64,000 nt of DNA from an uncultured Cetobacterium sp. (lineage in GTDB: Bacteria; Fusobacteriota; Fusobacteriia; Fusobacteriales; Fusobacteriaceae). The position numbers and the translations under genes were made by a program. The notes under the pieces were generated by a model. That model was not told the origin of the DNA and ran no database searches. It was given only the letters and a program-made list of their open reading frames with translations. Positions 1-64,000 of the stretch are shown piece by piece. The stretch is taken from NCBI RefSeq assembly GCF_945952365.1, contig NZ_CAMFHX010000008.1, positions 1 through 64,000 on the forward strand, written 5' to 3'. Each line of letters starts with the position of its first letter. Positions within the stretch are counted from its first letter, which is position 1.

Positions 1-50
1 TGACAACACGATTAAAAGTCGTGTGCTCTACCATCTGAGCTAATGACGCA
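1..50 (-). tRNA. tRNA-Lys (TTT), 3' part cut off by window edge
   Basis: The reverse complement starts with a 7-nt acceptor strand TGCGTCA, then a D-arm (TAGCTCAGATGGTAGAGCA) and an anticodon arm whose loop is CTTTTAA, giving anticodon TTT (lysine). The T-arm and 3' acceptor strand lie beyond the left edge. It follows tRNA-Gly by 8 bases on the same strand and should be co-transcribed from the promoter at 150-178. Confidence 0.93.
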
Positions 51-58
51 TCTTTGTA

Positions 59-134
59 TGGAGCGGGAGACGAGGGTCGAACTCGCGACATTCAGCTTGG
101 AAGGCTGACGCTCTACCAACTGAGCTACTCCCGC
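59..134 (-). tRNA. tRNA-Gly (TCC), CCA encoded
   Basis: The reverse complement folds as a full cloverleaf. Acceptor GCGGGAG (134-128) pairs with CTCCCGC (69-63). The anticodon loop CTTCCAA gives TCC. The T-loop is GTTCGAC. The terminal CCA is encoded at 61-59. It is the first tRNA of a Gly-Lys unit. Confidence 0.97.
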
Positions 135-149
135 ATCACTTACAAAGAT

Positions 150-178
150 ATAGTACCACAACTTTCAAACTTTGTCAA
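150..178 (-). promoter_or_regulatory. Sigma-70 promoter of the tRNA-Gly/tRNA-Lys unit
   Basis: On the minus strand a -35 TTGACA (178-173) is followed after exactly 17 bases by TACTAT (155-150). The predicted start is about 10 bases before tRNA-Gly. The same layout, including the TGGTACTAT block, precedes the tRNA-Glu/tRNA-Val unit. Confidence 0.85.
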
Positions 179-187
179 CAAAGTTTT

Positions 188-1699
188 TTATTTTTTTAAA
201 AAAACTTTTTCTTTTACTGCCCCTTCATTATGAACCTTATCTACTGGAGAAACCTTATAGTAATAATTTTCACCTTTCTGAGCTGTTTTATCTAAATATT
301 TCAATCCATATTTTCTTTTTACAGTACCTAAAAGATATTTTGATGAAACGCCATCAAAATCTTTATTCCTACTTCTATATATAGCATAGTAATCAGTATA
401 ATTATTTGCTGGATCATCCCAAGTTAAAAGAACGCCATCCTTAGTTATTTTCCCTGCTAAATTTGTAACCGGCTTCGGTGGAACCTCATCTATCCAAGGA
501 GTTCTTGAAGGTAAAATTTGGTTCTGATATACCTCTTTTTTCAAATTATCTTTTATATTCAAGCTGTTCTTTTGAATTTTATCAAATCCAAAGAAAACAC
601 TTCCAGCAACACCTTTTGATTTTCTATTATATTTAATCTGCTCAATCAACTCTTTCTCGTTCTTCCAAGCTTTCGTTGTATCTATTTTATAAGCAGCATG
701 ACCAACATATAGATTTACATTACTATCTTTTACCTCATTAATCCACCAATCAACTAAAATATCATACTGAGCAACTTTTAAATTAAAATCCCAATATATT
801 TGTGGAACTATATAATCAATCCATTCATTTTTTATCCAAGTTCTTGTATCTGCATATAATGTATCATAATTTTCAGCACCTGCTCTTGTTGCTGATCCAG
901 TTATATCTTTATCATTATTTCTCCAAACACCAAAAGGACTTATTCCAAATTTAACATATGGTTTTGCTTTTTTTATTTTTTTTGATAACTCTCTTACAAA
1001 TGTATCTGTATTTTTTCTTCTCCAATCCTCTCTTGTTAACTCTTTTCCATATAATTTATACGTTTTATCATCTCCAAAAGGAACTACTTTTTTGTTTTTA
1101 TCAAGTACTGGATAGGGATAGAAATAATCATCCATATGAACTCCATCTATATTGTAATTTTTAACAACATCAACTATTACATTTTCTGTAAATTCTCTAG
1201 CTGCTGGATTTCCAGGATCATAATAAAGTTTTCCATCATATTGAATAACCCACTCAGGATTCTTTCTTGCTATATGATCTTTTGCTATCTCTTCATTTTT
1301 TTTCAATGTTATTCTATATGGGTTAAACCAAGCATGAAACTCTAAGTTTCTTTTATGGGCTTCCTCTATAAAAAATTCCAAAGGATCGTACCCAGGATTT
1401 TTTCCAATCTCTCCCGTTATATATTTTGACCAAGGTTCCTTTGTTACTTTCCCATAAAACCTATCAGCTGTCGGTCGAACTTGCATAATTACTGCATTCA
1501 TATTCAATGATTTTATCTCATCCAATATATCTATAAACTCTTTTTTCTGCTCCTCTATAGATAAACCTTGTTTAGACGGCCAGTTTATATTATCCACTGT
1601 AGCAATCCAAACTCCTCTAAACTCTCTATCACCATCTTTTGCAAATACAACTGATAAAGTTATTAGAAATAAACAAAATGTATAAGCTACTCTCTTCAT
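188..1699 (-). CDS. Secreted GHL10-family glycoside hydrolase-like protein with C-terminal fibronectin type III domain
   Basis: 503 aa. Residues 1-20 (MKRVAYTFCLFLITLSVVFA) form a signal peptide, so the protein is exported. The next ~370 residues match the glycosyl hydrolase-like 10 family (YngK-like): FRGVWIATVDNINWPS near the start, the barrel motif GVHMDDYFYPYP, and QIYWDF. Residues ~410-500 look like a fibronectin type III domain. Family members are thought to act on cell-wall or glycan substrates, but the natural substrate is unclear, so function is given at family level only. The start has a good RBS (AAAGGAGAATTT). It ends a minus-strand run, 11 bases after the small membrane-protein gene, with which it is probably co-transcribed. 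Confidence 0.85.
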   Translation of the reverse strand: MKRVAYTFCLFLITLSVVFAKDGDREFRGVWIATVDNINWPSKQGLSIEEQKKEFIDILDEIKSLNMNAVIMQVRPTADRFYGKVTKEPWSKYITGEIGKNPGYDPLEFFIEEAHKRNLEFHAWFNPYRITLKKNEEIAKDHIARKNPEWVIQYDGKLYYDPGNPAAREFTENVIVDVVKNYNIDGVHMDDYFYPYPVLDKNKKVVPFGDDKTYKLYGKELTREDWRRKNTDTFVRELSKKIKKAKPYVKFGISPFGVWRNNDKDITGSATRAGAENYDTLYADTRTWIKNEWIDYIVPQIYWDFNLKVAQYDILVDWWINEVKDSNVNLYVGHAAYKIDTTKAWKNEKELIEQIKYNRKSKGVAGSVFFGFDKIQKNSLNIKDNLKKEVYQNQILPSRTPWIDEVPPKPVTNLAGKITKDGVLLTWDDPANNYTDYYAIYRSRNKDFDGVSSKYLLGTVKRKYGLKYLDKTAQKGENYYYKVSPVDKVHNEGAVKEKVFLKK

Positions 1700-1710
1700 A
1701 AATTCTCCTT

Positions 1711-2205
1711 TTATCCCTTTATGATTGAAAATTTTTCTCCTAACTCATCTCTTAAAGCACATATAAAATCAATTTTATTTCCCATTATAAGTGGTACAAT
1801 TATCTCTCTTTTATCTTTAGTAACTATTCTAATAATAACTTGTAATCTACTAGCCTTTCCTACTACTCCCTCTTTCAAAGTACATGATTCTATCTCTTCA
1901 AATGCTAAATCTAAACCTTGACCTAAAACTTTTTTCTTTTCGCAATCTAAAACAATTTTATATGAAAATATATTTTTCAAGTGCTTTAATCCTAAGAATA
2001 AAAGTAGTCCTGCAATAGCTAAATAGGGGATACTGAAACCTTTTGTATAGCCTATATACCCTTGAAGTAAACCAATTAGTATCAATGGCAATCCTGTTCC
2101 TAGCCACATCACTAGCTTTTTTGCTTCTAAACTATATTTTCTCATCGCCTTATATTCTATCTTTGTTTTTGCTATTTTCTTTATAAAATCATCATAAAAA
2201 AACAT
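1711..2205 (-). CDS. Small membrane protein of unknown function
   Basis: 165 aa from the chosen start. An upstream in-frame start at 2259 exists, but it would run through the terminator hairpin at 2225-2252, whereas the ATG at 2205 has a near-perfect RBS (AGGAGGAATA). Two hydrophobic segments (~residues 32-52 and ~57-72) are followed by ~90 soluble residues of mixed charge (KIVLDCEKKKVLGQGLDLAF, then IIRIVTKDKREIIVPLIMG). That tail resembles a bacterial PH-like fold found in two-TM proteins, which is only an impression. I do not recognise the family. It precedes the GHL10 gene. Confidence 0.65.
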   Translation of the reverse strand: MFFYDDFIKKIAKTKIEYKAMRKYSLEAKKLVMWLGTGLPLILIGLLQGYIGYTKGFSIPYLAIAGLLLFLGLKHLKNIFSYKIVLDCEKKKVLGQGLDLAFEEIESCTLKEGVVGKASRLQVIIRIVTKDKREIIVPLIMGNKIDFICALRDELGEKFSIIKG

Positions 2206-2224
2206 TATTCCTCCTATTAAAGAA

Positions 2225-2252
2225 GAAAAGTAGAGACTCATCTCTACTTTTC
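2225..2252 (-). terminator. Intrinsic terminator after glpX
   Basis: A perfect 12-bp inverted repeat (GAAAAGTAGAGA / TCTCTACTTTTC) with a 4-base loop, followed on the minus strand by TTCTTTAAT. It separates glpX from the downstream membrane-protein gene, though the U-tract is imperfect and readthrough is likely. Confidence 0.7.
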
Positions 2253-2266
2253 TATTCAATTATTTA

Positions 2267-3292
2267 TTATTTTACTAATTCCATGATATCTTCTGGTTTA
2301 TAATCTAAGTTATGAACCGCATTTATATATCTAACTGTTTTACTTTTTCCTCTAATTACTAAAGTTTGAGTTCTAGCTATATTTCCTTTTCTTTTTACAC
2401 CCTCTAAAAGATCTCCACTTGTTATTCCTGTTGCTGAGAATATAACTTCGTCATCTTTTACTAGATCGTCCATCTTAAGAACATCTCCAACTCTAAGTCC
2501 CATCTCTTCACATCTTGATTTTTCATAAGCTGAAATTTTATCGTTCTCTAAAGAAACTCCCTTAACTTCACTTCTTAATTTTAATCTAGCTTGCATATCT
2601 CCACCTAAAGCTTTAATAACTGCTGCTGATATAACTCCTTCAGGAGCTCCTCCAATTCCATAAAGAACATCTACATCAGAATCTACAACTGATGTTAAAA
2701 TTGATCCTGCAACGTCTCCATCTGGAAGTGCATAAACCTTAATATTTAAAGCTTGTAAATCTTTTATTATCTCTTTATGTCTTGGCTTATCTAATATTAC
2801 TACTGTTAATTCCTCTAAAGGTTTTTTTAACGCTTTACAGATATTATCGATATTTTCCATTAAAGGCTTAGATAAATCAATTACACCTTTTGCTTCTGGC
2901 CCAACTATTAATTTCTCCATATACATATCTGGAGCTTTTAAGAAACTTCCTTTATTTCCTACAGCTAATACTGCAATCGCATTAGCTTGACCTTGAGCAG
3001 TCATTCTTGTTCCTTCTACAGGATCAACTGCGATGTCTACTGCTGAGAATCTATCTTTATCTGGAGAATCAATTCCTACCTTTTCTCCGATGTAAAGCAT
3101 AGGAGCTTCATCAATCTCTCCCTCTCCTATTACAATCTCCCCTTGAATTTTTATCCCATTTAGCACAGTTCTCATAGCGTCTACCGCTGCTTGATCTGCT
3201 GCCTCCTTATCTCCTCTTCCTACCCATTTATAAGCGGCTAAGGCTGCTGCTTCTGTAACTCTAGCAAACTCTAAAGCTAACTCTCTTTTCAT
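2267..3292 (-). CDS. glpX: Fructose-1,6-bisphosphatase class II
   Basis: 341 aa, normal length for GlpX. It hydrolyses fructose 1,6-bisphosphate to fructose 6-phosphate in gluconeogenesis, in the cytosol, using divalent metal. Visible signatures are GEGEIDEAPML and DPVEGTRMTAQG (metal and substrate site) and YGIGGAPEGVISAAVIKAL. The start ATG has an AGGAGG-type RBS and lies 9 bases after the DivIC-like gene, so it belongs to the priA-def-divIC run. No class I Fbp is in the window. Confidence 0.96.
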   Translation of the reverse strand: MKRELALEFARVTEAAALAAYKWVGRGDKEAADQAAVDAMRTVLNGIKIQGEIVIGEGEIDEAPMLYIGEKVGIDSPDKDRFSAVDIAVDPVEGTRMTAQGQANAIAVLAVGNKGSFLKAPDMYMEKLIVGPEAKGVIDLSKPLMENIDNICKALKKPLEELTVVILDKPRHKEIIKDLQALNIKVYALPDGDVAGSILTSVVDSDVDVLYGIGGAPEGVISAAVIKALGGDMQARLKLRSEVKGVSLENDKISAYEKSRCEEMGLRVGDVLKMDDLVKDDEVIFSATGITSGDLLEGVKRKGNIARTQTLVIRGKSKTVRYINAVHNLDYKPEDIMELVK

Positions 3293-3300
3293 TTTTCCTC

Positions 3301-3570
3301 CTACTTTGTTTCAATTAATCTATAAATTTTTTCTCCAGGTAAAACCATTTGGAGTTGATTCCTAGCTACTCTTTCTCTGTAAAAGGGATTATTTATATCC
3401 TCAATCATTTCATCATACTTAACAATCAAGCTTTCAATCTCTTTTCTCTTTTTAATCTTTATCTCTTGCTCTATTTTTAACTTATCGATTTTTATAAATG
3501 ATCTAAATATATTTTGTCCTAAAAATGCAAAATGTATAACCAATGGGATTATCCAAAGTAGATTTTTCAT
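3301..3570 (-). CDS. Septum formation initiator family protein (FtsB/DivIC-like)
   Basis: 89 aa: an N-terminal membrane segment (residues ~3-22), a charged coiled coil (EIKIKKRKEIESLIVKYDEM) and the family's C-terminal NPFYRERVARNQLQMVLPGE block, which resembles the FtsB/DivIC ending. Such proteins bridge the divisome in the membrane with FtsL and FtsQ/DivIB. Its ATG overlaps the def stop codon (TAATG), indicating translational coupling. Assignment to FtsB versus DivIC cannot be made from sequence alone. Confidence 0.8.
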   Translation of the reverse strand: MKNLLWIIPLVIHFAFLGQNIFRSFIKIDKLKIEQEIKIKKRKEIESLIVKYDEMIEDINNPFYRERVARNQLQMVLPGEKIYRLIETK

Positions 3571-4073
3571 TAGTTTTTACCTGATTCTTTCTTTAAAAGT
3601 TGTAACTTTTTAGAAACCATCCTTTTTGCAACTGGTGATATTTTATCTACGAATAAAATTGCTTCTAAATGATCATATTCATGTTGGAAAGCTCTTCCTA
3701 ATAAGCCTGTTCCCTCTTCAACAACCTCTTCACCTTTTTCATTCGTATACTTTATTTTTACAGTTACCGATCTTTTTACAGGTTTATAAACGCCTGGAAC
3801 ACTTAAACATCCTTCATCTTCATTTTCAACTACGTCAGATAGCTCTATTAGTTCTGGATTTATAATTTTTCTTATAACTCCATCCCCAACATCAATTACA
3901 ACTATTCTTTTTGCTATTCCAACTTGTGGAGCTGCTAATCCAACACCATTTGCTTCATGCATAGTCTCAACCATATTATCTAAAATCTCTAAAATCTCTG
4001 GTGTGATAGCCTCTACAGGCTCTGCAACAGTTCTTAAAGAATCATTCCCATATATTTTTATATCATATACCAT
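3570..4073 (-). CDS. def: Peptide deformylase
   Basis: 167 aa. It removes the N-formyl group from nascent proteins. All three motifs are present in order: GVGLAAPQVG (motif 1), EGCLSVPG (motif 2, metal-binding Cys) and HEYDH (motif 3, HExxH type, two metal-binding His plus catalytic Glu). Complete and of usual size. The downstream DivIC-like gene overlaps its stop codon; priA lies 44 bases upstream. No fmt gene is adjacent here. Confidence 0.97.
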   Translation of the reverse strand: MVYDIKIYGNDSLRTVAEPVEAITPEILEILDNMVETMHEANGVGLAAPQVGIAKRIVVIDVGDGVIRKIINPELIELSDVVENEDEGCLSVPGVYKPVKRSVTVKIKYTNEKGEEVVEEGTGLLGRAFQHEYDHLEAILFVDKISPVAKRMVSKKLQLLKKESGKN

Positions 4074-4117
4074 ACTTACTTTTCCTCCAATTCTCTTTTT
4101 TCCTAGTACATATTATA

Positions 4118-6400
4118 TCATATTAGATTAATCGGGTCTACATCAACAACCACTCTATATTTTTTATTCTCAACTTTTTTTAATTTTTCCTCTAGTTTTA
4201 GTTTAAATAAATTTATATTTTCTCTACTTCCCTTTATAAAAATATTACATCTATATCTACCTTTAACTTTATAAACTAAGGATCTCATTGGGCCATATAA
4301 TTCAACTGTTTCATCTTGAATCTCTTTAAAAACAGCGTGACAATACTCCTCTAATCCATTTTCTTCTGATGAGGATATCCCTATATTGATAACCTTTGAA
4401 AATGGTGGATATGAAAGTATCTCTCTTTTCTCTATCTCTTTTTCATAAAAATTAACATAACTATTTTCTTGAATTTTTTCTATTATATAATTTTCAGGTT
4501 GATATGTTTGAATTATTACCTTTCCATTCTTCTCGCCTCTTCCGGCTCTTCCTGCAACTTGAGTTATCATTTGATATGTTCTCTCTCCTGATCTGAAGTC
4601 TGGAATAGTCATAATCGTATCAGCATTTATAACTCCAACTAATGTTACATTTGGAAAGTGAAGCCCTCTTGATATCATTTGAGTTCCAATCATAATATCA
4701 TACTTTCCTGCTAAAAAATCATTGTACATATTTTCATAGAAATCCTTTTCTTTCGAAACTTCGCCATCTACCCTTATTATGTTTACTGGAAATCTTTTTC
4801 TTAGTTCCTCTTCAACTCTTTCAACTCCACGCCCACTAAAGCTCATATTCTTACTATTACACTTTGAACATCTTCCAGTATACTTTTTTGATATGCCACA
4901 GTAATTACATTTCAAACTACCGTTACTTGCATAATAGTTGAGTTTTATAGAGCAATGTTCACACTCTTCCATGTGCCCACAATCCTCACACTGAACTAAA
5001 GTTGAATAGCCTTTCCTATTCAGAAGTAAAATAATCTGCTCTTTTCTTAAAAGTGCGGTTCTCATCTCCTCTAATAGTTTCTCACTAAAAAAACTGTCCT
5101 GCTCTTGTTTCATATCTACTATATCTATCTCTGGTAACTTTGCATCTTTATAACGGTGCTCTATCTCAAACAGTTGAAAGATACCCTTTTTGCCATAGTA
5201 GTAACTTTCAATCGAGGGTGTTGCCGAGCCTAAAACCACTTTGGCATCCTCTAGCTCAGCTTTTTTTATAGCTACAAACTTAGCGTTATATCTCGGTGAA
5301 CTATCTTGCTTATAACTATTTTCATGCTCTTCATCAACTATTATATACTCCAAGTTTTGTACAGGTGCAAATATAGCTGACCTAACACCTAAAACTACTT
5401 TTTTATCTCCAGTATAAATACTATACCACTCTTTTGCTCTATCTGTAGGTGATAATCTACTATGTAAGATTGCAACTCCCTCTCCAAATTCAATTTTAAA
5501 TCTTTTAACCATCTGTGGAGTCAAAGAAATTTCTGGAACTAAAAATATAGAACCTTTATTTTTTTCTAACGCTCTTTTTATAAGATGGATATATATCTCT
5601 GTTTTTCCTGAACCTGTTACTCCTCTAATAAGAAAATGTCTTTTATTTGAATTTTCAATTCCACTTTTTATTTTCTCTTGCTCTTCATTTAATTCAGTAT
5701 CCTCTTTAAAAACTTTTTCAACTAACTCTTTTTTTAATCTCTCTTCATCAAAACTTTTTATTTTTCTCTCAAAAAAAATATTACTCTCTTTTAGATGTTT
5801 TTCGATTAGTTTTTTCTCAAACTTTTTTTCCAAAGTAAGTTTCCCTACTGTTTCTTTCTTTTGAAAATACTTATAAAGCTCTTCATTTCTGTTTTCTAAA
5901 TCTCTATTTAAAATATACCAACCATCAACTACCTTCAACTGATTCTCATCAACAAATTGCTGAAGCTTCTCTTTTGAAAATTTATCTACCAAAGGTTTTT
6001 TTCTAATTTTTAATTTATCGTAAAAATATTGTAAGAGCTCATCTATAAACAAACTCTCTTTTTCCATATTAACTCTATAAATATCTTCATATTTTATTTT
6101 TACTCCCGCTGGTACAGCCGTTGAAAAAACCTGTTCAAAAGAACTCATATAATAATCTTTTATCCATAACAAAAGTTCTATAAATTCCTTTGAAAAACTT
6201 AACTCTTCATAAAGTATTCTTTTTATCTTTAAAACTTTAAAAGAATACTCTTTATCAGCCTCCTCTTTTACAACAAGTCCAACCTTATCTTTATTTCTAA
6301 AAGATACTAATACTCTGTCTCCAATTTTTATATCTTTATCTTCACTGGCATAAGTATAGAAATCGTTAGTTTTTTCTATATAGATACTAAAATATCTCAT
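4118..6400 (-). CDS. priA: Primosomal protein N' (replication restart helicase)
   Basis: 760 aa, full-length PriA, a superfamily 2 3'-5' DNA helicase that reloads the replisome at stalled forks. Visible are Walker A GVTGSGKTEIY, the DEEH box in IIVDEEHENSYK, the cysteine-rich zinc module (CEDCGHMEECEHC and CNYCGISKKYTGRCSKC) inserted between helicase lobes, and helicase motifs GTQMISRGLHFPNV and TQVAGRAGRG. The ATG has a strong RBS (AGGAGAAAGTA) and lies 10 bases after the penicillin-binding protein stop, so the genes are likely co-transcribed. Confidence 0.97.
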   Translation of the reverse strand: MRYFSIYIEKTNDFYTYASEDKDIKIGDRVLVSFRNKDKVGLVVKEEADKEYSFKVLKIKRILYEELSFSKEFIELLLWIKDYYMSSFEQVFSTAVPAGVKIKYEDIYRVNMEKESLFIDELLQYFYDKLKIRKKPLVDKFSKEKLQQFVDENQLKVVDGWYILNRDLENRNEELYKYFQKKETVGKLTLEKKFEKKLIEKHLKESNIFFERKIKSFDEERLKKELVEKVFKEDTELNEEQEKIKSGIENSNKRHFLIRGVTGSGKTEIYIHLIKRALEKNKGSIFLVPEISLTPQMVKRFKIEFGEGVAILHSRLSPTDRAKEWYSIYTGDKKVVLGVRSAIFAPVQNLEYIIVDEEHENSYKQDSSPRYNAKFVAIKKAELEDAKVVLGSATPSIESYYYGKKGIFQLFEIEHRYKDAKLPEIDIVDMKQEQDSFFSEKLLEEMRTALLRKEQIILLLNRKGYSTLVQCEDCGHMEECEHCSIKLNYYASNGSLKCNYCGISKKYTGRCSKCNSKNMSFSGRGVERVEEELRKRFPVNIIRVDGEVSKEKDFYENMYNDFLAGKYDIMIGTQMISRGLHFPNVTLVGVINADTIMTIPDFRSGERTYQMITQVAGRAGRGEKNGKVIIQTYQPENYIIEKIQENSYVNFYEKEIEKREILSYPPFSKVINIGISSSEENGLEEYCHAVFKEIQDETVELYGPMRSLVYKVKGRYRCNIFIKGSRENINLFKLKLEEKLKKVENKKYRVVVDVDPINLI

Positions 6401-6409
6401 TACTTTCTC

Positions 6410-8518
6410 CTAGTTTAATTTTATTTTTATTTTTTTTACATTCGTCAACTCTTTTTGTGCTTGAATACTCTGCTCTATAACTACACCAGCACCTATCAAC
6501 TCAACTTCAATATTGCTACCTTTAAATATTTCAATGACATCTCTACCACTAAGACCTTTTAAATCTGGCATCAAAATTAACTCCTCATGATTCGTTACAC
6601 TCTTTAAACTACTTCTTCCCGCAACTTTAATTTTATCTATATTTATTGGAGATATACTTTTTAATTTTGTTATCTTTTTTATAATTTCACCTAATACTGG
6701 AGCTGCTGCCGTTCCTCCAAATTTATCGTATAAAATATTCCCTTGTGGTTTAAAGAACATAGCTAACATTATATATTGTGGCTTTTCAACTGGAAAGAAT
6801 CCTATAACCGATGAAAGATACTCATTTTTTACATACCTTCCTCTTTCACTAAACTGAGCTGTTCCTGTTTTTCCACCAATTCTATAACCATCTACACCAC
6901 CCTTTTTTACCGTACCATCTTCTACAGCTGACTCCATCATAAATCTCATCTCTTTAGATACTGCTTCACTGATTATCTTCCCTTTATTTACTGGTAGATT
7001 TCTTCTAACAACAAGACCATCTTTATCTGTTATCTTTTCAACTATATATGGTTGATACATTGTTCCGCCGTTTACAACAGCGGAGAATGCTGTTATCATC
7101 TGAATCGGTGTAACTGCTATTCCTTGCCCGAATGTCATGGTACTCTTCTTCAATCCATTCCAACGTTTAACAGGCTCTCTTCTCGGAGTTTGCTCATAAG
7201 GATAATCCACTCCAGTTTTACTATACAATCCAAATCTTTCTAAATAGTTATCAAACTCCTCATTTGTAAACATATCCCCCATTAAAACCATTCCAATATT
7301 ACTTGATTTTTTCAATACCTCTTCTGTCGTCAGTACTCCTTTTACACTTCTACTACTCTCTTTAATTGTATGATTGTATCTCCTAAAAGTTCCATCACCT
7401 ATATCAAACTTTGTAGTCTTTTTTATTTTTTTCTCCTCTAAAGCCGCAGCTATAATCAGAGGCTTAAAAATCGAACCAGGTTCTAGTTGAGATTGAAAAA
7501 TTGGATTTGTTACTGCTTTTTTATTTTTTCTAAAAAACGAAGTTGCTAATACTTTTCCTGTATTAGGATCCATCATAATTGCATACGCCTCTTCTGAATT
7601 CGTTTTTTTGAATTGCTTTTCCATCTCATCATCAAGAATATATTGCAAATCGTTATCTATTGTTAAATGTAAATCCATACCATTCAAATTAACCTTCGTT
7701 CTTGCTTCTGCAGTTGGCAATCCAACTCCTAAGCTTCTTATACTTGGAATTACTCTTGAGCTTCTATCACCTTTTAAATAGTTTTCATAAAAAAGTTCGA
7801 TTCCGAATATCCCCTCTTTTTCTGTACCCTTTTTAAATCCTATATTTCCAACTAAAAAGAAATATTGATCAGCTTTATAATAACGTCTCTCTTTTCTTCC
7901 TGTTAAAAATATTATATTTTTTCCTTTAATTTTATACTTCTCTAAAATATTCTCTATCTCTTTTTTCTCTACATCATCTATGTTTCTATTCAACCTTTTA
8001 TAAACTCTATCCTCTTTCCCCAACTTATTTATCGTACTTAAAAGAGGTTTATAATTTTCTCTTATATATTTTTTATTTATAAGTTCTTTTAAAGCTTCTG
8101 GTGCTTCTGCTGACTTTACAAATCTTTTAGGATCAACAGATAACTCATACATATTTATGCTATAAGCTAACCCCTTACCTTTTGAATCGTATATATTACC
8201 TCTCTCTCCCCCCTCTTTTCTTTCAACATTCACTTGTTTATTTATCGCTTCTTTATAATTTTCAGAGTCAAATAATTGAATTTGAACCATTCTAAACATC
8301 AATATAAAAAAACAAAATAATATAACATCTGAAACTATAAAAGATCTCAAAATAAAATTATTTTTCATTTTTATTTTTTTCCATTTAAAAAACACATATA
8401 AATTAAAAGCTAGCATCAATAAAACTGCTACAGTTAATAAGAATTTTTTATAGTATAAAGAAAGTCCGATTCCTAATATTTGTATCAAAAGTAAAAATAT
8501 TTTTAGTTTCTTATTCAT
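6410..8518 (-). CDS. Class B penicillin-binding protein (FtsI/PBP2 type) with C-terminal PASTA domain
   Basis: 702 aa. A peptidoglycan D,D-transpeptidase anchored in the inner membrane. Hydrophobic segments lie at ~6-21, ~26-45 and ~60-80, and the last leads into the periplasmic dimerisation domain (ERGNIYDSKGKGLAYS, ~105-120). Catalytic motifs are S349-I-F-K (SxxK), S405-S-N and K550-T-G. Residues ~645-700 form one PASTA repeat (MPDLKGLSGRDVIEIF), typical of SpoVD/PbpX-like FtsI relatives. Three N-terminal hydrophobic stretches are more than the usual single anchor. Probably the septal enzyme, given the DivIC-like gene downstream, but an elongation role cannot be excluded. Confidence 0.9.
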   Translation of the reverse strand: MNKKLKIFLLLIQILGIGLSLYYKKFLLTVAVLLMLAFNLYVFFKWKKIKMKNNFILRSFIVSDVILFCFFILMFRMVQIQLFDSENYKEAINKQVNVERKEGGERGNIYDSKGKGLAYSINMYELSVDPKRFVKSAEAPEALKELINKKYIRENYKPLLSTINKLGKEDRVYKRLNRNIDDVEKKEIENILEKYKIKGKNIIFLTGRKERRYYKADQYFFLVGNIGFKKGTEKEGIFGIELFYENYLKGDRSSRVIPSIRSLGVGLPTAEARTKVNLNGMDLHLTIDNDLQYILDDEMEKQFKKTNSEEAYAIMMDPNTGKVLATSFFRKNKKAVTNPIFQSQLEPGSIFKPLIIAAALEEKKIKKTTKFDIGDGTFRRYNHTIKESSRSVKGVLTTEEVLKKSSNIGMVLMGDMFTNEEFDNYLERFGLYSKTGVDYPYEQTPRREPVKRWNGLKKSTMTFGQGIAVTPIQMITAFSAVVNGGTMYQPYIVEKITDKDGLVVRRNLPVNKGKIISEAVSKEMRFMMESAVEDGTVKKGGVDGYRIGGKTGTAQFSERGRYVKNEYLSSVIGFFPVEKPQYIMLAMFFKPQGNILYDKFGGTAAAPVLGEIIKKITKLKSISPINIDKIKVAGRSSLKSVTNHEELILMPDLKGLSGRDVIEIFKGSNIEVELIGAGVVIEQSIQAQKELTNVKKIKIKLN

Positions 8519-8550
8519 GTACCCATCCTCTTTTTATTTTTCTTTTAAAT

Positions 8551-8583
8551 ATTATATCAAATATTGGCAAAATAAGGTATAAT
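8551..8583. promoter_or_regulatory. Divergent -10 elements between the PBP gene and ompH-like gene
   Basis: Two perfect TATAAT hexamers face opposite ways: minus strand at 8556-8551 (toward the PBP gene) and plus strand at 8578-8583 (toward the OmpH-like gene). No convincing -35 at 17-base spacing was found for either, so only the -10 boxes are supported. Confidence 0.45.
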
Positions 8584-8615
8584 AAGAATAAAATTCCACA
8601 AAAAGGAGTAATTGT

Positions 8616-9122
8616 ATGAATGTTTTATTTCTATTGCTTTTTATGACCACTTCAGCCTTTGCACTTAATATCGGAGTTATCGACTCTGAATATATTTTTA
8701 GCCAATACAACAAGCGTTATGAGATGGAAGAGAAACTTGAAAATAAAAGATTAGAATTAAATTCAGAAATTGAAGGTCTAAGACAAAGTTTACTAGAACA
8801 GGAAAAAATTATAAAATCAAAATCAAAAATTACTGAAAATGATAAGAAAAAATTATTAGACTTAAAAAAACAATTTCAAGATAAGATAGAGATTTCTGAA
8901 AGAGATTTCCAAGAAGAGCAACAAAGTTTTATATATGATATTAAATTTGAGATTGACTCTGTTTCCATATTGATCGGAAAACAAAAGAATTTAGAAATGG
9001 TTATTGAGAAAAGTGCTACAATTTACGGTGGAGTAGATTTAACAGAAGAGGTTATTAATTTTTTAAATAATAAAGAATCATATAAATTAGATACAACTAA
9101 TCTTTTAAAAAAACAACTCTAA
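8616..9122 (+). CDS. OmpH/Skp-family periplasmic chaperone-like protein
   Basis: 168 aa. Signal peptide MNVLFLLLFMTTSAFA, then the family opener LNIGVIDSEYIFSQYNKRYEM, then a long charged helical region (residues ~35-115, many E/K/Q) expected to form the tentacle-like coiled coil of Skp, and a C-terminal return to the core (YGGVDLTEEVINFLNN). Skp-type proteins carry unfolded outer-membrane proteins across the periplasm, so the host should have an outer membrane. It is a single-gene unit with RBS AAAGGAG and its own terminator; bamA is not adjacent. Confidence 0.82.
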   Translation: MNVLFLLLFMTTSAFALNIGVIDSEYIFSQYNKRYEMEEKLENKRLELNSEIEGLRQSLLEQEKIIKSKSKITENDKKKLLDLKKQFQDKIEISERDFQEEQQSFIYDIKFEIDSVSILIGKQKNLEMVIEKSATIYGGVDLTEEVINFLNNKESYKLDTTNLLKKQL

Positions 9123-9150
9123 AAAGGATATACAATATCCTTTTTTTTAT
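9121..9150 (+). terminator. Intrinsic terminator of the ompH-like gene
   Basis: Stem AAAAAGGATAT / ATATCCTTTTT with a 3-base loop (9132-9134), running into a T-tract on the plus strand directly after the stop codon. Confidence 0.85.
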
Positions 9151-9182
9151 TTTTTTATTCTTTCAAAGAAACTTTTTAAAGA

Positions 9183-9210
9183 ATAAAAAAAAAAAGCACC
9201 TATGTGCTTT
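9183..9210 (-). terminator. Intrinsic terminator of the tRNA-Glu/tRNA-Val unit
   Basis: Hairpin AAAGCAC / GTGCTTT (9193-9199 with 9204-9210), followed on the minus strand by about ten U residues. It lies 13 bases after the tRNA-Val CCA end. Confidence 0.85.
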
Positions 9211-9222
9211 AAAGTTCATATA

Positions 9223-9298
9223 TGGTGGAAACAACTGGACTTGAACCAGTGACCCCCTGCTTGTAAGGCAGGTGCTCTCCCAACTGAGCTATGCTTCC
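9223..9298 (-). tRNA. tRNA-Val (TAC), CCA encoded
   Basis: Cloverleaf on the minus strand: acceptor GGAAGCA (9298-9292) pairs with TGTTTCC (9233-9227) with wobble. The anticodon loop is CTTACAA (anticodon TAC), the T-loop is GTTCAAG, and CCA is encoded at 9225-9223. It is the second gene of a Glu-Val unit. Confidence 0.97.
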
Positions 9299-9301
9299 AA
9301 A

Positions 9302-9376
9302 TGGTACCCCGTAGGGGAATCGAACCCCTGTTTATAGAGTGAAAATCTATTGTCCTAACCGTTGAACGAACGGGGC
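9302..9376 (-). tRNA. tRNA-Glu (TTC), CCA encoded
   Basis: Cloverleaf on the minus strand: acceptor GCCCCGT (9376-9370) pairs with ACGGGGT (9312-9306). Anticodon stem ATAGA/TCTAT encloses loop TTTTCAC (anticodon TTC). CCA is encoded at 9304-9302, three bases before tRNA-Val begins. Confidence 0.97.
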
Positions 9377-9408
9377 AACTTTCGCTTTCGCGTTGTTGCT
9401 ACATAATA

Positions 9409-9437
9409 ATAGTACCATCTTTTTTAAAAAATGTCAA
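9409..9437 (-). promoter_or_regulatory. Sigma-70 promoter of the tRNA-Glu/tRNA-Val unit
   Basis: TTGACA (9437-9432), 17-base spacer, TACTAT (9414-9409) on the minus strand. The leader between the start site and tRNA-Glu holds a small GC-rich hairpin (CGC GAAA GCG). Confidence 0.87.
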
Positions 9438-9445
9438 CATGTTTT

Positions 9446-9802
9446 TTATTTTTTTAAAATTTCCCACTCTTTTTCTTTAAATCCAATTAAAACCTTATTA
9501 TCTCCAATAACTAAAGGTCTCTTTACTAACATTCCGTTTGTTGAAAGTATCTCTAATAATTCATCTTCATTATTTTCAGCAACTTTCTCTTTTAAATTCA
9601 TCTCTCTATAAAGAATCCCACTTGTATTAAAGAATTTTTTTACAGGTAATCCACTTAATTCCAACCATTTTTTTAACTCATCTTTTGTTGGATTGTTTTC
9701 TACAATATGTCTAGCATCAAACTCTACTTCATTTTCCTCTAACCATTTTCTAGCCTTAACACAAGTTGAGCATTTAGGGTAATTTAAAAATAAATATTTC
9801 AT
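9446..9802 (-). CDS. ArsC/Spx-family thioredoxin-fold protein
   Basis: 118 aa, standard length. Opens with YPKCSTCVKARKWLEEN, giving a C-S-T-C (CxxC) site at the N-end of the first helix, followed by the family blocks NNPTKDELKKWLELSG and NTSGILYREMNL, and ends with VKRPLVIGDNKVLIGF. The family includes arsenate reductase, the regulators Spx and MgsR, and YffB. The CxxC pair is typical of Spx/MgsR/YffB-like members, but no other arsenic gene is near, so arsenate reduction is not claimed. It is a single gene ending close to the tRNA promoter. Confidence 0.82.
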   Translation of the reverse strand: MKYLFLNYPKCSTCVKARKWLEENEVEFDARHIVENNPTKDELKKWLELSGLPVKKFFNTSGILYREMNLKEKVAENNEDELLEILSTNGMLVKRPLVIGDNKVLIGFKEKEWEILKK

Positions 9803-9840
9803 ACTATCCTCTCCTATACTTTTTTATATAGCTTAACATT

Positions 9841-9874
9841 AAAAAAGAAAAAAGGGAAGAGTATTCTTCCCTTT
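9841..9874 (-). terminator. Intrinsic terminator of metK
   Basis: Hairpin AAAGGGAAGA / TCTTCCCTTT (9851-9860 with 9865-9874), loop of four bases, followed on the minus strand by TTTCTTTTTT. Confidence 0.85.
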
Positions 9875-9886
9875 TTTTGTATACTA

Positions 9887-11041
9887 TTATCTAGCTAAAA
9901 GAGCTTTTAACTCTTCAACTTTATTTACTCTTTCCCAAGGTAAATCTAAATCAGTTCTTCCGATATGTCCGAAAGCTGCTAAATCTTGATAATTAAAGTT
10001 TCCACTTCTTAACTCTAGATCTCTTTCGATTCCTCTAGGTGTTAAGTCAAAGACATTTTGAACTGCTTCTGCTAATTTTATCTCTTCAACTTTTCCAGTT
10101 CCAAAAGTTTCAACTTTTACAGATGTAGGTTCTACTACTCCTATTGCATAAGAAAGTTGAACTTCACATTTGTCAGCTAAATCTGCTGCTACGATATTTT
10201 TTGCAACCCATCTAGCTGCGTAAGCTGCTGATCTATCAACTTTTGAAGGATCTTTTCCAGAGAACGCTCCTCCACCGTGTCTAAAGAATCCACCGTAAGT
10301 ATCTACGATTATCTTTCTTCCTGTTAATCCAGTATCTCCGTGTGGTCCTCCTATTACGAATCTTCCTGTTGGGTTGATATGGTAATGCTTAACCTCTTCA
10401 GCATTTAAATTGTAAGCTTCTAATACTGGCTTTATTACTAACTCTTTTACATCGTGGTGAATTTGCTCTTGAGTTACTTCTGGATTATGTTGAACTGAAA
10501 CTACTACAGTATCTACTCCTACAACCGCACCATTTTCATCATATGCTAAAGTTACTTGAGATTTTGCATCTGGTCTAGCCCAAGCTAAATCTTTTGATCT
10601 TGTTAATCTTGTTAATTTTACGATAATCTCTCTTGCTAAAACTAAAGCTAATGGCATTAACTCTGGAGTTTCTTTTACTGCTCCTCCGAACATTATACCT
10701 TGGTCTCCTGCTCCTCCAACATCTACTCCCATAGCGATATCAGGTGATTGTGAGTGAATCGCATTTAAAACACCACAGTCAGAGTCAAATCCCATACCTT
10801 GCTTGTAACCAATTTCATCTATTTTATTTCTTACGATATCTTGAATATCGATATATGTTGTAGTTGTGATCTCTCCACCTACGATTACTTGACCTGTAGT
10901 ACAGAATACCTCACAAGCTACTCTTGCTGCTGGGTCATTTTTTATACATGCATCTAATACTGCATCCGATATTTGATCCGCGATCTTATCTGGATGTCCT
11001 GGTGATACACATTCTGAAGTAAAGTAAGTTAAATTTTTCAT
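9887..11041 (-). CDS. metK: S-adenosylmethionine synthetase
   Basis: 384 aa, complete. It makes S-adenosylmethionine from methionine and ATP, in the cytosol. Signatures: [21 protein letters not shown] at the N-terminus (ATP/Mg site), [12 protein letters not shown], and the P-loop-like [19 protein letters not shown]. The ATG has an AGGAGGAACAA RBS. The gene is monocistronic, with its own promoter, a SAM-I riboswitch leader (11071-11210) and terminator, so its product should repress its own transcription. Confidence 0.98.
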
Positions 11042-11070
11042 TTGTTCCTCCTAAGAATTAATCAAAAGAG

Positions 11071-11110
11071 ATAAAAAAAGCCTTTTATCTCTCCAGAAAG
11101 ATAAAAGGCT
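11071..11110 (-). terminator. Riboswitch-controlled terminator before metK
   Basis: Perfect 12-bp stem AGCCTTTTATCT / AGATAAAAGGCT (11110-11099 with 11090-11079 on the minus strand), 8-base loop, then seven U residues. The bases ATCTTTCTGG (11102-11093) that form part of the stem and loop are exactly complementary to CCAGAAAGAT (11138-11129) in the SAM aptamer 3' side, which is the expected antiterminator partner. Confidence 0.93.
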
Positions 11111-11126
11111 AAATGCTCTTTATAGG

Positions 11127-11210
11127 TCATCTTTCTGGAATTAGCACCACACCTCTAAGGTAGGTTGCTGAAACGTCATAGGGCCAGTCCCTCAGTCTCT
11201 CTTGATGATT
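11127..11210 (-). promoter_or_regulatory. SAM-I riboswitch (S box) aptamer
   Basis: On the minus strand the leader reads ATCATCAAGAGAGACTGAGG, then GACTGGCCCTATGACGTTTC, AGCAACC, and GGTGTGGTGCTAATTCC. These are the conserved S-box elements in the right order (P1 5' strand, kink-turn and P2, P3, J3/4 and P4). P1 closes with GATGA at 11131-11127. Bound SAM should hold P1 closed, free the terminator at 11071-11110 and stop metK transcription. Confidence 0.96.
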
Positions 11211-11236
11211 TTTTTGTTTTTGTTTTTTACTGCTAA

Positions 11237-11265
11237 ATTATATCGTATTTGTATCTTTTAGTCAA
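11237..11265 (-). promoter_or_regulatory. Sigma-70 promoter of the metK riboswitch transcript
   Basis: TTGACT (11265-11260), 17-base spacer, TATAAT (11242-11237) on the minus strand, 27 bases before the riboswitch aptamer. It sits 8 bases beyond the glyS stop codon. Confidence 0.87.
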
Positions 11266-11272
11266 TACTTTT

Positions 11273-13348
11273 TTATTTTTTTTCTTCAATTAATGTTAAG
11301 TTAACCATTTTATTGAAGATTGTTGCAATGTAATTAAGTTGAGAAAGTCTATTATTTTTTATAGCTTCATCTTTATCCATAACCATTATAGATTCGAAGT
11401 ATCTATTGATAATATCCTCTGTTGATAAGATTACATTTAAGTATCCTATGTAGTTCTTAGCTACTAACATCTCTTCAGCATCTCTTGCAACCTCTTGTGA
11501 TTTTTGGAACAGTTCCTTCTCTATCTCTTCAACTAAAAGATCAGAATTTACGATTACTCCTTCAAATCCTTTAGAGATATTTCCAACTCTTTTCATTAAT
11601 GAAACTAAGTTGTTGAAACTATCCATTTTTGTGAACTCATCTACAGCTTTTATTCTTAATAGAGTATCCACTAAGTTATCATAACTCTTATCTACTACTG
11701 CTGATACGATATCTTTTGAATATCCCATCTCAGTAAATACATTAAGTGCTCTTTGCTTGAAGAACTCCATAATTTCGTTTATAACTTCAGCTTTATCTCT
11801 TTTTAAAACTGCTGCTGCTTCTAGAGTATCTACTGCTCTTTCAACTAAAGCTTTTAAAGATATATTTAAGTTAGAATCTAAAATTATATTTACAATTCCT
11901 AACGCTGCTCTTCTTAAAGCGAATGGATCTTTAGAACCACTTGGAATAATTCCAACTCCGAAACATCCACAAAGTGTATCCACTCTATCAGATATTCCAG
12001 CTACAATTCCTTCAACACCTTTTGGTAATAAATCACCTTGATATCTTGGGTAGTAGTGTTCTTCAATTCCTTTAGCTACTAATTCAGATTCTCCAGATTT
12101 AAGTGCATAATCTGCTCCCATAAATCCTTGAAGTTTTGTGAACTCTTTTTCTCCAATCATATTAGATACTAAATCTGCTTTTGCTAAAAGAATTGTTCTT
12201 TCAACAGTTTCTCTTCTTGTTTCCATTCCGATAGCTTCGATTAAGTAATCTGCAATCTTGATTGATCTTTCAATTTTATTATAAATTGTTCCTAAATCTT
12301 TTTGGAATACAACTTGCTTTAATTTCTCTACATTTTCAACTAAAGGTTTCTTTAAATCTTCATGGTAGAAGAATCTTGCATCAGCAAGTCTTGCTGATAA
12401 AACTTTTTCATTTCCTTTTCTTACATGCTCAGAATCCTCTATACCATTTCTAACAACAACGAACTTTGGTAATAGTTTTCCATCTAAGTCTAAGATTGGG
12501 AAATATCTTTGGTGAACTTGCATAGATATTATTAAAACATCTTGAGGAACTTCTAAGAAGTCTGAATTAAATGTTCCAACTATAGGGAATGGGTATTCAA
12601 CTAGGTTTGTAACCTCTTTTAATAGCTCTTCATCTACTAAAACTTGTTCTCCTGTTTCTTCACAATTCTCTTTTATAAGTTTTTTAATTAAATCTTTTCT
12701 CTCTTCGATATCTATAATAACATTGTTCTCTTTAATTTTTTCGAAATACTCATCAATAGTTGAAACCTCAAAGTTACTTCCAAAGAATCTATGACCTCTT
12801 GAAGCATTTCCACTTTTAATTCCCTCTATTTCAAAGTTTACTATCTCTTCATTTACTAAAGCTAAGAACCATTGAATTGGTCTAGCAAACTTTAATTTTT
12901 TCTCTCCCCATTTCATTGATTTTGGGAAATTAATCTCTAATACTAACTCTTTTAAAAGTTCTGAAAGAAGTGTCTTTGTAGATTCTCCTTTTAAGAATTT
13001 TCTTACAGCTATGTATTCACCTTTTGGAGTTTCAATAATCTCTAAATCAGTTGCTTCTACTCCTTGAGATTTAGCAAATCCTAATCCAGCTCTTGAAATC
13101 TCTCCATTTTCACCAAATGCAACTTGCTTTGCAGGACCCATATTTAAAATATCTAAATCCTCTTGAGTTTCAGCTAAACCTTCAACTAAAACAACAAGTC
13201 TTCTTGGTGTTCCAAAAGTTTTTATCTCATCAAACTTTACTCTTTTATCATTTAATTTACCTTCTAAATTCTCTTTCATCTCTTTTAGAGTTTGAACAAG
13301 GAATCTTGCAGGTAGTTCTTCCATCCCTATTTCAAAAAGTAATCTCAC
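11273..13348 (-). CDS. glyS: Glycyl-tRNA synthetase beta subunit
   Basis: 691 aa, normal length. The beta subunit of the bacterial alpha2-beta2 glycyl-tRNA synthetase binds tRNA-Gly. Opens with LLFEIGMEELPARFL; internal landmarks are INFPKSMKWGEK, SRGHRFF, FQKDLGTIYNKIER and the ISDRVDTLCGCFGVG / PSGSKDPFALRRAALG block. C-terminal residues (~570-690) form the helical anticodon-binding region. It lies 25 bases after glyQ and is the last gene of the tex-kinase-ileS-lspA-glyQS run; no clear terminator follows before the metK promoter. Confidence 0.97.
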   Translation of the reverse strand: MRLLFEIGMEELPARFLVQTLKEMKENLEGKLNDKRVKFDEIKTFGTPRRLVVLVEGLAETQEDLDILNMGPAKQVAFGENGEISRAGLGFAKSQGVEATDLEIIETPKGEYIAVRKFLKGESTKTLLSELLKELVLEINFPKSMKWGEKKLKFARPIQWFLALVNEEIVNFEIEGIKSGNASRGHRFFGSNFEVSTIDEYFEKIKENNVIIDIEERKDLIKKLIKENCEETGEQVLVDEELLKEVTNLVEYPFPIVGTFNSDFLEVPQDVLIISMQVHQRYFPILDLDGKLLPKFVVVRNGIEDSEHVRKGNEKVLSARLADARFFYHEDLKKPLVENVEKLKQVVFQKDLGTIYNKIERSIKIADYLIEAIGMETRRETVERTILLAKADLVSNMIGEKEFTKLQGFMGADYALKSGESELVAKGIEEHYYPRYQGDLLPKGVEGIVAGISDRVDTLCGCFGVGIIPSGSKDPFALRRAALGIVNIILDSNLNISLKALVERAVDTLEAAAVLKRDKAEVINEIMEFFKQRALNVFTEMGYSKDIVSAVVDKSYDNLVDTLLRIKAVDEFTKMDSFNNLVSLMKRVGNISKGFEGVIVNSDLLVEEIEKELFQKSQEVARDAEEMLVAKNYIGYLNVILSTEDIINRYFESIMVMDKDEAIKNNRLSQLNYIATIFNKMVNLTLIEEKK

Positions 13349-13373
13349 TTTCTATTCCTCCTCTTTTTTCCTT

Positions 13374-14246
13374 TTACTTCTTCTTTAGTAAAGGATATCC
13401 TAGTTCTTTTCTATTTTGTACAAATACCTCTGCACATCTTTTAGCTAGGTTTCTAACTCTTAAAATATAAGCCATTCTCTCAGTTGTAGAGATTGCTCCT
13501 CTTGAGTCAAGAACGTTGAATGTGTGAGAACATTTTAAAACATAGTCATATGCTGGCATTACTAAGTTTTCATTTAGTGCTCTATCAGCTTCCTTCTCAT
13601 AGTCATCAAACCATTTAAAATGATTTTCTAAATCTGCTACTTCAAATGAATATTTAGAGTTTTCATACTCATATTGGTATCTCATATCTCCATATTTAAT
13701 TCCTGGAGCCCACTCTAAATCATAAACATTCTCTTTATTTTGAATGTAAAGTGCTAATCTTTCTAGTCCATATGTTATCTCAACAGGAACAACATCTAGC
13801 TCTAATCCTCCAACTTGTTGGAAATATGTGAACTGAGTTACTTCCATTCCATCTAGCCATACTTCCCATCCTAATCCCCAAGCTCCTAAAGTTGGTGATT
13901 CCCAATCGTCTTCTACAAAACGTATATCATGCTTTAAAGGATCAATTCCTAAAACTTTTAACGATTCTAAGTATAACTCTTGAATATTATCTGGTGATGG
14001 TTTCATTATAACTTGGAATTGATGATGTTGATAAACCCTGTTTGGGTTCTCCCCATATCTTCCATCCTTTGGTCTTCTTGATGGCTCAACATATGCTATA
14101 TTCCAAGGCTCTGGTCCTAAAGACATTAAAAATGTATTTGGGTTAAATGTTCCAGCTCCTGTTTCTATATCGTATGGATTTCCAATGATACACCCTTTTG
14201 AACTCCAATACTGCTGAAGAGCAAATATCATCTCTTGAAATGTCAT
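13374..14246 (-). CDS. glyQ: Glycyl-tRNA synthetase alpha subunit
   Basis: 290 aa. The catalytic class II subunit that activates glycine. Signatures: [37 protein letters not shown], and the [12 protein letters not shown] strand of motif 2/3. Paired with glyS immediately downstream, as usual for the heterotetrameric enzyme. lspA ends 11 bases upstream. The tRNA-Gly (TCC) it charges is at 59-134 in this window. Confidence 0.97.
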
Positions 14247-14257
14247 TTCACTTCCTC

Positions 14258-14716
14258 CTAATTTCTCTTTTTGCTTTTACTTTCTAATAAGCTATCTATT
14301 ATTATTAGAATAACTCCTATATTTATCCAAACATCAGCTAAATTGAATACAAATACCCATATCCCTCTAAAGTCGATCATATCAATAACAAAACCTCTAT
14401 AGATTCTATCGATTATATTACCAATTGCTCCACCTAAAATGAACGAGTATCCTAACTTTTCAACAACCGAAAACTTCTCTCTATTTTTGTAAAAATAAAA
14501 CCCTAGTCCAAATATCACAACAACTGTAAGTATAGAGATTATATCTAACTTCCCTTGAAACATTCCGAAAGCTATACCTCTATTTTTCACATATGTTAGA
14601 TGGAAAAAGTCCCCAATTACGGGGAACGTTTCTCCTTCTATTAACCAGGTGTCTATTTCATATTTTGAGATTTGATCTAGAAAAACTAATACAAATATTA
14701 TCCCTATATATAACAC
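14258..14716 (-). CDS. lspA: Lipoprotein signal peptidase (signal peptidase II)
   Basis: 152 aa, inner-membrane aspartyl protease that cleaves prolipoprotein signal peptides. Four hydrophobic segments. The catalytic aspartates are visible in [20 protein letters not shown] and [11 protein letters not shown], and NRGIAFGMF is the conserved second motif. The start is GTG (14714-14716) with an AGAGGTGAG RBS. It sits between ileS and glyQ; the ileS-lspA pairing is common in bacteria. Confidence 0.95.
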
Positions 14717-14735
14717 AGCTCACCTCTTTGAATAA

Positions 14736-17531
14736 TTAATCAACTAGTGCCGATGTACATCTTGGACAGATTGTTTCATGCTCAGGGTTAGTTCCTAACT
14801 CTGTCGAGTACTTCCAACATCTTTCACATTTTTCTCCGTCTGCATGCTCTACTTTTACAAATAAAGCTTCTTGCTCCTCACCTTTTACGAATGAATCATC
14901 TTTTTCATTAGTAATTACTAATTGAGAAACTATGAACACCTCTTCTAAAATCTCTTTATTCTCTTGTAAGAATCTCTCTAAATCTGCATCTGCTGCATTT
15001 AATATAACTTTTGCATCTAAAGAGTTTCCTATTATTTTATTTTCACCTTGTCTTGCTAACTCTAAAGTTTTGTTTACATCTTTTCTAAGTTTAGCAATCT
15101 CTTCCCACTTCGTATCTAACTCATCATTTAAGTATTGATCGTTGTTTGCATACCAGTCAGTTAATAGTACTGACTCAGAATCTTTTAATGACTCTGGTAA
15201 TGTTTCCCAGATCTCTTCTGCAGTGAATGATAGAATTGGTGCAACCATTTTAGTTAAAGTTACTAAAACTTCTGACATTACTGTTTGAGCTGCTCTTCTC
15301 TCTTTTGAATCCGCTTTCTCTGTATATAATCTATCTTTGATTATATCAAGATAGAATGCTGACATATCAATTCCTGAGAAGTAGTGAATCTCTTGGAATA
15401 GGTTGTAGAACTCATACTTTTCATATGACTCTGTTACTGTTCTCTTTAATCTCTCTAACTTATTTAATGCCCACTTATCGATTTCCATTAAATCCTCATA
15501 TGCTACTGCATCTGTTGCTGGATTGAAATCTGCTGAGTTTCCTAAGATATATCTAGCTGTATTTCTTACTCTTCTGTAAGCTTCTGCCATTTGCTTTAAG
15601 ATGTTATCAGAGATTTTTACATCTTCGCTGTAATCTACTGAAGCACACCATAATCTTAATATATCTGCTCCGTAAACTTTGATTACATCTTGAGGTGCAA
15701 CAACGTTTCCTACAGATTTAGACATCTTTTTACCCTCACCATCATTTACGAATCCGTGAGTTAGTAACATCTTGAATGGAGCATCTCCTGTTGATCCAAC
15801 AGATGTTAATAGAGATGTTTGGAACCATCCTCTATGTTGATCTGATCCCTCTAAGTATAAATCAGCTGGTCTATGAAGTCCCTCTCTAGTTTCTAATACA
15901 GATCTATGAGAAACACCTGAATCGAACCAAACGTCCATTATGTTTGTTTCTTTTCTTAACTCTAAACCTTTTAAGTTATATTTTACTAAAAGCTCTTCTC
16001 CGATTAACTCTTCTGCTGAGTATTTAACCCAAGCTGCAGATCCTTCAGTTTTTACTATTCCAATAACTCTATCTAAAATCTCTCTTTCGAAGATCTCTTT
16101 TCCAGTTACTTCATTATAGAATACAGGAATTGGCACTCCCCAAGTTCTTTGTCTTGAGATACACCAGTCAGGTCTTGTCTCTAACATTGAACCAATTCTA
16201 TTTCTTCCCCACTCAGGAACAAACTTAACGTCATCTAATGCTCTTAAAGCCTTCTCTCTTAAATCAGACCCTTCACATCTAATGAACCATTGCTCAGTTG
16301 CTCTAAAGATTACTGGAGTTTTTGATCTCCAATCATGTGGATAAGAGTGCTCAAACTCTTTGTAACTTAATAGATGTCCTGTTTCTGTTAAATGCTCAGC
16401 TATAACTTTGTTTGCTTTTTTATAGAATAATCCAGCAAATTGTCCAGCCTCTTCAGTTAAAACTCCTTTATTGTTGATTGGAGAGATAATTGGTAATCCG
16501 TATCTAACTCCTACAACATAGTCATCTTGACCGTGTCCTGGTGCTGTATGAACTACTCCTGTACCTGCTTCTGCAGTTACGTGAGTTCCTAAAACAACTT
16601 TTCCAGTTCTATCTAAGAATGGGTGCTTATAAGTTAAGTTTTCTAAGTCTGCTCCTACGAACTCTTTTACTAACTCTACTTCTTTTACTCCCATATCAAG
16701 GAACGCTTTATCTGCTAAAACTTTTGCTAAGATTAAGTTTCCTTTTTCTGTTTTGTATATTCCGTACTCAAACTCTCCGTTTAATGCTATTCCAGTGTTT
16801 GCTGGTAAAGTCCATGGAGTTGTTGTCCAGATAACTAAATAAAGTGATTCAGTCATTCCTAACTTTTCCATAATCTCTTCGTTAGCTTCCATCTTTACGT
16901 AGATTGATGGAGAAACGTGGTTTTTATACTCTATTTCTGCTTCTGCTAAAGCTGTTTCTGTTACTGGAGACCAGTAAATTGGCTTTAATCCTTTGAATAT
17001 ATATCCATTTTCATAAAGTTCTCCGAATACTTCTAATTGCTTTGCTTCATACTCTGGGTTTAAAGTTAGGTATGGATTATCCCACTCTCCTAAAATTCCT
17101 AATCTTTGGAATCCTTCTTTTTGAACTTCTACCCATTTCTTAGCATACTCTGTACACTTCTCTCTAATTTCAAGAGGTGACATCTCTTTCATTTTAGCAC
17201 CTAACTCTTCACTCACTTTTAACTCGATTGGTAATCCATGAGTATCCCATCCAGGTACGTAAGGTACTGAATATCCAGATAATCTCTTATACTTTAAGAT
17301 AATATCTTTTAAGATTTTGTTTAAAGCATGTCCTATATGGATTCCACCATTAGCGTATGGAGGTCCATCGTGAAGTATAAATGTTTTACTCCCCTTTTGT
17401 AATCCCTTTTCATAAATTTTTTGATCATCCCATTTTTTTAAGATGTTTGGTTCCTTCGTTGGTAAGTTCGCCCTCATTTGGAAACTTGTTTTCGGAAGGT
17501 TTAACGTTTTACCGTAATCTCTTTCTTCCAT
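14736..17531 (-). CDS. ileS: Isoleucyl-tRNA synthetase
   Basis: 931 aa, class I synthetase. HIGH motif in [20 protein letters not shown] in [12 protein letters not shown]1 editing domain between them with [15 protein letters not shown] and [16 protein letters not shown], anticodon-binding helices after KMSKS, and a C-terminal zinc finger CERCWKYS...[10 protein letters not shown] typical of the bacterial-type enzyme. Its ATG overlaps the stop of the upstream kinase-like gene (TAATG), so the two are translationally coupled. No T-box leader is seen. Confidence 0.98.
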
Positions 17532-19870
17532 TAGACTTCCTCCTTATATGCATTTAATGTTATTTTTACTTCTGTACTATTCCCCTCTTCAGAGAAGTGT
17601 TTAATTACTCCACCATGATCTTTAATTATCTTATGAACAAAGAATAATCCTAATCCTAATGTTTGAGGAGAATAACTTACAAACGGTTCATAAATATCCT
17701 CTAACTGCTTAGCTGATATTCCCTCTCCATTATCAATAATTTTCAGCTCTATTTTTTCATTAATTCTTCTTTTAGATAGAATAATATCTATTCTTCTGTT
17801 ATTCTTTTTATTTAAAAGAGCATTACAGGCATTTTCTATAAGCTCCTTAATAACCTTTTCAAGTTGCTTTCTGCTTCCTAGTACACTACCACTTGTAGCA
17901 TTGAAAAACGAAACAGAAATATTTTCACTTTTAAATCTTTTACTATATTTTTCTATAGCTTCATTTATAATTTTATCTAAACAAACTCGCTCATACTTCT
18001 CTTCTTTTTCTTCAGAATAGAATTTTAAAGATTCATTATCCTCTTTAATTCTAGCTAAATATGGCTTTATTGTTGTTAATTCCTCTATTATCTTTTCACC
18101 TGGATTTTCAGAGTCAACACACTTTAGAAGTTTGTCAACAACTTCTCCTCTCAATTTTAAAAATCTTGTGGCTAACTTCTCTATCGTCATCACTCTTTGA
18201 CTTTCTAAAGTATCTAGCACAATCTCTTTATTATTAATTCCTATCGAGAAGTTCATCGAAAGCAGATTTAGTAATTCTAGCTCCTCTTGATTTATACGAA
18301 CATCTTTTGTATAGTTATCCACAAGGACAACTCCTGAAAACTTACCCGCTCCGTGGATAGGGAATATAAAGAAGTTCTTTAAACCAACAGCTTTTAAAAC
18401 ATCATTACCTAAATCATACTTATATCCATCGTCGTTTTTATATATAATCTTTTGTTCTCTAAACGATTTCGCCAATAAACTTTCATTATTTATTGGAACT
18501 TTTGTAAATAGGATTAACTCTTTTAAATTTTTCAATTGGAATTTAAATCCTTTTCTACTCTCCTCTTTTAGAGTTCTATTGATAGATATTTCCTCTCCAA
18601 TTAAATAGTCATTTTCTCTACTATATCTGAAATACATAGCTCTACTATAACCGAGCCCCACTTCAGATGTAAATCCATTAACTAATTTTTTAATAGTTTT
18701 GAAAGTATCCTGTTCTATATTCATTCCCATTAATAGTTTATCTATAGCTTCTATTTTTTCAATATTTCTAACTAACTCTTTATTTTGAATAGTTAAATCC
18801 TCTTGAGCTACATTTAATTTCTCAATCATCTCTTTAAACGAAATCGATAAAGTTCTAATCTCACCTTGACCAACGACTTTAATATCCTCAACCTTTTCTC
18901 CATTAGAAATTTTATCAGCTAAATCCGCTATCTGACTAAGAGGTAGCAGTAATTTTCTAAATACCTTACTTGAAACTGTAGAACTTATTATCATTATTAG
19001 TAAAACTAATATTCCTATATAGATAGCTGTCATCAGTTTTTCCTCAGTCACCTTTTCTTTTGAAAGAGATATTACAAAACTTCCTAAATAACTATCATTA
19101 TAACCTATTAAATTGTAAATTCCTACATAATATGATAAACCATTAATCTTTTTGTTCAAATAATAATTTTTATAATCTTTTCTTAATATCTCTCTATAGG
19201 TTCTATGTGAGAAAAAGAATTTTGCTTGAAGCTCAGATTTGTCAGAACTATTGGTTACAAAATAAACCTTATCTTTCGAGCTTAATTCTAGTCCTTCTGT
19301 CAATGAAGTTAAAAAATCTTTATTGATTGGTATTGAAACCACCAAGTAGTATGTAATATCTTCAGTTCCATAAGGAATTACTACTCTTCCATAGATTTTA
19401 CCTTGAACTTCTGCTAGATAATATCCTAACTCTTCAAACTCTTTTTTAGTAGAGGTTTCAAGTAAAATATGAATATTATCCTCAGTTAGAGTTCCTAGAT
19501 TCCCCTTATTTCCATATTCCGCTAAAAGCTCTCCATCAGAAGAGATTATAGTTATTACAGAGTTATAATAGTTTCTAAAATCCTCTTTTAAAAGATTATA
19601 TTTTAACATTTCAGCAACTTTTTGGTTACCTTCATTTATTCTATATTTTGCAATCTCTTTATAAACATCATTTCGAATCTCTCCAAAATATGATTTATAG
19701 TTTCCCATAAGAAGATTCATTTTATTTTTAGTTGTATCTTCTACCCTTTGCTCCATGTCTTGAAAGGATGTTAATATTACAACTACAGCAATTAAAATTG
19801 AGGTTAAAAATATTGCTATATCATTGTAAAAAATTATTTTTATCAACAATGAATTTTTTTTTATTCTCAT
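17531..19870 (-). CDS. Membrane sensor-kinase-like protein (HAMP, GAF-like, HATPase) without a phosphoacceptor histidine
   Basis: 779 aa. TM1 ~13-35, extracytoplasmic sensor region ~36-278 (Cache-like in size), TM2 ~281-300, HAMP ~300-355, coil, GAF-like domain ~375-545, helical pair ~555-625, and HATPase_c ~627-775. ATPase motifs are intact: N-box with N680, G1 DNGEG (713-717), F-box YEPF, G2 GLGLFF (739-744). But the region where the H-box should be ([10 protein letters not shown], then LKLRGEV, ~561-577) has no histidine; the only His between HAMP and the N-box is at ~506 in the GAF-like part. No response regulator gene is nearby. Lies between tex and ileS and overlaps the ileS start. Could be a degenerate kinase, a co-sensor or a phosphatase-like protein; transfer of phosphate to a response regulator is doubtful. 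Confidence 0.85.
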
Positions 19871-19873
19871 CCT

Positions 19874-22039
19874 CTAAATCCCCTTTTTAGTAAGTCCTAC
19901 TCTTTCCCTCTCTCTATCAATATCTTTTATCTTAACTTTTATAATCTGCCCAACAGCAAGAACTTTGCTTGGATCATCTATAAATTTATCCGATATTTCA
20001 GAAATATGAAGTAAAGCATCGTTTTTTAAACCTATATCTATAAAGGCACCAAATTTAATAACATTTCTAACAGTTCCTTCTAATTCCATTCCTGGTTGAA
20101 GGTTATCTATATTTAAGATATCTGATTTTAAAATAGGTTTTTGAATACTATCTCTTGGGTCTCTTCTCTCTTTAATCAGAGCCTCAAAAATATCTTTTAC
20201 TGTTTCATGACCATACTCATTCTCTTTTGCAAATTTACCATAATCAAATCCTAATAAAATCTCTTTAGCTTTTGCTAAATCCTTTTCATATTCATCTAGT
20301 GATAAGCCCACACATTTTAATATCTGTTCAGCTATCTTATAAGACTCTGGATGGATTATCGTGTTGTCCAAAGGATTTTCCCCGTCAAGAATAACTAAGA
20401 ATCCCGCCATCTGCTCGTAAGCTTTAGCTCCCAATCCTTTAACTTTTAAAAGTTGTTTTCTATTCTTAAAGTTTCCATTATCCTTTCTATACTCAACTAT
20501 ACTTTTAGCAACACTCTTTTTTACTCCAGATACAAATGATAAAAGTGCCCAAGAAGCAGTATTTACATTTACCCCAACATTGTTTACAACAAGCTGAATA
20601 ATCTCTTCTAATGATAAATCTAATCTTTTTTGATTAACATCATGCTGATACATTCCTACTCCGATAGATTTAGGATCAATCTTAACCAGTTCAGCTAATG
20701 GATCTTGAATTCTTCTTCCTATAGATATAGCTCCTCTTACTGTTACATCTAAATCTGGAAACTCTTCAACTGCAATTTTTGAAGCTGAATATATAGAAGC
20801 TCCCGCTTCATTTCCAATTAAATATTTAACATCAGAGTCGATATTTTTAAGAACACCTGCAACAAAACTTTCTGTTTCTCTTGAGGCTGTTCCGTTTCCT
20901 ATAACAATTATATCGATATTATATCTTTTAATAAAATCCTTCATTTTTCTTTCAGCATCTTTTAGTTGATTCTCATGATGCATCGCTTTTACAAGATAGA
21001 ATACTGTATTTTCTCTAAAGAATCCATCCTTATCTATAATAGCTACTTTACATCCCGTTCTATACCCAGGATCTAAAGCTAATATATTTTTCTCATGTAG
21101 AGGTGGCTGCATTAAAAGGTTTTTTAAATTTTCTTTAAATACTAATATCGCTTCATCCTCTGCCTTTTCAGTTAATATATTTCTAACTTCTCTTTCAATA
21201 GAAGGTAAAATTAATCTATCAAGAGCATCTATTACAATCTCTTTATGAAGATTGTTTAACTCTTTATTTTTAAAATCTTTTAATAGGTATCTTTCAACAC
21301 TCTCTCTATCTTTCTCTTCAAAATTTAAAGATATTGTCAATATACCCTCATTTTCTCCTCTATTTAAAGCTAAAACTCTGTGAGATAAGGCCTTTGTTAC
21401 AGGTTCTGTATACTCATAATAATCTTTGTATATCTGTTTTACATCTAACTCTTCAGCTTTTTTAGTTTTTTTAGCAACTATAGAAGCTTTTTTTAACATG
21501 TCTTCTCTCAATCTCTCTCTGTACTCTAAAGTTTCAGATAAATTTTGAGCTACAATTAATTTTGCACCTTCAATAGCTTTTTCTACATTTTCAACCTCTT
21601 CTGTTATAAAAAGTTGACTCTCTTGTTCTAGTTCACTTAATGATTTCAATGTATAAAGCTTTTCAGATAAAGGCTCTAATCCTTGCTCTTTTGCTACGTC
21701 AGCTTTTGTTTTTCTTTTCTTCTTGTAAGGGAAATAAATATCCTCTACTGTTTGAAGCTTTTGTGCTGATATAATCTGTGATTTTATTTCATCAGTCAGC
21801 TTTCCTTGCTCATCAATTAATCTGATAACCTCTTCTTTTCTTACTTCTAAGTTTCTAAGATAAGTTATTGACTCAGATATTTTCAAAATGTTTGTTTCAT
21901 CTAAATTTCCAGTAACTTCTTTTCTATATCTTGCAATAAACGGAACCGTTGCTCCTTCATCTAAAAGTTTTACCGTATTAGTAACTTGCTCAACAGTCAA
22001 TCCTGTTTCTTTTGCAATTCTATTAAAGAGTGTATCCAT
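19874..22039 (-). CDS. tex: Tex family S1 RNA-binding protein
   Basis: 721 aa, full length. Order: N-terminal helical region with VPFIARYRKEVTGNLDE, the YqgF/RNase H-like domain starting at LALDPGYRTGCKVAIID with IVIGNGTASRETE, helix-hairpin-helix region (NTASWALLSFVSGVKKSVAKS and KVKGLGAKAYEQMAGF), and a C-terminal S1 domain (~645-718; QPGMELEGTVRNVIKFGAFIDIG starts it). A cytosolic nucleic-acid-binding factor linked to transcription and RNA handling. The kinase-like gene starts 4 bases downstream, so they share a transcript. Confidence 0.94.
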   Translation of the reverse strand: MDTLFNRIAKETGLTVEQVTNTVKLLDEGATVPFIARYRKEVTGNLDETNILKISESITYLRNLEVRKEEVIRLIDEQGKLTDEIKSQIISAQKLQTVEDIYFPYKKKRKTKADVAKEQGLEPLSEKLYTLKSLSELEQESQLFITEEVENVEKAIEGAKLIVAQNLSETLEYRERLREDMLKKASIVAKKTKKAEELDVKQIYKDYYEYTEPVTKALSHRVLALNRGENEGILTISLNFEEKDRESVERYLLKDFKNKELNNLHKEIVIDALDRLILPSIEREVRNILTEKAEDEAILVFKENLKNLLMQPPLHEKNILALDPGYRTGCKVAIIDKDGFFRENTVFYLVKAMHHENQLKDAERKMKDFIKRYNIDIIVIGNGTASRETESFVAGVLKNIDSDVKYLIGNEAGASIYSASKIAVEEFPDLDVTVRGAISIGRRIQDPLAELVKIDPKSIGVGMYQHDVNQKRLDLSLEEIIQLVVNNVGVNVNTASWALLSFVSGVKKSVAKSIVEYRKDNGNFKNRKQLLKVKGLGAKAYEQMAGFLVILDGENPLDNTIIHPESYKIAEQILKCVGLSLDEYEKDLAKAKEILLGFDYGKFAKENEYGHETVKDIFEALIKERRDPRDSIQKPILKSDILNIDNLQPGMELEGTVRNVIKFGAFIDIGLKNDALLHISEISDKFIDDPSKVLAVGQIIKVKIKDIDRERERVGLTKKGI

Positions 22040-22114
22040 TAATCCATCTCCTTTTCATAGTTGAATTTACCTTGTATTATACCATATTTTGATAATCAAT
22101 GTCTAACACAAACA

Positions 22115-22142
22115 GAAAAAAAAGGTGCCTTTTCAGGCACCT
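22115..22142 (-). terminator. Intrinsic terminator of the ylxM-ffh-rpsP operon
   Basis: Stem AGGTGCCT / AGGCACCT (22142-22135 with 22130-22123 on the minus strand), loop of four, followed by eight U residues, just after the rpsP stop. Confidence 0.9.
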
Positions 22143-22154
22143 AAATTTATGCAA

Positions 22155-22418
22155 TTAGTTTTTCTTTGCAGCTTCGAACTTTGCCCAAACACCAGATTTG
22201 TCTAATAAAGACTTAACTGTTCTTGTAGGTTGTGCTCCGTTCATAAGGAACTTTACGATCTCCTCTTCTTTAAGAGTTACTTTTCCTTCTTCTAATGGAT
22301 AGTAGTTTCCTAAGTAAGCTACTGCCTTTCCATCTCTTCTTGATAAAGCTTCCATTGCAGCTATTCTGTATACAGGTCTCTTTTTGCTTCCCATTCTAGT
22401 TAATCTTAATTTTAACAT
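22155..22418 (-). CDS. rpsP: 30S ribosomal protein S16
   Basis: 87 aa, normal length. Begins MLKLRLTRMGSKKRPVYRIA, the family signature, and contains LGNYYPL. Part of the 30S subunit. It is the last gene of the ylxM-ffh-rpsP operon, a widespread bacterial arrangement, and is followed by a strong terminator. rimM and trmD, often next in line, are not here. Confidence 0.98.
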   Translation of the reverse strand: MLKLRLTRMGSKKRPVYRIAAMEALSRRDGKAVAYLGNYYPLEEGKVTLKEEEIVKFLMNGAQPTRTVKSLLDKSGVWAKFEAAKKN

Positions 22419-22484
22419 CTAAAATCACTTCTCCTTCTTATATTTCTATTTTTTTTATTTTTGGTATTACTTCTACTTCTCTAT

Positions 22485-23828
22485 TTAAAATGGAAACTTC
22501 ATTCCACCTTTTCTTCCACCCATTCCAGGAAGTTGTGGGAACTTTCCAGTTGAGAACATCTTCATCATCTCTCTCATCTGTTCGAACTGCTTCAGTAATT
22601 TATTTACATCTGCTACATCCGTTCCACTACCCTTAGCTATTCTTTGCTTACGACTAGCTTTTAATATCTCTGGCTTTTTTCTTTCCTCTTTAGTCATCGA
22701 TTGAATAATGGCTTCAACTTTTTTCATCTCTTTTTCAGCTGGTGCTAAATCTCCGATTTGACCCATACCTGGTATCATCTTTAGAATACTACCTAGCGAT
22801 CCTAGCTTTTTAATATTTTGCAGTTGTTTTAAAAAATCATCTAAGTCAAACTTTTGAGTTCTGATTTTCTCTTCAAGAGATTTTGCATCCTCTTCTCCAA
22901 TAGCTTCTTGAGCTTTTTCAACTAAAGAAACCACATCTCCCATTCCTAAAATTCTTGATGCCAATCTTTCAGGATGGAACAGTTCTAAATCATCTATCTT
23001 CTCTCCAGTTCCAACAAATTTAATAGGCTTTCCAACTACTGATTTCACTGACAGCGCAGCTCCACCTCTTGTATCTCCATCAAACTTTGTAAGTACTACT
23101 CCATCAATGCTAAGTGCATTGTTAAATGATTGTGCAAGATTTACTGCATCTTGTCCTATCATTGCATCCACTACTAAAAGAATCTCTTGAGGTCTAACAA
23201 CTTTCTTAACCTCTTTTAACTCTTCCATCAGCTTCTCATCTATATGTAATCTACCAGCAGTATCTATTATTAAATACGTTGCTCCAGACTCTTTAGCTTT
23301 TTCTAATCCTCTTTCACAAATACCTACTGCATCGTTACTTCCAATTTCAAAGTAAACATCTGCTCCTATTTGTTGAGCTAAAACCTCTAATTGCTTCATA
23401 GCTGCAGGTCTATATATATCTGCTCCTATTAAGAAAGGTTTTTCGCCTTGTTTTTTTAAGTACTTCGCCAATTTACCTGCAAACGTTGTTTTACCTGCTC
23501 CTTGAAGACCAGCTAACATAACTACAGTTGGATTCTTAGCACTTTTTGTAAGTCTTGAGTTAGTTCCTCCTAAAAGTTCTATTAACTCATCGTTTACTAT
23601 TTTAATAAATTGTTGTCCAGGATTAATCCCTGTTAAAACTTCAGCTCCAACAGCTTTCTCTTGAATTTTTGCAACAAATTCTTTAACAACTTTGTAGTTT
23701 ACATCGGCCTCTAGTAAAGACATTCTAACTTCACGTAAAGCCTCTTTTATATTACTTTCGCTTAGTTTTCCATGACCTCTTACTTTTTTCATTATGTCTT
23801 GGAATCTATTTCCTAAATTTTCTAACAT
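22485..23828 (-). CDS. ffh: Signal recognition particle protein Ffh
   Basis: 447 aa from the chosen ATG. A GTG two codons upstream lies inside the SD sequence (AGGGGTGG) and is unlikely to be the start. N domain (~1-90), GTPase G domain with GLQGAGKTTFAGKL (G1), DTAGRLH (G3), TKFDGD (G4), and a methionine-rich M domain (~300-447) with GMGQIGDL and SMTKEERKKP for signal-sequence and SRP RNA binding. It targets nascent membrane proteins to FtsY. Follows ylxM by 12 bases. Confidence 0.97.
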   Translation of the reverse strand: MLENLGNRFQDIMKKVRGHGKLSESNIKEALREVRMSLLEADVNYKVVKEFVAKIQEKAVGAEVLTGINPGQQFIKIVNDELIELLGGTNSRLTKSAKNPTVVMLAGLQGAGKTTFAGKLAKYLKKQGEKPFLIGADIYRPAAMKQLEVLAQQIGADVYFEIGSNDAVGICERGLEKAKESGATYLIIDTAGRLHIDEKLMEELKEVKKVVRPQEILLVVDAMIGQDAVNLAQSFNNALSIDGVVLTKFDGDTRGGAALSVKSVVGKPIKFVGTGEKIDDLELFHPERLASRILGMGDVVSLVEKAQEAIGEEDAKSLEEKIRTQKFDLDDFLKQLQNIKKLGSLGSILKMIPGMGQIGDLAPAEKEMKKVEAIIQSMTKEERKKPEILKASRKQRIAKGSGTDVADVNKLLKQFEQMREMMKMFSTGKFPQLPGMGGRKGGMKFPF

Positions 23829-23839
23829 GGCCACCCCTA

Positions 23840-24151
23840 CTAAAAGTTTTTTTCGATTATTTCTTCTAGCTTTTCAAGTTTAAAATCTTTTTTCAACTCT
23901 TTTAGCTGTGATAGTAGTTCTAAATCTCTTTTATGAAACCCTATCTTCTCTTCATAATCTCTTAAAATTTTTATTCCTCTTCTTATGTTATCATAGACAG
24001 CTTGTCTAGTTACATTATACTTCTTTCCAATCTCACTAAGAGAAAGGTCTCCTTCGAAGTGCTCTAACAAATATTCTTTTTGTCTATCGCTTAAAAGTTC
24101 ACTATAATAGTCAAGCAGAATAGAGACTTCTAACATCTCATTCAATTCCAT
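23840..24151 (-). CDS. ylxM: YlxM-family helix-turn-helix protein
   Basis: 103 aa. Helical DNA-binding type protein with LLDYYSELLSDRQKEYL and the HTH GDLSLSEIGKKYNVTRQAVY, the signature of the UPF0122/YlxM family encoded next to ffh in many bacteria. Thought to modulate the SRP pathway; the exact role is not settled. The promoter at 24166-24194 gives it a very short leader. Position next to ffh supports the call. Confidence 0.92.
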   Translation of the reverse strand: MELNEMLEVSILLDYYSELLSDRQKEYLLEHFEGDLSLSEIGKKYNVTRQAVYDNIRRGIKILRDYEEKIGFHKRDLELLSQLKELKKDFKLEKLEEIIEKNF

Positions 24152-24165
24152 AATATCACCAACAT

Positions 24166-24194
24166 ATTATATCTATTCTTATATTTTTTGTCAA
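24166..24194 (-). promoter_or_regulatory. Sigma-70 promoter of ylxM-ffh-rpsP
   Basis: Near-consensus: TTGACA (24194-24189), 17-base spacer, TATAAT (24171-24166) on the minus strand. The start site should lie within about 10 bases of the ylxM ATG. Confidence 0.9.
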
Positions 24195-24240
24195 GCATTT
24201 TTTCTTTACAAAAGTTTAAGTTTTTTTACACTTCCCTCTA

Positions 24241-24249
24241 TGCTATAAT
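24241..24249 (+). promoter_or_regulatory. Extended -10 promoter of the folate operon
   Basis: TGCTATAAT (TG-N-TATAAT) on the plus strand, 33 bases before folE. No good -35 hexamer at the right spacing, which fits an extended -10 promoter. Confidence 0.6.
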
Positions 24250-24281
24250 TTAAGCAAATATAAAGTTTATGAGGTGATTTA

Positions 24282-24833
24282 ATGGTTTTAAAAAATCATA
24301 TTAAAAATATAATTTTAGATATAGATAATGGAAAAGGAGTTATCTCTGAAGAGGTTATTCAAAACACGCCTGAAAGAATAGAGCTCTTTTATAAAGAGAT
24401 TTTCTCAGGGCTTTCTATTAATCCGTATAATTTTTTAGAAAGAACATTTCCTGTAAAAAATAATGATTTAGTTATAGAAAAAGATATCACTTTCTACTCT
24501 ATGTGCGAGCATCACTTCCTTCCTTTTTTCGGAAAAATATCTGTGGGATATATTCCAAATGGAGAGATTGTAGGATTTGGAGATATTATAAAAGTTATCG
24601 AAGCCTATGCTAAGAGACCTCAACTTCAAGAAAGACTTTGTGAAGAGATTGCTGAAACAATCTATACAGGAATAAAATGTCAAGGTGTTTATGTTTTTAT
24701 AGAAGCAGAGCATACTTGTATGACTATGAGAGGTGTAAAAGCTTTAGGAGCTAAGGCAATCACCACTTCATCTAAAGGAGTTTTTAATGAAAACAACAAT
24801 CTTAAAAACGAATTTCTTAATCTAATAAAATAA
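24282..24833 (+). CDS. folE: GTP cyclohydrolase I
   Basis: 183 aa. First step of folate synthesis: GTP to 7,8-dihydroneopterin triphosphate plus formate. Zinc ligands are visible in MCEHHFLPFFGK and AEHTCMTMRGV; other signatures are VGYIPNGEIVGFGDI and YAKRPQLQERL. RBS GAGGTGATTTA. First gene of folE-folBK-folP with gaps of about 10 bases. Confidence 0.97.
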   Translation: MVLKNHIKNIILDIDNGKGVISEEVIQNTPERIELFYKEIFSGLSINPYNFLERTFPVKNNDLVIEKDITFYSMCEHHFLPFFGKISVGYIPNGEIVGFGDIIKVIEAYAKRPQLQERLCEEIAETIYTGIKCQGVYVFIEAEHTCMTMRGVKALGAKAITTSSKGVFNENNNLKNEFLNLIK

Positions 24834-24845
24834 CAGGAGTGAAGT

Positions 24846-25667
24846 ATGGATAAAATACATATTGAAAATTTAGAATTTATAGGTAATCACGGCGTTTTTC
24901 CCGAAGAAAAATTTCTTCAACAAAAATTCATAGTTTCTGTTCAAATGGAAACTTGCACTAGAAAAGCTGGAGTAGGTGACGATTTAAACTATTCTACTCA
25001 CTACGGTTTTGTTTCAGAGGATATTGAAAGAGTATTTTTTTCTAAATCTTTTGATCTGATTGAAGCTCTTGCTGAAGCAATTGCAAAGGAGATTTTAGTA
25101 AAATACAACTTAATCAAAACTGTTAAAGTAACTGTCAAAAAGCCTTGGGCACCTATAAAAAAACATTTTGATTTTGTTGCAGTAGAGATAACTCGTTCTA
25201 GAAATAAAGCTTACCTTTCAATTGGAACAAACATAGGTAACTTAAAAGAAAATTTAGAAAATGCTATAGAGCTAATCAATAAATTAGAGCATACATCTGT
25301 TACTAAAGTAAGCTCTCTTTTAGAAACAGAACCTTTTGGAGATGTTATTCAGGATAACTTTTTAAACGCTTGTTTAGAAGTTCAAACTCTATTTACACCA
25401 CAAGAACTTTTAAAAGCATTATTAAATATAGAATTGGAATTAGGTAGAGTCAGAGAAATTAAGTGGGGGCCTAGAGTTATCGATTTAGATATCTTACTTT
25501 TCAATGATATGGTTATACAAGATGAAAATTTAGCTATCCCTCATCCTTGGATGTGTGAACGTTCTTTTGTTTTGGATCCTTTATCTGAAATTGCACCTAA
25601 TGTCATCCACCCTTTAGAAAGAAAATATATATCAACACTTAAAAGAGATTTAGATAAATCTAAATAG
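24846..25667 (+). CDS. folBK: Bifunctional dihydroneopterin aldolase / HPPK (FolB-FolK fusion)
   Basis: 273 aa, two enzymes in one chain. Residues ~1-118 are FolB (dihydroneopterin to 6-hydroxymethyl-dihydropterin): IENLEFIGNHGVFPEE with the substrate-binding Glu, and KKPWAPIK with the catalytic Lys at ~100. Residues ~120-273 are FolK (pyrophosphate transfer from ATP): AYLSIGTNIGNLKENL, WGPRVIDLDILLFND and IPHPWMCERSFVLDPL. The domains are joined by only a few residues and carry out consecutive steps. Sits between folE and folP. Confidence 0.95.
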   Translation: MDKIHIENLEFIGNHGVFPEEKFLQQKFIVSVQMETCTRKAGVGDDLNYSTHYGFVSEDIERVFFSKSFDLIEALAEAIAKEILVKYNLIKTVKVTVKKPWAPIKKHFDFVAVEITRSRNKAYLSIGTNIGNLKENLENAIELINKLEHTSVTKVSSLLETEPFGDVIQDNFLNACLEVQTLFTPQELLKALLNIELELGRVREIKWGPRVIDLDILLFNDMVIQDENLAIPHPWMCERSFVLDPLSEIAPNVIHPLERKYISTLKRDLDKSK

Positions 25668-25676
25668 GAGGATTTT

Positions 25677-26507
25677 ATGAAATTTTCATCATTAGGTAAA
25701 ACTTTTTCTTTAGAAAATAAAACATTAATTATGGGTATTTTAAATGTAACTCCCGATTCATTCTCAGATGGCGGAAAGTTTGATTCTATCAACACAGCAT
25801 TCGAGCAAGCTAAAAAACTAATAGCTGATGGTGCTGATATAATAGACATTGGTGGACAATCAACAAGACCAGGCCACATCGAAGTTGATTCTGAAACTGA
25901 AATCAGCAGAATAGTCCCTATCATTGAAAAGATTTCAAAAGAACTTGATTGTATTATCTCAATTGATACTTATAGGCACGAAGTTGCGGAAGCTGCTATT
26001 AAAGCTGGAGCTCATATAATAAATGACGTTTGGGGCTTACAAAAAGATAACGGAGAGATGGCAAAAGTTGCTGCAAAATATAATTGTGTTGTAGTTGCTA
26101 TGCACAACCAAGATTCAAAAATTTACGAGAGTGATATAATACTTTCTATGAAAAGATTTTTTGCAAAAACCTTTAAAATTGCAGAGGAAAATGGCTTAGA
26201 TAGAAATAAAATTATTATTGATCCTGGAATTGGTTTTGGAAAAGGTTACAACGAAAATATTATTGTATTAAATCGACTAGACGAAATCTCTTTTATTGCT
26301 CCGATTTTATTAGGTGTTTCTAAAAAAGGATTTATTGGAAAAGATTTAAATCTCTCTCCTGATGAAAGAGTTGAAGGAACAATAGCAGTCAATACACTTG
26401 GGATTACCAAAGGAGCTAAAATCATTAGAGTTCACAATGTTTTGGAGCATCATAAAGCTTTGTCTATCCTTGATAAAATTATCTATCCAAATAATTTTAT
26501 CAATTAA
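25677..26507 (+). CDS. folP: Dihydropteroate synthase
   Basis: 276 aa. Condenses hydroxymethyl-dihydropterin pyrophosphate with p-aminobenzoate. Signatures: MGILNVTPDSFSDGG (pterin site), DIGGQSTRPGH, SIDTYRHEVAEAA and IIDPGIGFGKGYNEN. Third gene of the folate operon, followed by a terminator. A target of sulfonamides as a family; no resistance claim is made. Confidence 0.97.
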   Translation: MKFSSLGKTFSLENKTLIMGILNVTPDSFSDGGKFDSINTAFEQAKKLIADGADIIDIGGQSTRPGHIEVDSETEISRIVPIIEKISKELDCIISIDTYRHEVAEAAIKAGAHIINDVWGLQKDNGEMAKVAAKYNCVVVAMHNQDSKIYESDIILSMKRFFAKTFKIAEENGLDRNKIIIDPGIGFGKGYNENIIVLNRLDEISFIAPILLGVSKKGFIGKDLNLSPDERVEGTIAVNTLGITKGAKIIRVHNVLEHHKALSILDKIIYPNNFIN

Positions 26508-26534
26508 AAATGGGAGATTTTTCCTCCCATTTTT
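26506..26534. terminator. Bidirectional terminator between folP and the nucleoside kinase
   Basis: Stem AAAAATGGGAG / CTCCCATTTTT (26506-26516 with 26524-26534), A/T tails on both sides, between convergent genes. Confidence 0.88.
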
Positions 26535-26548
26535 ACTCTCATTCTTTA

Positions 26549-28018
26549 TCAATAATTATAAAAATAACTTCCTCCTATAAACTCCTTCAATATAGATTCA
26601 TCAGGAACATATCTCTCAGAGATAGTTGTAAAATAACTCAACATTCTAAGAAGCCTTCTCGCTTCCTCATAATGAGGACTCGATATTTTTATTTTAATTA
26701 ACTCCCTTTCAACAGCAGGCTTTAAAACTCCTATCTCATATGCTAAACTTGTATCAAATATCACATCTGCATTCTCTTGATATGGAAATATATTTTTACT
26801 CTCTCCTTTACGAACTCTATCCCACATCTCTAAAGTTTCCTCTGCATCAAAGTTTCTCGAAATACTATCTCTAACAATTCTTCTCATTTTTCTAACAACA
26901 CTTGTTTTTATTCTATTGTGTGAATCTATATTTAATTGAGTTAAACAACTTATATATATTTTAAAAATATGATTTTGAGCTATTCCTTCAATTAAACTAT
27001 CATTTAAGCCATGTATCCCCTCTAAAATAATCATATTCTCCTTAGATAGTTTTACAATCTCCCCTTCCGCCTTTCTCTTTCCACTACTAAAATCGTATTT
27101 AGGAATCTCTACTTCTCTACCCAACATTAAATCTTTCAAATTTCTATTCAACAACTCTATATCTAATGATTTTATTGTCTCAAAATCTTTTTTCCCATTT
27201 TCATCAATTGGAATGAAATCTCTATCCACATAATAGTCATCTAGAGATATCATAAGTGGCTTAACTTCACAAGCCATAAGATGTAACTTCAATCTATTAC
27301 TAAAAGTAGTTTTTCCTGAAGAGCTCGGACCTGCGATTGTGATAACTTTTATATCTCGCTCTTCTAATATTCTTTGAGCAATTTTTGTAATCTTGGTATC
27401 ATGCAAAGTTTCATTCACTCTAATCAAACCTACTATATCTCCCTCTAAATTTATTCGATTTAAACTTCCAACACACGAAACCTCCATTATATCATTCCAC
27501 TTAGAACTCTCTTTATATACTTTAGCAAGTTTTCTATCATCAATCATTGGTGGTATTTGTATAATTCCATTTATCTCTTTTGGAGTTTTAAATATAAATC
27601 CTTCATCATATGAATATAGTTCAAATAAATCTACATAATATGTATTATCATACAGCTCTTCTATAAAGTAACTTTTATATCCATCCAATTCGTACATAAA
27701 AAACGAAATTATCCCAGTTGTTTCTAACAACTCTCTTAAATCTGATCGTACATTTTCTAAGTTTTTTTTATTTATATATTCTGAAGTAAAGTGTGATTTT
27801 TTTATCTCTTTCCCTTCTAATACAATCTCATTCATTCTATCTTCAATTTTTTTTAATTTCTCCTCTGAAACATGCTCTTTTCCATTAATAGTTATATATA
27901 CTCCATTATTTAAAGAGTTTCTAAAAGTTAATTCATCTTCAGGATAAATATCATTTATAGCTTTTAACAACACCAGTTTAGACGTTAAATGGTACTTTCT
28001 ACTTTCAAATCTCTGCAT
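26549..28018 (-). CDS. Uridine-kinase-like nucleoside kinase
   Basis: 489 aa. An N-terminal half (~1-190) resembling the TGS/second additional domain of threonyl-tRNA synthetase, then a phosphoribulokinase/uridine kinase domain: P-loop GPSSSGKTTFSNRL, MISLDDYYVDRD, the substrate-loop region EIPKYDFSSGKRK, and ILEGIHGLND. This two-part layout is known from nucleoside kinases of clostridia, Thermotoga and fusobacteria. Probably phosphorylates a pyrimidine nucleoside in salvage; the exact substrate cannot be read from sequence. Monocistronic, with RBS AAGGAGGGAGTT. Confidence 0.85.
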   Translation of the reverse strand: MQRFESRKYHLTSKLVLLKAINDIYPEDELTFRNSLNNGVYITINGKEHVSEEKLKKIEDRMNEIVLEGKEIKKSHFTSEYINKKNLENVRSDLRELLETTGIISFFMYELDGYKSYFIEELYDNTYYVDLFELYSYDEGFIFKTPKEINGIIQIPPMIDDRKLAKVYKESSKWNDIMEVSCVGSLNRINLEGDIVGLIRVNETLHDTKITKIAQRILEERDIKVITIAGPSSSGKTTFSNRLKLHLMACEVKPLMISLDDYYVDRDFIPIDENGKKDFETIKSLDIELLNRNLKDLMLGREVEIPKYDFSSGKRKAEGEIVKLSKENMIILEGIHGLNDSLIEGIAQNHIFKIYISCLTQLNIDSHNRIKTSVVRKMRRIVRDSISRNFDAEETLEMWDRVRKGESKNIFPYQENADVIFDTSLAYEIGVLKPAVERELIKIKISSPHYEEARRLLRMLSYFTTISERYVPDESILKEFIGGSYFYNY

Positions 28019-28039
28019 AACTCCCTCCTTCTAACCCTA

Positions 28040-28088
28040 TTAAAATAAAAATAACTCTAAATTAGTATTTAACTAAATCTAGAGTTAT
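28040..28088 (-). terminator. Intrinsic terminator of the dpp operon
   Basis: Outer stem ATAACTCTA / TAGAGTTAT (28088-28080 with 28059-28051) with an inner stem TAGT/ACTA, followed on the minus strand by TTTTTATTTTAA. Confidence 0.8.
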
Positions 28089-28101
28089 CCTTTTTATATT
28101 T

Positions 28102-29058
28102 TTAATTTTTTTCAATCAAATGACAAGCATAGAAATGCCCTGGTGAAATCTCTCTTAACATTGGTGTTGAGTTTCCACACTCTGGAACAGCCATAGGACA
28201 TCTTTTTCTAAATCTACACCCTACACCTGGATTAATTGGTGATGTTATCTCCCCTTTCAATCTTTCTCTATTCATCTTATGTTTTAAACTTGGAACAGGT
28301 ATTGCTGACAGTAAAGCTTTTGTATATGGATGTACTGGATTTTTAAATAGCTCCTTAGCTGGTGCTTTTTCCACTAGCTCTCCTAGATACATTACAGCTA
28401 TATCATCCGAGAAATGTTTTACAACTGATAAATCATGAGTTATAAACATATATGTAAGCCCAAACTCCTCTTGTAAATCCTTCATCAAGTTTAATACTTG
28501 AGCTTGGATAGACACATCTAGAGCTGAAACAGGTTCATCACAAACTATAAATTTTGGATTTAAAGCTAGTGCTCTCGCTATTCCTATTCTCTGTCTTCTC
28601 CCTCCATCCAATTCATGAGGGTAAGTATTTGTCAATCTTTCACTTAAACCTACCGTTTCCATAAGTTCAGATACTTTCTCTTGTAACTCTTTTTTACTTT
28701 TACATTTTTTATGTATTATTAGTGGCTCAGCTATTATTTCACTTACAGTCATTCTTGGATTTAACGAAGCATATGGGTCTTGGAAGATTATTTGCATCTC
28801 TTCTCTTAGCTTTACCATTTGTTCTTTTCCATACTCTCTTATATTTTTACCTTCAAATAGAATCTCTCCATCTGTAGCTTCAAGTAATCTCAATACAACT
28901 CTTCCTGTAGTTGACTTTCCACATCCAGACTCTCCAACAACTCCTAAAGTTTTTCCTCTTTCGATAGAAAATGTCACTCCATCAACAGCATGAAGTAAAC
29001 CCTTTGGTGTATTAAAATATTTTTTTAGATTTTTTACCTCTAGTATTTTATCTGCCAT
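28102..29058 (-). CDS. dppF: Oligo/dipeptide ABC transporter ATP-binding protein (DppF/OppF)
   Basis: 318 aa from the ATG at 29058, which has a GGGGGAAGAA RBS; a start 9 codons upstream lacks one. Walker A GESGCGKSTTG, Q-loop FQDPYASLNP, Walker B KFIVCDEPVSALD, H-loop ITHDL. The signature loop reads ELDGGRRQRIGIARAL, with D in place of the usual S of LSGGQ. The C-terminal oligopeptide-type tail has GVGCRFRKRCPMAVPECG cysteines. Overlaps the end of dppD by 11 bases. Pairs with DppD to power the DppBC channel at the inner membrane. Confidence 0.94.
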   Translation of the reverse strand: MADKILEVKNLKKYFNTPKGLLHAVDGVTFSIERGKTLGVVGESGCGKSTTGRVVLRLLEATDGEILFEGKNIREYGKEQMVKLREEMQIIFQDPYASLNPRMTVSEIIAEPLIIHKKCKSKKELQEKVSELMETVGLSERLTNTYPHELDGGRRQRIGIARALALNPKFIVCDEPVSALDVSIQAQVLNLMKDLQEEFGLTYMFITHDLSVVKHFSDDIAVMYLGELVEKAPAKELFKNPVHPYTKALLSAIPVPSLKHKMNRERLKGEITSPINPGVGCRFRKRCPMAVPECGNSTPMLREISPGHFYACHLIEKN

Positions 29059-30049
29059 TTCTTCCCCCTTGTAGCTCAGGTACATTTATCACACCTTCGT
29101 AAGCTAAACATCTAACTTTATGTCCATTGTCATCTGAAGTTCTAGGACTTCTCTTCGAGCACTCATCTTGTGCATGAGGACATCTTGGATGGAATCTACA
29201 TCCTGTTGGTAAATTCGTTGGATCAGGCATCAATCCTTTTATTGGTCTTAATCTAGTTACCTCTTCATCTAAATTAGGTATTGAATCAAATAACCCATGA
29301 GTATATGGATGTTTTGGGTTTTCAAATATCTCATATAAAGTTCCAGATTCTACAATCTCTCCGGCATACATTATCGCTACTTTATCACACACTTGAGCAA
29401 CTACCCCTAAATCATGAGTTATTAGAATCATTGAAGTTTTCAATTTCTCTTTTAAATCATTCATCAGGTCTAACACTTGAGCTTGGATTGTAACATCTAA
29501 AGCAGTAGTCGGCTCATCCGCTATTAAAAGTTTTGGATTACATGCTAACGCAATCGCGATTACAACCCTTTGCTTCATTCCACCAGAAAATTGGTGTGGA
29601 TAATCATTCAATCTATTCCCTGGAATTCCAACTAATTCTAACATTTCACTTGCTTTTTCCATTGCATCTTTTAACGATAATTTTTCATGTATTTGAATAA
29701 CCTCAGCTATCTGATCTCCAACAGTTAAAACTGGATTTAAAGATGTCATTGGATCTTGGAAAATCATACTTATCTGTCTTCCTCTGATAGCTCTCATATC
29801 CTCTTCAGAAACTGTAAGTAGATTTCTTCCTTGGAAGAAAATCTCTCCTGATAAAATTTTTCCAGGTGGATTTGGAACCAGTCTCATTATTCCTAGTGCT
29901 GTTGTACTTTTTCCAGCTCCAGTTTCTCCAACTAATCCTAATGTTTCTCCTTCGTTTAATTCAATCTCTAAATCTGTAACCGCTAAAACTTTCTCGTCAT
30001 TTGTTTCATAGTTTATAGATAAATTTTTTATATTTAGTAATTTTTCCAT
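29048..30049 (-). CDS. dppD: Oligo/dipeptide ABC transporter ATP-binding protein (DppD/OppD)
   Basis: 333 aa from the ATG at 30049 ([10 protein letters not shown]), which lies 9 bases after the SD GGGGGAG. The longer open frame up to 30181 runs into dppC and is rejected. Walker [31 protein letters not shown], signature [15 protein letters not shown], Walker [15 protein letters not shown], and the tail [15 protein letters not shown]. ATPase subunit of the peptide importer, encoded right after dppC. Confidence 0.94.
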
Positions 30050-30072
30050 TACGTTCATCTCCCCCACTGTAA

Positions 30073-30957
30073 TTATTGTTTTAATCTTGGATCTAATGCA
30101 TCTCTCAGTCCATCTCCTAAAAGGTTTAGAGATAGGATTGTTATCATTATTGATACTCCTGGGAATGTAGTTACCCACCATGCATATCTTAGGTATTGTC
30201 TACCTCCTGATAACATAGAACCCCACTCTGGTGCTGGCGGTTGGATTCCTAATCCTATAAAGCTCAATCCTGCTGTTGATAATATTGCATTAGCAACCCC
30301 TAAAGTTCCTTGTACAATTACAGGTGCTAAAGAGTTTGGAATAATATGTCTAAATATTATTCTTGCGTCACTCGCTCCAATAGCTCTTGCTGCTTCGATA
30401 AACTCCTGATCTCTTATTGATAAAACAGATGCTCTTACTATTCTAGCATATCTTGGTATCGAAGAGATACTTACAGCTATCATTAAATTTAATAAATTTG
30501 GTCCTAACGCTGATACAATCGCAATTGCTAAAAGTATACTTGGCACAGCTAAGAAGATATCCATTACTCTCATTATAATATTATCTAATTTTCCACCGTA
30601 GTATCCTGCAATAGCTCCTAAGAAACCTCCAATAACTATTGCTATTCCAACTGCTAATATTCCAACTTTCAGCGATACTCTTGCACCATGAACTAATCTA
30701 GCAAAAATATCTCTACCAAACTCATCCGTTCCTAGCCAGTGAGCTGATGAAGGTGGTTTCAATCTCATTCTTAAATTTTGTTTTATAACAACCTGATCGT
30801 AATTTGCTATTTGATCTGCAAACAGTGCTAATAAAACTATTATAACTAATATAACTAAACCAAATAAAGCCATTTTATTTCTTTTTAAATTTTTCCATAA
30901 CTCAGCCCATTGACTTCTTTTTTTCCCAACATTTTCATTTTTTGTAGTAGTATCCAC
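30073..30957 (-). CDS. dppC: Oligo/dipeptide ABC transporter permease (DppC/OppC)
   Basis: 294 aa from the GTG at 30957, spaced 5 bases from the SD AGGGGTGA. The GTG three codons further upstream lies inside that SD. Short N-terminal OppC-type segment, then LGTDEFGRDIFARLVHGARVSL and about six TM segments. The ATPase-docking EAA loop is EAARAIGASDARIIFRHIIPNS. Forms the channel with DppB. Confidence 0.94.
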   Translation of the reverse strand: MDTTTKNENVGKKRSQWAELWKNLKRNKMALFGLVILVIIVLLALFADQIANYDQVVIKQNLRMRLKPPSSAHWLGTDEFGRDIFARLVHGARVSLKVGILAVGIAIVIGGFLGAIAGYYGGKLDNIIMRVMDIFLAVPSILLAIAIVSALGPNLLNLMIAVSISSIPRYARIVRASVLSIRDQEFIEAARAIGASDARIIFRHIIPNSLAPVIVQGTLGVANAILSTAGLSFIGLGIQPPAPEWGSMLSGGRQYLRYAWWVTTFPGVSIMITILSLNLLGDGLRDALDPRLKQ

Positions 30958-30970
30958 TTTATTCACCCCT

Positions 30971-31897
30971 CTATTTGTATTGCGATTTTATTCTTGGGTC
31001 TACATAAGCATAAAGTATATCAACGGCTAAGTTTACTATACTAAATGTTACTGCCAAGAATATTACCGATGCTAAAACTGTCGGTGTATCTTTTTGTCTG
31101 ATGGCATCAACCATCATTCTTCCTACACCAGGCCATGAATAAACTGATTCTGTTAATACAGCTCCCCCTAAAAGACCTCCAAATTGTAATCCAACTACTG
31201 TTATAACTGGTATTAAAGCATTTTTTAAAGCATGCTTATTTACTACAACTTTTTCTGCTACTCCTTTAGCTCTTGCTGTTCTAATATAATCTTGTCTTAT
31301 AACTTCTAACATAGAAGAACGAGTCATACGAGTAATTATGGCTGCTGATCCAACTCCTAATGTCAATGATGGTAAAATCAAACTCTTCAATCCATCAAAT
31401 CCACCCGAAGGTAACCATCTTAAATTTACAGAGAATGTTAAGATTAACATTAATCCTAACCAGAATACTGGCATTGAAACCCCTAAAAGGGCTCCTATCA
31501 TACTCACGCTATCTATTAATGTATACTGTCTTGTTGCTGAAATTATCCCTAAAGGAATCCCAATGCAGACAGCTATAATTATTCCTAAAACTGCTAATAT
31601 TAGTGTATTTGGGAATCTCGAGAATATCTCTCCAAACACCTCTCTTCCTGTAGTATAAGACTGTCCAAAGTTTCCTACTACTGCATTTTTAACAAATCTG
31701 ATATATTGAACTATAAATGGATCATTTAATCCCATCTCTGCTCTCAATTGAGCTACAGCTTCTCTAGGAGCACTTTCCCCTAAGATAAGTTGCGCTGGAT
31801 CTCCTGGTGTAAATGACATTATTGTAAATACTAGAAACGATACTCCTAACAATACCGGTATTAGCAACAGTATTCTTTTTAATATGTACTTGTGCAT
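30971..31897 (-). CDS. dppB: Oligo/dipeptide ABC transporter permease (DppB/OppB)
   Basis: 308 aa, inner-membrane permease with about six TM helices. Opens YILKRILLLIPVLLGVSFLVF and contains SFTPGDPAQLILGE. The EAA-type loop is near DYIRTARAKGVAEKVVVNKHALKNAL. Encoded after dppA; a perfect hairpin lies between the two (31925-31954). Confidence 0.94.
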   Translation of the reverse strand: MHKYILKRILLLIPVLLGVSFLVFTIMSFTPGDPAQLILGESAPREAVAQLRAEMGLNDPFIVQYIRFVKNAVVGNFGQSYTTGREVFGEIFSRFPNTLILAVLGIIIAVCIGIPLGIISATRQYTLIDSVSMIGALLGVSMPVFWLGLMLILTFSVNLRWLPSGGFDGLKSLILPSLTLGVGSAAIITRMTRSSMLEVIRQDYIRTARAKGVAEKVVVNKHALKNALIPVITVVGLQFGGLLGGAVLTESVYSWPGVGRMMVDAIRQKDTPTVLASVIFLAVTFSIVNLAVDILYAYVDPRIKSQYK

Positions 31898-31924
31898 GTG
31901 TGTCCCCCTTTATTTGCTTTATAC

Positions 31925-31954
31925 TAGAAAGGAAACCTTTTGGTTTCCTTTCTA
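31925..31954 (-). promoter_or_regulatory. Intercistronic hairpin between dppA and dppB
   Basis: A perfect 13-bp inverted repeat (TAGAAAGGAAACC / GGTTTCCTTTCTA) with a 4-base loop, 15 bases after the dppA stop. No U-run follows on the minus strand (next bases GTATAAAGC), so it looks like an RNA-stabilising or partial-attenuation element rather than a full terminator. Confidence 0.75.
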
Positions 31955-31968
31955 AATTTATTTATATT

Positions 31969-33471
31969 TTATTTTGTCTTATAAGTTCCATAAACTTTAT
32001 GATGTCCTGCTGGATGCATTTGGAATCCTTTTACAGTTTTTTGCTCTCCTACATTTTGTGTAGGATAAACTAATGTTAATACTGGGACATCTTCTTGTAC
32101 GATATCTTGAATTTCATAGTAATAAGCTTTTCTCTCTTCTGGATTAACACTGCTTCTTCCTTTTACTAATAACTCATCCACTTTTGGATTTGAATAGAAC
32201 GATCTATTTCCTGCTCCACCTCTATTTGCAGAGTTAAATAGTGGATCTAAACCATAGTCAGCATCTCCAGTTACAGAAACCCAGCCTAATATATATAAAT
32301 CATGATCTCCTCTTGCAGTTCCATCTAAATATGCTCCCCATTCTAGAGTCTCTATCGTCACATCTATTCCAACTTGCTTCAGTTGATCTTGAGCAATTAC
32401 AGCAATATCTCTTCTCACTGGGTTATCATTTGTCCATAACTTTAATTTTAATCCTTTTTCATAACCAGCTTCTTTTAATAACTCTTTAGCCTTCTCAGGA
32501 TTGTAATCATAAGATTTAGCGTTAGGGTTATATCCAAATACTTTTGGTCCGATAGATGAATTTGCTCTTTCTGCAGCACCTTGATACACTGCATCTACCA
32601 TATCTTGAGTATTAATTGCATAAGCTATAGCTTGTCTTACTCTTTTATCTTTTAATGATTCTTTCTCTACATTAAATCCTATATATGTTGTTGATAGTGA
32701 TGGTTCTTCTATTAATTCAAGACCTGAGTTATCTTTAACCATATTCTTATCTACTGGATCGATATCATATGCTATATCTACTTCTCCTGTTTCAAGTCCT
32801 ATAGTTCTATTTGTTCCTTCAACAATACTTCTAAAAATAACTTTCTCAGTTGGAGCCTTACCTAAATAATATTCTGGATTAACTGTTAAAGTTATTCTAT
32901 CCCCTGCTTGCCAGTTAACAAACTTATAAGGTCCTGTTCCTACTGGACTTTGACCATAACCTGATCCACCTTTTTCAACAGCTTCTTTATTTAAAATTCC
33001 CGCCGCATTATGAGCTAAGTGACTTAATAATGGTCCAAATGGTGTCTCTGTTTTTACTCTTACAGTATAATCATCCACAACTTCTACAGATGAAACCGCT
33101 TTAATTATATGAGCTACTTGAGGTGATGATTTCATTCTATCTAGAGAGAACTTTACATCATTTGCTGTAAACTCATTTCCATTATGAAACTTTACACCTT
33201 TTCTTAATTTAAACTCTGTTGTTGTATCATCTATTTGAGTCCAACTTTCAGCTAAACCTGGAACTATGTTCATATTCATATCTTGCTTCACTAAAGTATC
33301 ATAAATCTGCCCTGAAACCTTTGCTGATGGTGCATCATTTGTTGCATGAATATCCAATGTTTTTGCATCTGCTCCATTTGCAATAATTAAAACGTCTTTG
33401 TTTGCTACTGCATTTAAACTATTTCCTAAAAAGATTGCTAAAGCACTTAATAAAAGTATTTTTTTCTTCAT
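31969..33471 (-). CDS. dppA: Peptide ABC transporter substrate-binding protein (SBP family 5)
   Basis: 500 aa from the ATG at 33471, which has the RBS AGGGGGATAAAA and starts a clear signal peptide (MKKKILLLSALAIFLGNSLNA). The open frame continues 29 codons upstream without an RBS. Family 5 landmarks: TWTQIDDTTTEFKLRKGVKF with HNGNEFTANDVKFSLDRM, and GTGPYKFVNW. No lipobox cysteine follows the signal peptide, so the protein is likely soluble in the periplasm, as expected for a diderm. It captures peptides for DppBCDF; the exact ligand is unknown. Confidence 0.93.
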   Translation of the reverse strand: MKKKILLLSALAIFLGNSLNAVANKDVLIIANGADAKTLDIHATNDAPSAKVSGQIYDTLVKQDMNMNIVPGLAESWTQIDDTTTEFKLRKGVKFHNGNEFTANDVKFSLDRMKSSPQVAHIIKAVSSVEVVDDYTVRVKTETPFGPLLSHLAHNAAGILNKEAVEKGGSGYGQSPVGTGPYKFVNWQAGDRITLTVNPEYYLGKAPTEKVIFRSIVEGTNRTIGLETGEVDIAYDIDPVDKNMVKDNSGLELIEEPSLSTTYIGFNVEKESLKDKRVRQAIAYAINTQDMVDAVYQGAAERANSSIGPKVFGYNPNAKSYDYNPEKAKELLKEAGYEKGLKLKLWTNDNPVRRDIAVIAQDQLKQVGIDVTIETLEWGAYLDGTARGDHDLYILGWVSVTGDADYGLDPLFNSANRGGAGNRSFYSNPKVDELLVKGRSSVNPEERKAYYYEIQDIVQEDVPVLTLVYPTQNVGEQKTVKGFQMHPAGHHKVYGTYKTK

Positions 33472-33534
33472 TTTTATCCCCCTATAGTTTTTTTTGTTTA
33501 TTTTCAAGATTTTATTTTTTAATATTCTTAATAA

Positions 33535-33563
33535 AATATAACCTTTTATATCGTACAAATCAA
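33535..33563 (-). promoter_or_regulatory. Promoter of the dpp operon
   Basis: TTGATT (33563-33558), 17-base spacer, TATATT (33540-33535) on the minus strand, about 65 bases before the dppA ATG. Confidence 0.7.
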
Positions 33564-33657
33564 ATTTATTTAATGAATGACTTCCATTGAAAAAATAAAT
33601 TTTTTCAATATTACTAAAAAAAGAAAAAATATTTTTATTTTGTTCTTTTTTTCAGTA

Positions 33658-33686
33658 TTGATTTATTTAATTACACCTGTTATAAT
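33658..33686 (+). promoter_or_regulatory. Promoter of the DUF2147 gene
   Basis: TTGATT (33658-33663), 17-base spacer, TATAAT (33681-33686), 28 bases before the ATG. The stretch between this and the dpp promoter is AT-rich with no other feature seen. Confidence 0.8.
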
Positions 33687-33713
33687 ATAAAAAAATATTT
33701 TGGAGGATTTATA

Positions 33714-34175
33714 ATGAAAAAATTATTTTTACTATTAACTTTAGTTTTTAGCTCTTTATCTTTCTCAAAAGAAGAGGATATCTCTGGAAGATGGATTACT
33801 GAGAAAGCTAAAAATGGAAACCAGATAATCGTTGAATTCTATAAGGTAGAAAATAAGTACTTTGGAAAAATTAATGAGCTAACTATCCCTACATATGAGA
33901 AAGGTCATAAATTAGAAGGACAAATAAAAGTAGATTTAGCCAATTCAGATGAAAACTTAAAATCAAGACCTTTAGTTGGTATAAACTTTGTTAGTGAATT
34001 CACATATAACTCTGAAAAAGATAGGTTTGAAAACGGGTTCATTTACAACCCTGAAAATGGAAAAACATACTACTGCTCAATTTCATTTAAAGATGCTAAT
34101 ACTATTATTGTTAAAGGAAGTTTAGACAAATCTGGTCTAATCGGATCAAAACAAACTTGGACAAAACTTAAATAA
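33714..34175 (+). CDS. DUF2147 family exported protein
   Basis: 153 aa with signal peptide MKKLFLLLTLVFSSLSFS. The mature part opens DISGRWITEKAKNGNQIIVEFYKVENKYFGKI and contains FENGFIYNPENGKTYYCSIS and KGSLDKSGLIGSKQTW, matching the DUF2147 pattern (a small lipocalin-like beta-barrel domain of unknown ligand). Likely periplasmic. RBS TTGGAGGATTTAT. Monocistronic with its own promoter and terminator; divergent from dpp and convergent with adhE. Confidence 0.8.
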   Translation: MKKLFLLLTLVFSSLSFSKEEDISGRWITEKAKNGNQIIVEFYKVENKYFGKINELTIPTYEKGHKLEGQIKVDLANSDENLKSRPLVGINFVSEFTYNSEKDRFENGFIYNPENGKTYYCSISFKDANTIIVKGSLDKSGLIGSKQTWTKLK

Positions 34176-34190
34176 ACTTTATTATAAGTA

Positions 34191-34216
34191 AAACCTCCTA
34201 ATTTCTTAGGAGGTTT
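34191..34216. terminator. Terminator between the DUF2147 gene and adhE
   Basis: Perfect 11-bp stem AAACCTCCTAA / TTAGGAGGTTT with loop TTTC, followed by T residues on the plus strand. It may also slow transcription from the adhE side. Confidence 0.85.
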
Positions 34217-34257
34217 TTACTTTTTATACGACTAAATTTAATTAAGGTGGCTAATTT

Positions 34258-36882
34258 TTATTTGGCTTTTTTTTCAGTTTTTTCTACAGATTTTTTTTGC
34301 ATAGCTACATACTTTTCTGCTCCGTAGTAAGCTCTTAAGTACATCTCTCTTAAATCGCTCATTAATGGATATCTTGGGTTCGCACCAGTACATTGGTCAT
34401 CAAACGCATCGTCTACCATTGTATCTAATTTAGATAAGAACTCTTGCTCAGAAATTCCGTACTCAGCTATAGTAGCTTTTATTCCAATCTCAGCTTTTAA
34501 CTCAGATATTTTCTTTCTGAATAATTTTACTTTTTCTTCAGGAGTTTCATTTCCTTTTGTTAGCTCTAAGTAATCTGCTAATTTAGCATAACGCTCTTTT
34601 GCATTTGGATACTTGTATTGAGCAAATCCTGCCATTTTGAAAGGCTTATCAGTTGCATTGAATCTTATTACTTCATCAAGTAATAATGCATTTGCTGTTC
34701 CATGTGGTAAGTGGAAAGCTGCTCCTAATTTATGAGCCATTGAGTGACATATTCCTAAGAATGCATTCGAGAATGCCATTCCAGCCATACAAGATGCATT
34801 TGCCATCTTCTCTTTAGCTTTTACTGCTGTCGCTCCTCCTTTTACAGACTCTGGAAGGTATTTAAGTGTTAATCTTGTAGCTTCTAATGCTAATGGATTA
34901 GTAAACTCTGATGCTAATACTGATACATATGCTTCTACAGCATGTGTTACAACGTCTATTCCTGATGCTGCTGTTAATCCAGCTGGCATTGATAACATTA
35001 ATTGTGGATCTACTATTGCTACGTTTGGTGTAATTTCGTAGTCAGCTAAAGGATATTTAACTCCTGTAGCATCATCAGTTATAACTGCGAATGGAGTTAC
35101 TTCTGATCCTGTTCCTGCTGAAGTTGCTACTGCCCAGAACTCAGCTTTTTCTCCCATCTTAGGGAATTTAACTATTCTCTTTCTAATATCCATGAATGTC
35201 ATAGCTAAATCTTTGAAGTTTACAGTTGGATGCTCATACATAACCCACATGATTTTAGCAGCGTCCATTGCTGATCCTCCACCAAGAGCTATAACTACAT
35301 CTGGATTATAACTTCTCATTAACTCTGCACCTTTTTCTACTACACTTAAAGTTGGATCCGCTTCAACATCAGAGAACACTCTGTAGTCTACTCCGATACA
35401 ATCTAAAACAGATGTTATGTGATCTGTATATCCTAATTTTGCTAATTGATTATCTGTTACGATAACAGCTTTCTTCTTTCCTTTTAACTCTTCTAAAGCT
35501 ACTGGAAGAGATCCGAATTTGAAGTAAACTCTCTCAGGGATTCTGAACCAAAGCATATTTTCTCTCCTTTTAGCAACAGTCTTTATATTGATTAAATGCT
35601 TAACTCCAACGTTTTCAGAAACAGCGTTTCCTCCCCACGATCCACATCCTAATGTTAATGAAGGTGCTAATTTGAAGTTAAATACATCTCCGATTGCTCC
35701 TTGAGCTGCTGGCATGTTGATTAATGTTCTACCAGTTTTCATTGTTTGTCCGAATAAATCGATTTTATCTTTAGCAACTAATTCATCTGCGTATAGAACT
35801 GAAGTATGTCCCATTCCTCCTAACTCGATTAATCTGTCAGCTTTCTTTAAAGCATCTTCGAAGTTAGTAGCTTTATACATTGCTAATACTGGAGATAACT
35901 TTTCGTGAGAGAATGATTCTTCTAACTCTACTGATTCAACTTCTCCGATTATTATTTTTGTATTTTCAGGAACGTTAACTCCTGCCATTTTAGCTATTTT
36001 ATATGCTGATTGTCCTACGATATCTCCATTTAAGTGTCCATCGATAACTATTGTTTTTCTTACTTTATCTACTTCTTCACCTTTTAAGATGTAAGCGTTT
36101 CTTGCTGCGAACTCCTCTTTTACTTTATCATAGATTGATGCTGGGATGATTACTGCTTGCTCAGACGCACAGATAACTCCGTTATCAAATGTCTTAGATA
36201 ATAAGATTGAGTTTACTGCCATTTTTATATGAGCAGTTTCATCGATAATTACTGGTGTATTTCCAGCTCCTACTCCAATTGCAGGTGTTCCTGACGAGTA
36301 AGCAGCTTTAACCATTCCTGGTCCTCCAGTTGCTAAGATCAGATCTGCCATCTTCATTAAATCATTTGAAGCTTGAACTGAAGGCTCAGCTATCCATCCA
36401 ATTATATCTTTTGGAGCTCCAGCTTTTACCGCTGCTTCTAAAACTATTCTAGCAGCTTCTATAGTTGCATTTTTTGCTCTTGGGTGTGGAGAAAAAATGA
36501 TTGCATTTCTTGTTTTTAAAGCTAATAAAGCTTTGAATATTGCTGTTGATGTTGGGTTAGTTGTTGGAACGATTCCTGCAATAACTCCAATTGGCTCTGC
36601 AATTTTTTGGATTCCATAAGATAAATCCTCTTCTACTACTCCACAAGTTCTAACATCTTTATATGCATTATATATATATTCAGAAGCAAAATGGTTCTTT
36701 ATAACTTTATCTTCAACAATTCCCATTCCAGTTTCTTCTACTGCCATTTTAGCTAATTTTATTCTAGCGTTGTTTGCAGCTAATGAAGCTTCTCTAAAAA
36801 TTTCATCTACTTTTTCTTGTGTGAATTTCGCATACTCTTTTTGAGCTAATCTTACTTTTTCTATTGTATTTATTAGTGTCAT
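34258..36882 (-). CDS. adhE: Bifunctional acetaldehyde-CoA/alcohol dehydrogenase
   Basis: 874 aa, full-length AdhE. It reduces acetyl-CoA to acetaldehyde and then ethanol, regenerating NAD+ in fermentation. N-terminal aldehyde dehydrogenase half with VPTTNPTSTAIFKALLAL, GAGNTPVIID and the catalytic Cys in FDNGVICASEQAV. C-terminal iron-dependent alcohol dehydrogenase half with ALGGGSAMDAAKIMW and metal-binding histidines in FLGICHSMAHKLGAAFH and LPHGTANALLL. Family members assemble into spirosomes. RBS AAAGGAGTGATGGTTT. Strong codon bias suggests high expression. Monocistronic; its upstream region has repeated ATGGTT units (36981-37018). Confidence 0.98.
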   Translation of the reverse strand: MTLINTIEKVRLAQKEYAKFTQEKVDEIFREASLAANNARIKLAKMAVEETGMGIVEDKVIKNHFASEYIYNAYKDVRTCGVVEEDLSYGIQKIAEPIGVIAGIVPTTNPTSTAIFKALLALKTRNAIIFSPHPRAKNATIEAARIVLEAAVKAGAPKDIIGWIAEPSVQASNDLMKMADLILATGGPGMVKAAYSSGTPAIGVGAGNTPVIIDETAHIKMAVNSILLSKTFDNGVICASEQAVIIPASIYDKVKEEFAARNAYILKGEEVDKVRKTIVIDGHLNGDIVGQSAYKIAKMAGVNVPENTKIIIGEVESVELEESFSHEKLSPVLAMYKATNFEDALKKADRLIELGGMGHTSVLYADELVAKDKIDLFGQTMKTGRTLINMPAAQGAIGDVFNFKLAPSLTLGCGSWGGNAVSENVGVKHLINIKTVAKRRENMLWFRIPERVYFKFGSLPVALEELKGKKKAVIVTDNQLAKLGYTDHITSVLDCIGVDYRVFSDVEADPTLSVVEKGAELMRSYNPDVVIALGGGSAMDAAKIMWVMYEHPTVNFKDLAMTFMDIRKRIVKFPKMGEKAEFWAVATSAGTGSEVTPFAVITDDATGVKYPLADYEITPNVAIVDPQLMLSMPAGLTAASGIDVVTHAVEAYVSVLASEFTNPLALEATRLTLKYLPESVKGGATAVKAKEKMANASCMAGMAFSNAFLGICHSMAHKLGAAFHLPHGTANALLLDEVIRFNATDKPFKMAGFAQYKYPNAKERYAKLADYLELTKGNETPEEKVKLFRKKISELKAEIGIKATIAEYGISEQEFLSKLDTMVDDAFDDQCTGANPRYPLMSDLREMYLRAYYGAEKYVAMQKKSVEKTEKKAK

Positions 36883-36980
36883 AAACCATCACTCCTTTGT
36901 GAATTTTTATTTTATAATGCTAGTATACTTGTGTTTTAGTGTTTTTAAAAATATTTTTTTGCCTACTTTTCAAATTTTTA

Positions 36981-37018
36981 ACCATCATTTTTTAACCATT
37001 TTGCAATTGTCAAACCAT
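36981..37018 (-). repeat. Three ATGGTT direct repeats upstream of adhE
   Basis: On the minus strand ATGGTT occurs three times (37018-37013, 36999-36994 and 36985-36980); the two promoter-proximal copies extend to ATGGTTAAAAA. Start-to-start spacing is 19 and 14 bases. The distal copy overlaps a TTGACA (37014-37009). A TATACT (36927-36922) nearer the gene is a possible -10. These may be sites for a redox or carbon regulator; none is identified. Confidence 0.45.
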
Positions 37019-37111
37019 GATTCAACTTTTTTTTATTTATATTAGCTTTTTTTATTTTTTTGGAGTATATTATATTAAGCTTTGATTTTTCTAGGAAGGA
37101 GTATATCTAAA

Positions 37112-38581
37112 ATGAAAGAAAACTATTTAAAAAATGTATGTTTAAAAGAATTGAATCTTTCTGATAATTTTGAAAATCTTCTAATTTCTAATCTAAATTT
37201 TGAGCAATTAATTGCCGTAAAAAATTTAAATGGGAATTTTTTAGTCCTTGCTGGTGCAGGTTCTGGTAAAACTAGAGTTATTATTTACAGAGCACTTTTG
37301 TTACTTAAATTACAAATTCCACCCAAAAATATTTTAATTCTAACATTTACAAGAAAAGCTATCAATGAAATTAAAGAGAGAATCCAAGCTTTTATTCCTG
37401 ATTCAAATATAAACATTGAAACTTTTCATTCATTAGCCTATAGATCACTAAAAAAATATACTCAAAATAAAAATTTTCAGATTTTAAATTCTGATAACGC
37501 ACTCGAATTTGCTAACTCCTCTACTTATTATGCTCAGATTTCAAAATTTTTAACTAAAGATGAAATTATAAAATGTACTACTTCTATAAAAGATAGGTAT
37601 ACCAAATCTATTTTTTTCAAAAACTTAAATAAAACTTCTAAAAATATTTTATTAAATTTTTTTAATGATATAAACCTTCGAAAAAAACAAACAAATTTCT
37701 ACACTTTTGATGACCTACTAAACGAATTCTATAAATATCTTCATTTAAATATAATACCTACAGACTTTAAATATATTATGATTGATGAATATCAAGATAC
37801 TGATAATATACAAATCGAAATTTTAAAGATACTTTCAAAAAATAGCTTTATTATGGCTGTAGGAGATGATTATCAAAGTATATATAGTTTTAAAGGAAGC
37901 TCCACTGCAAATATTCTAAATTTTTCTAATGATTTTAAAGACAGTAAAACTTTTATTCTAAAAGAAAACTATAGATGCTCTAAAAATATTTTGAATCTTT
38001 CTAACGAATTTTCAAAATGTTTACGTTACTCATTTAGAAAAACACTAACAACCCAAAATATCTCTAACTCTTTTCCTATACTCAATATTTTTAAAACCCA
38101 TACTGAAGAGATAAATTTTATAATCTCTAGAATAAAAAATATTTTATCCTCAGATTCTAGTGCAAATATAGTCATTCTTTTTCGAAACTATATTTATATG
38201 GAAAACAGCATCAAGCTTTTCAAGAAAAATAATCTTATTTTTAATATCACTCAAAATCCTTTTCTTGAAAATATTTTTAAAAATTTAGATTTAAATGAAA
38301 GTAGTCAAATAACTCTATCTACAATACATAGTTCAAAAGGATTGGAATGGGACTATGTATTTATTCCTCTTCTTTTAGATGGAATCATTCCAACTTCTAT
38401 TGGAACAGATATTAATATAGAAGAGGAAAAACGATTATTTTATGTTGCTATTACCAGAGCAAAAAAAGAGCTTATACTTACTTATCCTTTAAGTTTTTAT
38501 AACTCATACGGACTTTTCTCTGCTTCCTCTCCTTTTATAGATAATATAGATTCAAATTTTTTCAATATAAAAAGAGGGTAG
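37112..38581 (+). CDS. Compact UvrD/Rep-family (SF1A) helicase lacking the 2B subdomain
   Basis: 489 aa from the ATG at 37112 (SD AGGAAGGAG); a TTG 30 bases upstream opens the same frame without an RBS. All helicase motifs are present: Q-like FEQLIAVK, I AGAGSGKT (~48-55), Ia LTFTRKA, II IMIDEYQDTD (~222-231), III GDDYQSIYSFKGS (~251-263), IV near ENYRCSKN and LFRNY, V TIHSSKGLEWDYVF (~404-417), VI RLFYVAITRAKKEL (~441-454). UvrD, Rep and PcrA run to about 650-750 aa. Between motif IV (~357) and motif V only about 40 residues remain, so the 2B subdomain (inserted there, ~150 or more residues) is missing. Lysine, asparagine and isoleucine content is high even for this genome. Role in repair or replication is likely but not specific. 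Confidence 0.87.
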   Translation: MKENYLKNVCLKELNLSDNFENLLISNLNFEQLIAVKNLNGNFLVLAGAGSGKTRVIIYRALLLLKLQIPPKNILILTFTRKAINEIKERIQAFIPDSNINIETFHSLAYRSLKKYTQNKNFQILNSDNALEFANSSTYYAQISKFLTKDEIIKCTTSIKDRYTKSIFFKNLNKTSKNILLNFFNDINLRKKQTNFYTFDDLLNEFYKYLHLNIIPTDFKYIMIDEYQDTDNIQIEILKILSKNSFIMAVGDDYQSIYSFKGSSTANILNFSNDFKDSKTFILKENYRCSKNILNLSNEFSKCLRYSFRKTLTTQNISNSFPILNIFKTHTEEINFIISRIKNILSSDSSANIVILFRNYIYMENSIKLFKKNNLIFNITQNPFLENIFKNLDLNESSQITLSTIHSSKGLEWDYVFIPLLLDGIIPTSIGTDINIEEEKRLFYVAITRAKKELILTYPLSFYNSYGLFSASSPFIDNIDSNFFNIKRG

Positions 38582-38584
38582 TAA

Positions 38585-39574
38585 TTACCCTCTCCTAAAT
38601 TCAATTATAAACTTCTCTATTCCAATACTTTCTTCTATTCCACCATTTTTTACTGAGTGCTCCATTTTTAGTATATTTTCTATAGAGCTAAGTAAAAACT
38701 CTTCATTAAATAAAGACATATACTTCAATTTTAAAAATATAGGATATTCTCTCATCATTCCTCTTGATGTTTTAAAATACTTTTTAATTTTTTCATAGTT
38801 TGATGCTTTAAACTCATTATATGATATATTAGCCCTTAACTCACCTGATTTTTTTAATCCAACTAACTTTAATGCTAAATTAAGCTCCTCTGTCATCAAG
38901 TATAAAAATAGCATGTACTCTTTTGTTTTCTTTAAATACTCTATAAGTATGATAATATTATCAGTTATCATAAAATCTTCAACTAATTTTTTCAAATTAT
39001 ACTCATCACTAACCGATAATATAGGTAAAACTTCCTCTAAAATAAAATTTTTCCCATTTAAGAAACTTTTTATCTTTTCAACTTCATTTTTTACTTTAAA
39101 AAAGTCGTCACCTAAAACCTCTGCTAACTTTTCCGATTCATACTCTGATATCTGTAACTCTTTCTCTATATAGAAGTGTATACCTTTTTTTTCCAAAGCC
39201 TTTCTTGCAACTATTGTTTGACCAAGCTTTTCTGCATTTGTAATAACTCTTTTTCCAACCTCATTTGTTGCTTTTCCATAGTCATTTAACTCCTCTTCAT
39301 AAACAACTACAACCTCTTTTTTACTCAAATCATAATCCCCAACAATTTTAAGAAGATTATCTAACTTTTTAGACTTATCAGCTCTTTTTAAAACAATCAG
39401 CTCTTTTGGTACAAACATAGAGTTAATTGATATACTCTCTAAAAATTGTTCCTCTTCACCTTGAGAGGCATCATAAGTTTTAGTTGGAATATGAGGATTT
39501 GATTTCTTTATTTTTTCCACTAACTCTTCATATTTTAATGGAAGTGGGGTATCACCATAAATAAAATAAAACAT
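38585..39574 (-). CDS. holA: DNA polymerase III delta subunit (HolA)
   Basis: 329 aa from the ATG at 39574, 5 bases after the SD AGGTGG; the GTG three codons earlier overlaps that SD. Opens MFYFIYGDTPLPLKYEELVEK, the HolA N-terminal fold, then the AAA+-like delta arrangement (LIVLKRADKSKKLDNLLKIV, KEVVVVYEEELNDYGK) and a C-terminal collar domain (~200-329). It opens the beta clamp in the clamp loader. Similarity is weak, as usual for delta. Ends 3 bases from the convergent helicase gene, with no terminator visible between them. Confidence 0.83.
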   Translation of the reverse strand: MFYFIYGDTPLPLKYEELVEKIKKSNPHIPTKTYDASQGEEEQFLESISINSMFVPKELIVLKRADKSKKLDNLLKIVGDYDLSKKEVVVVYEEELNDYGKATNEVGKRVITNAEKLGQTIVARKALEKKGIHFYIEKELQISEYESEKLAEVLGDDFFKVKNEVEKIKSFLNGKNFILEEVLPILSVSDEYNLKKLVEDFMITDNIIILIEYLKKTKEYMLFLYLMTEELNLALKLVGLKKSGELRANISYNEFKASNYEKIKKYFKTSRGMMREYPIFLKLKYMSLFNEEFLLSSIENILKMEHSVKNGGIEESIGIEKFIIEFRRG

Positions 39575-39613
39575 CTCTACCACCTTTTAATTTTTTATAT
39601 ATTATAACATAAA

Positions 39614-39644
39614 AAATAAAAGAGAGGCTAGCTCTCTTTTATTT
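39614..39644 (-). terminator. Intrinsic terminator of the metal P-type ATPase gene
   Basis: Perfect 13-bp stem AAATAAAAGAGAG / CTCTCTTTTATTT, 5-base loop, with U-rich sequence following on the minus strand. Confidence 0.85.
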
Positions 39645-39655
39645 CATTAAAACTC

Positions 39656-41776
39656 TTAGTCTTTCTTTGTTAAAATTTTTGATGCATTTAAAACTGCTAA
39701 AACTGATACTCCTACATCAGCAAAAATTGCTAACCATAAGTTTGCAATCCCTAAAACCCCTAGTACCATAACAACTATTTTCACTCCCAAAGCGAATCCA
39801 ACATTTTCAAGAACAACTTGATGATTTTTTCTTCCTAAATTTAAAGCTTCTAAAACTTTATAAGGATCATCATTCATTAAAACTATATCCGAACTTTCAA
39901 TAGCTATATCACTACCTATTTTTCCCATAGATATTCCTATATCTGCCATTGCTAAAACAGGTGCATCATTTATTCCATCTCCAACAAATATAGTTCCTTT
40001 TTTACTTTTTGATTTTATCTCTTCAAGTTTTGAAACTTTATCCTGCGGCAATAGATTTGTACATATTTTATCCTCATCTATTCCCAAAGCTTTCCCTATA
40101 TGTCTTCCTGTTTTTTGATTATCCCCTGTTAACATATATACATTTATTCCTTGAGCATTTAACTCATCAATTGTTTTTCTTGATGTTTCTTTTATCTCAT
40201 CCTCAACAATTACTCTTCCAAGAAGTTCAGAATCCACTGCTATATACACAACTGTTCCAAAATCTTCTGCTGAATCAATCGCTATATTATGGCTCTCTAA
40301 AAACTTTCTACTTCCTACTAATATCTCTTTTCCACAATAAAGAGCATTTACTCCGTAACCTGCTTTTTCATTATGCCCTTGAATATCCCATTCAGAAACT
40401 TCAACACTACCATAATTTAATATAGCTTTTCCTATAGGATGATTTGAATAAAACTCTCCAGCCTTAGCATACTCTAACAATTCACTCTCTGTTCCTTTGA
40501 AAACTTCAACTGCCGTTACCTTAAATCTTCCTTTTGTTAAAGTTCCAGTTTTATCAAATACAACAGTATCAATATTTTTTAATCTTTCTAGGTAGTTTCC
40601 ACCTTTAATCAGAATTCCCTCTTTCGATCCTTTACCTATAGAACTAAAAAATGTTAAAGGAACTGAAAGTACAAGAGCACAAGGACAAGATATAACTAAA
40701 AATATCAACGCTCTACTAAACCATAATTTAAAATTACCATCATATATCACAGGAACTAAAACTGCGATTAAAATAGATAGTGTAACTACAATCGGTGTAT
40801 AATATCTAGCAAACTTTGTTATAAACTTTTCTGCATGTGCTTTTTTACTTCCCGCACTCTCTACCATCTCAATTATTCTACTTACAGTTGATTGAGAATA
40901 TAACTTAGTTACTTTAAACTCTATTGTTCCATTTATATTTATCGATCCACTTAAAACTTCACTTCCAATCTCCCCTATTACAGGAACTGATTCCCCTGTT
41001 AATGCAGATTTATCCAGTGTCGTATTTCCTAAAGTGATAACACCATCTAAAGGAACTCTCTCTCCTGGTTTAACAATTAAAATATCTCCAACATTAACTT
41101 TTGAAGGATCAACAACTTCTACTGTACCATTTTTATTTTTTAAGTTTGCAAATTCTGGCTTTATACTCATCAGTTTTTCAATAGATTTTTTAGAGTTATT
41201 TACAGCCATTTCTTGGAAATATTCTCCTATTTTATAAAATATCATAACTCCTGCTGCTTCTCCAAACTCTCCTAATGCAAGTGCACCAATAGTTGCAATA
41301 CTCATCAAGAAATTCTCATCTAAAAATTTTCCTCTTTTAATATTTTTAAAAGCATTCAATAGAATATCATAACCTGATAATCCATAAGCTATAACTAATA
41401 TTATATCTTTTTGTAAACTTTTAGGTAAAGTCAATCCAACTATAAATAAAGTTATTCCAACTGTAAGAATAATTAAATCTATTTTTGATGAAATATCTGT
41501 TGAACCTGAATGAGTATGATTATGTGAATGCTCATTTTCGTGCTCATCCAAATCCTCCTCTTTTAAATATGTTCCTGGCTCAACTTTATCTGCAATCTCA
41601 TTTATTTTTTTAAAAAGATCTTTTTCATTCGTTTCTTCAAGTAAAGTAAATTTCACTTTCTTAGTGTAAAAATCTACATTGACATCTTTTATTTCTTTTA
41701 CTTTATCTAATTCATATTGAATCTTTGAAGCACACCCTCCACAATGAAGGTTTACAATCTCATACTCTCTTTTCAT
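39656..41776 (-). CDS. Zn/Cd/Pb-type P1B ATPase
   Basis: 706 aa. N-terminal heavy-metal-associated domain (~1-70) with the metal site C-G-G-C (C12, C15). A His-rich linker (HENEHSHNHTHSG, ~83-96). Then TM helices, actuator TGES, the transport motif CPC in VISCPCALVLSVP, phosphorylation site DKTGTLT, and GDGINDAPVLAMADIG. The last TM carries IFADVGVSVLAVLNASKIL; an acidic D in this position is the mark of the ZntA/CadA (Zn, Cd, Pb) group rather than copper exporters. Exports metal at the inner membrane. Divergent from a methyltransferase; promoter and a G-rich operator-like site lie upstream. Confidence 0.92.
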   Translation of the reverse strand: MKREYEIVNLHCGGCASKIQYELDKVKEIKDVNVDFYTKKVKFTLLEETNEKDLFKKINEIADKVEPGTYLKEEDLDEHENEHSHNHTHSGSTDISSKIDLIILTVGITLFIVGLTLPKSLQKDIILVIAYGLSGYDILLNAFKNIKRGKFLDENFLMSIATIGALALGEFGEAAGVMIFYKIGEYFQEMAVNNSKKSIEKLMSIKPEFANLKNKNGTVEVVDPSKVNVGDILIVKPGERVPLDGVITLGNTTLDKSALTGESVPVIGEIGSEVLSGSININGTIEFKVTKLYSQSTVSRIIEMVESAGSKKAHAEKFITKFARYYTPIVVTLSILIAVLVPVIYDGNFKLWFSRALIFLVISCPCALVLSVPLTFFSSIGKGSKEGILIKGGNYLERLKNIDTVVFDKTGTLTKGRFKVTAVEVFKGTESELLEYAKAGEFYSNHPIGKAILNYGSVEVSEWDIQGHNEKAGYGVNALYCGKEILVGSRKFLESHNIAIDSAEDFGTVVYIAVDSELLGRVIVEDEIKETSRKTIDELNAQGINVYMLTGDNQKTGRHIGKALGIDEDKICTNLLPQDKVSKLEEIKSKSKKGTIFVGDGINDAPVLAMADIGISMGKIGSDIAIESSDIVLMNDDPYKVLEALNLGRKNHQVVLENVGFALGVKIVVMVLGVLGIANLWLAIFADVGVSVLAVLNASKILTKKD

Positions 41777-41794
41777 ATTCCATCTCCTTTTTTA

Positions 41795-41813
41795 GGTATA
41801 TACCCATACCCCC
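41795..41813 (-). promoter_or_regulatory. G-rich CsoR/RcnR-like operator candidate in the ATPase leader
   Basis: Minus strand reads GGGGGTATGGGTATATACC, about 10 bases downstream of the predicted start site and 19 bases before the ATG. G-tract sites such as (G)GGGGTATGGGTA are typical of CsoR/RcnR-family metal sensors. No such regulator gene is in the window, so the match is by motif only. Confidence 0.5.
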
Positions 41814-41828
41814 TATATATATACTTTA

Positions 41829-41857
41829 AAAATATCATAATTTATCTCTTTTGTCAA
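41829..41857 (-). promoter_or_regulatory. Promoter of the metal ATPase gene
   Basis: TTGACA (41857-41852), 17-base spacer, TATTTT (41834-41829) on the minus strand. The expected start near 41822 places the G-rich site at the beginning of the transcript. Confidence 0.8.
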
Positions 41858-41864
41858 AATTTTT

Positions 41865-41893
41865 TTGAATATTTCTAACTTAAATAGTATAAT
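41865..41893 (+). promoter_or_regulatory. Promoter of the methyltransferase gene
   Basis: TTGAAT (41865-41870), 17-base spacer, TATAAT (41888-41893) on the plus strand, 28 bases before the ATG. Its -35 is only 7 bases from that of the divergent ATPase promoter. Confidence 0.78.
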
Positions 41894-41921
41894 ATAAATT
41901 ATTGAAAAAAAGGAGTCTACC

Positions 41922-43124
41922 ATGAAATATAATATTGATGATATTCAAAATATCTTTGTCGAAAATATCAATACTAATAATTTTATTAGAGGTGTCTTTT
42001 CAAATCCGACAAAAGAAAACCCTTATAAAAAAATAAACTTAAAACCTGTTGAAATAAAAGGTGAGCTTTTTGTCCAAGTTGAAAGTTTTAAAGATAATAA
42101 AGCTTTTCATAAAAACTTTTCGTTAGATGAGTGCTTTAACTCTTTAAAGGATATTATAAAAGATTTTAAACAAATCCTTATATCTACATCTAACGAAGAG
42201 ATTCAAGTTCTACAAAATAAAAAAGGATTCTCTTTAAAAAGAAAAACAATTACTGGTAAGAAAGTTGAATTGTCTCATAACAAACAAAAAAACTATATTC
42301 TTCAAGATAATACACCAATTCCATTTTTAATAAAATTAGGTGTTATGTCTGAGTCAGGTAAAGTTACTAAAGAGAGATTTAATAAATTTAGACAGATCAA
42401 TAGATATTTAGAGTTTATCGAAGATACTTTAAAAGAGTTACAAGAAAAAAATCTAATTCAAAATAGTATGAAGATTGTTGATTTTGGTTGTGGAAAATCA
42501 TATTTAACTTTTGCTCTTTACCACTATTTAAAAAATGTTAAAAATTTAGATATTGAAGTAATTGGTTTAGATTTAAAAGAGGATGTAATCACTCACTGTA
42601 ACTCGATTGCTCAAGAGTTAGAGTTTAACAATCTAAAATTTTTAAAAGGAGATATCAAAGAGTTCCATGAGTTCGATAATGTTGATATGATATTCTCTTT
42701 ACATGCTTGTAACAATGCAACTGATTACTCTATTTTAAAAGGATTAGAACTTGGGGCAAAAGCTATTCTTGCTGTTCCATGTTGCCAATCTGAAATAAAT
42801 CAAAAAATTGATAAATCTTCTACTACAGAGATAAAAGGTGTGCTTTCACCTTTCGGAAATCACGGAATCTTACAAGAAAGATTTAGTTCTCTAGCTACAG
42901 ATGCATTAAGAGCTTTATCTTTAGAACTTTGTGGATTCAATACAAAAGTTATGGAGTTTATAGATATGGAACACACACCTAAAAATATCCTTATTAAAGC
43001 TATTAAAGGTAATCCAACAGAAGAGAAATTAGCTCAAAAAAGAGAGGAATATAATAGATATATCCAATTTTTAGGAGTTAAACCCCTTTTAGATAATCTA
43101 CTTCAAGACTATTTTAAAAAATAA
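41922..43124 (+). CDS. SAM-dependent methyltransferase (Methyltransf_32-like)
   Basis: 400 aa. The N-terminal ~130 residues show no domain I recognise. A class I methyltransferase core follows: SAM-binding motif I IVDFGCGKSYLTFALYHYL (~187-205), VIGLDLKEDVI (acidic end of strand 2), FLKGDIKEF (motif III-like) and IFSLHACNNATDYSILKG, then VPCCQSEINQ. This core fits the Methyltransf_32 family, whose bacterial members often have an unknown substrate (RNA in several characterised relatives). Cytosolic. RBS AAAAGGAGTCTACC. Single gene, ended by the terminator at 43131-43162. Confidence 0.85.
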   Translation: MKYNIDDIQNIFVENINTNNFIRGVFSNPTKENPYKKINLKPVEIKGELFVQVESFKDNKAFHKNFSLDECFNSLKDIIKDFKQILISTSNEEIQVLQNKKGFSLKRKTITGKKVELSHNKQKNYILQDNTPIPFLIKLGVMSESGKVTKERFNKFRQINRYLEFIEDTLKELQEKNLIQNSMKIVDFGCGKSYLTFALYHYLKNVKNLDIEVIGLDLKEDVITHCNSIAQELEFNNLKFLKGDIKEFHEFDNVDMIFSLHACNNATDYSILKGLELGAKAILAVPCCQSEINQKIDKSSTTEIKGVLSPFGNHGILQERFSSLATDALRALSLELCGFNTKVMEFIDMEHTPKNILIKAIKGNPTEEKLAQKREEYNRYIQFLGVKPLLDNLLQDYFKK

Positions 43125-43130
43125 ACAAAT

Positions 43131-43162
43131 AAAAAAGACGGATTTTATTTTCCGTCTTTTTT
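43131..43162. terminator. Bidirectional terminator between methyltransferase and metal permease
   Basis: 12-bp stem AAAAAAGACGGA / TCCGTCTTTTTT with an 8-base loop, between convergent genes; T-runs on both strands. Confidence 0.9.
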
Positions 43163-43165
43163 ATT

Positions 43166-44338
43166 CTATATTTCTAAAAGATATAAAACGCCTCCAACTA
43201 ATAGAGCTGGAATAATATTATAAATAGTGACCATAGCTGCTGATTTTTTACTCAATGCCAGAAGTGGAAACAGTGCATCTCCATCATTACAGATTGCATT
43301 GGCTGCTAAAGCTGAAAATGGTATCGCTCCTGATATATAAAGTGCTGCTAAAAGAATTTGAGGACCACACCCGGGAATCAAGCCTATAAAAATTGCCATA
43401 ATAACAACTAAAAAACCACCACTATCTAAAATATTTTTCAATACAATCTCTCCACCTATATAACTCAAAAATATTTCATAACTAAAAAAAGCTACAAAAA
43501 CCCAACTTACTAAAAAAGCTACTTCCTCTGCTGTATGGATTAAAGTCTCTTTTAAAGATCCCAATTTACTTTCTGTTTTATCAAAATCACTTCCTTTTAC
43601 AAGTTTCCTACTCAAAACTGTATAAAGTATACAAAGAACAGTTCCTAAAAAAGCTAAAATTTCAATTAGATTTAAATTACCTTCATGCTCTACATGAGAG
43701 TGTCCTTCTAGAAGATGCTCAATTGCAAAAGGAGTTGAAATTATAACTAAAATCCAAAATATTTTATACCAAACTGTGTGTGTCAATAAATATATCTCTT
43801 TTATATCAGATTTTCTATGCAAAACTTTATCTACTATATCCCCCTTTTTGTGAGCTATATGATTATGAATTTTATGTCCACTTTCTTCGTTTACAAAGCC
43901 ACTCTCAGAAGACTGATTAAAATCTTTATTCATAACTATATTTTCACCAATCCTAAATCTATCTATCAACAATCCCGAAACTACTCCAACAACTCCACTT
44001 ATCAATAATATTTTAAAGTATGCTGAGATATTTCCAACAATTAAAACAAAAGCAGCATCACCCATTGTTGTTATAAAAGCTGCAACTAGAGCTCCAAAAG
44101 TAATCTTACCTAAAATAAAAAGTGGTACTACAACTATAGCTCCGCCACATCCAGGAATTAATCCCAAAAGAGCAGATAAATACACCCCATTTTTTCTATT
44201 TTTCTCCAATAATTTTATTACAACTCCATTAAATTTGTAATCTATAATCCCCATAATCAAAATAGATAACGATACAAAAACTCCAACTTTAAAAAAGGCA
44301 TCTACTCCAGCCGAGTAAATTATATGAAACAATTCCAT
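43166..44338 (-). CDS. Putative 10-TM heavy-metal exporter (ArsP_2-like permease)
   Basis: 390 aa. About ten TM segments in two halves, each with the same core: LIPGCGGAIVVVPLFILG near residue 60 and GLIPGCGPQILLAALY near residue 318. This duplication and the histidine-rich middle loop (HKIHNHIAHKKGD, GHSHVEHEG) fit the putative heavy-metal/manganese exporter family. The substrate is not known from sequence. A Zn/Cd ATPase lies about 1.4 kb away on the same strand, which fits a metal-handling region. RBS GAGGTGATAAA. Monocistronic. Confidence 0.78.
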   Translation of the reverse strand: MELFHIIYSAGVDAFFKVGVFVSLSILIMGIIDYKFNGVVIKLLEKNRKNGVYLSALLGLIPGCGGAIVVVPLFILGKITFGALVAAFITTMGDAAFVLIVGNISAYFKILLISGVVGVVSGLLIDRFRIGENIVMNKDFNQSSESGFVNEESGHKIHNHIAHKKGDIVDKVLHRKSDIKEIYLLTHTVWYKIFWILVIISTPFAIEHLLEGHSHVEHEGNLNLIEILAFLGTVLCILYTVLSRKLVKGSDFDKTESKLGSLKETLIHTAEEVAFLVSWVFVAFFSYEIFLSYIGGEIVLKNILDSGGFLVVIMAIFIGLIPGCGPQILLAALYISGAIPFSALAANAICNDGDALFPLLALSKKSAAMVTIYNIIPALLVGGVLYLLEI

Positions 44339-44401
44339 TTTATCACCTCGTATAAATATTTTCTCTCTTTATCTTTATACTATTTTTTTTATTAATTCTT
44401 T

Positions 44402-44429
44402 CAATAAAAAAACCAGCACAAAGTGCTGG
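44402..44429 (-). terminator. Intrinsic terminator of argS
   Basis: Stem CCAGCAC / GTGCTGG (44413-44419 with 44423-44429), 3-base loop, followed on the minus strand by seven U residues. Confidence 0.9.
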
Positions 44430-44441
44430 CTCTAATATTTA

Positions 44442-46154
44442 TTACATTCTTTCTAAAGTTCCAATTCCTAAAAGGTTTAATCCCTCTTTTAAAACTGCAG
44501 CTGTTCTTTCAGCTAATAATAGTCTTGAATAAAGAACATCTTCTTCTTGATTTAATATTGGACAAGCGTTGTAGAATCCATTGAACTTCTTTGATAACTC
44601 AAATAAGTAATCTGCAACTAGATTTGGTCTACAGCTATCTGCTGCTTTTAATATAACTGCTGGGAATTGAGTTAAGTGATGTGCTAATGTTCTTTCTGTT
44701 TTATCAGTAAATGTAACTGCTACATCCTCTCTTAAATCTTTTCCGTTCTCTACTGCTCTTCTTAAAATAGATTTTATTCTAGCATAAGAATATTGTAAAT
44801 AAGGTGCTGTATTTCCTTCGAAACTCAGAATTTTATCCCATTCAAATATAACAGCTGTCTGTCTATTTTGAGATAAATCAGCATATTTTATAGCTCCAGT
44901 TCCAACAACTTCTGCTATATTATCTTTTTCCTCATCTGATAGTTCAGGATTTTTTTCATTTACAATCTCTAAAGCTCTTCTTTTCCCTTCATCTAAAAGC
45001 TCTTCTAATCTGATTACATTTCCTTTTCTTGTAGAGAAAACACCATCAGCAAATCTCATAATTCCAAACCATACATGCTGCTTTTCTACATTCCATCCTA
45101 ACATATCAGTTATTCTGAAAAATTGTCTGAAGTGATCTTGTTGTCTCTCATCAGTTACATATATTAACTTATTTACATTATAGTTAGCTAATCTAAACTT
45201 TACTGTAGCTATATCTGAAGTTGCATATAGGAAAGCTCCATCTCTTTTTTGGATAATACAAGGGTGTAACTTCTCCTCTTCTGCGAAGAATACAACTTTT
45301 GCACCTTGATCTTCTACTGCAATCTCTTTCTCTTCTAACTCTTTAACAACACCAGGCATTAAATCGTGATAGAATGACTCTCCATAGTAAGTATCAAAAT
45401 TAATTCCCATTCTAGTGTATAACTTTCCATACTCATCTAAAGATACCTTTATAAACTCTTGCCATAATCTGTAGTTCTCTTCATCTCCATCTTGAAGTTT
45501 CTTTAACTCTTCTCTAGCTTGATCTTCAAGTTCTGGATGCTCCTCACTTTGTCTAGTGAATTCAACATATACTCTTTCTAGCTCTTCAATTGCATTTTCT
45601 TTATAAGCTTCTGCATTTAACCAGTTTCTATATCCTATAATTAATTTTCCAAACTGTGTTCCCCAATCTCCAATGTGATTGTCTGCAACAACATTAAATC
45701 CTAAATACTTATACATTCTTTTTATAGAATCACCTATTATAGTTGATCTTAAATGACCTATATGCATTCTCTTAGCTATGTTTGGTGAAGAGTAATCAAT
45801 TATTACATCTCCCTCTGTATTCAATCCCTTAAACTCATAATTTTCTTTAGATATTTTTTTTACTAAATCTGCTAAGTATGAATCTTTTAAAAATATATTT
45901 AAGAATCCTGGTCCCGCAATCTCAATTTTTTCAATAACATCATTTACAACTAAGTTATTTACTACATTTTCAGCAATTGCTCTTGGATTCCCTCCAATTA
46001 TTTTAGAGTTCATCATAGCAAAGTTTGATTGAAAATCTCCAAACTTTTCATTTGTTGCAACAGTTATCTCTACTGGTTTTAGCTCTTTATCTGAATATAA
46101 ATTTTTTACTGTATCTAATAAAATTAACTCTATTTGTTTTTCAATAGTTAACAT
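44442..46154 (-). CDS. argS: Arginyl-tRNA synthetase
   Basis: 570 aa, class I synthetase. N-terminal Add-1 domain (~1-110), the HIGH motif in SPNIAKRMHIGHLRSTIIGDS, the tRNA-binding FGIMRFADGVFSTRKGNVI (lacks a canonical KMSKS, as is usual for ArgRS), and the C-terminal DALR anticodon-binding region ending ALNLLGIGTLERM-type (AVLKEGLNLLGIGTLERM). Single gene. The structured RNA at 46178-46408 with its terminator lies 24 bases upstream, and no other promoter is visible, so argS may be read through from that unit. Confidence 0.97.
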   Translation of the reverse strand: MLTIEKQIELILLDTVKNLYSDKELKPVEITVATNEKFGDFQSNFAMMNSKIIGGNPRAIAENVVNNLVVNDVIEKIEIAGPGFLNIFLKDSYLADLVKKISKENYEFKGLNTEGDVIIDYSSPNIAKRMHIGHLRSTIIGDSIKRMYKYLGFNVVADNHIGDWGTQFGKLIIGYRNWLNAEAYKENAIEELERVYVEFTRQSEEHPELEDQAREELKKLQDGDEENYRLWQEFIKVSLDEYGKLYTRMGINFDTYYGESFYHDLMPGVVKELEEKEIAVEDQGAKVVFFAEEEKLHPCIIQKRDGAFLYATSDIATVKFRLANYNVNKLIYVTDERQQDHFRQFFRITDMLGWNVEKQHVWFGIMRFADGVFSTRKGNVIRLEELLDEGKRRALEIVNEKNPELSDEEKDNIAEVVGTGAIKYADLSQNRQTAVIFEWDKILSFEGNTAPYLQYSYARIKSILRRAVENGKDLREDVAVTFTDKTERTLAHHLTQFPAVILKAADSCRPNLVADYLFELSKKFNGFYNACPILNQEEDVLYSRLLLAERTAAVLKEGLNLLGIGTLERM

Positions 46155-46177
46155 AATTTACTCCTTTTGTTGTGAAA

Positions 46178-46408
46178 TAAAAAAAGGACCCGAAAGTCCT
46201 AAAAAAGAATAACTCCAGTCTACCGCCTTCCTTACGGTTTTGGTCGCCGTTTCATATACGTGGTAACCAGATAATGCCTATATACAGGGTCCGTGAAACA
46301 AGGGTTTCCGTGACGTATCTGAGTTATAAGCAACAGAGCCAATCCCAATAGCGACCTTAGGCCCAAAACCTCCAGATAACAGCGAGTAGACCAGAAATAT
46401 TTACTCTT
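46178..46408 (-). ncRNA. Structured RNA of ~205-230 nt upstream of argS; 6S RNA candidate
   Basis: The region between argS and aspS has no coding frame but a strong promoter (46415-46443) and an intrinsic terminator: AGGACT, UUCG tetraloop, GGUCCU (46200-46185), then seven U. The predicted 5' end AAGAGTAA (46408-46401) pairs with TTATTCTT (46212-46205), so the RNA is closed end to end. Next come CTGGTCTAC with GTAGACTGG (with wobbles), then GGTTTTGG with CCAAAACC (8 bp), then an apical region with hairpin GGAAAC CCTT GTTTC. Between these stems lie unpaired internal loops, one with a small hairpin (ACCG/CGGT) on the 3' side. A long rod with a central bubble and ~200 nt fits 6S RNA. It lacks tmRNA, RNase P, SRP and T-box signatures. 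Class is inferred, not proven. Confidence 0.75.
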
Positions 46409-46414
46409 AAGACA

Positions 46415-46443
46415 ATTATATCACTTCTATATTATTTTTTCAA
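46415..46443 (-). promoter_or_regulatory. Strong promoter of the argS-upstream RNA
   Basis: TTGAAA (46443-46438), 17-base spacer, TATAAT (46420-46415) on the minus strand. The start at about A46408 coincides with the first base of the closing stem. The 35 or so bases between this promoter and the aspS stop hold nothing else I can identify. Confidence 0.88.
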
Positions 46444-46478
46444 TTAAAAAATCCTTTTGAATGGTATATTTTTTATAC

Positions 46479-48263
46479 CTAAACTATTTCTGAATTATAT
46501 GTTGAATCTAAATAAAGTTCTTCTAATTGTTTGTCATCAACTTTGCTTGGTGCTTCAGTCATCAAGCATTGACCTTTATTTGTTTTAGGGAATGGTATTA
46601 CGTCTCTTATAGATTGCTCTTTTAACATAACCATTAACCATCTATCAATTCCGAATGCTAATCCTCCATGAGGTGGTGCTCCATATTTAAATGCATCTAC
46701 GAAGAATCCGAATTTATCTTGAGCTTCCTCTTTAGATAATCCTAACTTCTCAAATACTTTACTTTGGATTTCTGGATTGAATATTCTAATTGATCCTCCA
46801 CCAATTTCTGAACCATTTAATACTAAGTCATAAGAGTTTGTTCTCACTGCATCCATCTCTCCATCTAAGAACAGTTGCATATCCTCTTCTTTTATTGACG
46901 TGAACGGGTGATGTTGAGCCTTATATCTTTGCTCTTCCTCATCATATTCGAACATTGGGAAGTCTACTATCCATAAGAATTTGAATTCATCGTTATCAAT
47001 TAACCCTAACTCTTTTCCTAATTTTAATCTAACTGCACCTAAAGCTCCGTAAACAACTTTTGCTCTATCTGCAACTATCATAATTACATCTCCAACTTTT
47101 GCTTCAGTTCTAGATATAATTGCTGCCATCTCTTCCTCTGTGAAGAACTTAGCGATTGGAGAGTTTACTCCCTCTTCAGTTATCTTTATCCAAGCCATTC
47201 CTTTTGCACCAAAGTATGTTTTTGCATAGTCTTCATACTCAGTTAAAATTTTTCTTGAGAATTGCTCAGCTACACCTGGAGCTACTACAGCTTTAACTAC
47301 TCCTCCAGCTTCTACTGCACTTTGGAATCCTTTGAATCCACAAGTTGCCATTATATCCGTTAAATCTTTTAACTCTACACCAAATCTTGTATCAGGCTTG
47401 TCTGAACCAAATCTTTCCATAGCTTCTGCATAAGGCATTCTTGGGAAGTCATACTCAGCTGATTCTCCTGTTACATTTTTGAATACTCTTTTTGCTAATC
47501 CTTCAATCTCATTCATTATATCTTTTTGCTCAATGAATGACATCTCGATATCTAATTGAGTAAATTCAGGTTGTCTGTCAGCTCTTAAATCCTCATCTCT
47601 GAAACATTTAGCTATTTGGAAGTACTTTTCTACTCCTGAAATCATCAATAATTGCTTGAATAATTGAGGTGATTGAGGTAATGCATAGAAATCACCAGGG
47701 TTTGTTCTACTTGGAACTAAGAAATCTCTTGCTCCTTCTGGAGTTGACTTAGTTAAGATTGGAGTATCTACATCTAAGAATCCTTTTTCATCCATATAGT
47801 TTCTTATAGACATAATCATTTTATGTCTCATCTTTAAATTTCTAGCCATATGATTTCTTCTTAAATCTAAGTATCTATATTTTAATCTTATATTTTCACT
47901 TAAATTATCGTCTCCAGAAATTTGGAACGGTAATACATCACAGTTGTTTAAAACTTCTAATTCTGTTACGAATACTTCGATATCTCCTGTTGGAATATTT
48001 GCATTCTTACTTTGTCTCTCTCTTACAACTCCAACTACTTTTATAACTGATTCATTTTTCAATTTTTGTGCTCTTTCTACAACAGCAACCTCAGCTACAT
48101 CTGTATGGAATATTATTTGAGTTTTTCCCTCTCTATCTCTTAAATCGATAAAAGTTAACCCACCTAGGTCTCTTTTTGTATCAACCCATCCAGATAAAGT
48201 AACTGTTTCACCAATATTTGAAGCTCTTAATTCCCCTAAGTTATGAGTTCTATAATACGTCAT
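46479..48263 (-). CDS. aspS: Aspartyl-tRNA synthetase
   Basis: 594 aa, bacterial-type class II synthetase: N-terminal OB anticodon-binding domain (~1-105), motif 2 [21 protein letters not shown], the GAD insertion domain (~285-415, mark of the bacterial type), and motif 3 [15 protein letters not shown]. Charges tRNA-Asp. It lies 17 bases after hisS; rarA-hisS-aspS form one transcript unit. RBS AGGAGAAAAAGAG. Confidence 0.98.
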
Positions 48264-48280
48264 CTCTTTTTCTCCTTTTA

Positions 48281-49522
48281 TTATTTTAATATATTTTTTA
48301 TATTTTCTATGCTAACTTCCTCTTGAGTTCTATTGATGAAATCTTTTAGCATTACAACACCTTTATTCATCTCATCTTCACCAATTATGATAACATTTTT
48401 TGCTCCTACTTTATCAGCTTTTTTCATATGAGCTTTCATTCCTTTTGAGTTGTAATCGATTACAACAGATTTTCCAGAAAGTCTTAAATCATTAGCTATT
48501 TTAAAAGCACAGTCCATCGTGCTTTCTCCTAACCAAGCGATATATACATCTAAATCTCTTCTTGGGAAATCCTCTCCTAAAAGCATCATTATTCTTTCAA
48601 CACCAGCAGCAAAACCAAAAGCTGGAATCTCCTTATCTCCAAGTTGCTTTAAAAGATTATCGTATCTTCCTCCACCTAAAACAGTTCCTTGTGATCCTAA
48701 CTTATTTGTTACAATCTCATAAACTGTACTTGAATAGTAATCTAGTCCTCTAACTAATCTTGGATCCTCTTTGTAGTTAACACCAAAAATTGTTAAATAT
48801 TTTTTTACTGTTTCATAGTGATTTTTCTCTTCCTCTGTTAATGAATCTGTTATGATTGGTGCATCAGCTGTTAACTCTTTACACTTATCCACTTTGCAAT
48901 CTAAAACTCTCAATGGATTTTTTTCCATTCTCATTCTACAATCGTCACATAACTCTTCTCTCATCGGCTCTAAGAAGTTTAATAAAGTTTCTCTATATTT
49001 AACTCTACTCTCTTTTTCTCCAACTGAGTTTATTGTAACTTCTAAATCAGTTACACCTATTTTACTTAAGAATGAGTATCCCATTGCTATTACTTCAGCA
49101 TCTAAAATTGGTGAACTCTCTCCTAATACTTCAACACCTATTTGGTTGAACTCTCTTTGTCTTCCAGCTTGTGGTCTTTCATATCTAAACATAGAACCAG
49201 CATAGAAGTATCTTGAAACATCCTCTTTTGCGTAGATTTTATTCTCTAAATAACATCTAACAACTGCTGCTGTTCCTTCAGGTCTTAATGTTATACTTCT
49301 TTCTCCTCTATCTTGGAAAGTATACATCTCCTTTTCAACGATATCAGTTCCCTCTCCTACTCCTCTTTTAAAAAGATCTGTCTCTTCAAATATTGGAGTT
49401 TTTATCATTGAATACCCATAATTTTCAAAGAATTGCTGAGCTGTTCTTGTTATATAATCATACTTTATTCCATTATCTCCATATATATCTTTAGTTCCTC
49501 TAACTGCTTTAATCAGTTTCAT
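48281..49522 (-). CDS. hisS: Histidyl-tRNA synthetase
   Basis: 413 aa, class II synthetase: [11 protein letters not shown] and [20 protein letters not shown], motif 2 [21 protein letters not shown], the histidine-A block [15 protein letters not shown], motif 3 [11 protein letters not shown], and a C-terminal anticodon-binding domain (~320-413). hisS followed by aspS is a common bacterial order. RBS GAGGTGATAAA. Confidence 0.98.
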
Positions 49523-49535
49523 TTTATCACCTCAA

Positions 49536-50765
49536 TTATTTTAATTTCCATAATTTCTCTAATTTTTCTTCAATTAGCTTTTCATTTCTATTGTTTCCTG
49601 GAATATAGTATCTCTTTTTCTGCTCTCTATACTTTTGCTCTACAAAATTATTACTATAATCATGTGGATATTTATAGCCAACTGCTTTATCTCCTATATG
49701 GATAGGCACTGGTTCTAAATCACCATTTTCAATATCTTTTAAAGCTTTATCTATAGCTAAGTAACTACTATTACTTTTTGTAGATATAGCTAAATAGATT
49801 ACTGCTTGAGATAAAATTATTCTTATTTCTGGCATCCCTATTTTTTCACTCATATTCATAGCACTATTTGCTATTAACATAGCTTCTGGATTAGCCATTC
49901 CTATATCTTCACTTGCATGAATCGAAATTCTTCTTGCAATATATCTTGGATCTTCTCCGCCGTGAAGAAGTCGTGCCAGCCAGTAGACAGCTGAATCTGG
50001 ATCACTACCTCTTATGCTTTTTATCATGGCAGAAATAAGATTATATTTATCTTCCTGTTTATGATAAGAAGCTTTTCTCTCTCTAAAAAGATCTATAATC
50101 TCTTTTTCAGTATAACCTGAACAACTACTTTTATAAAGCTCTAAATAGTTCAAAGCTATTCTACTATCGCCTTGAGAGATATCTAAAATAACCTCTCTTA
50201 TCTCTTTTGGAAGTTGAACTTCTAAAAGTTCCTCTCCTTTAATTAAAATATTATTTATATTTTCTCTTGTTAAAGGTTTAAATTCAAATAATAAGCATCT
50301 AGATAGTAGTGCATTGTTCAAACTATGATAAGGATTTTCTGTTGTAGCACCTACTAAAATTAATATTCCCGACTCTGTATAAGAAAGTAAGGCATCCTGC
50401 TGAGTTTTATTAAATCTATGTATCTCATCTAAAAATAGAATCGTTCTCTTCCCATATAGCTCTAGATTTCTTTTTGCTACATCAACTATTCCTCTCAAGT
50501 CATTTAAACTTGCTATCGTTGCATTCAAAGTTTCGAAATTATAATCTAGCTCTCTTGAGATTATCTCACCTAAAGAGCTTTTTCCACAACCAGACGGACC
50601 ATATAAAATCATATTAGAAAGATTTTTACCCTCTATTATTTTTCTAAGAACACCATTCTGACCTAATATTTTTTCTTGACCTTGAAATTCATTCAATTTC
50701 TTGGGTCTTAAACGAGCTGATAGAGGTTTTGCTTTTTCAAAGTTTCCACCAAATATACTTTGCAT
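49536..50765 (-). CDS. rarA: Replication-associated recombination protein A (RarA/MgsA)
   Basis: 409 aa, AAA+ ATPase related to clamp-loader subunits. Opens with PLSARLRPKKLNEFQGQEK, Walker A YGPSGCGKSSLGE, Walker B LFLDEIHRFNKTQQD, sensor 1 GATTENP and sensor 2 ALLSRC. C-terminal tetramerisation region with SIRGSDPDSAVYWLARLL and GGEDPRYIARRI. Acts at blocked forks and single-strand gaps. Head of the rarA-hisS-aspS run; its RBS is weak (TAGGTTGTGATTAT) and no clear promoter is seen, so readthrough from secG is possible. Confidence 0.95.
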   Translation of the reverse strand: MQSIFGGNFEKAKPLSARLRPKKLNEFQGQEKILGQNGVLRKIIEGKNLSNMILYGPSGCGKSSLGEIISRELDYNFETLNATIASLNDLRGIVDVAKRNLELYGKRTILFLDEIHRFNKTQQDALLSYTESGILILVGATTENPYHSLNNALLSRCLLFEFKPLTRENINNILIKGEELLEVQLPKEIREVILDISQGDSRIALNYLELYKSSCSGYTEKEIIDLFRERKASYHKQEDKYNLISAMIKSIRGSDPDSAVYWLARLLHGGEDPRYIARRISIHASEDIGMANPEAMLIANSAMNMSEKIGMPEIRIILSQAVIYLAISTKSNSSYLAIDKALKDIENGDLEPVPIHIGDKAVGYKYPHDYSNNFVEQKYREQKKRYYIPGNNRNEKLIEEKLEKLWKLK

Positions 50766-50784
50766 ATAATCACAACCTATTTTT

Positions 50785-50820
50785 TAAAATAAAAAAGCGT
50801 ATTGTGTACCCCAACACGCC
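50785..50820 (-). terminator. Intrinsic terminator of secG
   Basis: Stem GCGTGTTG / CAATACGC (50819-50812 with 50804-50797; one G-U pair), followed on the minus strand by TTTTTTATTTTAAAA. Confidence 0.8.
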
Positions 50821-50834
50821 TTTAATTCTTTTAA

Positions 50835-51059
50835 CTATTTTACTAGATACAGAAGAAGTGCTGAAAGTATGAATAAAAATGCGACTACTTCAGTTGCTCT
50901 GGCTAGTGGTCCTCCGTCTTTTGAAACCCCAAATACTGTATTTGAACCTCCCATTCCCATGCTTCCTGACATCCCATGACTTCTATCTGGCTGTACAAGA
51001 ACTAGTACTATTAAAGCTACAGCAAATATGAATAAAAATATTGTTAAAACTGCTTCCAT
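50835..51059 (-). CDS. secG: Preprotein translocase subunit SecG
   Basis: 74 aa, two TM segments (~3-20 and ~53-72) flanking the conserved loop RSHGMSGSMGMGGSNTVFG. Auxiliary subunit of the SecYEG channel in the inner membrane. Monocistronic: RBS TTGGGAGGAGTAAAGTT before the ATG, terminator after. A TATAAT lies about 45 bases upstream, without a clear -35. Confidence 0.93.
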   Translation of the reverse strand: MEAVLTIFLFIFAVALIVLVLVQPDRSHGMSGSMGMGGSNTVFGVSKDGGPLARATEVVAFLFILSALLLYLVK

Positions 51060-51136
51060 AACTTTACTCCTCCCAAGTTTCGTCTTCTATCTCATACAAT
51101 ATTATAATATATATATTCATAAAATAAAAGAAAAAA

Positions 51137-52441
51137 TTATAGAAGTTTTGCAGCTAATTCAGCTAGAGCTGAACGTTCACCTTTTTTTAGAGTTACATGT
51201 CCTACAATCCCTTCATTTTTAAGTTTATCTGCTAGATATGTTAACCCATTCGTATCTGCATCTAAATAAGGACTATCTATTTGGTCAGGATCTCCTGTTA
51301 AAACAATTTTTGTATTTTCTCCTGCTCTAGTAATTATTGTTTTCACTTCTAACGGTGTCAAATTCTGAGCTTCATCTATTATTATATATCCGTTTGGAAT
51401 ACTTCTTCCTCTTATATATGTTAATGCTTCTATCTTTAAAAGCCCCATAGTTTGAAGCCCTAAAATTACTTTTTCACCTGTTTTTTCTCCTTTTTCAGTG
51501 GCTAAATAATCGATATTATCATAGATTGGTTGCATCCAAGGTCTTAATTTTTCCTCTTCACTTCCAGGAAGATATCCTAAATCTTTCCCCATCGGAATTA
51601 TAGGTCTCGCTATCAACAACTTTTTATACTTACCTCTTTCAACCACTTGTTCAAGTCCTGCTGCTATAGCCAAAAGAGTTTTTCCAGTTCCAGCTTTTCC
51701 AACAAGAGTTACAACTTTTATATTTTCATCCATTAAGAGTTCCATAGCGTACTCTTGTTCGTCATTTCTAGCTCTTGCTCCCCAAGCTGAAATCTGTCCT
51801 TCTAAGTTTCTTCTAATTTTACCACCAATATATCTTCCCGAAGTTTTATTATCTCCACACTTAAATCTTACAAACATATTTTCAGTGAAGTGATACTCTT
51901 TTCCTAACTCCCATACATTTATTTTTCCAGCTTTATCAAATTTATTATATATATCTTTATCAACTTCAATCTCTACATACCCATCATCTAAAGTTGTATA
52001 ATCAGTTTTATCACTTTCATAATCTTGGACTTCAATTCCTAAAGAATCAGCTTTGATTCTCATATTTATATCTTTTGTTATCAAAACAACCTTCATATCT
52101 GGATTTTTCTTTTTAATTCCTAAAGTTGCAGATATTATCATATTATCTACTGAATCTCTTTTCAAAGCTGGAGGTAGTAGTTCTAAATCATTTTCAATTT
52201 CTACTTTGAAAAAAATCCCTTTTTCTAATTCGACACCCTTTGCTATACATCCCTTTTTCCTTATACCATCTAACTCTCTAGCAGCTAACCTTGCTTGAAT
52301 AGCAGTTGTTGTATTTCTTTTCAGATGATCAATCTCTTCAATAACAAAAATTGGTACAATCACCTCATTATCTTCAAAACTATAGATACTTCTGTGGTCG
52401 TGTATTAAAACATTTGTGTCTAGAATATAGATTTTCCTCAT
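51137..52441 (-). CDS. PIN domain-PhoH family ATPase
   Basis: 434 aa. N-terminal PIN nuclease-fold domain (~1-140): begins RKIYILDTNVLIHDHRSIY, with acidic residues D8 and further in DNMIISAT. C-terminal PhoH ATPase (~200-434): Walker A VGKAGTGKTLLAIAAG, GRSIPNGYIIIDEAQNLTPLE (Walker B) and VLTGDPDQIDSPY. The PIN-PhoH pairing suggests an RNA nuclease-helicase; biological targets are not known. Follows ruvA with a 4-base gap in the uvrA-ruvA-phoH run. Confidence 0.9.
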   Translation of the reverse strand: MRKIYILDTNVLIHDHRSIYSFEDNEVIVPIFVIEEIDHLKRNTTTAIQARLAARELDGIRKKGCIAKGVELEKGIFFKVEIENDLELLPPALKRDSVDNMIISATLGIKKKNPDMKVVLITKDINMRIKADSLGIEVQDYESDKTDYTTLDDGYVEIEVDKDIYNKFDKAGKINVWELGKEYHFTENMFVRFKCGDNKTSGRYIGGKIRRNLEGQISAWGARARNDEQEYAMELLMDENIKVVTLVGKAGTGKTLLAIAAGLEQVVERGKYKKLLIARPIIPMGKDLGYLPGSEEEKLRPWMQPIYDNIDYLATEKGEKTGEKVILGLQTMGLLKIEALTYIRGRSIPNGYIIIDEAQNLTPLEVKTIITRAGENTKIVLTGDPDQIDSPYLDADTNGLTYLADKLKNEGIVGHVTLKKGERSALAELAAKLL

Positions 52442-52445
52442 AAAA

Positions 52446-53045
52446 TCATCCCCTTAATTGAATTTTTTTAAGAACTCCTTTAATTGCATCTTCTAAAGTC
52501 GAGTAGCTATTTAACTCATCTTTACTCACCAGCGAATCTATTTCCTTTTTACTATAACCTAAAGACTCTAAAGCCATATAAAGCTCCTCTTCTATAGCAC
52601 TGTTCAGTACCGCTCCTGATGGGTCTTCCATAGCCATTAAGTTTAATGTCTTGATTTTATTATTTAAATCTATTATTATCTGTTTTGATTTTTTCTCTCC
52701 TAACTTTGGAACTCTTTTTAAAGTTTTAAAATCCTCTGTCAACACAATCTCTCTTATATTATCTATCGAGAATGTAGACATTATAGAAAGAGCTAGTGAT
52801 AGCCCTATTCCACTTATTCCAATTAGCATCTCAAATAAAGTTCTCTCTCTCTCCTCTAAAAACCCAACCAATTTAAATGTATCCTCTTTTATAACATTAT
52901 AAATATGTAACTCTCTTTTATCTCCAACTTGAACTTGATCATATGTTTTTAAAGTTATATAAACTCTATATCCAACTCCATTTACATCTATTCCTAAATA
53001 TTCTGGTTTTTTTATTTTTACGATTCCGTTTAAGTATTCAAACAT
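52446..53045 (-). CDS. ruvA: Holliday junction branch migration protein RuvA
   Basis: 199 aa. Binds four-way junctions as a tetramer and recruits RuvB. Begins FEYLNGIVKIKKPEYLGIDVNGVGYRVY (OB fold), with helix-hairpin-helix motifs around LIGISGIGLSLALSIMS and LKRVPKLGEKKSKQIIIDL, and a C-terminal domain III after an acidic linker. Its ATG is 1 base from the uvrA stop. ruvB and ruvC are not in the window. Confidence 0.95.
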   Translation of the reverse strand: MFEYLNGIVKIKKPEYLGIDVNGVGYRVYITLKTYDQVQVGDKRELHIYNVIKEDTFKLVGFLEERERTLFEMLIGISGIGLSLALSIMSTFSIDNIREIVLTEDFKTLKRVPKLGEKKSKQIIIDLNNKIKTLNLMAMEDPSGAVLNSAIEEELYMALESLGYSKKEIDSLVSKDELNSYSTLEDAIKGVLKKIQLRG

Positions 53046-53046
53046 T

Positions 53047-55887
53047 TTATCTCTCTCCCTTTAGTGCTTTTTTTAAGTATTTACTTGTGTATCCTTTTCT
53101 TGATGTCGCAACTTTTTCTGGAGTTCCCGTTAAGATAACTTTTCCTCCACCATCTCCACCTTCAGGACCTATATCTATTATATAATCTGCATTTTTTATA
53201 ACATCTAAGTTATGCTCAATTATAATTACAGTGTTTCCTCTTTCAACAAGTCTATTTATTACCTCTAATAACTTTCTTATATCTTCAAAATGTAATCCTG
53301 TCGTTGGCTCATCTAAAATATAGATAGTCTTTCCTTTTGATACTTTTGCCAACTCACTTGCTAACTTTATTCTTTGAGCCTCCCCTCCTGATAAAGTTGT
53401 AGCTGGTTGACCCAATTTTATATAATCTAAACCTACATCCACTAATACTTTTAACTTTCTTTCTAATGTGGGAATATTTTGGAAAAACTCTGCTGCTTCC
53501 CCAACACTCATATCTAAAACATCAGATATATTTTTCCCTTTATAATAAACCTCTAAAGTTTCTCTGTTATATCTTTTTCCTCTACACACTTCACATTCAA
53601 CATAAACATCTGGTAAGAAGTTCATCTCTATCTTTATAATTCCTGCACCTTGACAAGCTTCACACCTTCCACCTTTCACATTAAATGAAAAACGTCCCTT
53701 GCTATACCCTTTAGACTTAGCGTCTTTCGTTTGAGAGAATATATCTCTTATATCATCAAAAACTTTTGTATATGTAGCTGGATTAGAACGTGGAGTTCTT
53801 CCTATCGGACTCTGATCTATATCAATAACTTTTTCAAGTTTCTCTATTCCCTCTATAGAATCATATTCTAATGGATAAAGCTTACCTTTGTTCAATTTAT
53901 TAAATAACACTGGATATAAAGTTTGGTTTATCAATGTCGACTTTCCACTTCCACTTACACCTGTTACAACAGTTAAAACTCCTAAAGGAATATCCACATC
54001 TACATTTTTAAGATTGTTTCCCTTTGCACCCTTTAACTTTATAAACTCTTTTCCATCTCTTCTTGTTGAAGGAACAGCAATCCCAATCTCTCCTTTCAAA
54101 AACTTTCCAGTCATAGATTTTTCATTATTCATAACTTCATCTGGTGTTCCAGCTGCTACAATCTCTCCGCCAAAAACTCCAGCTCCTGGTCCCATATCTA
54201 ATATATAGTCAGCTTGATACATTGTGTCCTCATCATGCTCTACAACAATCAATGTATTTCCAAGTTCTTTCAATCTATTTAGGGTAGCTAAAAGTTTATC
54301 ATTATCTCTTTGATGTAATCCAATACTCGGTTCATCTAAAACATATAAAACCCCTGTAAGACCTGATCCAATCTGAGTTGCTAATCTGATTCTTTGAGAT
54401 TCTCCACCCGATAATGTCTTTGTTTCCCTTGCTAAACTCAAATAATCTAATCCTACATTTATCATAAATGACAATCTCTCTTTTATCTCTTTTAAAATTT
54501 CCGCTGCAATTTGTCTCTCTTTTTCTGTTAACTCAATTGTTTCAAAAAATTTCAAAGCCTCTTTTATACTTAACTCTGTTATCTCTATTATATTTTTTTT
54601 ATAAACCGTAACAGCTAAAACTTCTGGCTTTAATCTTTTACCATTACAAACTTTGCATATCTTATCAATCATAAATCTATTTTCAATCTCTTCTCTTGCG
54701 CTTTCAGAAAATGATTCTTTATATCTTCTCTCTAAATTTTTTACAATCCCTTCAAAATCTTTCTCTCCATGAAAACTAAACTCTTTTGAATCGTAATCAA
54801 CTCTAAATTTCTCTCCACCAGTTCCATAGAATATTATATCTATATCCTCTTTCGATAACTCTTTTACTGGTTTTTCCAAATCAATTTTATATTTTCTTGC
54901 CATTGACTCAAAAATTGTCCAAGTATAACCTTTTTTTGCCGAGGCTGCTCCAGGTATATATATTCCACCTTTTAAAATAGAAAGATTTTCATCTTCTATC
55001 AATCTGCTCTCATCTATCTCTAACTTTTTTCCAATTCCTTTACACTCTGGACAAGCACCAAATGGAGCATTAAAAGAGAATAATCTAGGATTCAAATCAG
55101 GTATGCTTACATCCTCGTGATCTGGACACGAAAAATTCTCACTGTAAAGTTGCTCTCCCTCAGACCAATTGATAATAATCTTTCCCTCTGATAACTCTAT
55201 CGCTTGCTCGATACTTTCAGTCAAACGTGATTTAAAATCTTTATCATCTTTATCTACGACTAATCTATCCACGACTACTTCTATATTGTGTTTTTTATTT
55301 TTATCTAAATTTATCTCCTCTTCAATATAAAGAATCTCTCCATTTACTCTAGCTCTTACAAATCCTTTTTTGACTAAATTTAAGAAGATATTTTTATGAG
55401 TACCTTTTTTATCCTTTATAACAGGACTTAAAAGCATTAATCTTTCACCATTTGAAAATTTCTCATAGATATTTTCAACAATTTCATCTACACTTTGTCT
55501 TTCTACTAATTTATTACATACAGGACAATGAGCTTTTCCTATATGAGCAAATAGCAATCTCATATAATCATATATCTCTGTAACAGTCCCCACTGTTGAT
55601 CTTGGATTTTTATTTGTTGTTTTTTGTTCAATAGAGATTGCAGGAGCTAATCCCTCTATACTGTCTACCTCTGGTTTTTTCATCTGTCCTATAAATTGTC
55701 TTGCATAAGCCGATAAACTTTCTACATATCTTCTTTGTCCCTCTGAATAAATTGTATCAAAAGCTAATGATGACTTTCCACTTCCACTAACCCCTGTCAC
55801 AACAACAAACTTATACTTTGGTATCTCTATATCAAAATTTTTCAAATTATGTTCTCTAGCACCTTTTATAATAATCTTATCTAACAT
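53047..55887 (-). CDS. uvrA: Excinuclease ABC subunit A
   Basis: 946 aa, full-length UvrA. Nucleotide excision repair damage sensor. Two ABC ATPase halves: first Walker [16 protein letters not shown], signature [17 protein letters not shown] and Walker [14 protein letters not shown]; second Walker [15 protein letters not shown], signature [17 protein letters not shown] and Walker [14 protein letters not shown]. Zinc modules: [24 protein letters not shown] and CEACQGAG...CEVCRGKRY. First gene of uvrA-ruvA-phoH, downstream of the radC terminator. RBS AAAGGAGGAATAA. Confidence 0.98.
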
Positions 55888-55899
55888 TTATTCCTCCTT

Positions 55900-55930
55900 T
55901 GAAAAAACCCTCTTAAAAACTTAAGAGGGT
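55900..55930 (-). terminator. Intrinsic terminator of the cobU-radC operon
   Basis: Stem ACCCTCTTAA / TTAAGAGGGT (55907-55916 with 55921-55930), 4-base loop, then U-run (TTTTTC) on the minus strand, 6 bases after the radC stop. Confidence 0.9.
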
Positions 55931-55935
55931 CGAAT

Positions 55936-56628
55936 TTAATAATATTCAATTAATCCATTATCATAAAAACTAAAATAGGATTCATCACTCACTATAATAT
56001 GATCTAGCAATTTTATGTCCACTTTCTCCAATAGCTCTTGCATCTCTAAAGTCAGTTCAATATCTTTTTTTGATGGTGTCAAATTTCCACTTGGATGATT
56101 ATGTGCAAATATAACTCCCTTAGCTCTATTATGTATTGCTCTTTCTACAATTTTTCTCGGATATACAACACTTCGATCTATTGTTCCTTTAAATAAAATC
56201 TCATCTGCAACAATTTTATTATCACTACTCAGATATATAACTTTAAACTCTTCACTTTTAAGTGAACCGACATCATCTTTTAAATAGTTTATAAGATCAG
56301 TTTTTCCTTTTAAAGTTTTTAAATCTGCAGATTTTATATTTTTAAAGTAGTGGTTTGACATTATATCTCCAATTACCTTTAAATATAGAGCCGTTTCTCC
56401 TCCTACTCCTTCAATCTCTTTTAAATCATTAATCTCAGCTTTTATAACCATATCTATTGTTTTAAATTTTGCCAATAGATTTTTAGCTATTCCTTTACAA
56501 TCTTTCAATTTAATCGAATATGTCAAAATTAGCTCAAGTATCTCATAGTCTTCTAGTCCTTTATATCCAACTCTCAAATACTTTTCTCGTAATCTCTTTC
56601 GGTGTCCTTGCATCTGTTCTTTTTCCAA
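55936..56628 (-). CDS. radC: RadC-family JAB1/MPN domain protein
   Basis: 230 aa from the chosen TTG at 56628, spaced 5-6 bases from the SD AGGGGTGG. A GTG three codons upstream is part of that SD. Helix-hairpin-helix N-terminal half with YEILELILTYSIKLKDCKGIA and LKEIEGVGGETALYLKV, and a C-terminal JAMM-like metal site: EEFKVIYLSSDNKIV, then HNHPSGNLTPSKKDIELT. Its biochemical role is unsettled, and the old repair name is historical. Last gene after cobT. Confidence 0.9.
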   Translation of the reverse strand: MEKEQMQGHRKRLREKYLRVGYKGLEDYEILELILTYSIKLKDCKGIAKNLLAKFKTIDMVIKAEINDLKEIEGVGGETALYLKVIGDIMSNHYFKNIKSADLKTLKGKTDLINYLKDDVGSLKSEEFKVIYLSSDNKIVADEILFKGTIDRSVVYPRKIVERAIHNRAKGVIFAHNHPSGNLTPSKKDIELTLEMQELLEKVDIKLLDHIIVSDESYFSFYDNGLIEYY

Positions 56629-56649
56629 GATAACCACCCCTTATTGAAA

Positions 56650-57699
56650 TTATTGAAATAGATTATAAACCTCATCTTTTGTCTTCATTACTTTTGGAAT
56701 ATTCATTGCTGCTTTTAAAATTGGGTACGCCAAAACTGCTCCTGTTCCTTCTCCTAAACGCATCTGCATATCTAAAAATGGTTTTAACTCTAAAGCGTTC
56801 ATAACAACTTTCATACCTGGTTCTTCACTCATATGTGTTGCTATTATATAACCTTTTACTTTTGGTTCGATTCGGGTAGCTACTAAAGCTGCAACTGCTG
56901 ATATGAACCCATCTATTAGCATTGGCTTTTTCTCTAATGCTGCTCCTAAATATAATCCCACCATACAAGCTATATCTAATCCACCAACACATCTTAAAAC
57001 TTCTAAAGGCTCTTTATTAAATAAATCATATTTTTCTACTGAATTTTTTATTACGGTTTTTTTTCTTTTTAATCCTTCATCAGAAAGTCCAGCTCCACAT
57101 CCCACTACTTTTTCAATACTCTCTTTTGTTAAAGCATATAAAATTGCAGAGCTTGTTGTAGTATTAGCAATTCCCATCTCACCATTCGAGAAGAAGTCAT
57201 ACTCTTTTTTATCTTTTATCATCTCTATACCAACTTCAATTGCACAAATAACCTCATCTAAACTCATAGCTGGCTCTTGAGTAAAGTTCTTTGTTCCATA
57301 AGCTACTTTCTTTAAATATAGATTTCCATACTCTCTTGGAATATCACCTTTTATTCCTACATCAATAAGATTCAAAGAGATATTTAAGCTTTCACATAAA
57401 ATACCTATCGCTGCAAATGAACTTAACATTGCCTCAGAAACAATTCTTGTATATTCTAAGGGGCACGATGAAACCCCCTCTTCTATCACACCATTATCAG
57501 CAGAAGCTATAAAATGACATCCTTTTTCTAAAGTGTTCAAAGGCTTGCTCGTCATACCAGCTACTTTAATTGCTAACTCTTCCAAAATACCTAAACTTTT
57601 TTGTGGCTTCATTCTAGTATCTAAAATATCTTGGCACTCCTTCATCGCTTCTAGATTCGAACCTTTAATCTCTTTCTGAACTTTTATTAATCTTTCCAA
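56650..57699 (-). CDS. cobT: Nicotinate-nucleotide-dimethylbenzimidazole phosphoribosyltransferase
   Basis: 349 aa, TTG start (57699) with SD GGGGGATAAG. Activates the lower-ligand base by making alpha-ribazole phosphate from NaMN. Signatures: RMKPQKSLGILEELAIKVAG, the conserved FASADNG-type block HFIASADNGVIEEGVSSCP, GEMGIANTTTSSAI, VGCGAGLSDEGLKRK and MRLGEGTGAVLAYPI. Works with CobU, CobS and the phosphatase encoded just upstream in the nucleotide-loop pathway. The next gene is radC. Confidence 0.96.
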   Translation of the reverse strand: MERLIKVQKEIKGSNLEAMKECQDILDTRMKPQKSLGILEELAIKVAGMTSKPLNTLEKGCHFIASADNGVIEEGVSSCPLEYTRIVSEAMLSSFAAIGILCESLNISLNLIDVGIKGDIPREYGNLYLKKVAYGTKNFTQEPAMSLDEVICAIEVGIEMIKDKKEYDFFSNGEMGIANTTTSSAILYALTKESIEKVVGCGAGLSDEGLKRKKTVIKNSVEKYDLFNKEPLEVLRCVGGLDIACMVGLYLGAALEKKPMLIDGFISAVAALVATRIEPKVKGYIIATHMSEEPGMKVVMNALELKPFLDMQMRLGEGTGAVLAYPILKAAMNIPKVMKTKDEVYNLFQ

Positions 57700-57700
57700 C

Positions 57701-58288
57701 TTATCCCCCTATGTTCAACCCTTTTAATATTGGATATCCATCTGAAAATTCAATTATAACCACTCCGGCATTTTTAACACTAAATTTCCAATAAGCATCC
57801 AATCCATTTGAAAAATAATAGCTTAAAATAGTATTTATAATACCCCAATGAGTAACTAAAACTGTATTTTCTTCTAAATTAACTTTTTTGTTTATAAAAC
57901 CTATTGCCCTCTTTTGAAGTTCTAAAACACTTTCCCCAGTTATATAGTTATAACTTTCCCAATCCTTTTGACTTTTCTCTAACTCTGTTGGATATTTTTC
58001 CAATAACTCTTCATAAGTATGTCCTTCGAAAATTCCAAAGTTTAACTCTCTTAACTCTTCGTCTATCTGTAAATCTAGCTCTTTTATATTAACTATTTCT
58101 GCTGTATCTAAAGCTCTTTTTAAATCACTACAATAAATTTTATGATAATCAAACTCTTTTAAAATCTCTCTCGTCTTTTGAGCTTGATCTCTTCCTTTTT
58201 CTGTAAGAGCAGGATTTAAAATACCGTAATAAACTCCTTTTACATTCAGTTCAGATTCTCCATGTCTAATTAAAATAATCTTTCCCAT
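57701..58288 (-). CDS. cobC: Histidine phosphatase, probable alpha-ribazole phosphatase
   Basis: 195 aa. Phosphoglycerate-mutase-like: starts MGKIILIRHGESELNVKGV with the catalytic RHGE, has EELRELNFGIFEGHTYEEL and the second His in VTHWGIINTIL. Family members act on many phosphates; the position between cobS and cobT makes dephosphorylation of alpha-ribazole phosphate the likely role (CobC). RBS AGGAGATATCT. Ends 1 base before cobT starts. Confidence 0.88.
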   Translation of the reverse strand: MGKIILIRHGESELNVKGVYYGILNPALTEKGRDQAQKTREILKEFDYHKIYCSDLKRALDTAEIVNIKELDLQIDEELRELNFGIFEGHTYEELLEKYPTELEKSQKDWESYNYITGESVLELQKRAIGFINKKVNLEENTVLVTHWGIINTILSYYFSNGLDAYWKFSVKNAGVVIIEFSDGYPILKGLNIGG

Positions 58289-58302
58289 AGATATCTCCTA
58301 GA

Positions 58303-59067
58303 CTATAAAAAGATATATATTAAAACTAATGATAATACAGATGATAACTCAAGTAAAGCTCCTAATGTATCCCCTGTTATTCCACCTATTTTTTTTGTCA
58401 TTAACTTTCCAAATAAGAATCCACTGATACTTAAAATATTTAAAACTAAAAATAGATTTAAATATGGTAATCCAAAATACCCTGAAACACCGTATAAGAT
58501 AGCAGCAACTGTTCCATAAGCTATACCTGCGCCTAATTTATCTGTATTCTCCACAAATGTTTTTCCCATACCTGTTGGTCTAGCATATGGTTCAAATGCA
58601 CAGTTTATAACTCCACTTATTCTAGATAAAACTGGAACTATCAACATGATAACACCCTGACTTACTCCAAATAATTCTGAAGCTTCTACCAAGAAAGCTA
58701 TTTTAAAAATAAAATAAAGAACTAATACTAAAACTCCATTTGTTCCAACTCTTGAATCTTTCATTATTTCTAACATTTTTTGCTTACTTCTATAGCTAAA
58801 TATTCCATCAAACGTATCTGCTAATCCATCTAAGTGTAACCCACCAGTTATAATCACATCTAATGTTACTAGTAGTATCCCCATTAAAACAGGTGATGGA
58901 ATAACCGTTTCTAATAAACCTGCAACAATAAAGTTTATAACTCCAATAATTAATCCAACGATTGGAAACCACTTCATTGAATTTCCTAAGGCTTTTGAAT
59001 CAAATTTATTTCCTCCTGGAAATGGTAATCTTGTCATAAATTTAAAAAGTAAAGCTAACCCGTTCAT
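58303..59067 (-). CDS. cobS: Adenosylcobinamide-GDP ribazoletransferase (cobalamin synthase)
   Basis: 254 aa from the ATG at 59067 (MNGLALLFKFMTRLPFPGG); the frame's upstream TTG lies in the SD GGAGG. Multi-pass membrane enzyme joining AdoCbi-GDP and alpha-ribazole to give the cobalamin. Signature GGLHLDGLADTFDGIF with D-rich metal site, and GKLMTKKIGGITGDTLGAL near the end. Follows cobU by 14 bases. Confidence 0.95.
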   Translation of the reverse strand: MNGLALLFKFMTRLPFPGGNKFDSKALGNSMKWFPIVGLIIGVINFIVAGLLETVIPSPVLMGILLVTLDVIITGGLHLDGLADTFDGIFSYRSKQKMLEIMKDSRVGTNGVLVLVLYFIFKIAFLVEASELFGVSQGVIMLIVPVLSRISGVINCAFEPYARPTGMGKTFVENTDKLGAGIAYGTVAAILYGVSGYFGLPYLNLFLVLNILSISGFLFGKLMTKKIGGITGDTLGALLELSSVLSLVLIYIFL

Positions 59068-59081
59068 TTTTTCCTCCAACT

Positions 59082-59642
59082 CTATTTTAATTTTAACTCT
59101 AAACCTGAAACTACAAGATAAGCTTCATCACTCTCTTTTGCAACTAACTGATTCATTCTTCCTCCGATATCTCTAAAATATCTTCCCAACGCATATGGAG
59201 GAACTAGTCCCATTCCAACTTCATTTGAAACTACAATCATATCTAAAGAACTATCTTTTATAAAATCTATTAAATCTTGTACCTCATTTTTTATCTCACT
59301 CTCAATATCTCTTAAACTCTCTTGAGTAATCTTGTCCCAATCTACATCTCTATCCATAATCATATTATTAGTAACCATATTAGTTAAACAATCTAATAAA
59401 ATAATTTTATTTAAATTTTTATACTCTGACAATATATTACTAATATTTTTATATCCCTCTATCGTTATCCAATCTTCACCTCTTTGAATTTTATGAAGAC
59501 GAACTCTCTCTTTCATCTCCTCATCAAAAGAGATTGCTGTTGCTATATAGATTTTTTCTTTTTCACTTTCAAAAACTTTTTTTTCTGCAAAAGAACTTTT
59601 TCCACTTCTAGCTCCACCAGTTATATATATTATTTTCCCCAC
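59082..59642 (-). CDS. cobU: Adenosylcobinamide kinase/GTP transferase
   Basis: 186 aa with a GTG start (59642, RBS AGGGTGATATAA). Phosphorylates adenosylcobinamide and transfers GMP. P-loop GGARSGKSSFAEKK, then LLDCLTNMVTNNM, VSNEVGMGLVPPYALGRYFRD. First gene of cobU-cobS-cobC-cobT-radC. No cobalamin riboswitch is visible: the leader is only about 22 bases, but a palindrome overlaps the -10 (59662-59680). Confidence 0.96.
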   Translation of the reverse strand: MGKIIYITGGARSGKSSFAEKKVFESEKEKIYIATAISFDEEMKERVRLHKIQRGEDWITIEGYKNISNILSEYKNLNKIILLDCLTNMVTNNMIMDRDVDWDKITQESLRDIESEIKNEVQDLIDFIKDSSLDMIVVSNEVGMGLVPPYALGRYFRDIGGRMNQLVAKESDEAYLVVSGLELKLK

Positions 59643-59661
59643 TTATATCACCCTTGTCTTA

Positions 59662-59700
59662 TGATACTTTAATAGTATCACAATATAATCAAAACTTCAA
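59662..59700 (-). promoter_or_regulatory. cobU promoter with palindrome over the -10 region
   Basis: TTGAAG (59700-59695), 17-base spacer, TACTAT (59677-59672) on the minus strand. A perfect 7-bp inverted repeat TGATACT-N5-AGTATCA (59662-59680) covers the -10 and likely start site. It could be a repressor operator or a short 5' hairpin. Confidence 0.7.
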
Positions 59701-59706
59701 TAAACG

Positions 59707-59737
59707 AAAAAGAGTGCTTGAATTCTTCAAGCACTCT
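59707..59737 (-). terminator. Intrinsic terminator of the rubrerythrin gene
   Basis: Perfect 12-bp stem AGAGTGCTTGAA / TTCAAGCACTCT, 3-base loop, then TTTTTCG on the minus strand. Confidence 0.92.
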
Positions 59738-59749
59738 ACTTTTTATCTA

Positions 59750-60298
59750 TTATTTTTGGAAATGTCTCTCTAATAATCCTAAGAAAGCTCTTCCATGTCT
59801 AGCTTCATCTTTAGCCATTTCATGAACTGTATCGTGAATAGCGTCGAATCCTAATTGCTTTGCTCTTTTAGCGATATCGAACTTTCCTGAAGTCGCTCCG
59901 TACTCAGCTTCTACTCTTCTTTTTAAGTTCTCTTCTGTTGAAGCTGTTACAACTTCTCCTAATAACTCAGCGAATCTTGCAGCATGTCCTGCTTCTTCGA
60001 AAGCGATTCTTGTGTAAGCTTCTGCTACTTCTGGGTATCCTTCTCTATCTGCAACTCTAGCCATTGCTAAGTACATTCCAACTTCCATACACTCACCGTT
60101 GAAGTTAGCTCTTAATCCTTCAATGATCTCTTCATCTCCGCAAGCTAATCCCTCTCCTACTACGTGCTCAGTAGCCCAAACTCTTGCTCCTGACTCATCG
60201 AATGGAACACACTTATCTAATCCTACTTTACATAAAGGGCAAGTCCCTAAAGCCTCTTCAAATACTTCTCCACATACTGTACATTTTACTTTTGCCAT
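59750..60298 (-). CDS. Rubrerythrin with N-terminal rubredoxin-like domain (reverse rubrerythrin layout)
   Basis: 182 aa. A rubredoxin-type FeS4 site comes first: C6, C9 and C20, C23. The four-helix diiron domain follows (~60-182) with [18 protein letters not shown] (ExxH, ~101-105) and DEARH (ExxH, ~164-168). This order is the reverse of classic rubrerythrin, where the rubredoxin part is C-terminal. Acts as an NADH-linked peroxidase protecting anaerobes from peroxide. Strong codon bias suggests high expression. Own promoter, terminator and a PerR-like palindrome in the leader. RBS GAGGAGGATTAAAAA. Confidence 0.92.
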
Positions 60299-60365
60299 TT
60301 TTTAATCCTCCTCAATTTTTATTTATCTCTATCATTTATTTTTTAATTTTGTTTTAATTCCTTTT

Positions 60366-60380
60366 TTGTAATTGTTACAA
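60366..60380 (-). promoter_or_regulatory. PerR/Fur-type palindrome in the rubrerythrin leader
   Basis: TTGTAATTGTTACAA is a perfect inverted repeat (6-3-6). Read as 7-1-7 it matches the PerR box TTATAATNATTATAA at 11 of 14 positions. It lies about 10 bases downstream of the predicted start site, a position that would block transcription. A second half-like stretch TTGTTTACAA sits at 60383-60392. Confidence 0.55.
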
Positions 60381-60396
60381 TTTTGTTTACAAAGAT

Positions 60397-60425
60397 AATA
60401 TACACCTTTTTCAAAAATATGTCAA
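60397..60425 (-). promoter_or_regulatory. Promoter of the rubrerythrin gene
   Basis: TTGACA (60425-60420), 17-base spacer, TATATT (60402-60397) on the minus strand. Confidence 0.85.
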
Positions 60426-60560
60426 TTCTTTTTTTACTTTTTTTGTATAATAAAAAAGAAAAAGAAAATTTATCCGTAGATAGATAAAGGACTTTTATAA
60501 TCACTACATATTATTTAAAACTTTAATTTTAAAAATAACTCACAAATAAAGGAGGAATAT

Positions 60561-62060
60561 ATGCTAGTTCGAGTTTTAAGTTCGAGTTATCTTGGAATTG
60601 AGCCTTTTTTAGTAGAGGTTGAAGTTGATGTCACCAACGGATTACCAATTTTTAATATTGTTGGTTTAGGTGACGCCACAATATCAGAAAGTAGAGATCG
60701 TATTCGATCTGGAATTAAAAATATGGGCTATCTTTTAGAACCTCGAAGAATTGTTGTTAATTTAACTCCTGCTAATATTCGTAAAAGAGGTTCTCACTTT
60801 GATTTACCGATAGCTATAGGTATTATGGTTGGAATGAAGTTTATCTCTGATTATAGTGGCGTTTTGAAAGACTATTTACTGATGGGAGAGCTCTCTTTGA
60901 CTGGTGAAGTTCGAAGAGCTGATGGAATTATTAGTGGTGTTTTACTAGCTAAAAGTAAAGGTTTTAAAGGAGTTATTATTCCAGAAGAAAATTTAGAAGA
61001 AGCATCTATAATAAAAGATATCGAAATTATTCCTGTTAAAAATCTAAGAGATGTTGTTAAATTTATTGAAGAGGGAGTTATTAGAAGTAAGCGTATTACA
61101 AATTCTACTAATCTTTCAGAAAATCTACTTGATATGTGGGATGTAAAAGGGCAAATTAGAGCTAAAAGAGCTCTTGAGATTGTTGCCGCGGGTGGACATA
61201 ATATTATTATGATTGGAGCTCCAGGAAGTGGAAAATCTATGCTTGCAAAAAGATTAACTACTATTTTACCCTCTATGTCTGAGAAAGAGATTATTGAAAC
61301 AACTAAAATCTATAGTATTGCTGGTGAACTTAGTGAGAGAGTCCCTATTATTACAAACCGTCCATTCCGTGATCCACACCATACTTCAACAGCAAGCTCT
61401 ATTATAGGTGGTGGACGAACACCAAAGCCAGGTGAAATTAGTCTTGCTAATAATGGAGTTCTTTTCTTAGATGAGTTCACAGAGTTTGATCGAATTGTTA
61501 TAGAAAGTTTAAGAGAACCTCTTGAAGAAAAACGTATCTCTATAACTAGAAGTTTAGGTAAAATGGAGTTTCCAGCTAAAATTATATTCATAGCAGCCTG
61601 TAATCCATGTTTCTGCGGAATGGGATTTGACGAGGAACTATGTACTTGCACTCCTTACGATTTAAGAAGATACTCTAAAAAATTATCTGGTCCTATTATA
61701 GATAGAATTGATTTATATGTTGAAATTTATCGATTGAATGATACAGAGATTTTAGATGAAGAGAGAGGTGATTCTTCAAAATTGATTAAAGAGCGTGTTA
61801 TCAAAGCCCGAGAGATACAGAATCTAAGATTTTTAGGAAATAAATTAAATCGTGATATGGATAACAGTGAAGTCGAAAAATTCTGCTCTTTAGACTCTGA
61901 ATGTGAAAATATAATTAGAACTGCTATTAGAACTTTAAATCTATCTATGCGAACTTACCATAAAATACTAAAAGTTGCTAGAACTATCGCCGATTTAGAT
62001 AATGCTATTAATATAGAAAAAAATCATTTATTAGAAGCTATCAATTTTAGAAAAAACTAA
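60561..62060 (+). CDS. comM: YifB/ComM-family Mg-chelatase-like AAA+ ATPase
   Basis: 499 aa. N-terminal Lon-like fold with GLPIFNIVGLGDATISESRDRI and VNLTPANIRKRGSHFDLPIAIG, then a Mg-chelatase AAA+ core: Walker A GAPGSGKSMLAKRL, FRDPHHTSTASSIIGGG, Walker B LFLDEFTEFDR, sensor IAACNPCFCG; C-terminal lid helices RTYHKILKVARTIADL. In Haemophilus/Vibrio ComM is a hexameric branch-migration helicase for natural transformation; that role here is inferred from family. Plus strand, RBS AAAGGAGGAATAT, alone between rubrerythrin and nusB. Two candidate TATAAT boxes precede it (near 60445 and 60492), neither with a clear -35. Confidence 0.92.
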   Translation: MLVRVLSSSYLGIEPFLVEVEVDVTNGLPIFNIVGLGDATISESRDRIRSGIKNMGYLLEPRRIVVNLTPANIRKRGSHFDLPIAIGIMVGMKFISDYSGVLKDYLLMGELSLTGEVRRADGIISGVLLAKSKGFKGVIIPEENLEEASIIKDIEIIPVKNLRDVVKFIEEGVIRSKRITNSTNLSENLLDMWDVKGQIRAKRALEIVAAGGHNIIMIGAPGSGKSMLAKRLTTILPSMSEKEIIETTKIYSIAGELSERVPIITNRPFRDPHHTSTASSIIGGGRTPKPGEISLANNGVLFLDEFTEFDRIVIESLREPLEEKRISITRSLGKMEFPAKIIFIAACNPCFCGMGFDEELCTCTPYDLRRYSKKLSGPIIDRIDLYVEIYRLNDTEILDEERGDSSKLIKERVIKAREIQNLRFLGNKLNRDMDNSEVEKFCSLDSECENIIRTAIRTLNLSMRTYHKILKVARTIADLDNAINIEKNHLLEAINFRKN

Positions 62061-62063
62061 TAA

Positions 62064-62103
62064 AAAAGAGATGCTGTTTGAATCAAACATTGGCATCTCT
62101 TTT
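62064..62103. terminator. Bidirectional terminator between comM and nusB
   Basis: Outer stem AAAAGAGATGC / GCATCTCTTTT plus inner stem TGTTTGA / TCAAACA, with A/T tails on both sides, between convergent genes. Confidence 0.88.
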
Positions 62104-62108
62104 CTTTA

Positions 62109-62516
62109 TTAGTTATTTTTTTCTGCAACTATTTTTGCTAAAACTCCATTGATGAACTCATGAGATTTTTCATCTCCATATTTTTTAGCTAATTCTACAA
62201 CTTCGTTTACAACAATCTCTGCTGGAACATCCTCAAATAAAACTTCATATGTAGATATTTTTAATAATGCTTTCTCTACATTTCCAATTCTTTCTAAGCT
62301 CCATCCTGTGATGTTATTTTTTAAAGTCTCTACAACTTTCTCATCGTTTAATGCCATACCTTTTGAGTATTTTACAATAAACTCCTTCTCATTTGTATTT
62401 AAATTAGTCTCATCTCTTAGCATGTAATTCTCTAAAGTTTCGTCTATTTTAACTTCTGTTAACTCCGATTCAAAAACTATTTTAAATAACTCTTCTCTTG
62501 CTACTCTTCTACTCAT
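62109..62516 (-). CDS. nusB: Transcription antitermination factor NusB
   Basis: 135 aa, all-helical RNA-binding protein. Starts SRRVAREELFKIVFESEL and has the C-terminal family block LLKISTYEVLFEDVPAEIVVNEVVELAKKYG and HEFINGVLAKI. With NusE (S10) it supports rRNA transcription antitermination. Last gene of the accC-asp23-amaP-DUF2273-nusB run; RBS AAAGGAAACAGTA. Confidence 0.95.
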   Translation of the reverse strand: MSRRVAREELFKIVFESELTEVKIDETLENYMLRDETNLNTNEKEFIVKYSKGMALNDEKVVETLKNNITGWSLERIGNVEKALLKISTYEVLFEDVPAEIVVNEVVELAKKYGDEKSHEFINGVLAKIVAEKNN

Positions 62517-62529
62517 TACTGTTTCCTTT

Positions 62530-62742
62530 CTAATCCTTTAATCTATTTAATATTTGTTTTTTTAACTTCTCTTGAAAATCTCTATCTCCTAGTTTATACC
62601 CTACAAACGCTAAAATCAATATAAACATTGTTTTTAAAATTCCATACTCCACTAAAAGAATTCCAGATATTAATCCTAGGATAGCGTATAGATATTTTTT
62701 AAAATTAAGAATAAAGTTTTCAATAATTTTTTCTAACATCAT
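62530..62742 (-). CDS. DUF2273-family small membrane protein
   Basis: 70 aa with two hydrophobic segments (~17-33 and ~36-50) and a basic C-terminus (EKLKKQILNRLKD). Size, topology and position directly after amaP and asp23 match the DUF2273 proteins encoded beside Asp23 in Gram-positive bacteria. Function unknown; a role in the cell-envelope Asp23-AmaP complex is inferred from context. Two adjacent ATG codons share the RBS AGGAGGAGCAAAAG. Confidence 0.75.
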   Translation of the reverse strand: MMLEKIIENFILNFKKYLYAILGLISGILLVEYGILKTMFILILAFVGYKLGDRDFQEKLKKQILNRLKD

Positions 62743-62754
62743 CTTTTGCTCCTC

Positions 62755-63264
62755 CTATTCAATTATATCTCTTTTTATTGATAACCTCGAAATTTTTACC
62801 TCTATATAATCAACCTTTAAATCTAGTTTTTCTTCTAAGTTACTCTTTATTAAATTCTGTATATCTACAGTTTTTGTTGATAAATTATTATTTGAAATCA
62901 TGTCTAAGTTTAATTTAATAAAGTATTTACTACCCCTATTCCCACAATCGATTTTTAATCCCTTTATATCACTATCTCTTGATAGTATCTCTCTAATTAG
63001 ATTTTTCACTGTATCTGTTGATATATGTACTGCTCCGTGTTCATTTTTTATAACATAATCTTTTTCTTTTGAAAACTTTGATAATAATTTTAGTACTGAT
63101 ATACATATGTAAGCTAAACATATATTAAAAAATACTACTTTAAATATAAGTGAGCTACTATCTATTGTCGAAAAATATTGTGGCATTGTTATATAACCAA
63201 TCCCTGCTACAGCCATAGTAAATATCCCTATCCATGCAAAGAAAAATATTATTTTTTTTATCAA
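62755..63264 (-). CDS. amaP: Alkaline shock response membrane anchor protein AmaP
   Basis: 169 aa from a TTG at 63264, chosen because the SD GGGGTGAG lies 5 bases upstream; a GTG three codons earlier is inside that SD. Two TM helices (~6-28 and ~40-57), then an Asp23/Gls24-like soluble domain (~70-165; AVHISTDTVKNLIREIL and FIKLNLDMISNNN). In Staphylococcus AmaP holds Asp23 at the membrane. Encoded directly downstream of asp23. Confidence 0.8.
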   Translation of the reverse strand: MIKKIIFFFAWIGIFTMAVAGIGYITMPQYFSTIDSSSLIFKVVFFNICLAYICISVLKLLSKFSKEKDYVIKNEHGAVHISTDTVKNLIREILSRDSDIKGLKIDCGNRGSKYFIKLNLDMISNNNLSTKTVDIQNLIKSNLEEKLDLKVDYIEVKISRLSIKRDIIE

Positions 63265-63318
63265 GAAACTCACCCCTGTAAGAAAGATTAGAGGCGTATC
63301 AAAACGCCTCTTTTATAA

Positions 63319-63696
63319 TTATACTATCTCAATATCTTCGTGTCTATCTTCAAATTCTTCTGTTAAAATTTTAACATCTTGAACAAAAACATTTACTTCT
63401 ACAACTTTTAAACCAGTCATTGTACTCACTGCTGTTAAAACATTCTTTTGAACGTTTTGAGCTACTTCAGAGATTTGGTAACCGTATTCTACTATTATAT
63501 AGATCTCTACGCTACACTCTTTCTCTCCTACTTCAACTTTAACACCGTTTGTAAGTCTTTTCTTTCCTAGCATCTTACTAACTTCATCTGCTACTCCACC
63601 TGCTAGTTTATAAACTCCAGAAACATCCTGTGCTGCCTTTGCTGAAATCGTCTTTACTACATCATCTGCTATTTTTATATTTCCTAACTCGTTCAT
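63319..63696 (-). CDS. asp23: Asp23/Gls24 family envelope stress response protein
   Basis: 125 aa. Begins MNELGNIKIADDVVKTISAKAAQ, contains SGVYKLAGGVADEVSKMLGKK and ends with VNVFVQDVKILTEE, the Asp23/Gls24 pattern. In Gram-positives it is abundant at the membrane via AmaP and responds to envelope stress. It follows accC and precedes amaP. RBS CGGAGGTG. A diderm with this cassette suggests Asp23 is not limited to monoderms. Confidence 0.9.
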   Translation of the reverse strand: MNELGNIKIADDVVKTISAKAAQDVSGVYKLAGGVADEVSKMLGKKRLTNGVKVEVGEKECSVEIYIIVEYGYQISEVAQNVQKNVLTAVSTMTGLKVVEVNVFVQDVKILTEEFEDRHEDIEIV

Positions 63697-63762
63697 AAAA
63701 ACACCTCCGTAGATATTATACCTATATTATTACATTTATTTAAAATTTTTCCTAGCTATTTA

Positions 63763-64000
63763 TTAATTTTTTTCAAAATTTTCTTCAATAAATTTAGTTG
63801 TTACTTTTCCACTTCTATATACTTTATTATCTAGTACCTCTAAATGGAATGGAATTGTAGTATCGATTCCCTCTATAATAAACTCATTTAAAGCTCTTTT
63901 CATCTTCTCAATTGCTTCCTCTCTAGTGATTCCATGGACGATAAGTTTTCCTATCATAGAATCATAGTATGGAGAGATTTCATATCCAGAATATGAATGT
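63763..64000 (-). CDS. accC: Acetyl-CoA carboxylase biotin carboxylase subunit, C-terminal part
   Basis: The reading frame is open to the window edge; the visible end reads HSYSGYEISPYYDSMIGKLI and then REEAIEKMKRALNEFIIEGI...TTIPFH...FIEENF, which is the C-terminal biotin-carboxylase domain (the SPYYDSMIGK block is typical). ATP-dependent carboxylation of biotin for fatty-acid synthesis. The N-terminal part lies beyond base 64000. An apparent internal ATG at 63957 is not the start. First visible gene of the cluster with asp23. Confidence 0.93.
   Translation of the reverse strand, partial: HSYSGYEISPYYDSMIGKLIVHGITREEAIEKMKRALNEFIIEGIDTTIPFHLEVLDNKVYRSGKVTTKFIEENFEKN

Follow-up and report, generated by a model that had tools for sequence, protein, structure and literature searches.

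A conserved PcrA-like helicase of Cetobacterium that lacks the 2B subdomain

An uncultured Cetobacterium sp. encodes a UvrD/PcrA-type helicase in which the 1A, 1B and 2A motor, with all of its motifs, is intact and conserved and the 2B subdomain is absent. The protein (P0001) is the product of positions 37112-38581, plus strand, of a 64,000-nucleotide stretch of DNA, henceforth termed the window. It is probably an accessory SF1A DNA helicase or translocase, a PcrA paralogue that has lost 2B, has no PcrA-type C-terminal tail and would act as a monomeric, non-autoinhibited 3'-5' motor. Its orthologs point to a wider history: at one Fusobacteriaceae locus, a second UvrD-type helicase may well have reduced its autoinhibitory 2B at first, with two or three independent losses of it afterwards.

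The open reading frame starts with an ATG at 37112, ends with a stop codon at 38579-38581 and encodes 489 amino acids. The features below were placed by reading the sequence (ribosome binding site), from the open reading frame, Pfam, a PcrA alignment and orthologs (coding sequence), from the sequence and a 20-row family alignment (motifs) and from segment lengths in alignment A3 (linker).

37096..37101, plus strand: likely ribosome binding site AAGGAG, 10 nt 5' of the ATG
37112..38581, plus strand: coding sequence of the 2B-less SF1A (UvrD/PcrA-type) helicase, 489 aa
37253..37273, plus strand: motif I (Walker A), GAGSGKT, residues 48-54
37784..37798, plus strand: motif II (Walker B), DEYQD, residues 225-229
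37862..37885, plus strand: motif III, GDDYQSIY, residues 251-258
37967..37975, plus strand: motif IV, NYR, residues 286-288
38243..38308, plus strand: 22-residue linker at the 2B site, residues 378-399
38321..38350, plus strand: motif V, TIHSSKGLEW, residues 404-413
38441..38467, plus strand: motif VI, YVAITRAKK, residues 444-452

The first-pass annotation had read all six motifs in these 489 residues, and the open reading frame, Pfam and the 20-row alignment confirm it: motifs I-VI of an SF1A enzyme are present, with the Walker A, Walker B and arginine residues intact. Catalytic residues are invariant across the 20 rows, one of which (L036) is an apparent duplicate of L008 and not an independent row; within motif I, G48, A49, G50, G52, K53 and T54 are invariant and S51 nearly so. 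Given these shared catalytic residues, chance is not at issue for the helicase assignment. The Pfam UvrD N-terminal domain is complete (residues 28-276 cover positions 1-271 of a 271-position model), and UvrD_C is matched as split pieces. The score against the PcrA equivalog TIGR01073, 244.6 bits, does not reach the cut-off of 911.2, which the full-length PcrA of the same genome also misses (802.9).

The 2B subdomain of SF1A enzymes is missing from its place between motifs IV and V. The segment at the 2B site in alignment A3, taken from the end of the first 2A half to motif V, comprises 22 residues, compared with 171-179 in seven PcrA proteins. Motifs III and V are separated by 153 residues; seven PcrAs have 303-315 residues there, E. 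coli UvrD has 311 and Rep 315. Comparison by phmmer with a PcrA of solved structure (1pjr) pairs residues 23-361 with PcrA 7-362 and residues 395-459 with PcrA 554-620, which leaves about 190 PcrA residues without a counterpart at a gap of about 33 residues in the window protein. The spacing of about 40 residues between the motif IV region and motif V given in the first-pass annotation holds if the ILFRN strand (355-359) is taken as the starting point and motif V (404) as the end; starting from NYR (286-288), it is about 115. In two orthologs (L017 in G011 and L027 in G001) the linker is nearly gone, with motif III-V distances of 129 and 127 residues. At its other end, the window protein stops soon after 2A and has no PcrA-type C-terminal tail (alignment A2). 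Such tails bind RNA polymerase.

An AlphaFold2 model, computed from 20 family rows in an alignment that held 2B-less sequences only, has a mean pLDDT of 82.3 and a pTM of 0.71; residues 259-263 and 422-430 fall under a pLDDT of 50. The predicted model has the 1A-1B-2A fold of SF1A enzymes: VIA-align superimposed 460 of the 489 residues, spanning positions 16-489, on Deinococcus radiodurans UvrD (4c2u_A, 658 residues; Z 35.9, rmsd 3.7). This alignment found neither an extra domain nor a 2B elsewhere in the predicted model, and no residues are left to form one. A 2B hidden elsewhere in the chain was rejected on this basis, and the structure prediction suggested in the first-pass annotation thus came out in favor of its reading.

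The same genome holds a full-length PcrA elsewhere, as a 743-aa open frame (G000:C1), so that the search for a second full-length helicase that had been advised was also successful. The two proteins are 34% identical over residues 24-381 of the window protein. PF00580 gives seven matches in six open frames of this genome, the window gene included. One further UvrD-like protein of about 940 aa (L003:1356-3818, G000:C42) is distinct from PcrA and has relatives of 908-976 aa in many Fusobacteriaceae. An ortholog of the window protein is carried by all 12 Cetobacterium (g1) genomes; in G004 it is divided between the ends of two contigs (C7, ending at 57869, and C36, ending at 3963), in what looks like an assembly break. 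Four ortholog pairs have dN/dS values of 0.138, 0.182, 0.146 and 0.148. Sequence, structure model, orthologs, purifying selection and the separate PcrA together bear out the first-pass view of a naturally 2B-less UvrD-family motor.

A natural 2B-less PcrA-like helicase is a kind already known, since one was described in 2013. Mycoplasma pneumoniae PcrA-s (MPN340) is, like the window protein, an SF1A motor without 2B in a genome that also encodes full-length PcrA (PMC3720892). The likeness between them is one of description, and there are differences: PcrA-s is 47% identical to a PcrA encoded next to it, whereas the window protein is 34% identical to a PcrA located elsewhere; among mycoplasmas, PcrA-s was described as confined to M. 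pneumoniae (PMC3720892), whereas the window protein is conserved across genera and, unlike PcrA-s, has orthologs at its own locus that bear a 2B. With PcrA, UvrD and Rep it shares the motor, the motifs and the predicted 1A-1B-2A fold, and differs in lacking 2B and, where PcrA has one, a C-terminal tail past 2A. Rep-delta-2B is likewise a Rep-type motor without 2B, but an engineered one, while the window protein is natural and has diverged further elsewhere. The motif III-V distance is also short (127 residues) in E. coli helicase IV (HelD), which has its own N-terminal extension and 684 aa in total and is credited with a 79-residue 2B despite that distance (PMC3720892); the window protein scores 161 bits against the helicase IV model, far under the cut-off of 543. 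GajB of the Gabija system is UvrD-like and about 490 aa long, and PADLOC GajB models match the window protein. However, GajB comprises the full set of four subdomains, 2B among them, and acts together with GajA (PMC10681800), and no GajA model matched (PADLOC, E <= 1e-5) among the five window neighbors scanned; we therefore rejected a Gabija identity. Searching the literature for Cetobacterium together with UvrD found no papers. As far as the literature was searched, what is new is a 2B-less helicase conserved across a genus and related genera, with reduced-2B orthologs at the same locus.

The mechanism we propose draws on these relatives. As a monomer, the window protein would use ATP hydrolysis to move 3'-5' along single-stranded DNA, and it would unwind short duplexes free of the 2B-dependent autoinhibition known from Rep, UvrD and PcrA. 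Deleting 2B activates Rep monomers (PMC13238157), as the first-pass annotation had stated, and PcrA-s is an ATP-dependent helicase without 2B that works best on 3' tails (PMC3720892). By analogy with these two proteins (PMC3720892, PMC13238157), the first-pass expectation that the motor would be constitutively active is sound. Rep-delta-2B is faster on single-stranded DNA and defective in protein displacement (PMC6158625), so the window protein should likewise be poor at pushing proteins off DNA. PcrA-s showed no significant DNA binding and no stable DNA complexes in gel shifts (PMC3720892), and the window protein should similarly bind DNA weakly in such assays yet unwind it. Poor protein displacement and weak binding, if the analogies hold, would make naked or nascent DNA its probable substrate, in repair or fork processing alongside PcrA. 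A UvrD-like fold is no proof of helicase activity, because GajB was seen neither to bind nor to unwind DNA in vitro (PMC10681800). Regulation could come from the 22-residue linker or from an unlinked partner.

Ortholog searches covered 61 genomes; a phylum search covered 98 genomes and kept matches at E <= 1e-60 only, so that weaker relatives may be missed. Orthologs without 2B occur in 12 of 12 g1, one of two g2 (G001), six of 12 g4 (G017-G022) and three of three g12 genomes, and longer orthologs of 638-656 aa in four g4 genomes (G024, G025, G027 and G028). No ortholog was found in the g4 genome G023, which is 71% complete. At the syntenic position in G026, a long-form helicase (L081:4558-6523) is spread over three overlapping frames of 219, 409 and 84 aa, reflecting either a decaying gene or sequencing errors. 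Most g4 and g12 orthologs have an N-terminal extension that is absent from g1; within it, an LExREV-like stretch is conserved in the g4/g12 orthologs L018-L026, long and short alike. A genome-contig scan with a single-protein query returned two loci, namely one Cetobacterium ortholog and one ordinary 2B-bearing helicase. Outside Fusobacteriota, the spread was sampled at 83 loci (L097-L179; 80 viral contigs and three similarity hits). The motifs lay in one open reading frame at 45 of these, the other 38 being outside the reach of the pattern, and the motif III-V distance was 268-330 residues at 42 of the 45 and below 200 at three (L165, L177 and L178). L165 and L177, on phage-labelled contigs, hold UvrD-like open reading frames with distances of 143 and 169 residues, which suggests that 2B-less forms exist elsewhere; match lengths suggest further short forms at L144, L151, L152 and L174-L176.

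Trees combined outgroups with 21 rows of the short form and 4 of the long form; G004, which is divided between contigs, G026, whose frame is broken, and the UvrD-like paralogues of about 940 aa were left out. The long clade is nested within the 2B-less set. Holding all short forms together gave p-AU values of 0.0128 (38 rows) and 0.0197 (32 rows), several rows having unusual amino-acid composition or long branches. A single 2B loss is thus moderately rejected, and 2B was probably lost at least twice. If only losses are allowed, the best tree needs three, and a tree with the long forms as sister to g12 plus the short forms of g4 needs two; the two-loss grouping has a p-AU of 0.242 on the 32-row tree, and two losses are not separated from three. 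PcrA is the sole outgroup of that tree, and monophyly of the family rests on larger trees with long viral and plasmid branches.

At the 2B site the long orthologs carry 130-140 residues (four rows of A3), compared with 9-28 in seven short g4/g12 rows. A history of one ancestral loss, followed in the long forms by gain of an insert with no relation to 2B where 2B had been, needs only two changes on the trees, and the isolated insert has no detectable similarity to known 2B sequences by hhalign or to a 51-sequence 2B profile by hmmsearch; 39, 107, 155 and 318 of 983 scored shuffles equalled or exceeded the four native inserts. In full-length context, however, the native insert outscored every one of 200 shuffles in three of the four long orthologs and 195 of 200 in the remaining one. 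On the G024 protein, the NCBIfam PcrA profile extends into the insert (residues 63-505 matching profile 3-445), while on a short ortholog it ends at residue 430 (profile 371). A long-ortholog model (mean pLDDT 81.1; insert about 64-84 in ten-residue blocks, with one block at an end at 57), whose input alignment contained PcrA rows that could favor a 2B-like fold, superimposes on 4c2u_A over 572 residues, a gain of 112 on the 460 of the short model. We read the long insert as a reduced 2B from the in-context shuffles, the PcrA profile and the long-model alignment, and consider loss followed by regain unlikely. The longer orthologs that another genus carries at this locus might also suggest that the window gene was recently truncated, or is decaying, from a normal UvrD/PcrA gene, and truncation revealed by normal-length homologues was to have counted against the first-pass reading. 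Half of that outcome is seen, in that longer orthologs do exist, but the short form is old: retention in every Cetobacterium genome, catalytic residues invariant over 20 rows, dN/dS of 0.14-0.18 and an intact frame refute a truncated gene or pseudogene and make decay highly improbable. Conserved and under purifying selection, the short form is an evolved state.

The function of such a conserved 2B-less motor also admits other readings. It is unlikely that the protein is a single-stranded DNA translocase that does not unwind duplexes, for example one that strips recombination filaments or SSB, loss of 2B having removed the duplex contact. The 2B subdomain touches the duplex in PcrA-DNA crystal structures, and the lack of stable gel-shift complexes with PcrA-s would fit (PMC3720892), yet both Rep-delta-2B and PcrA-s unwind DNA, and Rep-delta-2B is poor at displacing proteins even on single strands (PMC6158625), which speaks against stripping. 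A partner that supplies the missing 2B or switches activity, as the first-pass annotation had also entertained, would have precedent in MutL, PriC and RepD, which activate UvrD-family monomers, for UvrD via 2B (PMC13238157). Gene neighborhoods were compared in 21 genomes, comprising the window, 18 other short-form and two long-form genomes (G024 and G028). A holA-like gene is nearby in 19 of the 21 loci and absent from the compared stretch in G013 and G049; in the window it matches its NCBIfam model over the full length (66.2 bits against a cut-off of 80). However, it is convergent with the helicase gene there and three genes away in most g4 loci, and no other neighbor is common to all lineages. 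In Cetobacterium the neighbors are the holA-like gene and a gene for an aldehyde/alcohol dehydrogenase, which in the window lies on the opposite strand; the five window neighbors encode the dehydrogenase, a DUF2147 protein, the holA-like protein, a metal ATPase and a methyltransferase. Short forms of g4 and the long forms of G024 and G028 share one gene order, namely holA, ABC permease, oxidoreductase (missing from the G021 locus) and helicase, indicating orthologs in place. The dehydrogenase, permease and oxidoreductase look unrelated to the helicase; the neighborhoods thus lend partner control no support, and we consider it quite improbable. Farther away, the window contains a SAM riboswitch (Rfam RF00162, 70 bits; 11124-11211, minus strand) upstream of a minus-strand open reading frame at 9887-11041.

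Arguments about the role of 2B in autoinhibition, protein displacement and partner switching have so far relied mostly on deletions made by engineering. At this locus some orthologs have a reduced 2B and others have none, and they would serve as natural matched pairs for testing that role; the conserved short form also shows that some conserved cellular function can proceed without 2B. If repeated loss at this locus is true, the resulting natural series of orthologs would point to selection, more than once, for a motor that is unregulated or regulated in a different way.

What the first reader, a model, noticed from the sequence alone, without database searches (positions are those of the whole stretch)
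46178..46443. Undescribed-looking structured RNA with its own promoter just before argS; 6S RNA candidate
Seen: consensus-like promoter (TTGAAA-17-TATAAT), predicted start A46408, and a UUCG-loop intrinsic terminator frame a non-coding stretch. The first 8 bases pair with bases just before the terminator, and two further long-range helices (CTGGTCTAC with GTAGACTGG; GGTTTTGG with CCAAAACC) make an end-closed rod with internal bubbles. Known: 6S RNA has this size and shape and its gene often stands alone. Inferred: it is the 6S RNA of this organism, or a novel class. Its tight link to argS (24 bases) also leaves room for a regulatory leader.
Basis: partly seen in the sequence, partly recalled or inferred. 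Interest (0 to 1): 0.7.

Follow-up and report, generated by a model that had tools for sequence, protein, structure and literature searches.

The report
Diverged 6S RNA gene of Fusobacteriaceae
A roughly 200-base RNA gene between two tRNA-charging-enzyme genes of a Cetobacterium-like bacterium is that lineage's 6S RNA, a widespread RNA that imitates an open promoter to hold back RNA polymerase, but it has changed so much that the standard reference model no longer recognises it.

Summary
No Rfam family matches this copy, even at E<=10. Its relatives settle what it is. Sequence homologues lie in almost all Fusobacteriaceae. A covariance model built only from those finds one copy in 95 of 98 Fusobacteriota genomes. 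All 26 places in the phylum that Rfam's 6S model (RF00013) finds are the same loci. In one Fusobacteriaceae genome the RF00013 match lies in the aspS-argS gap, where this RNA sits; hisS-aspS-[RNA] order is shared across families, and the literature places B. subtilis 6S-1 next to aspS. Covariation supports a closing stem, a 13+13-nt central bubble and an apical arm: 6S architecture. Elsewhere the gene stands without argS or aspS, so it is not an argS leader. Best explanation: this is the organism's 6S RNA (ssrS), a promoter mimic for sigma-70 RNA polymerase; the biochemistry is inferred. It is a new member of a known kind that Rfam overlooks. A 6-base-pair alternative helix beside the expected pRNA start suggests a release switch, supported only by conserved complementarity. 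I could not check whether F. nucleatum transcriptome papers already list it.

The parts
46415..46443 (-). sigma-70-type promoter TTGAAA-17-TATAAT with extended -10 (TGA)
   Evidence: same hexamers and spacing in most Fusobacteriaceae copies
46178..46408 (-). predicted 6S RNA primary transcript, about 231 nt with terminator
   Evidence: promoter and terminator; no RNA-seq available
46215..46394 (-). conserved 6S core (model R1, 180 positions), 177 bits
   Evidence: whole-phylum conservation
46388..46394 (-). closing stem, 5' strand CUGGUCU
   Evidence: 7 pairs, 3 with double-sided changes, 98% paired
46215..46221 (-). closing stem, 3' strand AGACUGG
46360..46370 (-). inner closing helix, 5' strand GGUUUUGGGCC, nearly invariant; expected pRNA template
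   Evidence: pRNA role inferred
46236..46248 (-). inner closing helix, 3' strand GGCGACCAAAACC
46347..46359 (-). central bubble, 5' strand UAAGGUCGCUAUU (13 nt)
   Evidence: unpaired in consensus
46249..46261 (-). central bubble, 3' strand ACGUAUAUGAAAC (13 nt)
46339..46346 (-). upper stem base, 5' strand GGGAUUGG (pairs with 46262-46270)
   Evidence: 8 pairs, 3 with double-sided changes, 99.7% paired
46262..46270 (-). upper stem base, 3' strand CUGGUUACC
46325..46335 (-). apical arm helix, 5' strand (pairs with 46272-46282), strongest covariation
   Evidence: 8 of 11 pairs with double-sided changes
46272..46282 (-). apical arm helix, 3' strand
46289..46314 (-). terminal hairpin GUCACG...CACGGAC, conserved motif shared with RF00013-positive copies
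46350..46355 (-). GUCGCU, can pair with 46243-46248 GGCGAC in an alternative (collapsed) fold
   Evidence: pairable in 39 of 39 Fusobacteriaceae sequences, no double-sided changes; thermodynamics
46178..46200 (-). intrinsic terminator with UUCG loop

Best explanation
The locus encodes the 6S RNA (ssrS) of this Cetobacterium-like bacterium. It is transcribed from its own sigma-70 promoter as a rod of about 230 nt (core 180 nt): closing stem, 13+13-nt central bubble, apical arm. As in other 6S RNAs, the bubble flanked by helices should mimic an open promoter, bind the housekeeping-sigma RNA polymerase holoenzyme and lower transcription from ordinary promoters, probably most in slow growth. On nutrient recovery the polymerase should copy the 5' bubble strand and GGUUUUGGGCC into a short pRNA; the freed GGCGAC strand could then pair with GUCGCU and collapse the bubble, releasing the polymerase. 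Shown here: conserved single-copy gene, homology to RF00013 loci, promoter, architecture with covariation, gene order. Inferred: RNA polymerase binding, pRNA synthesis, the collapse step and growth-phase timing.
For: RF00013 matches in 26 of 98 Fusobacteriota genomes, 21 over the cut-off. Model R1, built only from Fusobacteriaceae copies, finds one copy in 95 of 98 genomes, and all 26 RF00013 places coincide with R1 places. R1 hits the 20 fetched RF00013 loci at E 6e-24 to 9e-12; a sequence-only profile hits them at 1e-21 to 2e-9. RF00013 weakly but exactly hits two loci that are clear Fusobacteriaceae homologues of this RNA: L024 (35.7 bits, E 0.0013) and L110 (35.5 bits, E 0.0015). G039 (same family) has aspS-[RF00013, E 1e-7]-argS. 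hisS-aspS-[RNA] is shared by several families. B. subtilis 6S-1 (bsrA) has aspS and yrvM as its flanking genes (PMC11077062) and rarA nearby (PMC8414754); the window has rarA-hisS-aspS-[RNA]. Covariation. RNase P, SRP RNA and tmRNA are elsewhere in the genome, while no other 6S is found.
Against: This copy itself gets no RF00013 match, even at E<=10. R1 does not find 6S RNAs of other phyla, so the link runs through the other fusobacterial families. The inner helix and parts of the apical arm are more sequence-conserved than I would expect of 6S RNA (own knowledge). The usual pRNA hallmark (GG at 4/5 or 5/6 with a purine start) fits other Fusobacteriaceae (template CCUAAU, CCUAAC, CCUAU) but not Cetobacterium (CCUAAGG would give a C or U start). 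No expression or binding data.
Confidence: 0.94

Rival explanations
1. It is a regulatory leader of argS (cis-acting), ending at an attenuator-type terminator 24 bases before the start codon.
For: Tight linkage to argS in nearly all Fusobacteriaceae; no promoter-like site was found between the terminator and argS, so argS is probably reached by read-through.
Against: The RNA is kept without argS as neighbour in Leptotrichiaceae loci and in G063 (after hisS-aspS), and without aspS or argS in genus g14 and in several Leptotrichiaceae loci (g14 neighbours). No leader or riboswitch family matches. The conserved structure is an end-closed 6S rod.
Confidence: 0.03
2. It is a 6S homologue that has changed function, for instance an RNA that binds core RNA polymerase (like Ms1) or another partner.
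For: Strong sequence divergence, altered bubble sequence (GUCGYY), near-invariant inner helix; Ms1 is a structurally related RNA with a different binding mode (PMC9130861).
Against: Same architecture, locus and single-copy distribution as the RF00013-positive relatives; nothing specific points to core binding.
Confidence: 0.1
3. An unrelated novel structured RNA class.
For: No direct Rfam match for this copy.
Against: All 26 RF00013 places in the phylum are homologues of this RNA.
Confidence: 0.02

Closest known systems
6S / SsrS RNA, Rfam RF00013 (copies in Leptotrichiaceae and other Fusobacteriota, this study)
   Same: Homologous by sequence profile and covariance model, same position after hisS-aspS in many genomes, one copy per genome, same closing stem, central bubble and apical arm.
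   Different: The Fusobacteriaceae copies mostly score below the RF00013 cut-off or not at all; their 5' bubble strand carries GUCGYY complementary to GGCGAC; their inner helix GGUUUUGGGCC is nearly invariant.
Bacillus subtilis 6S-1 RNA (bsrA)
   Same: Size and rod with central bubble; gene next to aspS (PMC11077062) and close to rarA (PMC8414754).
   Different: Sequence similarity was not tested directly; the next gene is yrvM rather than argS.
Ms1 RNA of actinobacteria
   Same: Structurally related to 6S RNA, binds RNA polymerase (PMC9130861).
   Different: Binds the core enzyme without sigma; no homology indicated here.

Membership tests
6S RNA (RF00013) | Common descent with curated 6S RNAs | tested here: met
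   26 of 26 RF00013 places coincide with the model of this RNA; profiles match
6S RNA (RF00013) | Own score above the Rfam gathering threshold (a detection rule, not a biological definition) | tested here: not met
   relatives in the same family score 43.2 and 35.7 bits against a cut-off of 46.4
6S RNA (RF00013) | About 160-200+ nt rod: closing stem, large central bubble, apical stem-loop | tested here: met
   consensus structure with 13+13-nt bubble and covariation
6S RNA (RF00013) | Independent gene with sigma-70 promoter | tested here: met
   promoter; gene order independent of argS; transcription itself not shown
6S RNA (RF00013) | Binds housekeeping-sigma RNA polymerase holoenzyme | not testable with these tools
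   needs co-purification or gel shift
6S RNA (RF00013) | Serves as template for pRNA from the 5' bubble strand (GG at 4/5 or 5/6) | tested here: inconclusive
   sequence pattern fits many relatives (template CCUAAU, CCUAAC) but not Cetobacterium CCUAAGG; no pRNA data
6S RNA (RF00013) | Abundant, growth-phase-dependent accumulation | not testable with these tools
   no RNA-seq at hand
argS leader / riboswitch | Constant position upstream of the regulated gene | tested here: not met
   argS absent next to the RNA in Leptotrichiaceae loci, G063 and genus g14

The most novel reading that the evidence does not exclude
Fusobacteriaceae 6S RNA has evolved its own release switch: a GUCGYY segment just inside the bubble, next to the expected pRNA start, pairs with the GGCGAC strand freed by pRNA synthesis and collapses the bubble. 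In Cetobacterium the pRNA start may have moved.
Probability: 0.25. Interest if true: 0.5.

Novelty: new member of a known kind. Interest (0 to 1): 0.38.

Why it matters
Rfam's 6S model fails on most Fusobacteriaceae, so this global transcription regulator looks absent there. The model built here finds it once in 95 of 98 Fusobacteriota genomes, gives exact coordinates to test in tractable fusobacteria, and supports an old link of 6S RNA with aspS shared with Bacillus. It would let the Rfam family be extended and makes 6S biology testable in a phylum far from the usual models.

Tried and rejected
Direct Rfam matches of this copy: none useful; sbrA, Ysr201, ncr1241 and SNORD94 matches are noise at E > 1. 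RNase P, SRP RNA and tmRNA are excluded because each has its own gene elsewhere. A genome-wide exact pattern GGTTTTGGGCCTANNGTCG outside Fusobacteriaceae gave only chance matches in unrelated genomes. Applying R1 to 8 unrelated genomes gave nothing significant even where RF00013 finds 6S: R1 is specific, but does not reach other phyla. The alternative (collapse) helix is always pairable but shows no double-sided changes, so covariation neither supports nor refutes it; simulated pRNA binding raises its mean probability from 0.15 to 0.45 with wide scatter. Literature: the F. nucleatum RNA landscape paper (10.1038/s41564-021-00927-7) and the KhpA/B paper (10.1093/nar/gkae010) are not held. The text search found no '6S RNA' in the 2024 F. 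nucleatum fine-mapping paper PMC11005410, and none of the held papers found here describes a fusobacterial 6S RNA.

Full report
WHAT IS THERE. On the minus strand between aspS (46479-48263) and argS (44442-46154) lies a non-coding stretch with a near-consensus promoter (TTGAAA-17-TATAAT, extended -10), a predicted start at A46408 and a UUCG-loop terminator ending near 46178. The stretch folds better than most shuffles, but only moderately so (z -2.7). Rfam has no match for it at gathering thresholds or at E<=10 beyond noise. Relatives in named genomes are Cetobacterium, so the window is very probably from Cetobacterium, family Fusobacteriaceae.

CONSERVATION. A DNA search found homologues in 59 of 98 Fusobacteriota genomes, including nearly all of the window's family. 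In 39 non-identical Fusobacteriaceae sequences (A3, aligned by sequence only) the consensus structure has 57 pairs; 96.3% of cells form standard pairs and 240 cells change on both sides, against 87.2% and 74 in shuffles and 35-44% paired when partners are slid. It is a real structured RNA: closing stem, inner helix GGUUUUGGGCC/GGC-GA-CCAAAACC, a 13+13-nt open bubble, an upper stem and an apical arm ending in a conserved GUCACG...ACGGAC hairpin.

IDENTITY. Rfam's 6S model RF00013 misses the window's genome but matches 26 other Fusobacteriota genomes, 21 over the cut-off. I built a covariance model, R1, from Fusobacteriaceae copies only; none of its sequences came from the loci matched by RF00013. 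R1 finds exactly one copy in 95 of 98 genomes. Every one of the 26 RF00013 places is an R1 place (26 of 26, more than 150 nt overlap, same strand). On the 20 fetched RF00013 loci R1 gives E 6e-24 to 9e-12, and a sequence-only profile gives 1e-21 to 2e-9 while chance matches stay above 1e-3. RF00013 itself gives graded sub-threshold matches within the family: 43.2 bits in G039, 35.7 in L024 and 35.5 in L110. In G039 the match lies exactly between aspS and argS. R1 is silent in 8 unrelated genomes, even where RF00013 finds 6S; it is therefore specific, and the bridge to 6S runs through the other fusobacterial families.

GENE ORDER. hisS-aspS-[RNA] recurs in Fusobacteriaceae, in G062 and in several Leptotrichiaceae genera, and aspS-[RNA] in G063; argS follows only in Fusobacteriaceae and G062. 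In genus g14 and in many Leptotrichiaceae loci neither aspS nor argS is adjacent. The RNA is thus an independent gene, not an argS leader. B. subtilis bsrA (6S-1) is flanked by aspS and yrvM (PMC11077062), and rarA is close to 6S RNA across lactic acid bacteria and B. subtilis (PMC8414754); the window has rarA-hisS-aspS-[RNA]-argS (rarA named by me from its sequence). This is independent positional support.

MECHANISM. Shown: gene, homology, architecture and promoter. Inferred from 6S RNA biology: promoter mimicry, sequestration of the housekeeping holoenzyme, and release by pRNA synthesis. In 6S RNAs with known pRNAs, GG lies at pRNA positions 4/5 or 5/6 (PMC8414754). The equivalent place here is GGCC-UAAG. 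Many Fusobacteriaceae (CCUAAU, CCUAAC) and outgroups (CCUAAC) would give A/GUUAGG, with GG at 5/6; Cetobacterium (CCUAAGG) would not start with a purine there, so its start may be shifted. A 6-bp alternative helix, GUCGYY with GGCGAC, is pairable in 39 of 39 Fusobacteriaceae sequences and becomes more probable when the template strand is blocked (mean 0.15 to 0.45, with wide scatter). It could be the collapsed state that ejects polymerase; covariation gives no evidence either way. No promoter-like site was found between the terminator and argS, so argS is probably reached by read-through.

VERDICT. It is a strongly diverged, Rfam-invisible member of a known kind. The value is practical: exact coordinates and a working model for a phylum in which the standard model fails in one large family. 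Whether it has already been named in F. nucleatum transcriptome work could not be checked, because the key paper is not held.

Noticed in passing
window 11124-11211 (-): SAM riboswitch (RF00162), 70 bits over a cut-off of 44.4.
   Followed up: no
window 46154-46178: No promoter-like site was found between the 6S terminator and argS, so argS may depend on read-through from aspS or 6S transcription; 6S output could thus be coupled to argS expression.
   Followed up: partly
L114-L121 (genomes without an RF00013 match), R1 places: R1 recovers 6S candidates at 55-89 bits in Leptotrichiaceae genomes where RF00013 reported nothing, several close to hisS-aspS.
   Followed up: partly
L032-L045 (Leptotrichiaceae): No separate terminator hairpin is evident; the closing stem is followed directly by a T-run, so the 6S closing stem may itself act as the terminator.
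   Followed up: no
L033 2655-3145: A cluster of at least five tRNA genes lies near 6S in this Leptotrichiaceae genome.
   Followed up: no
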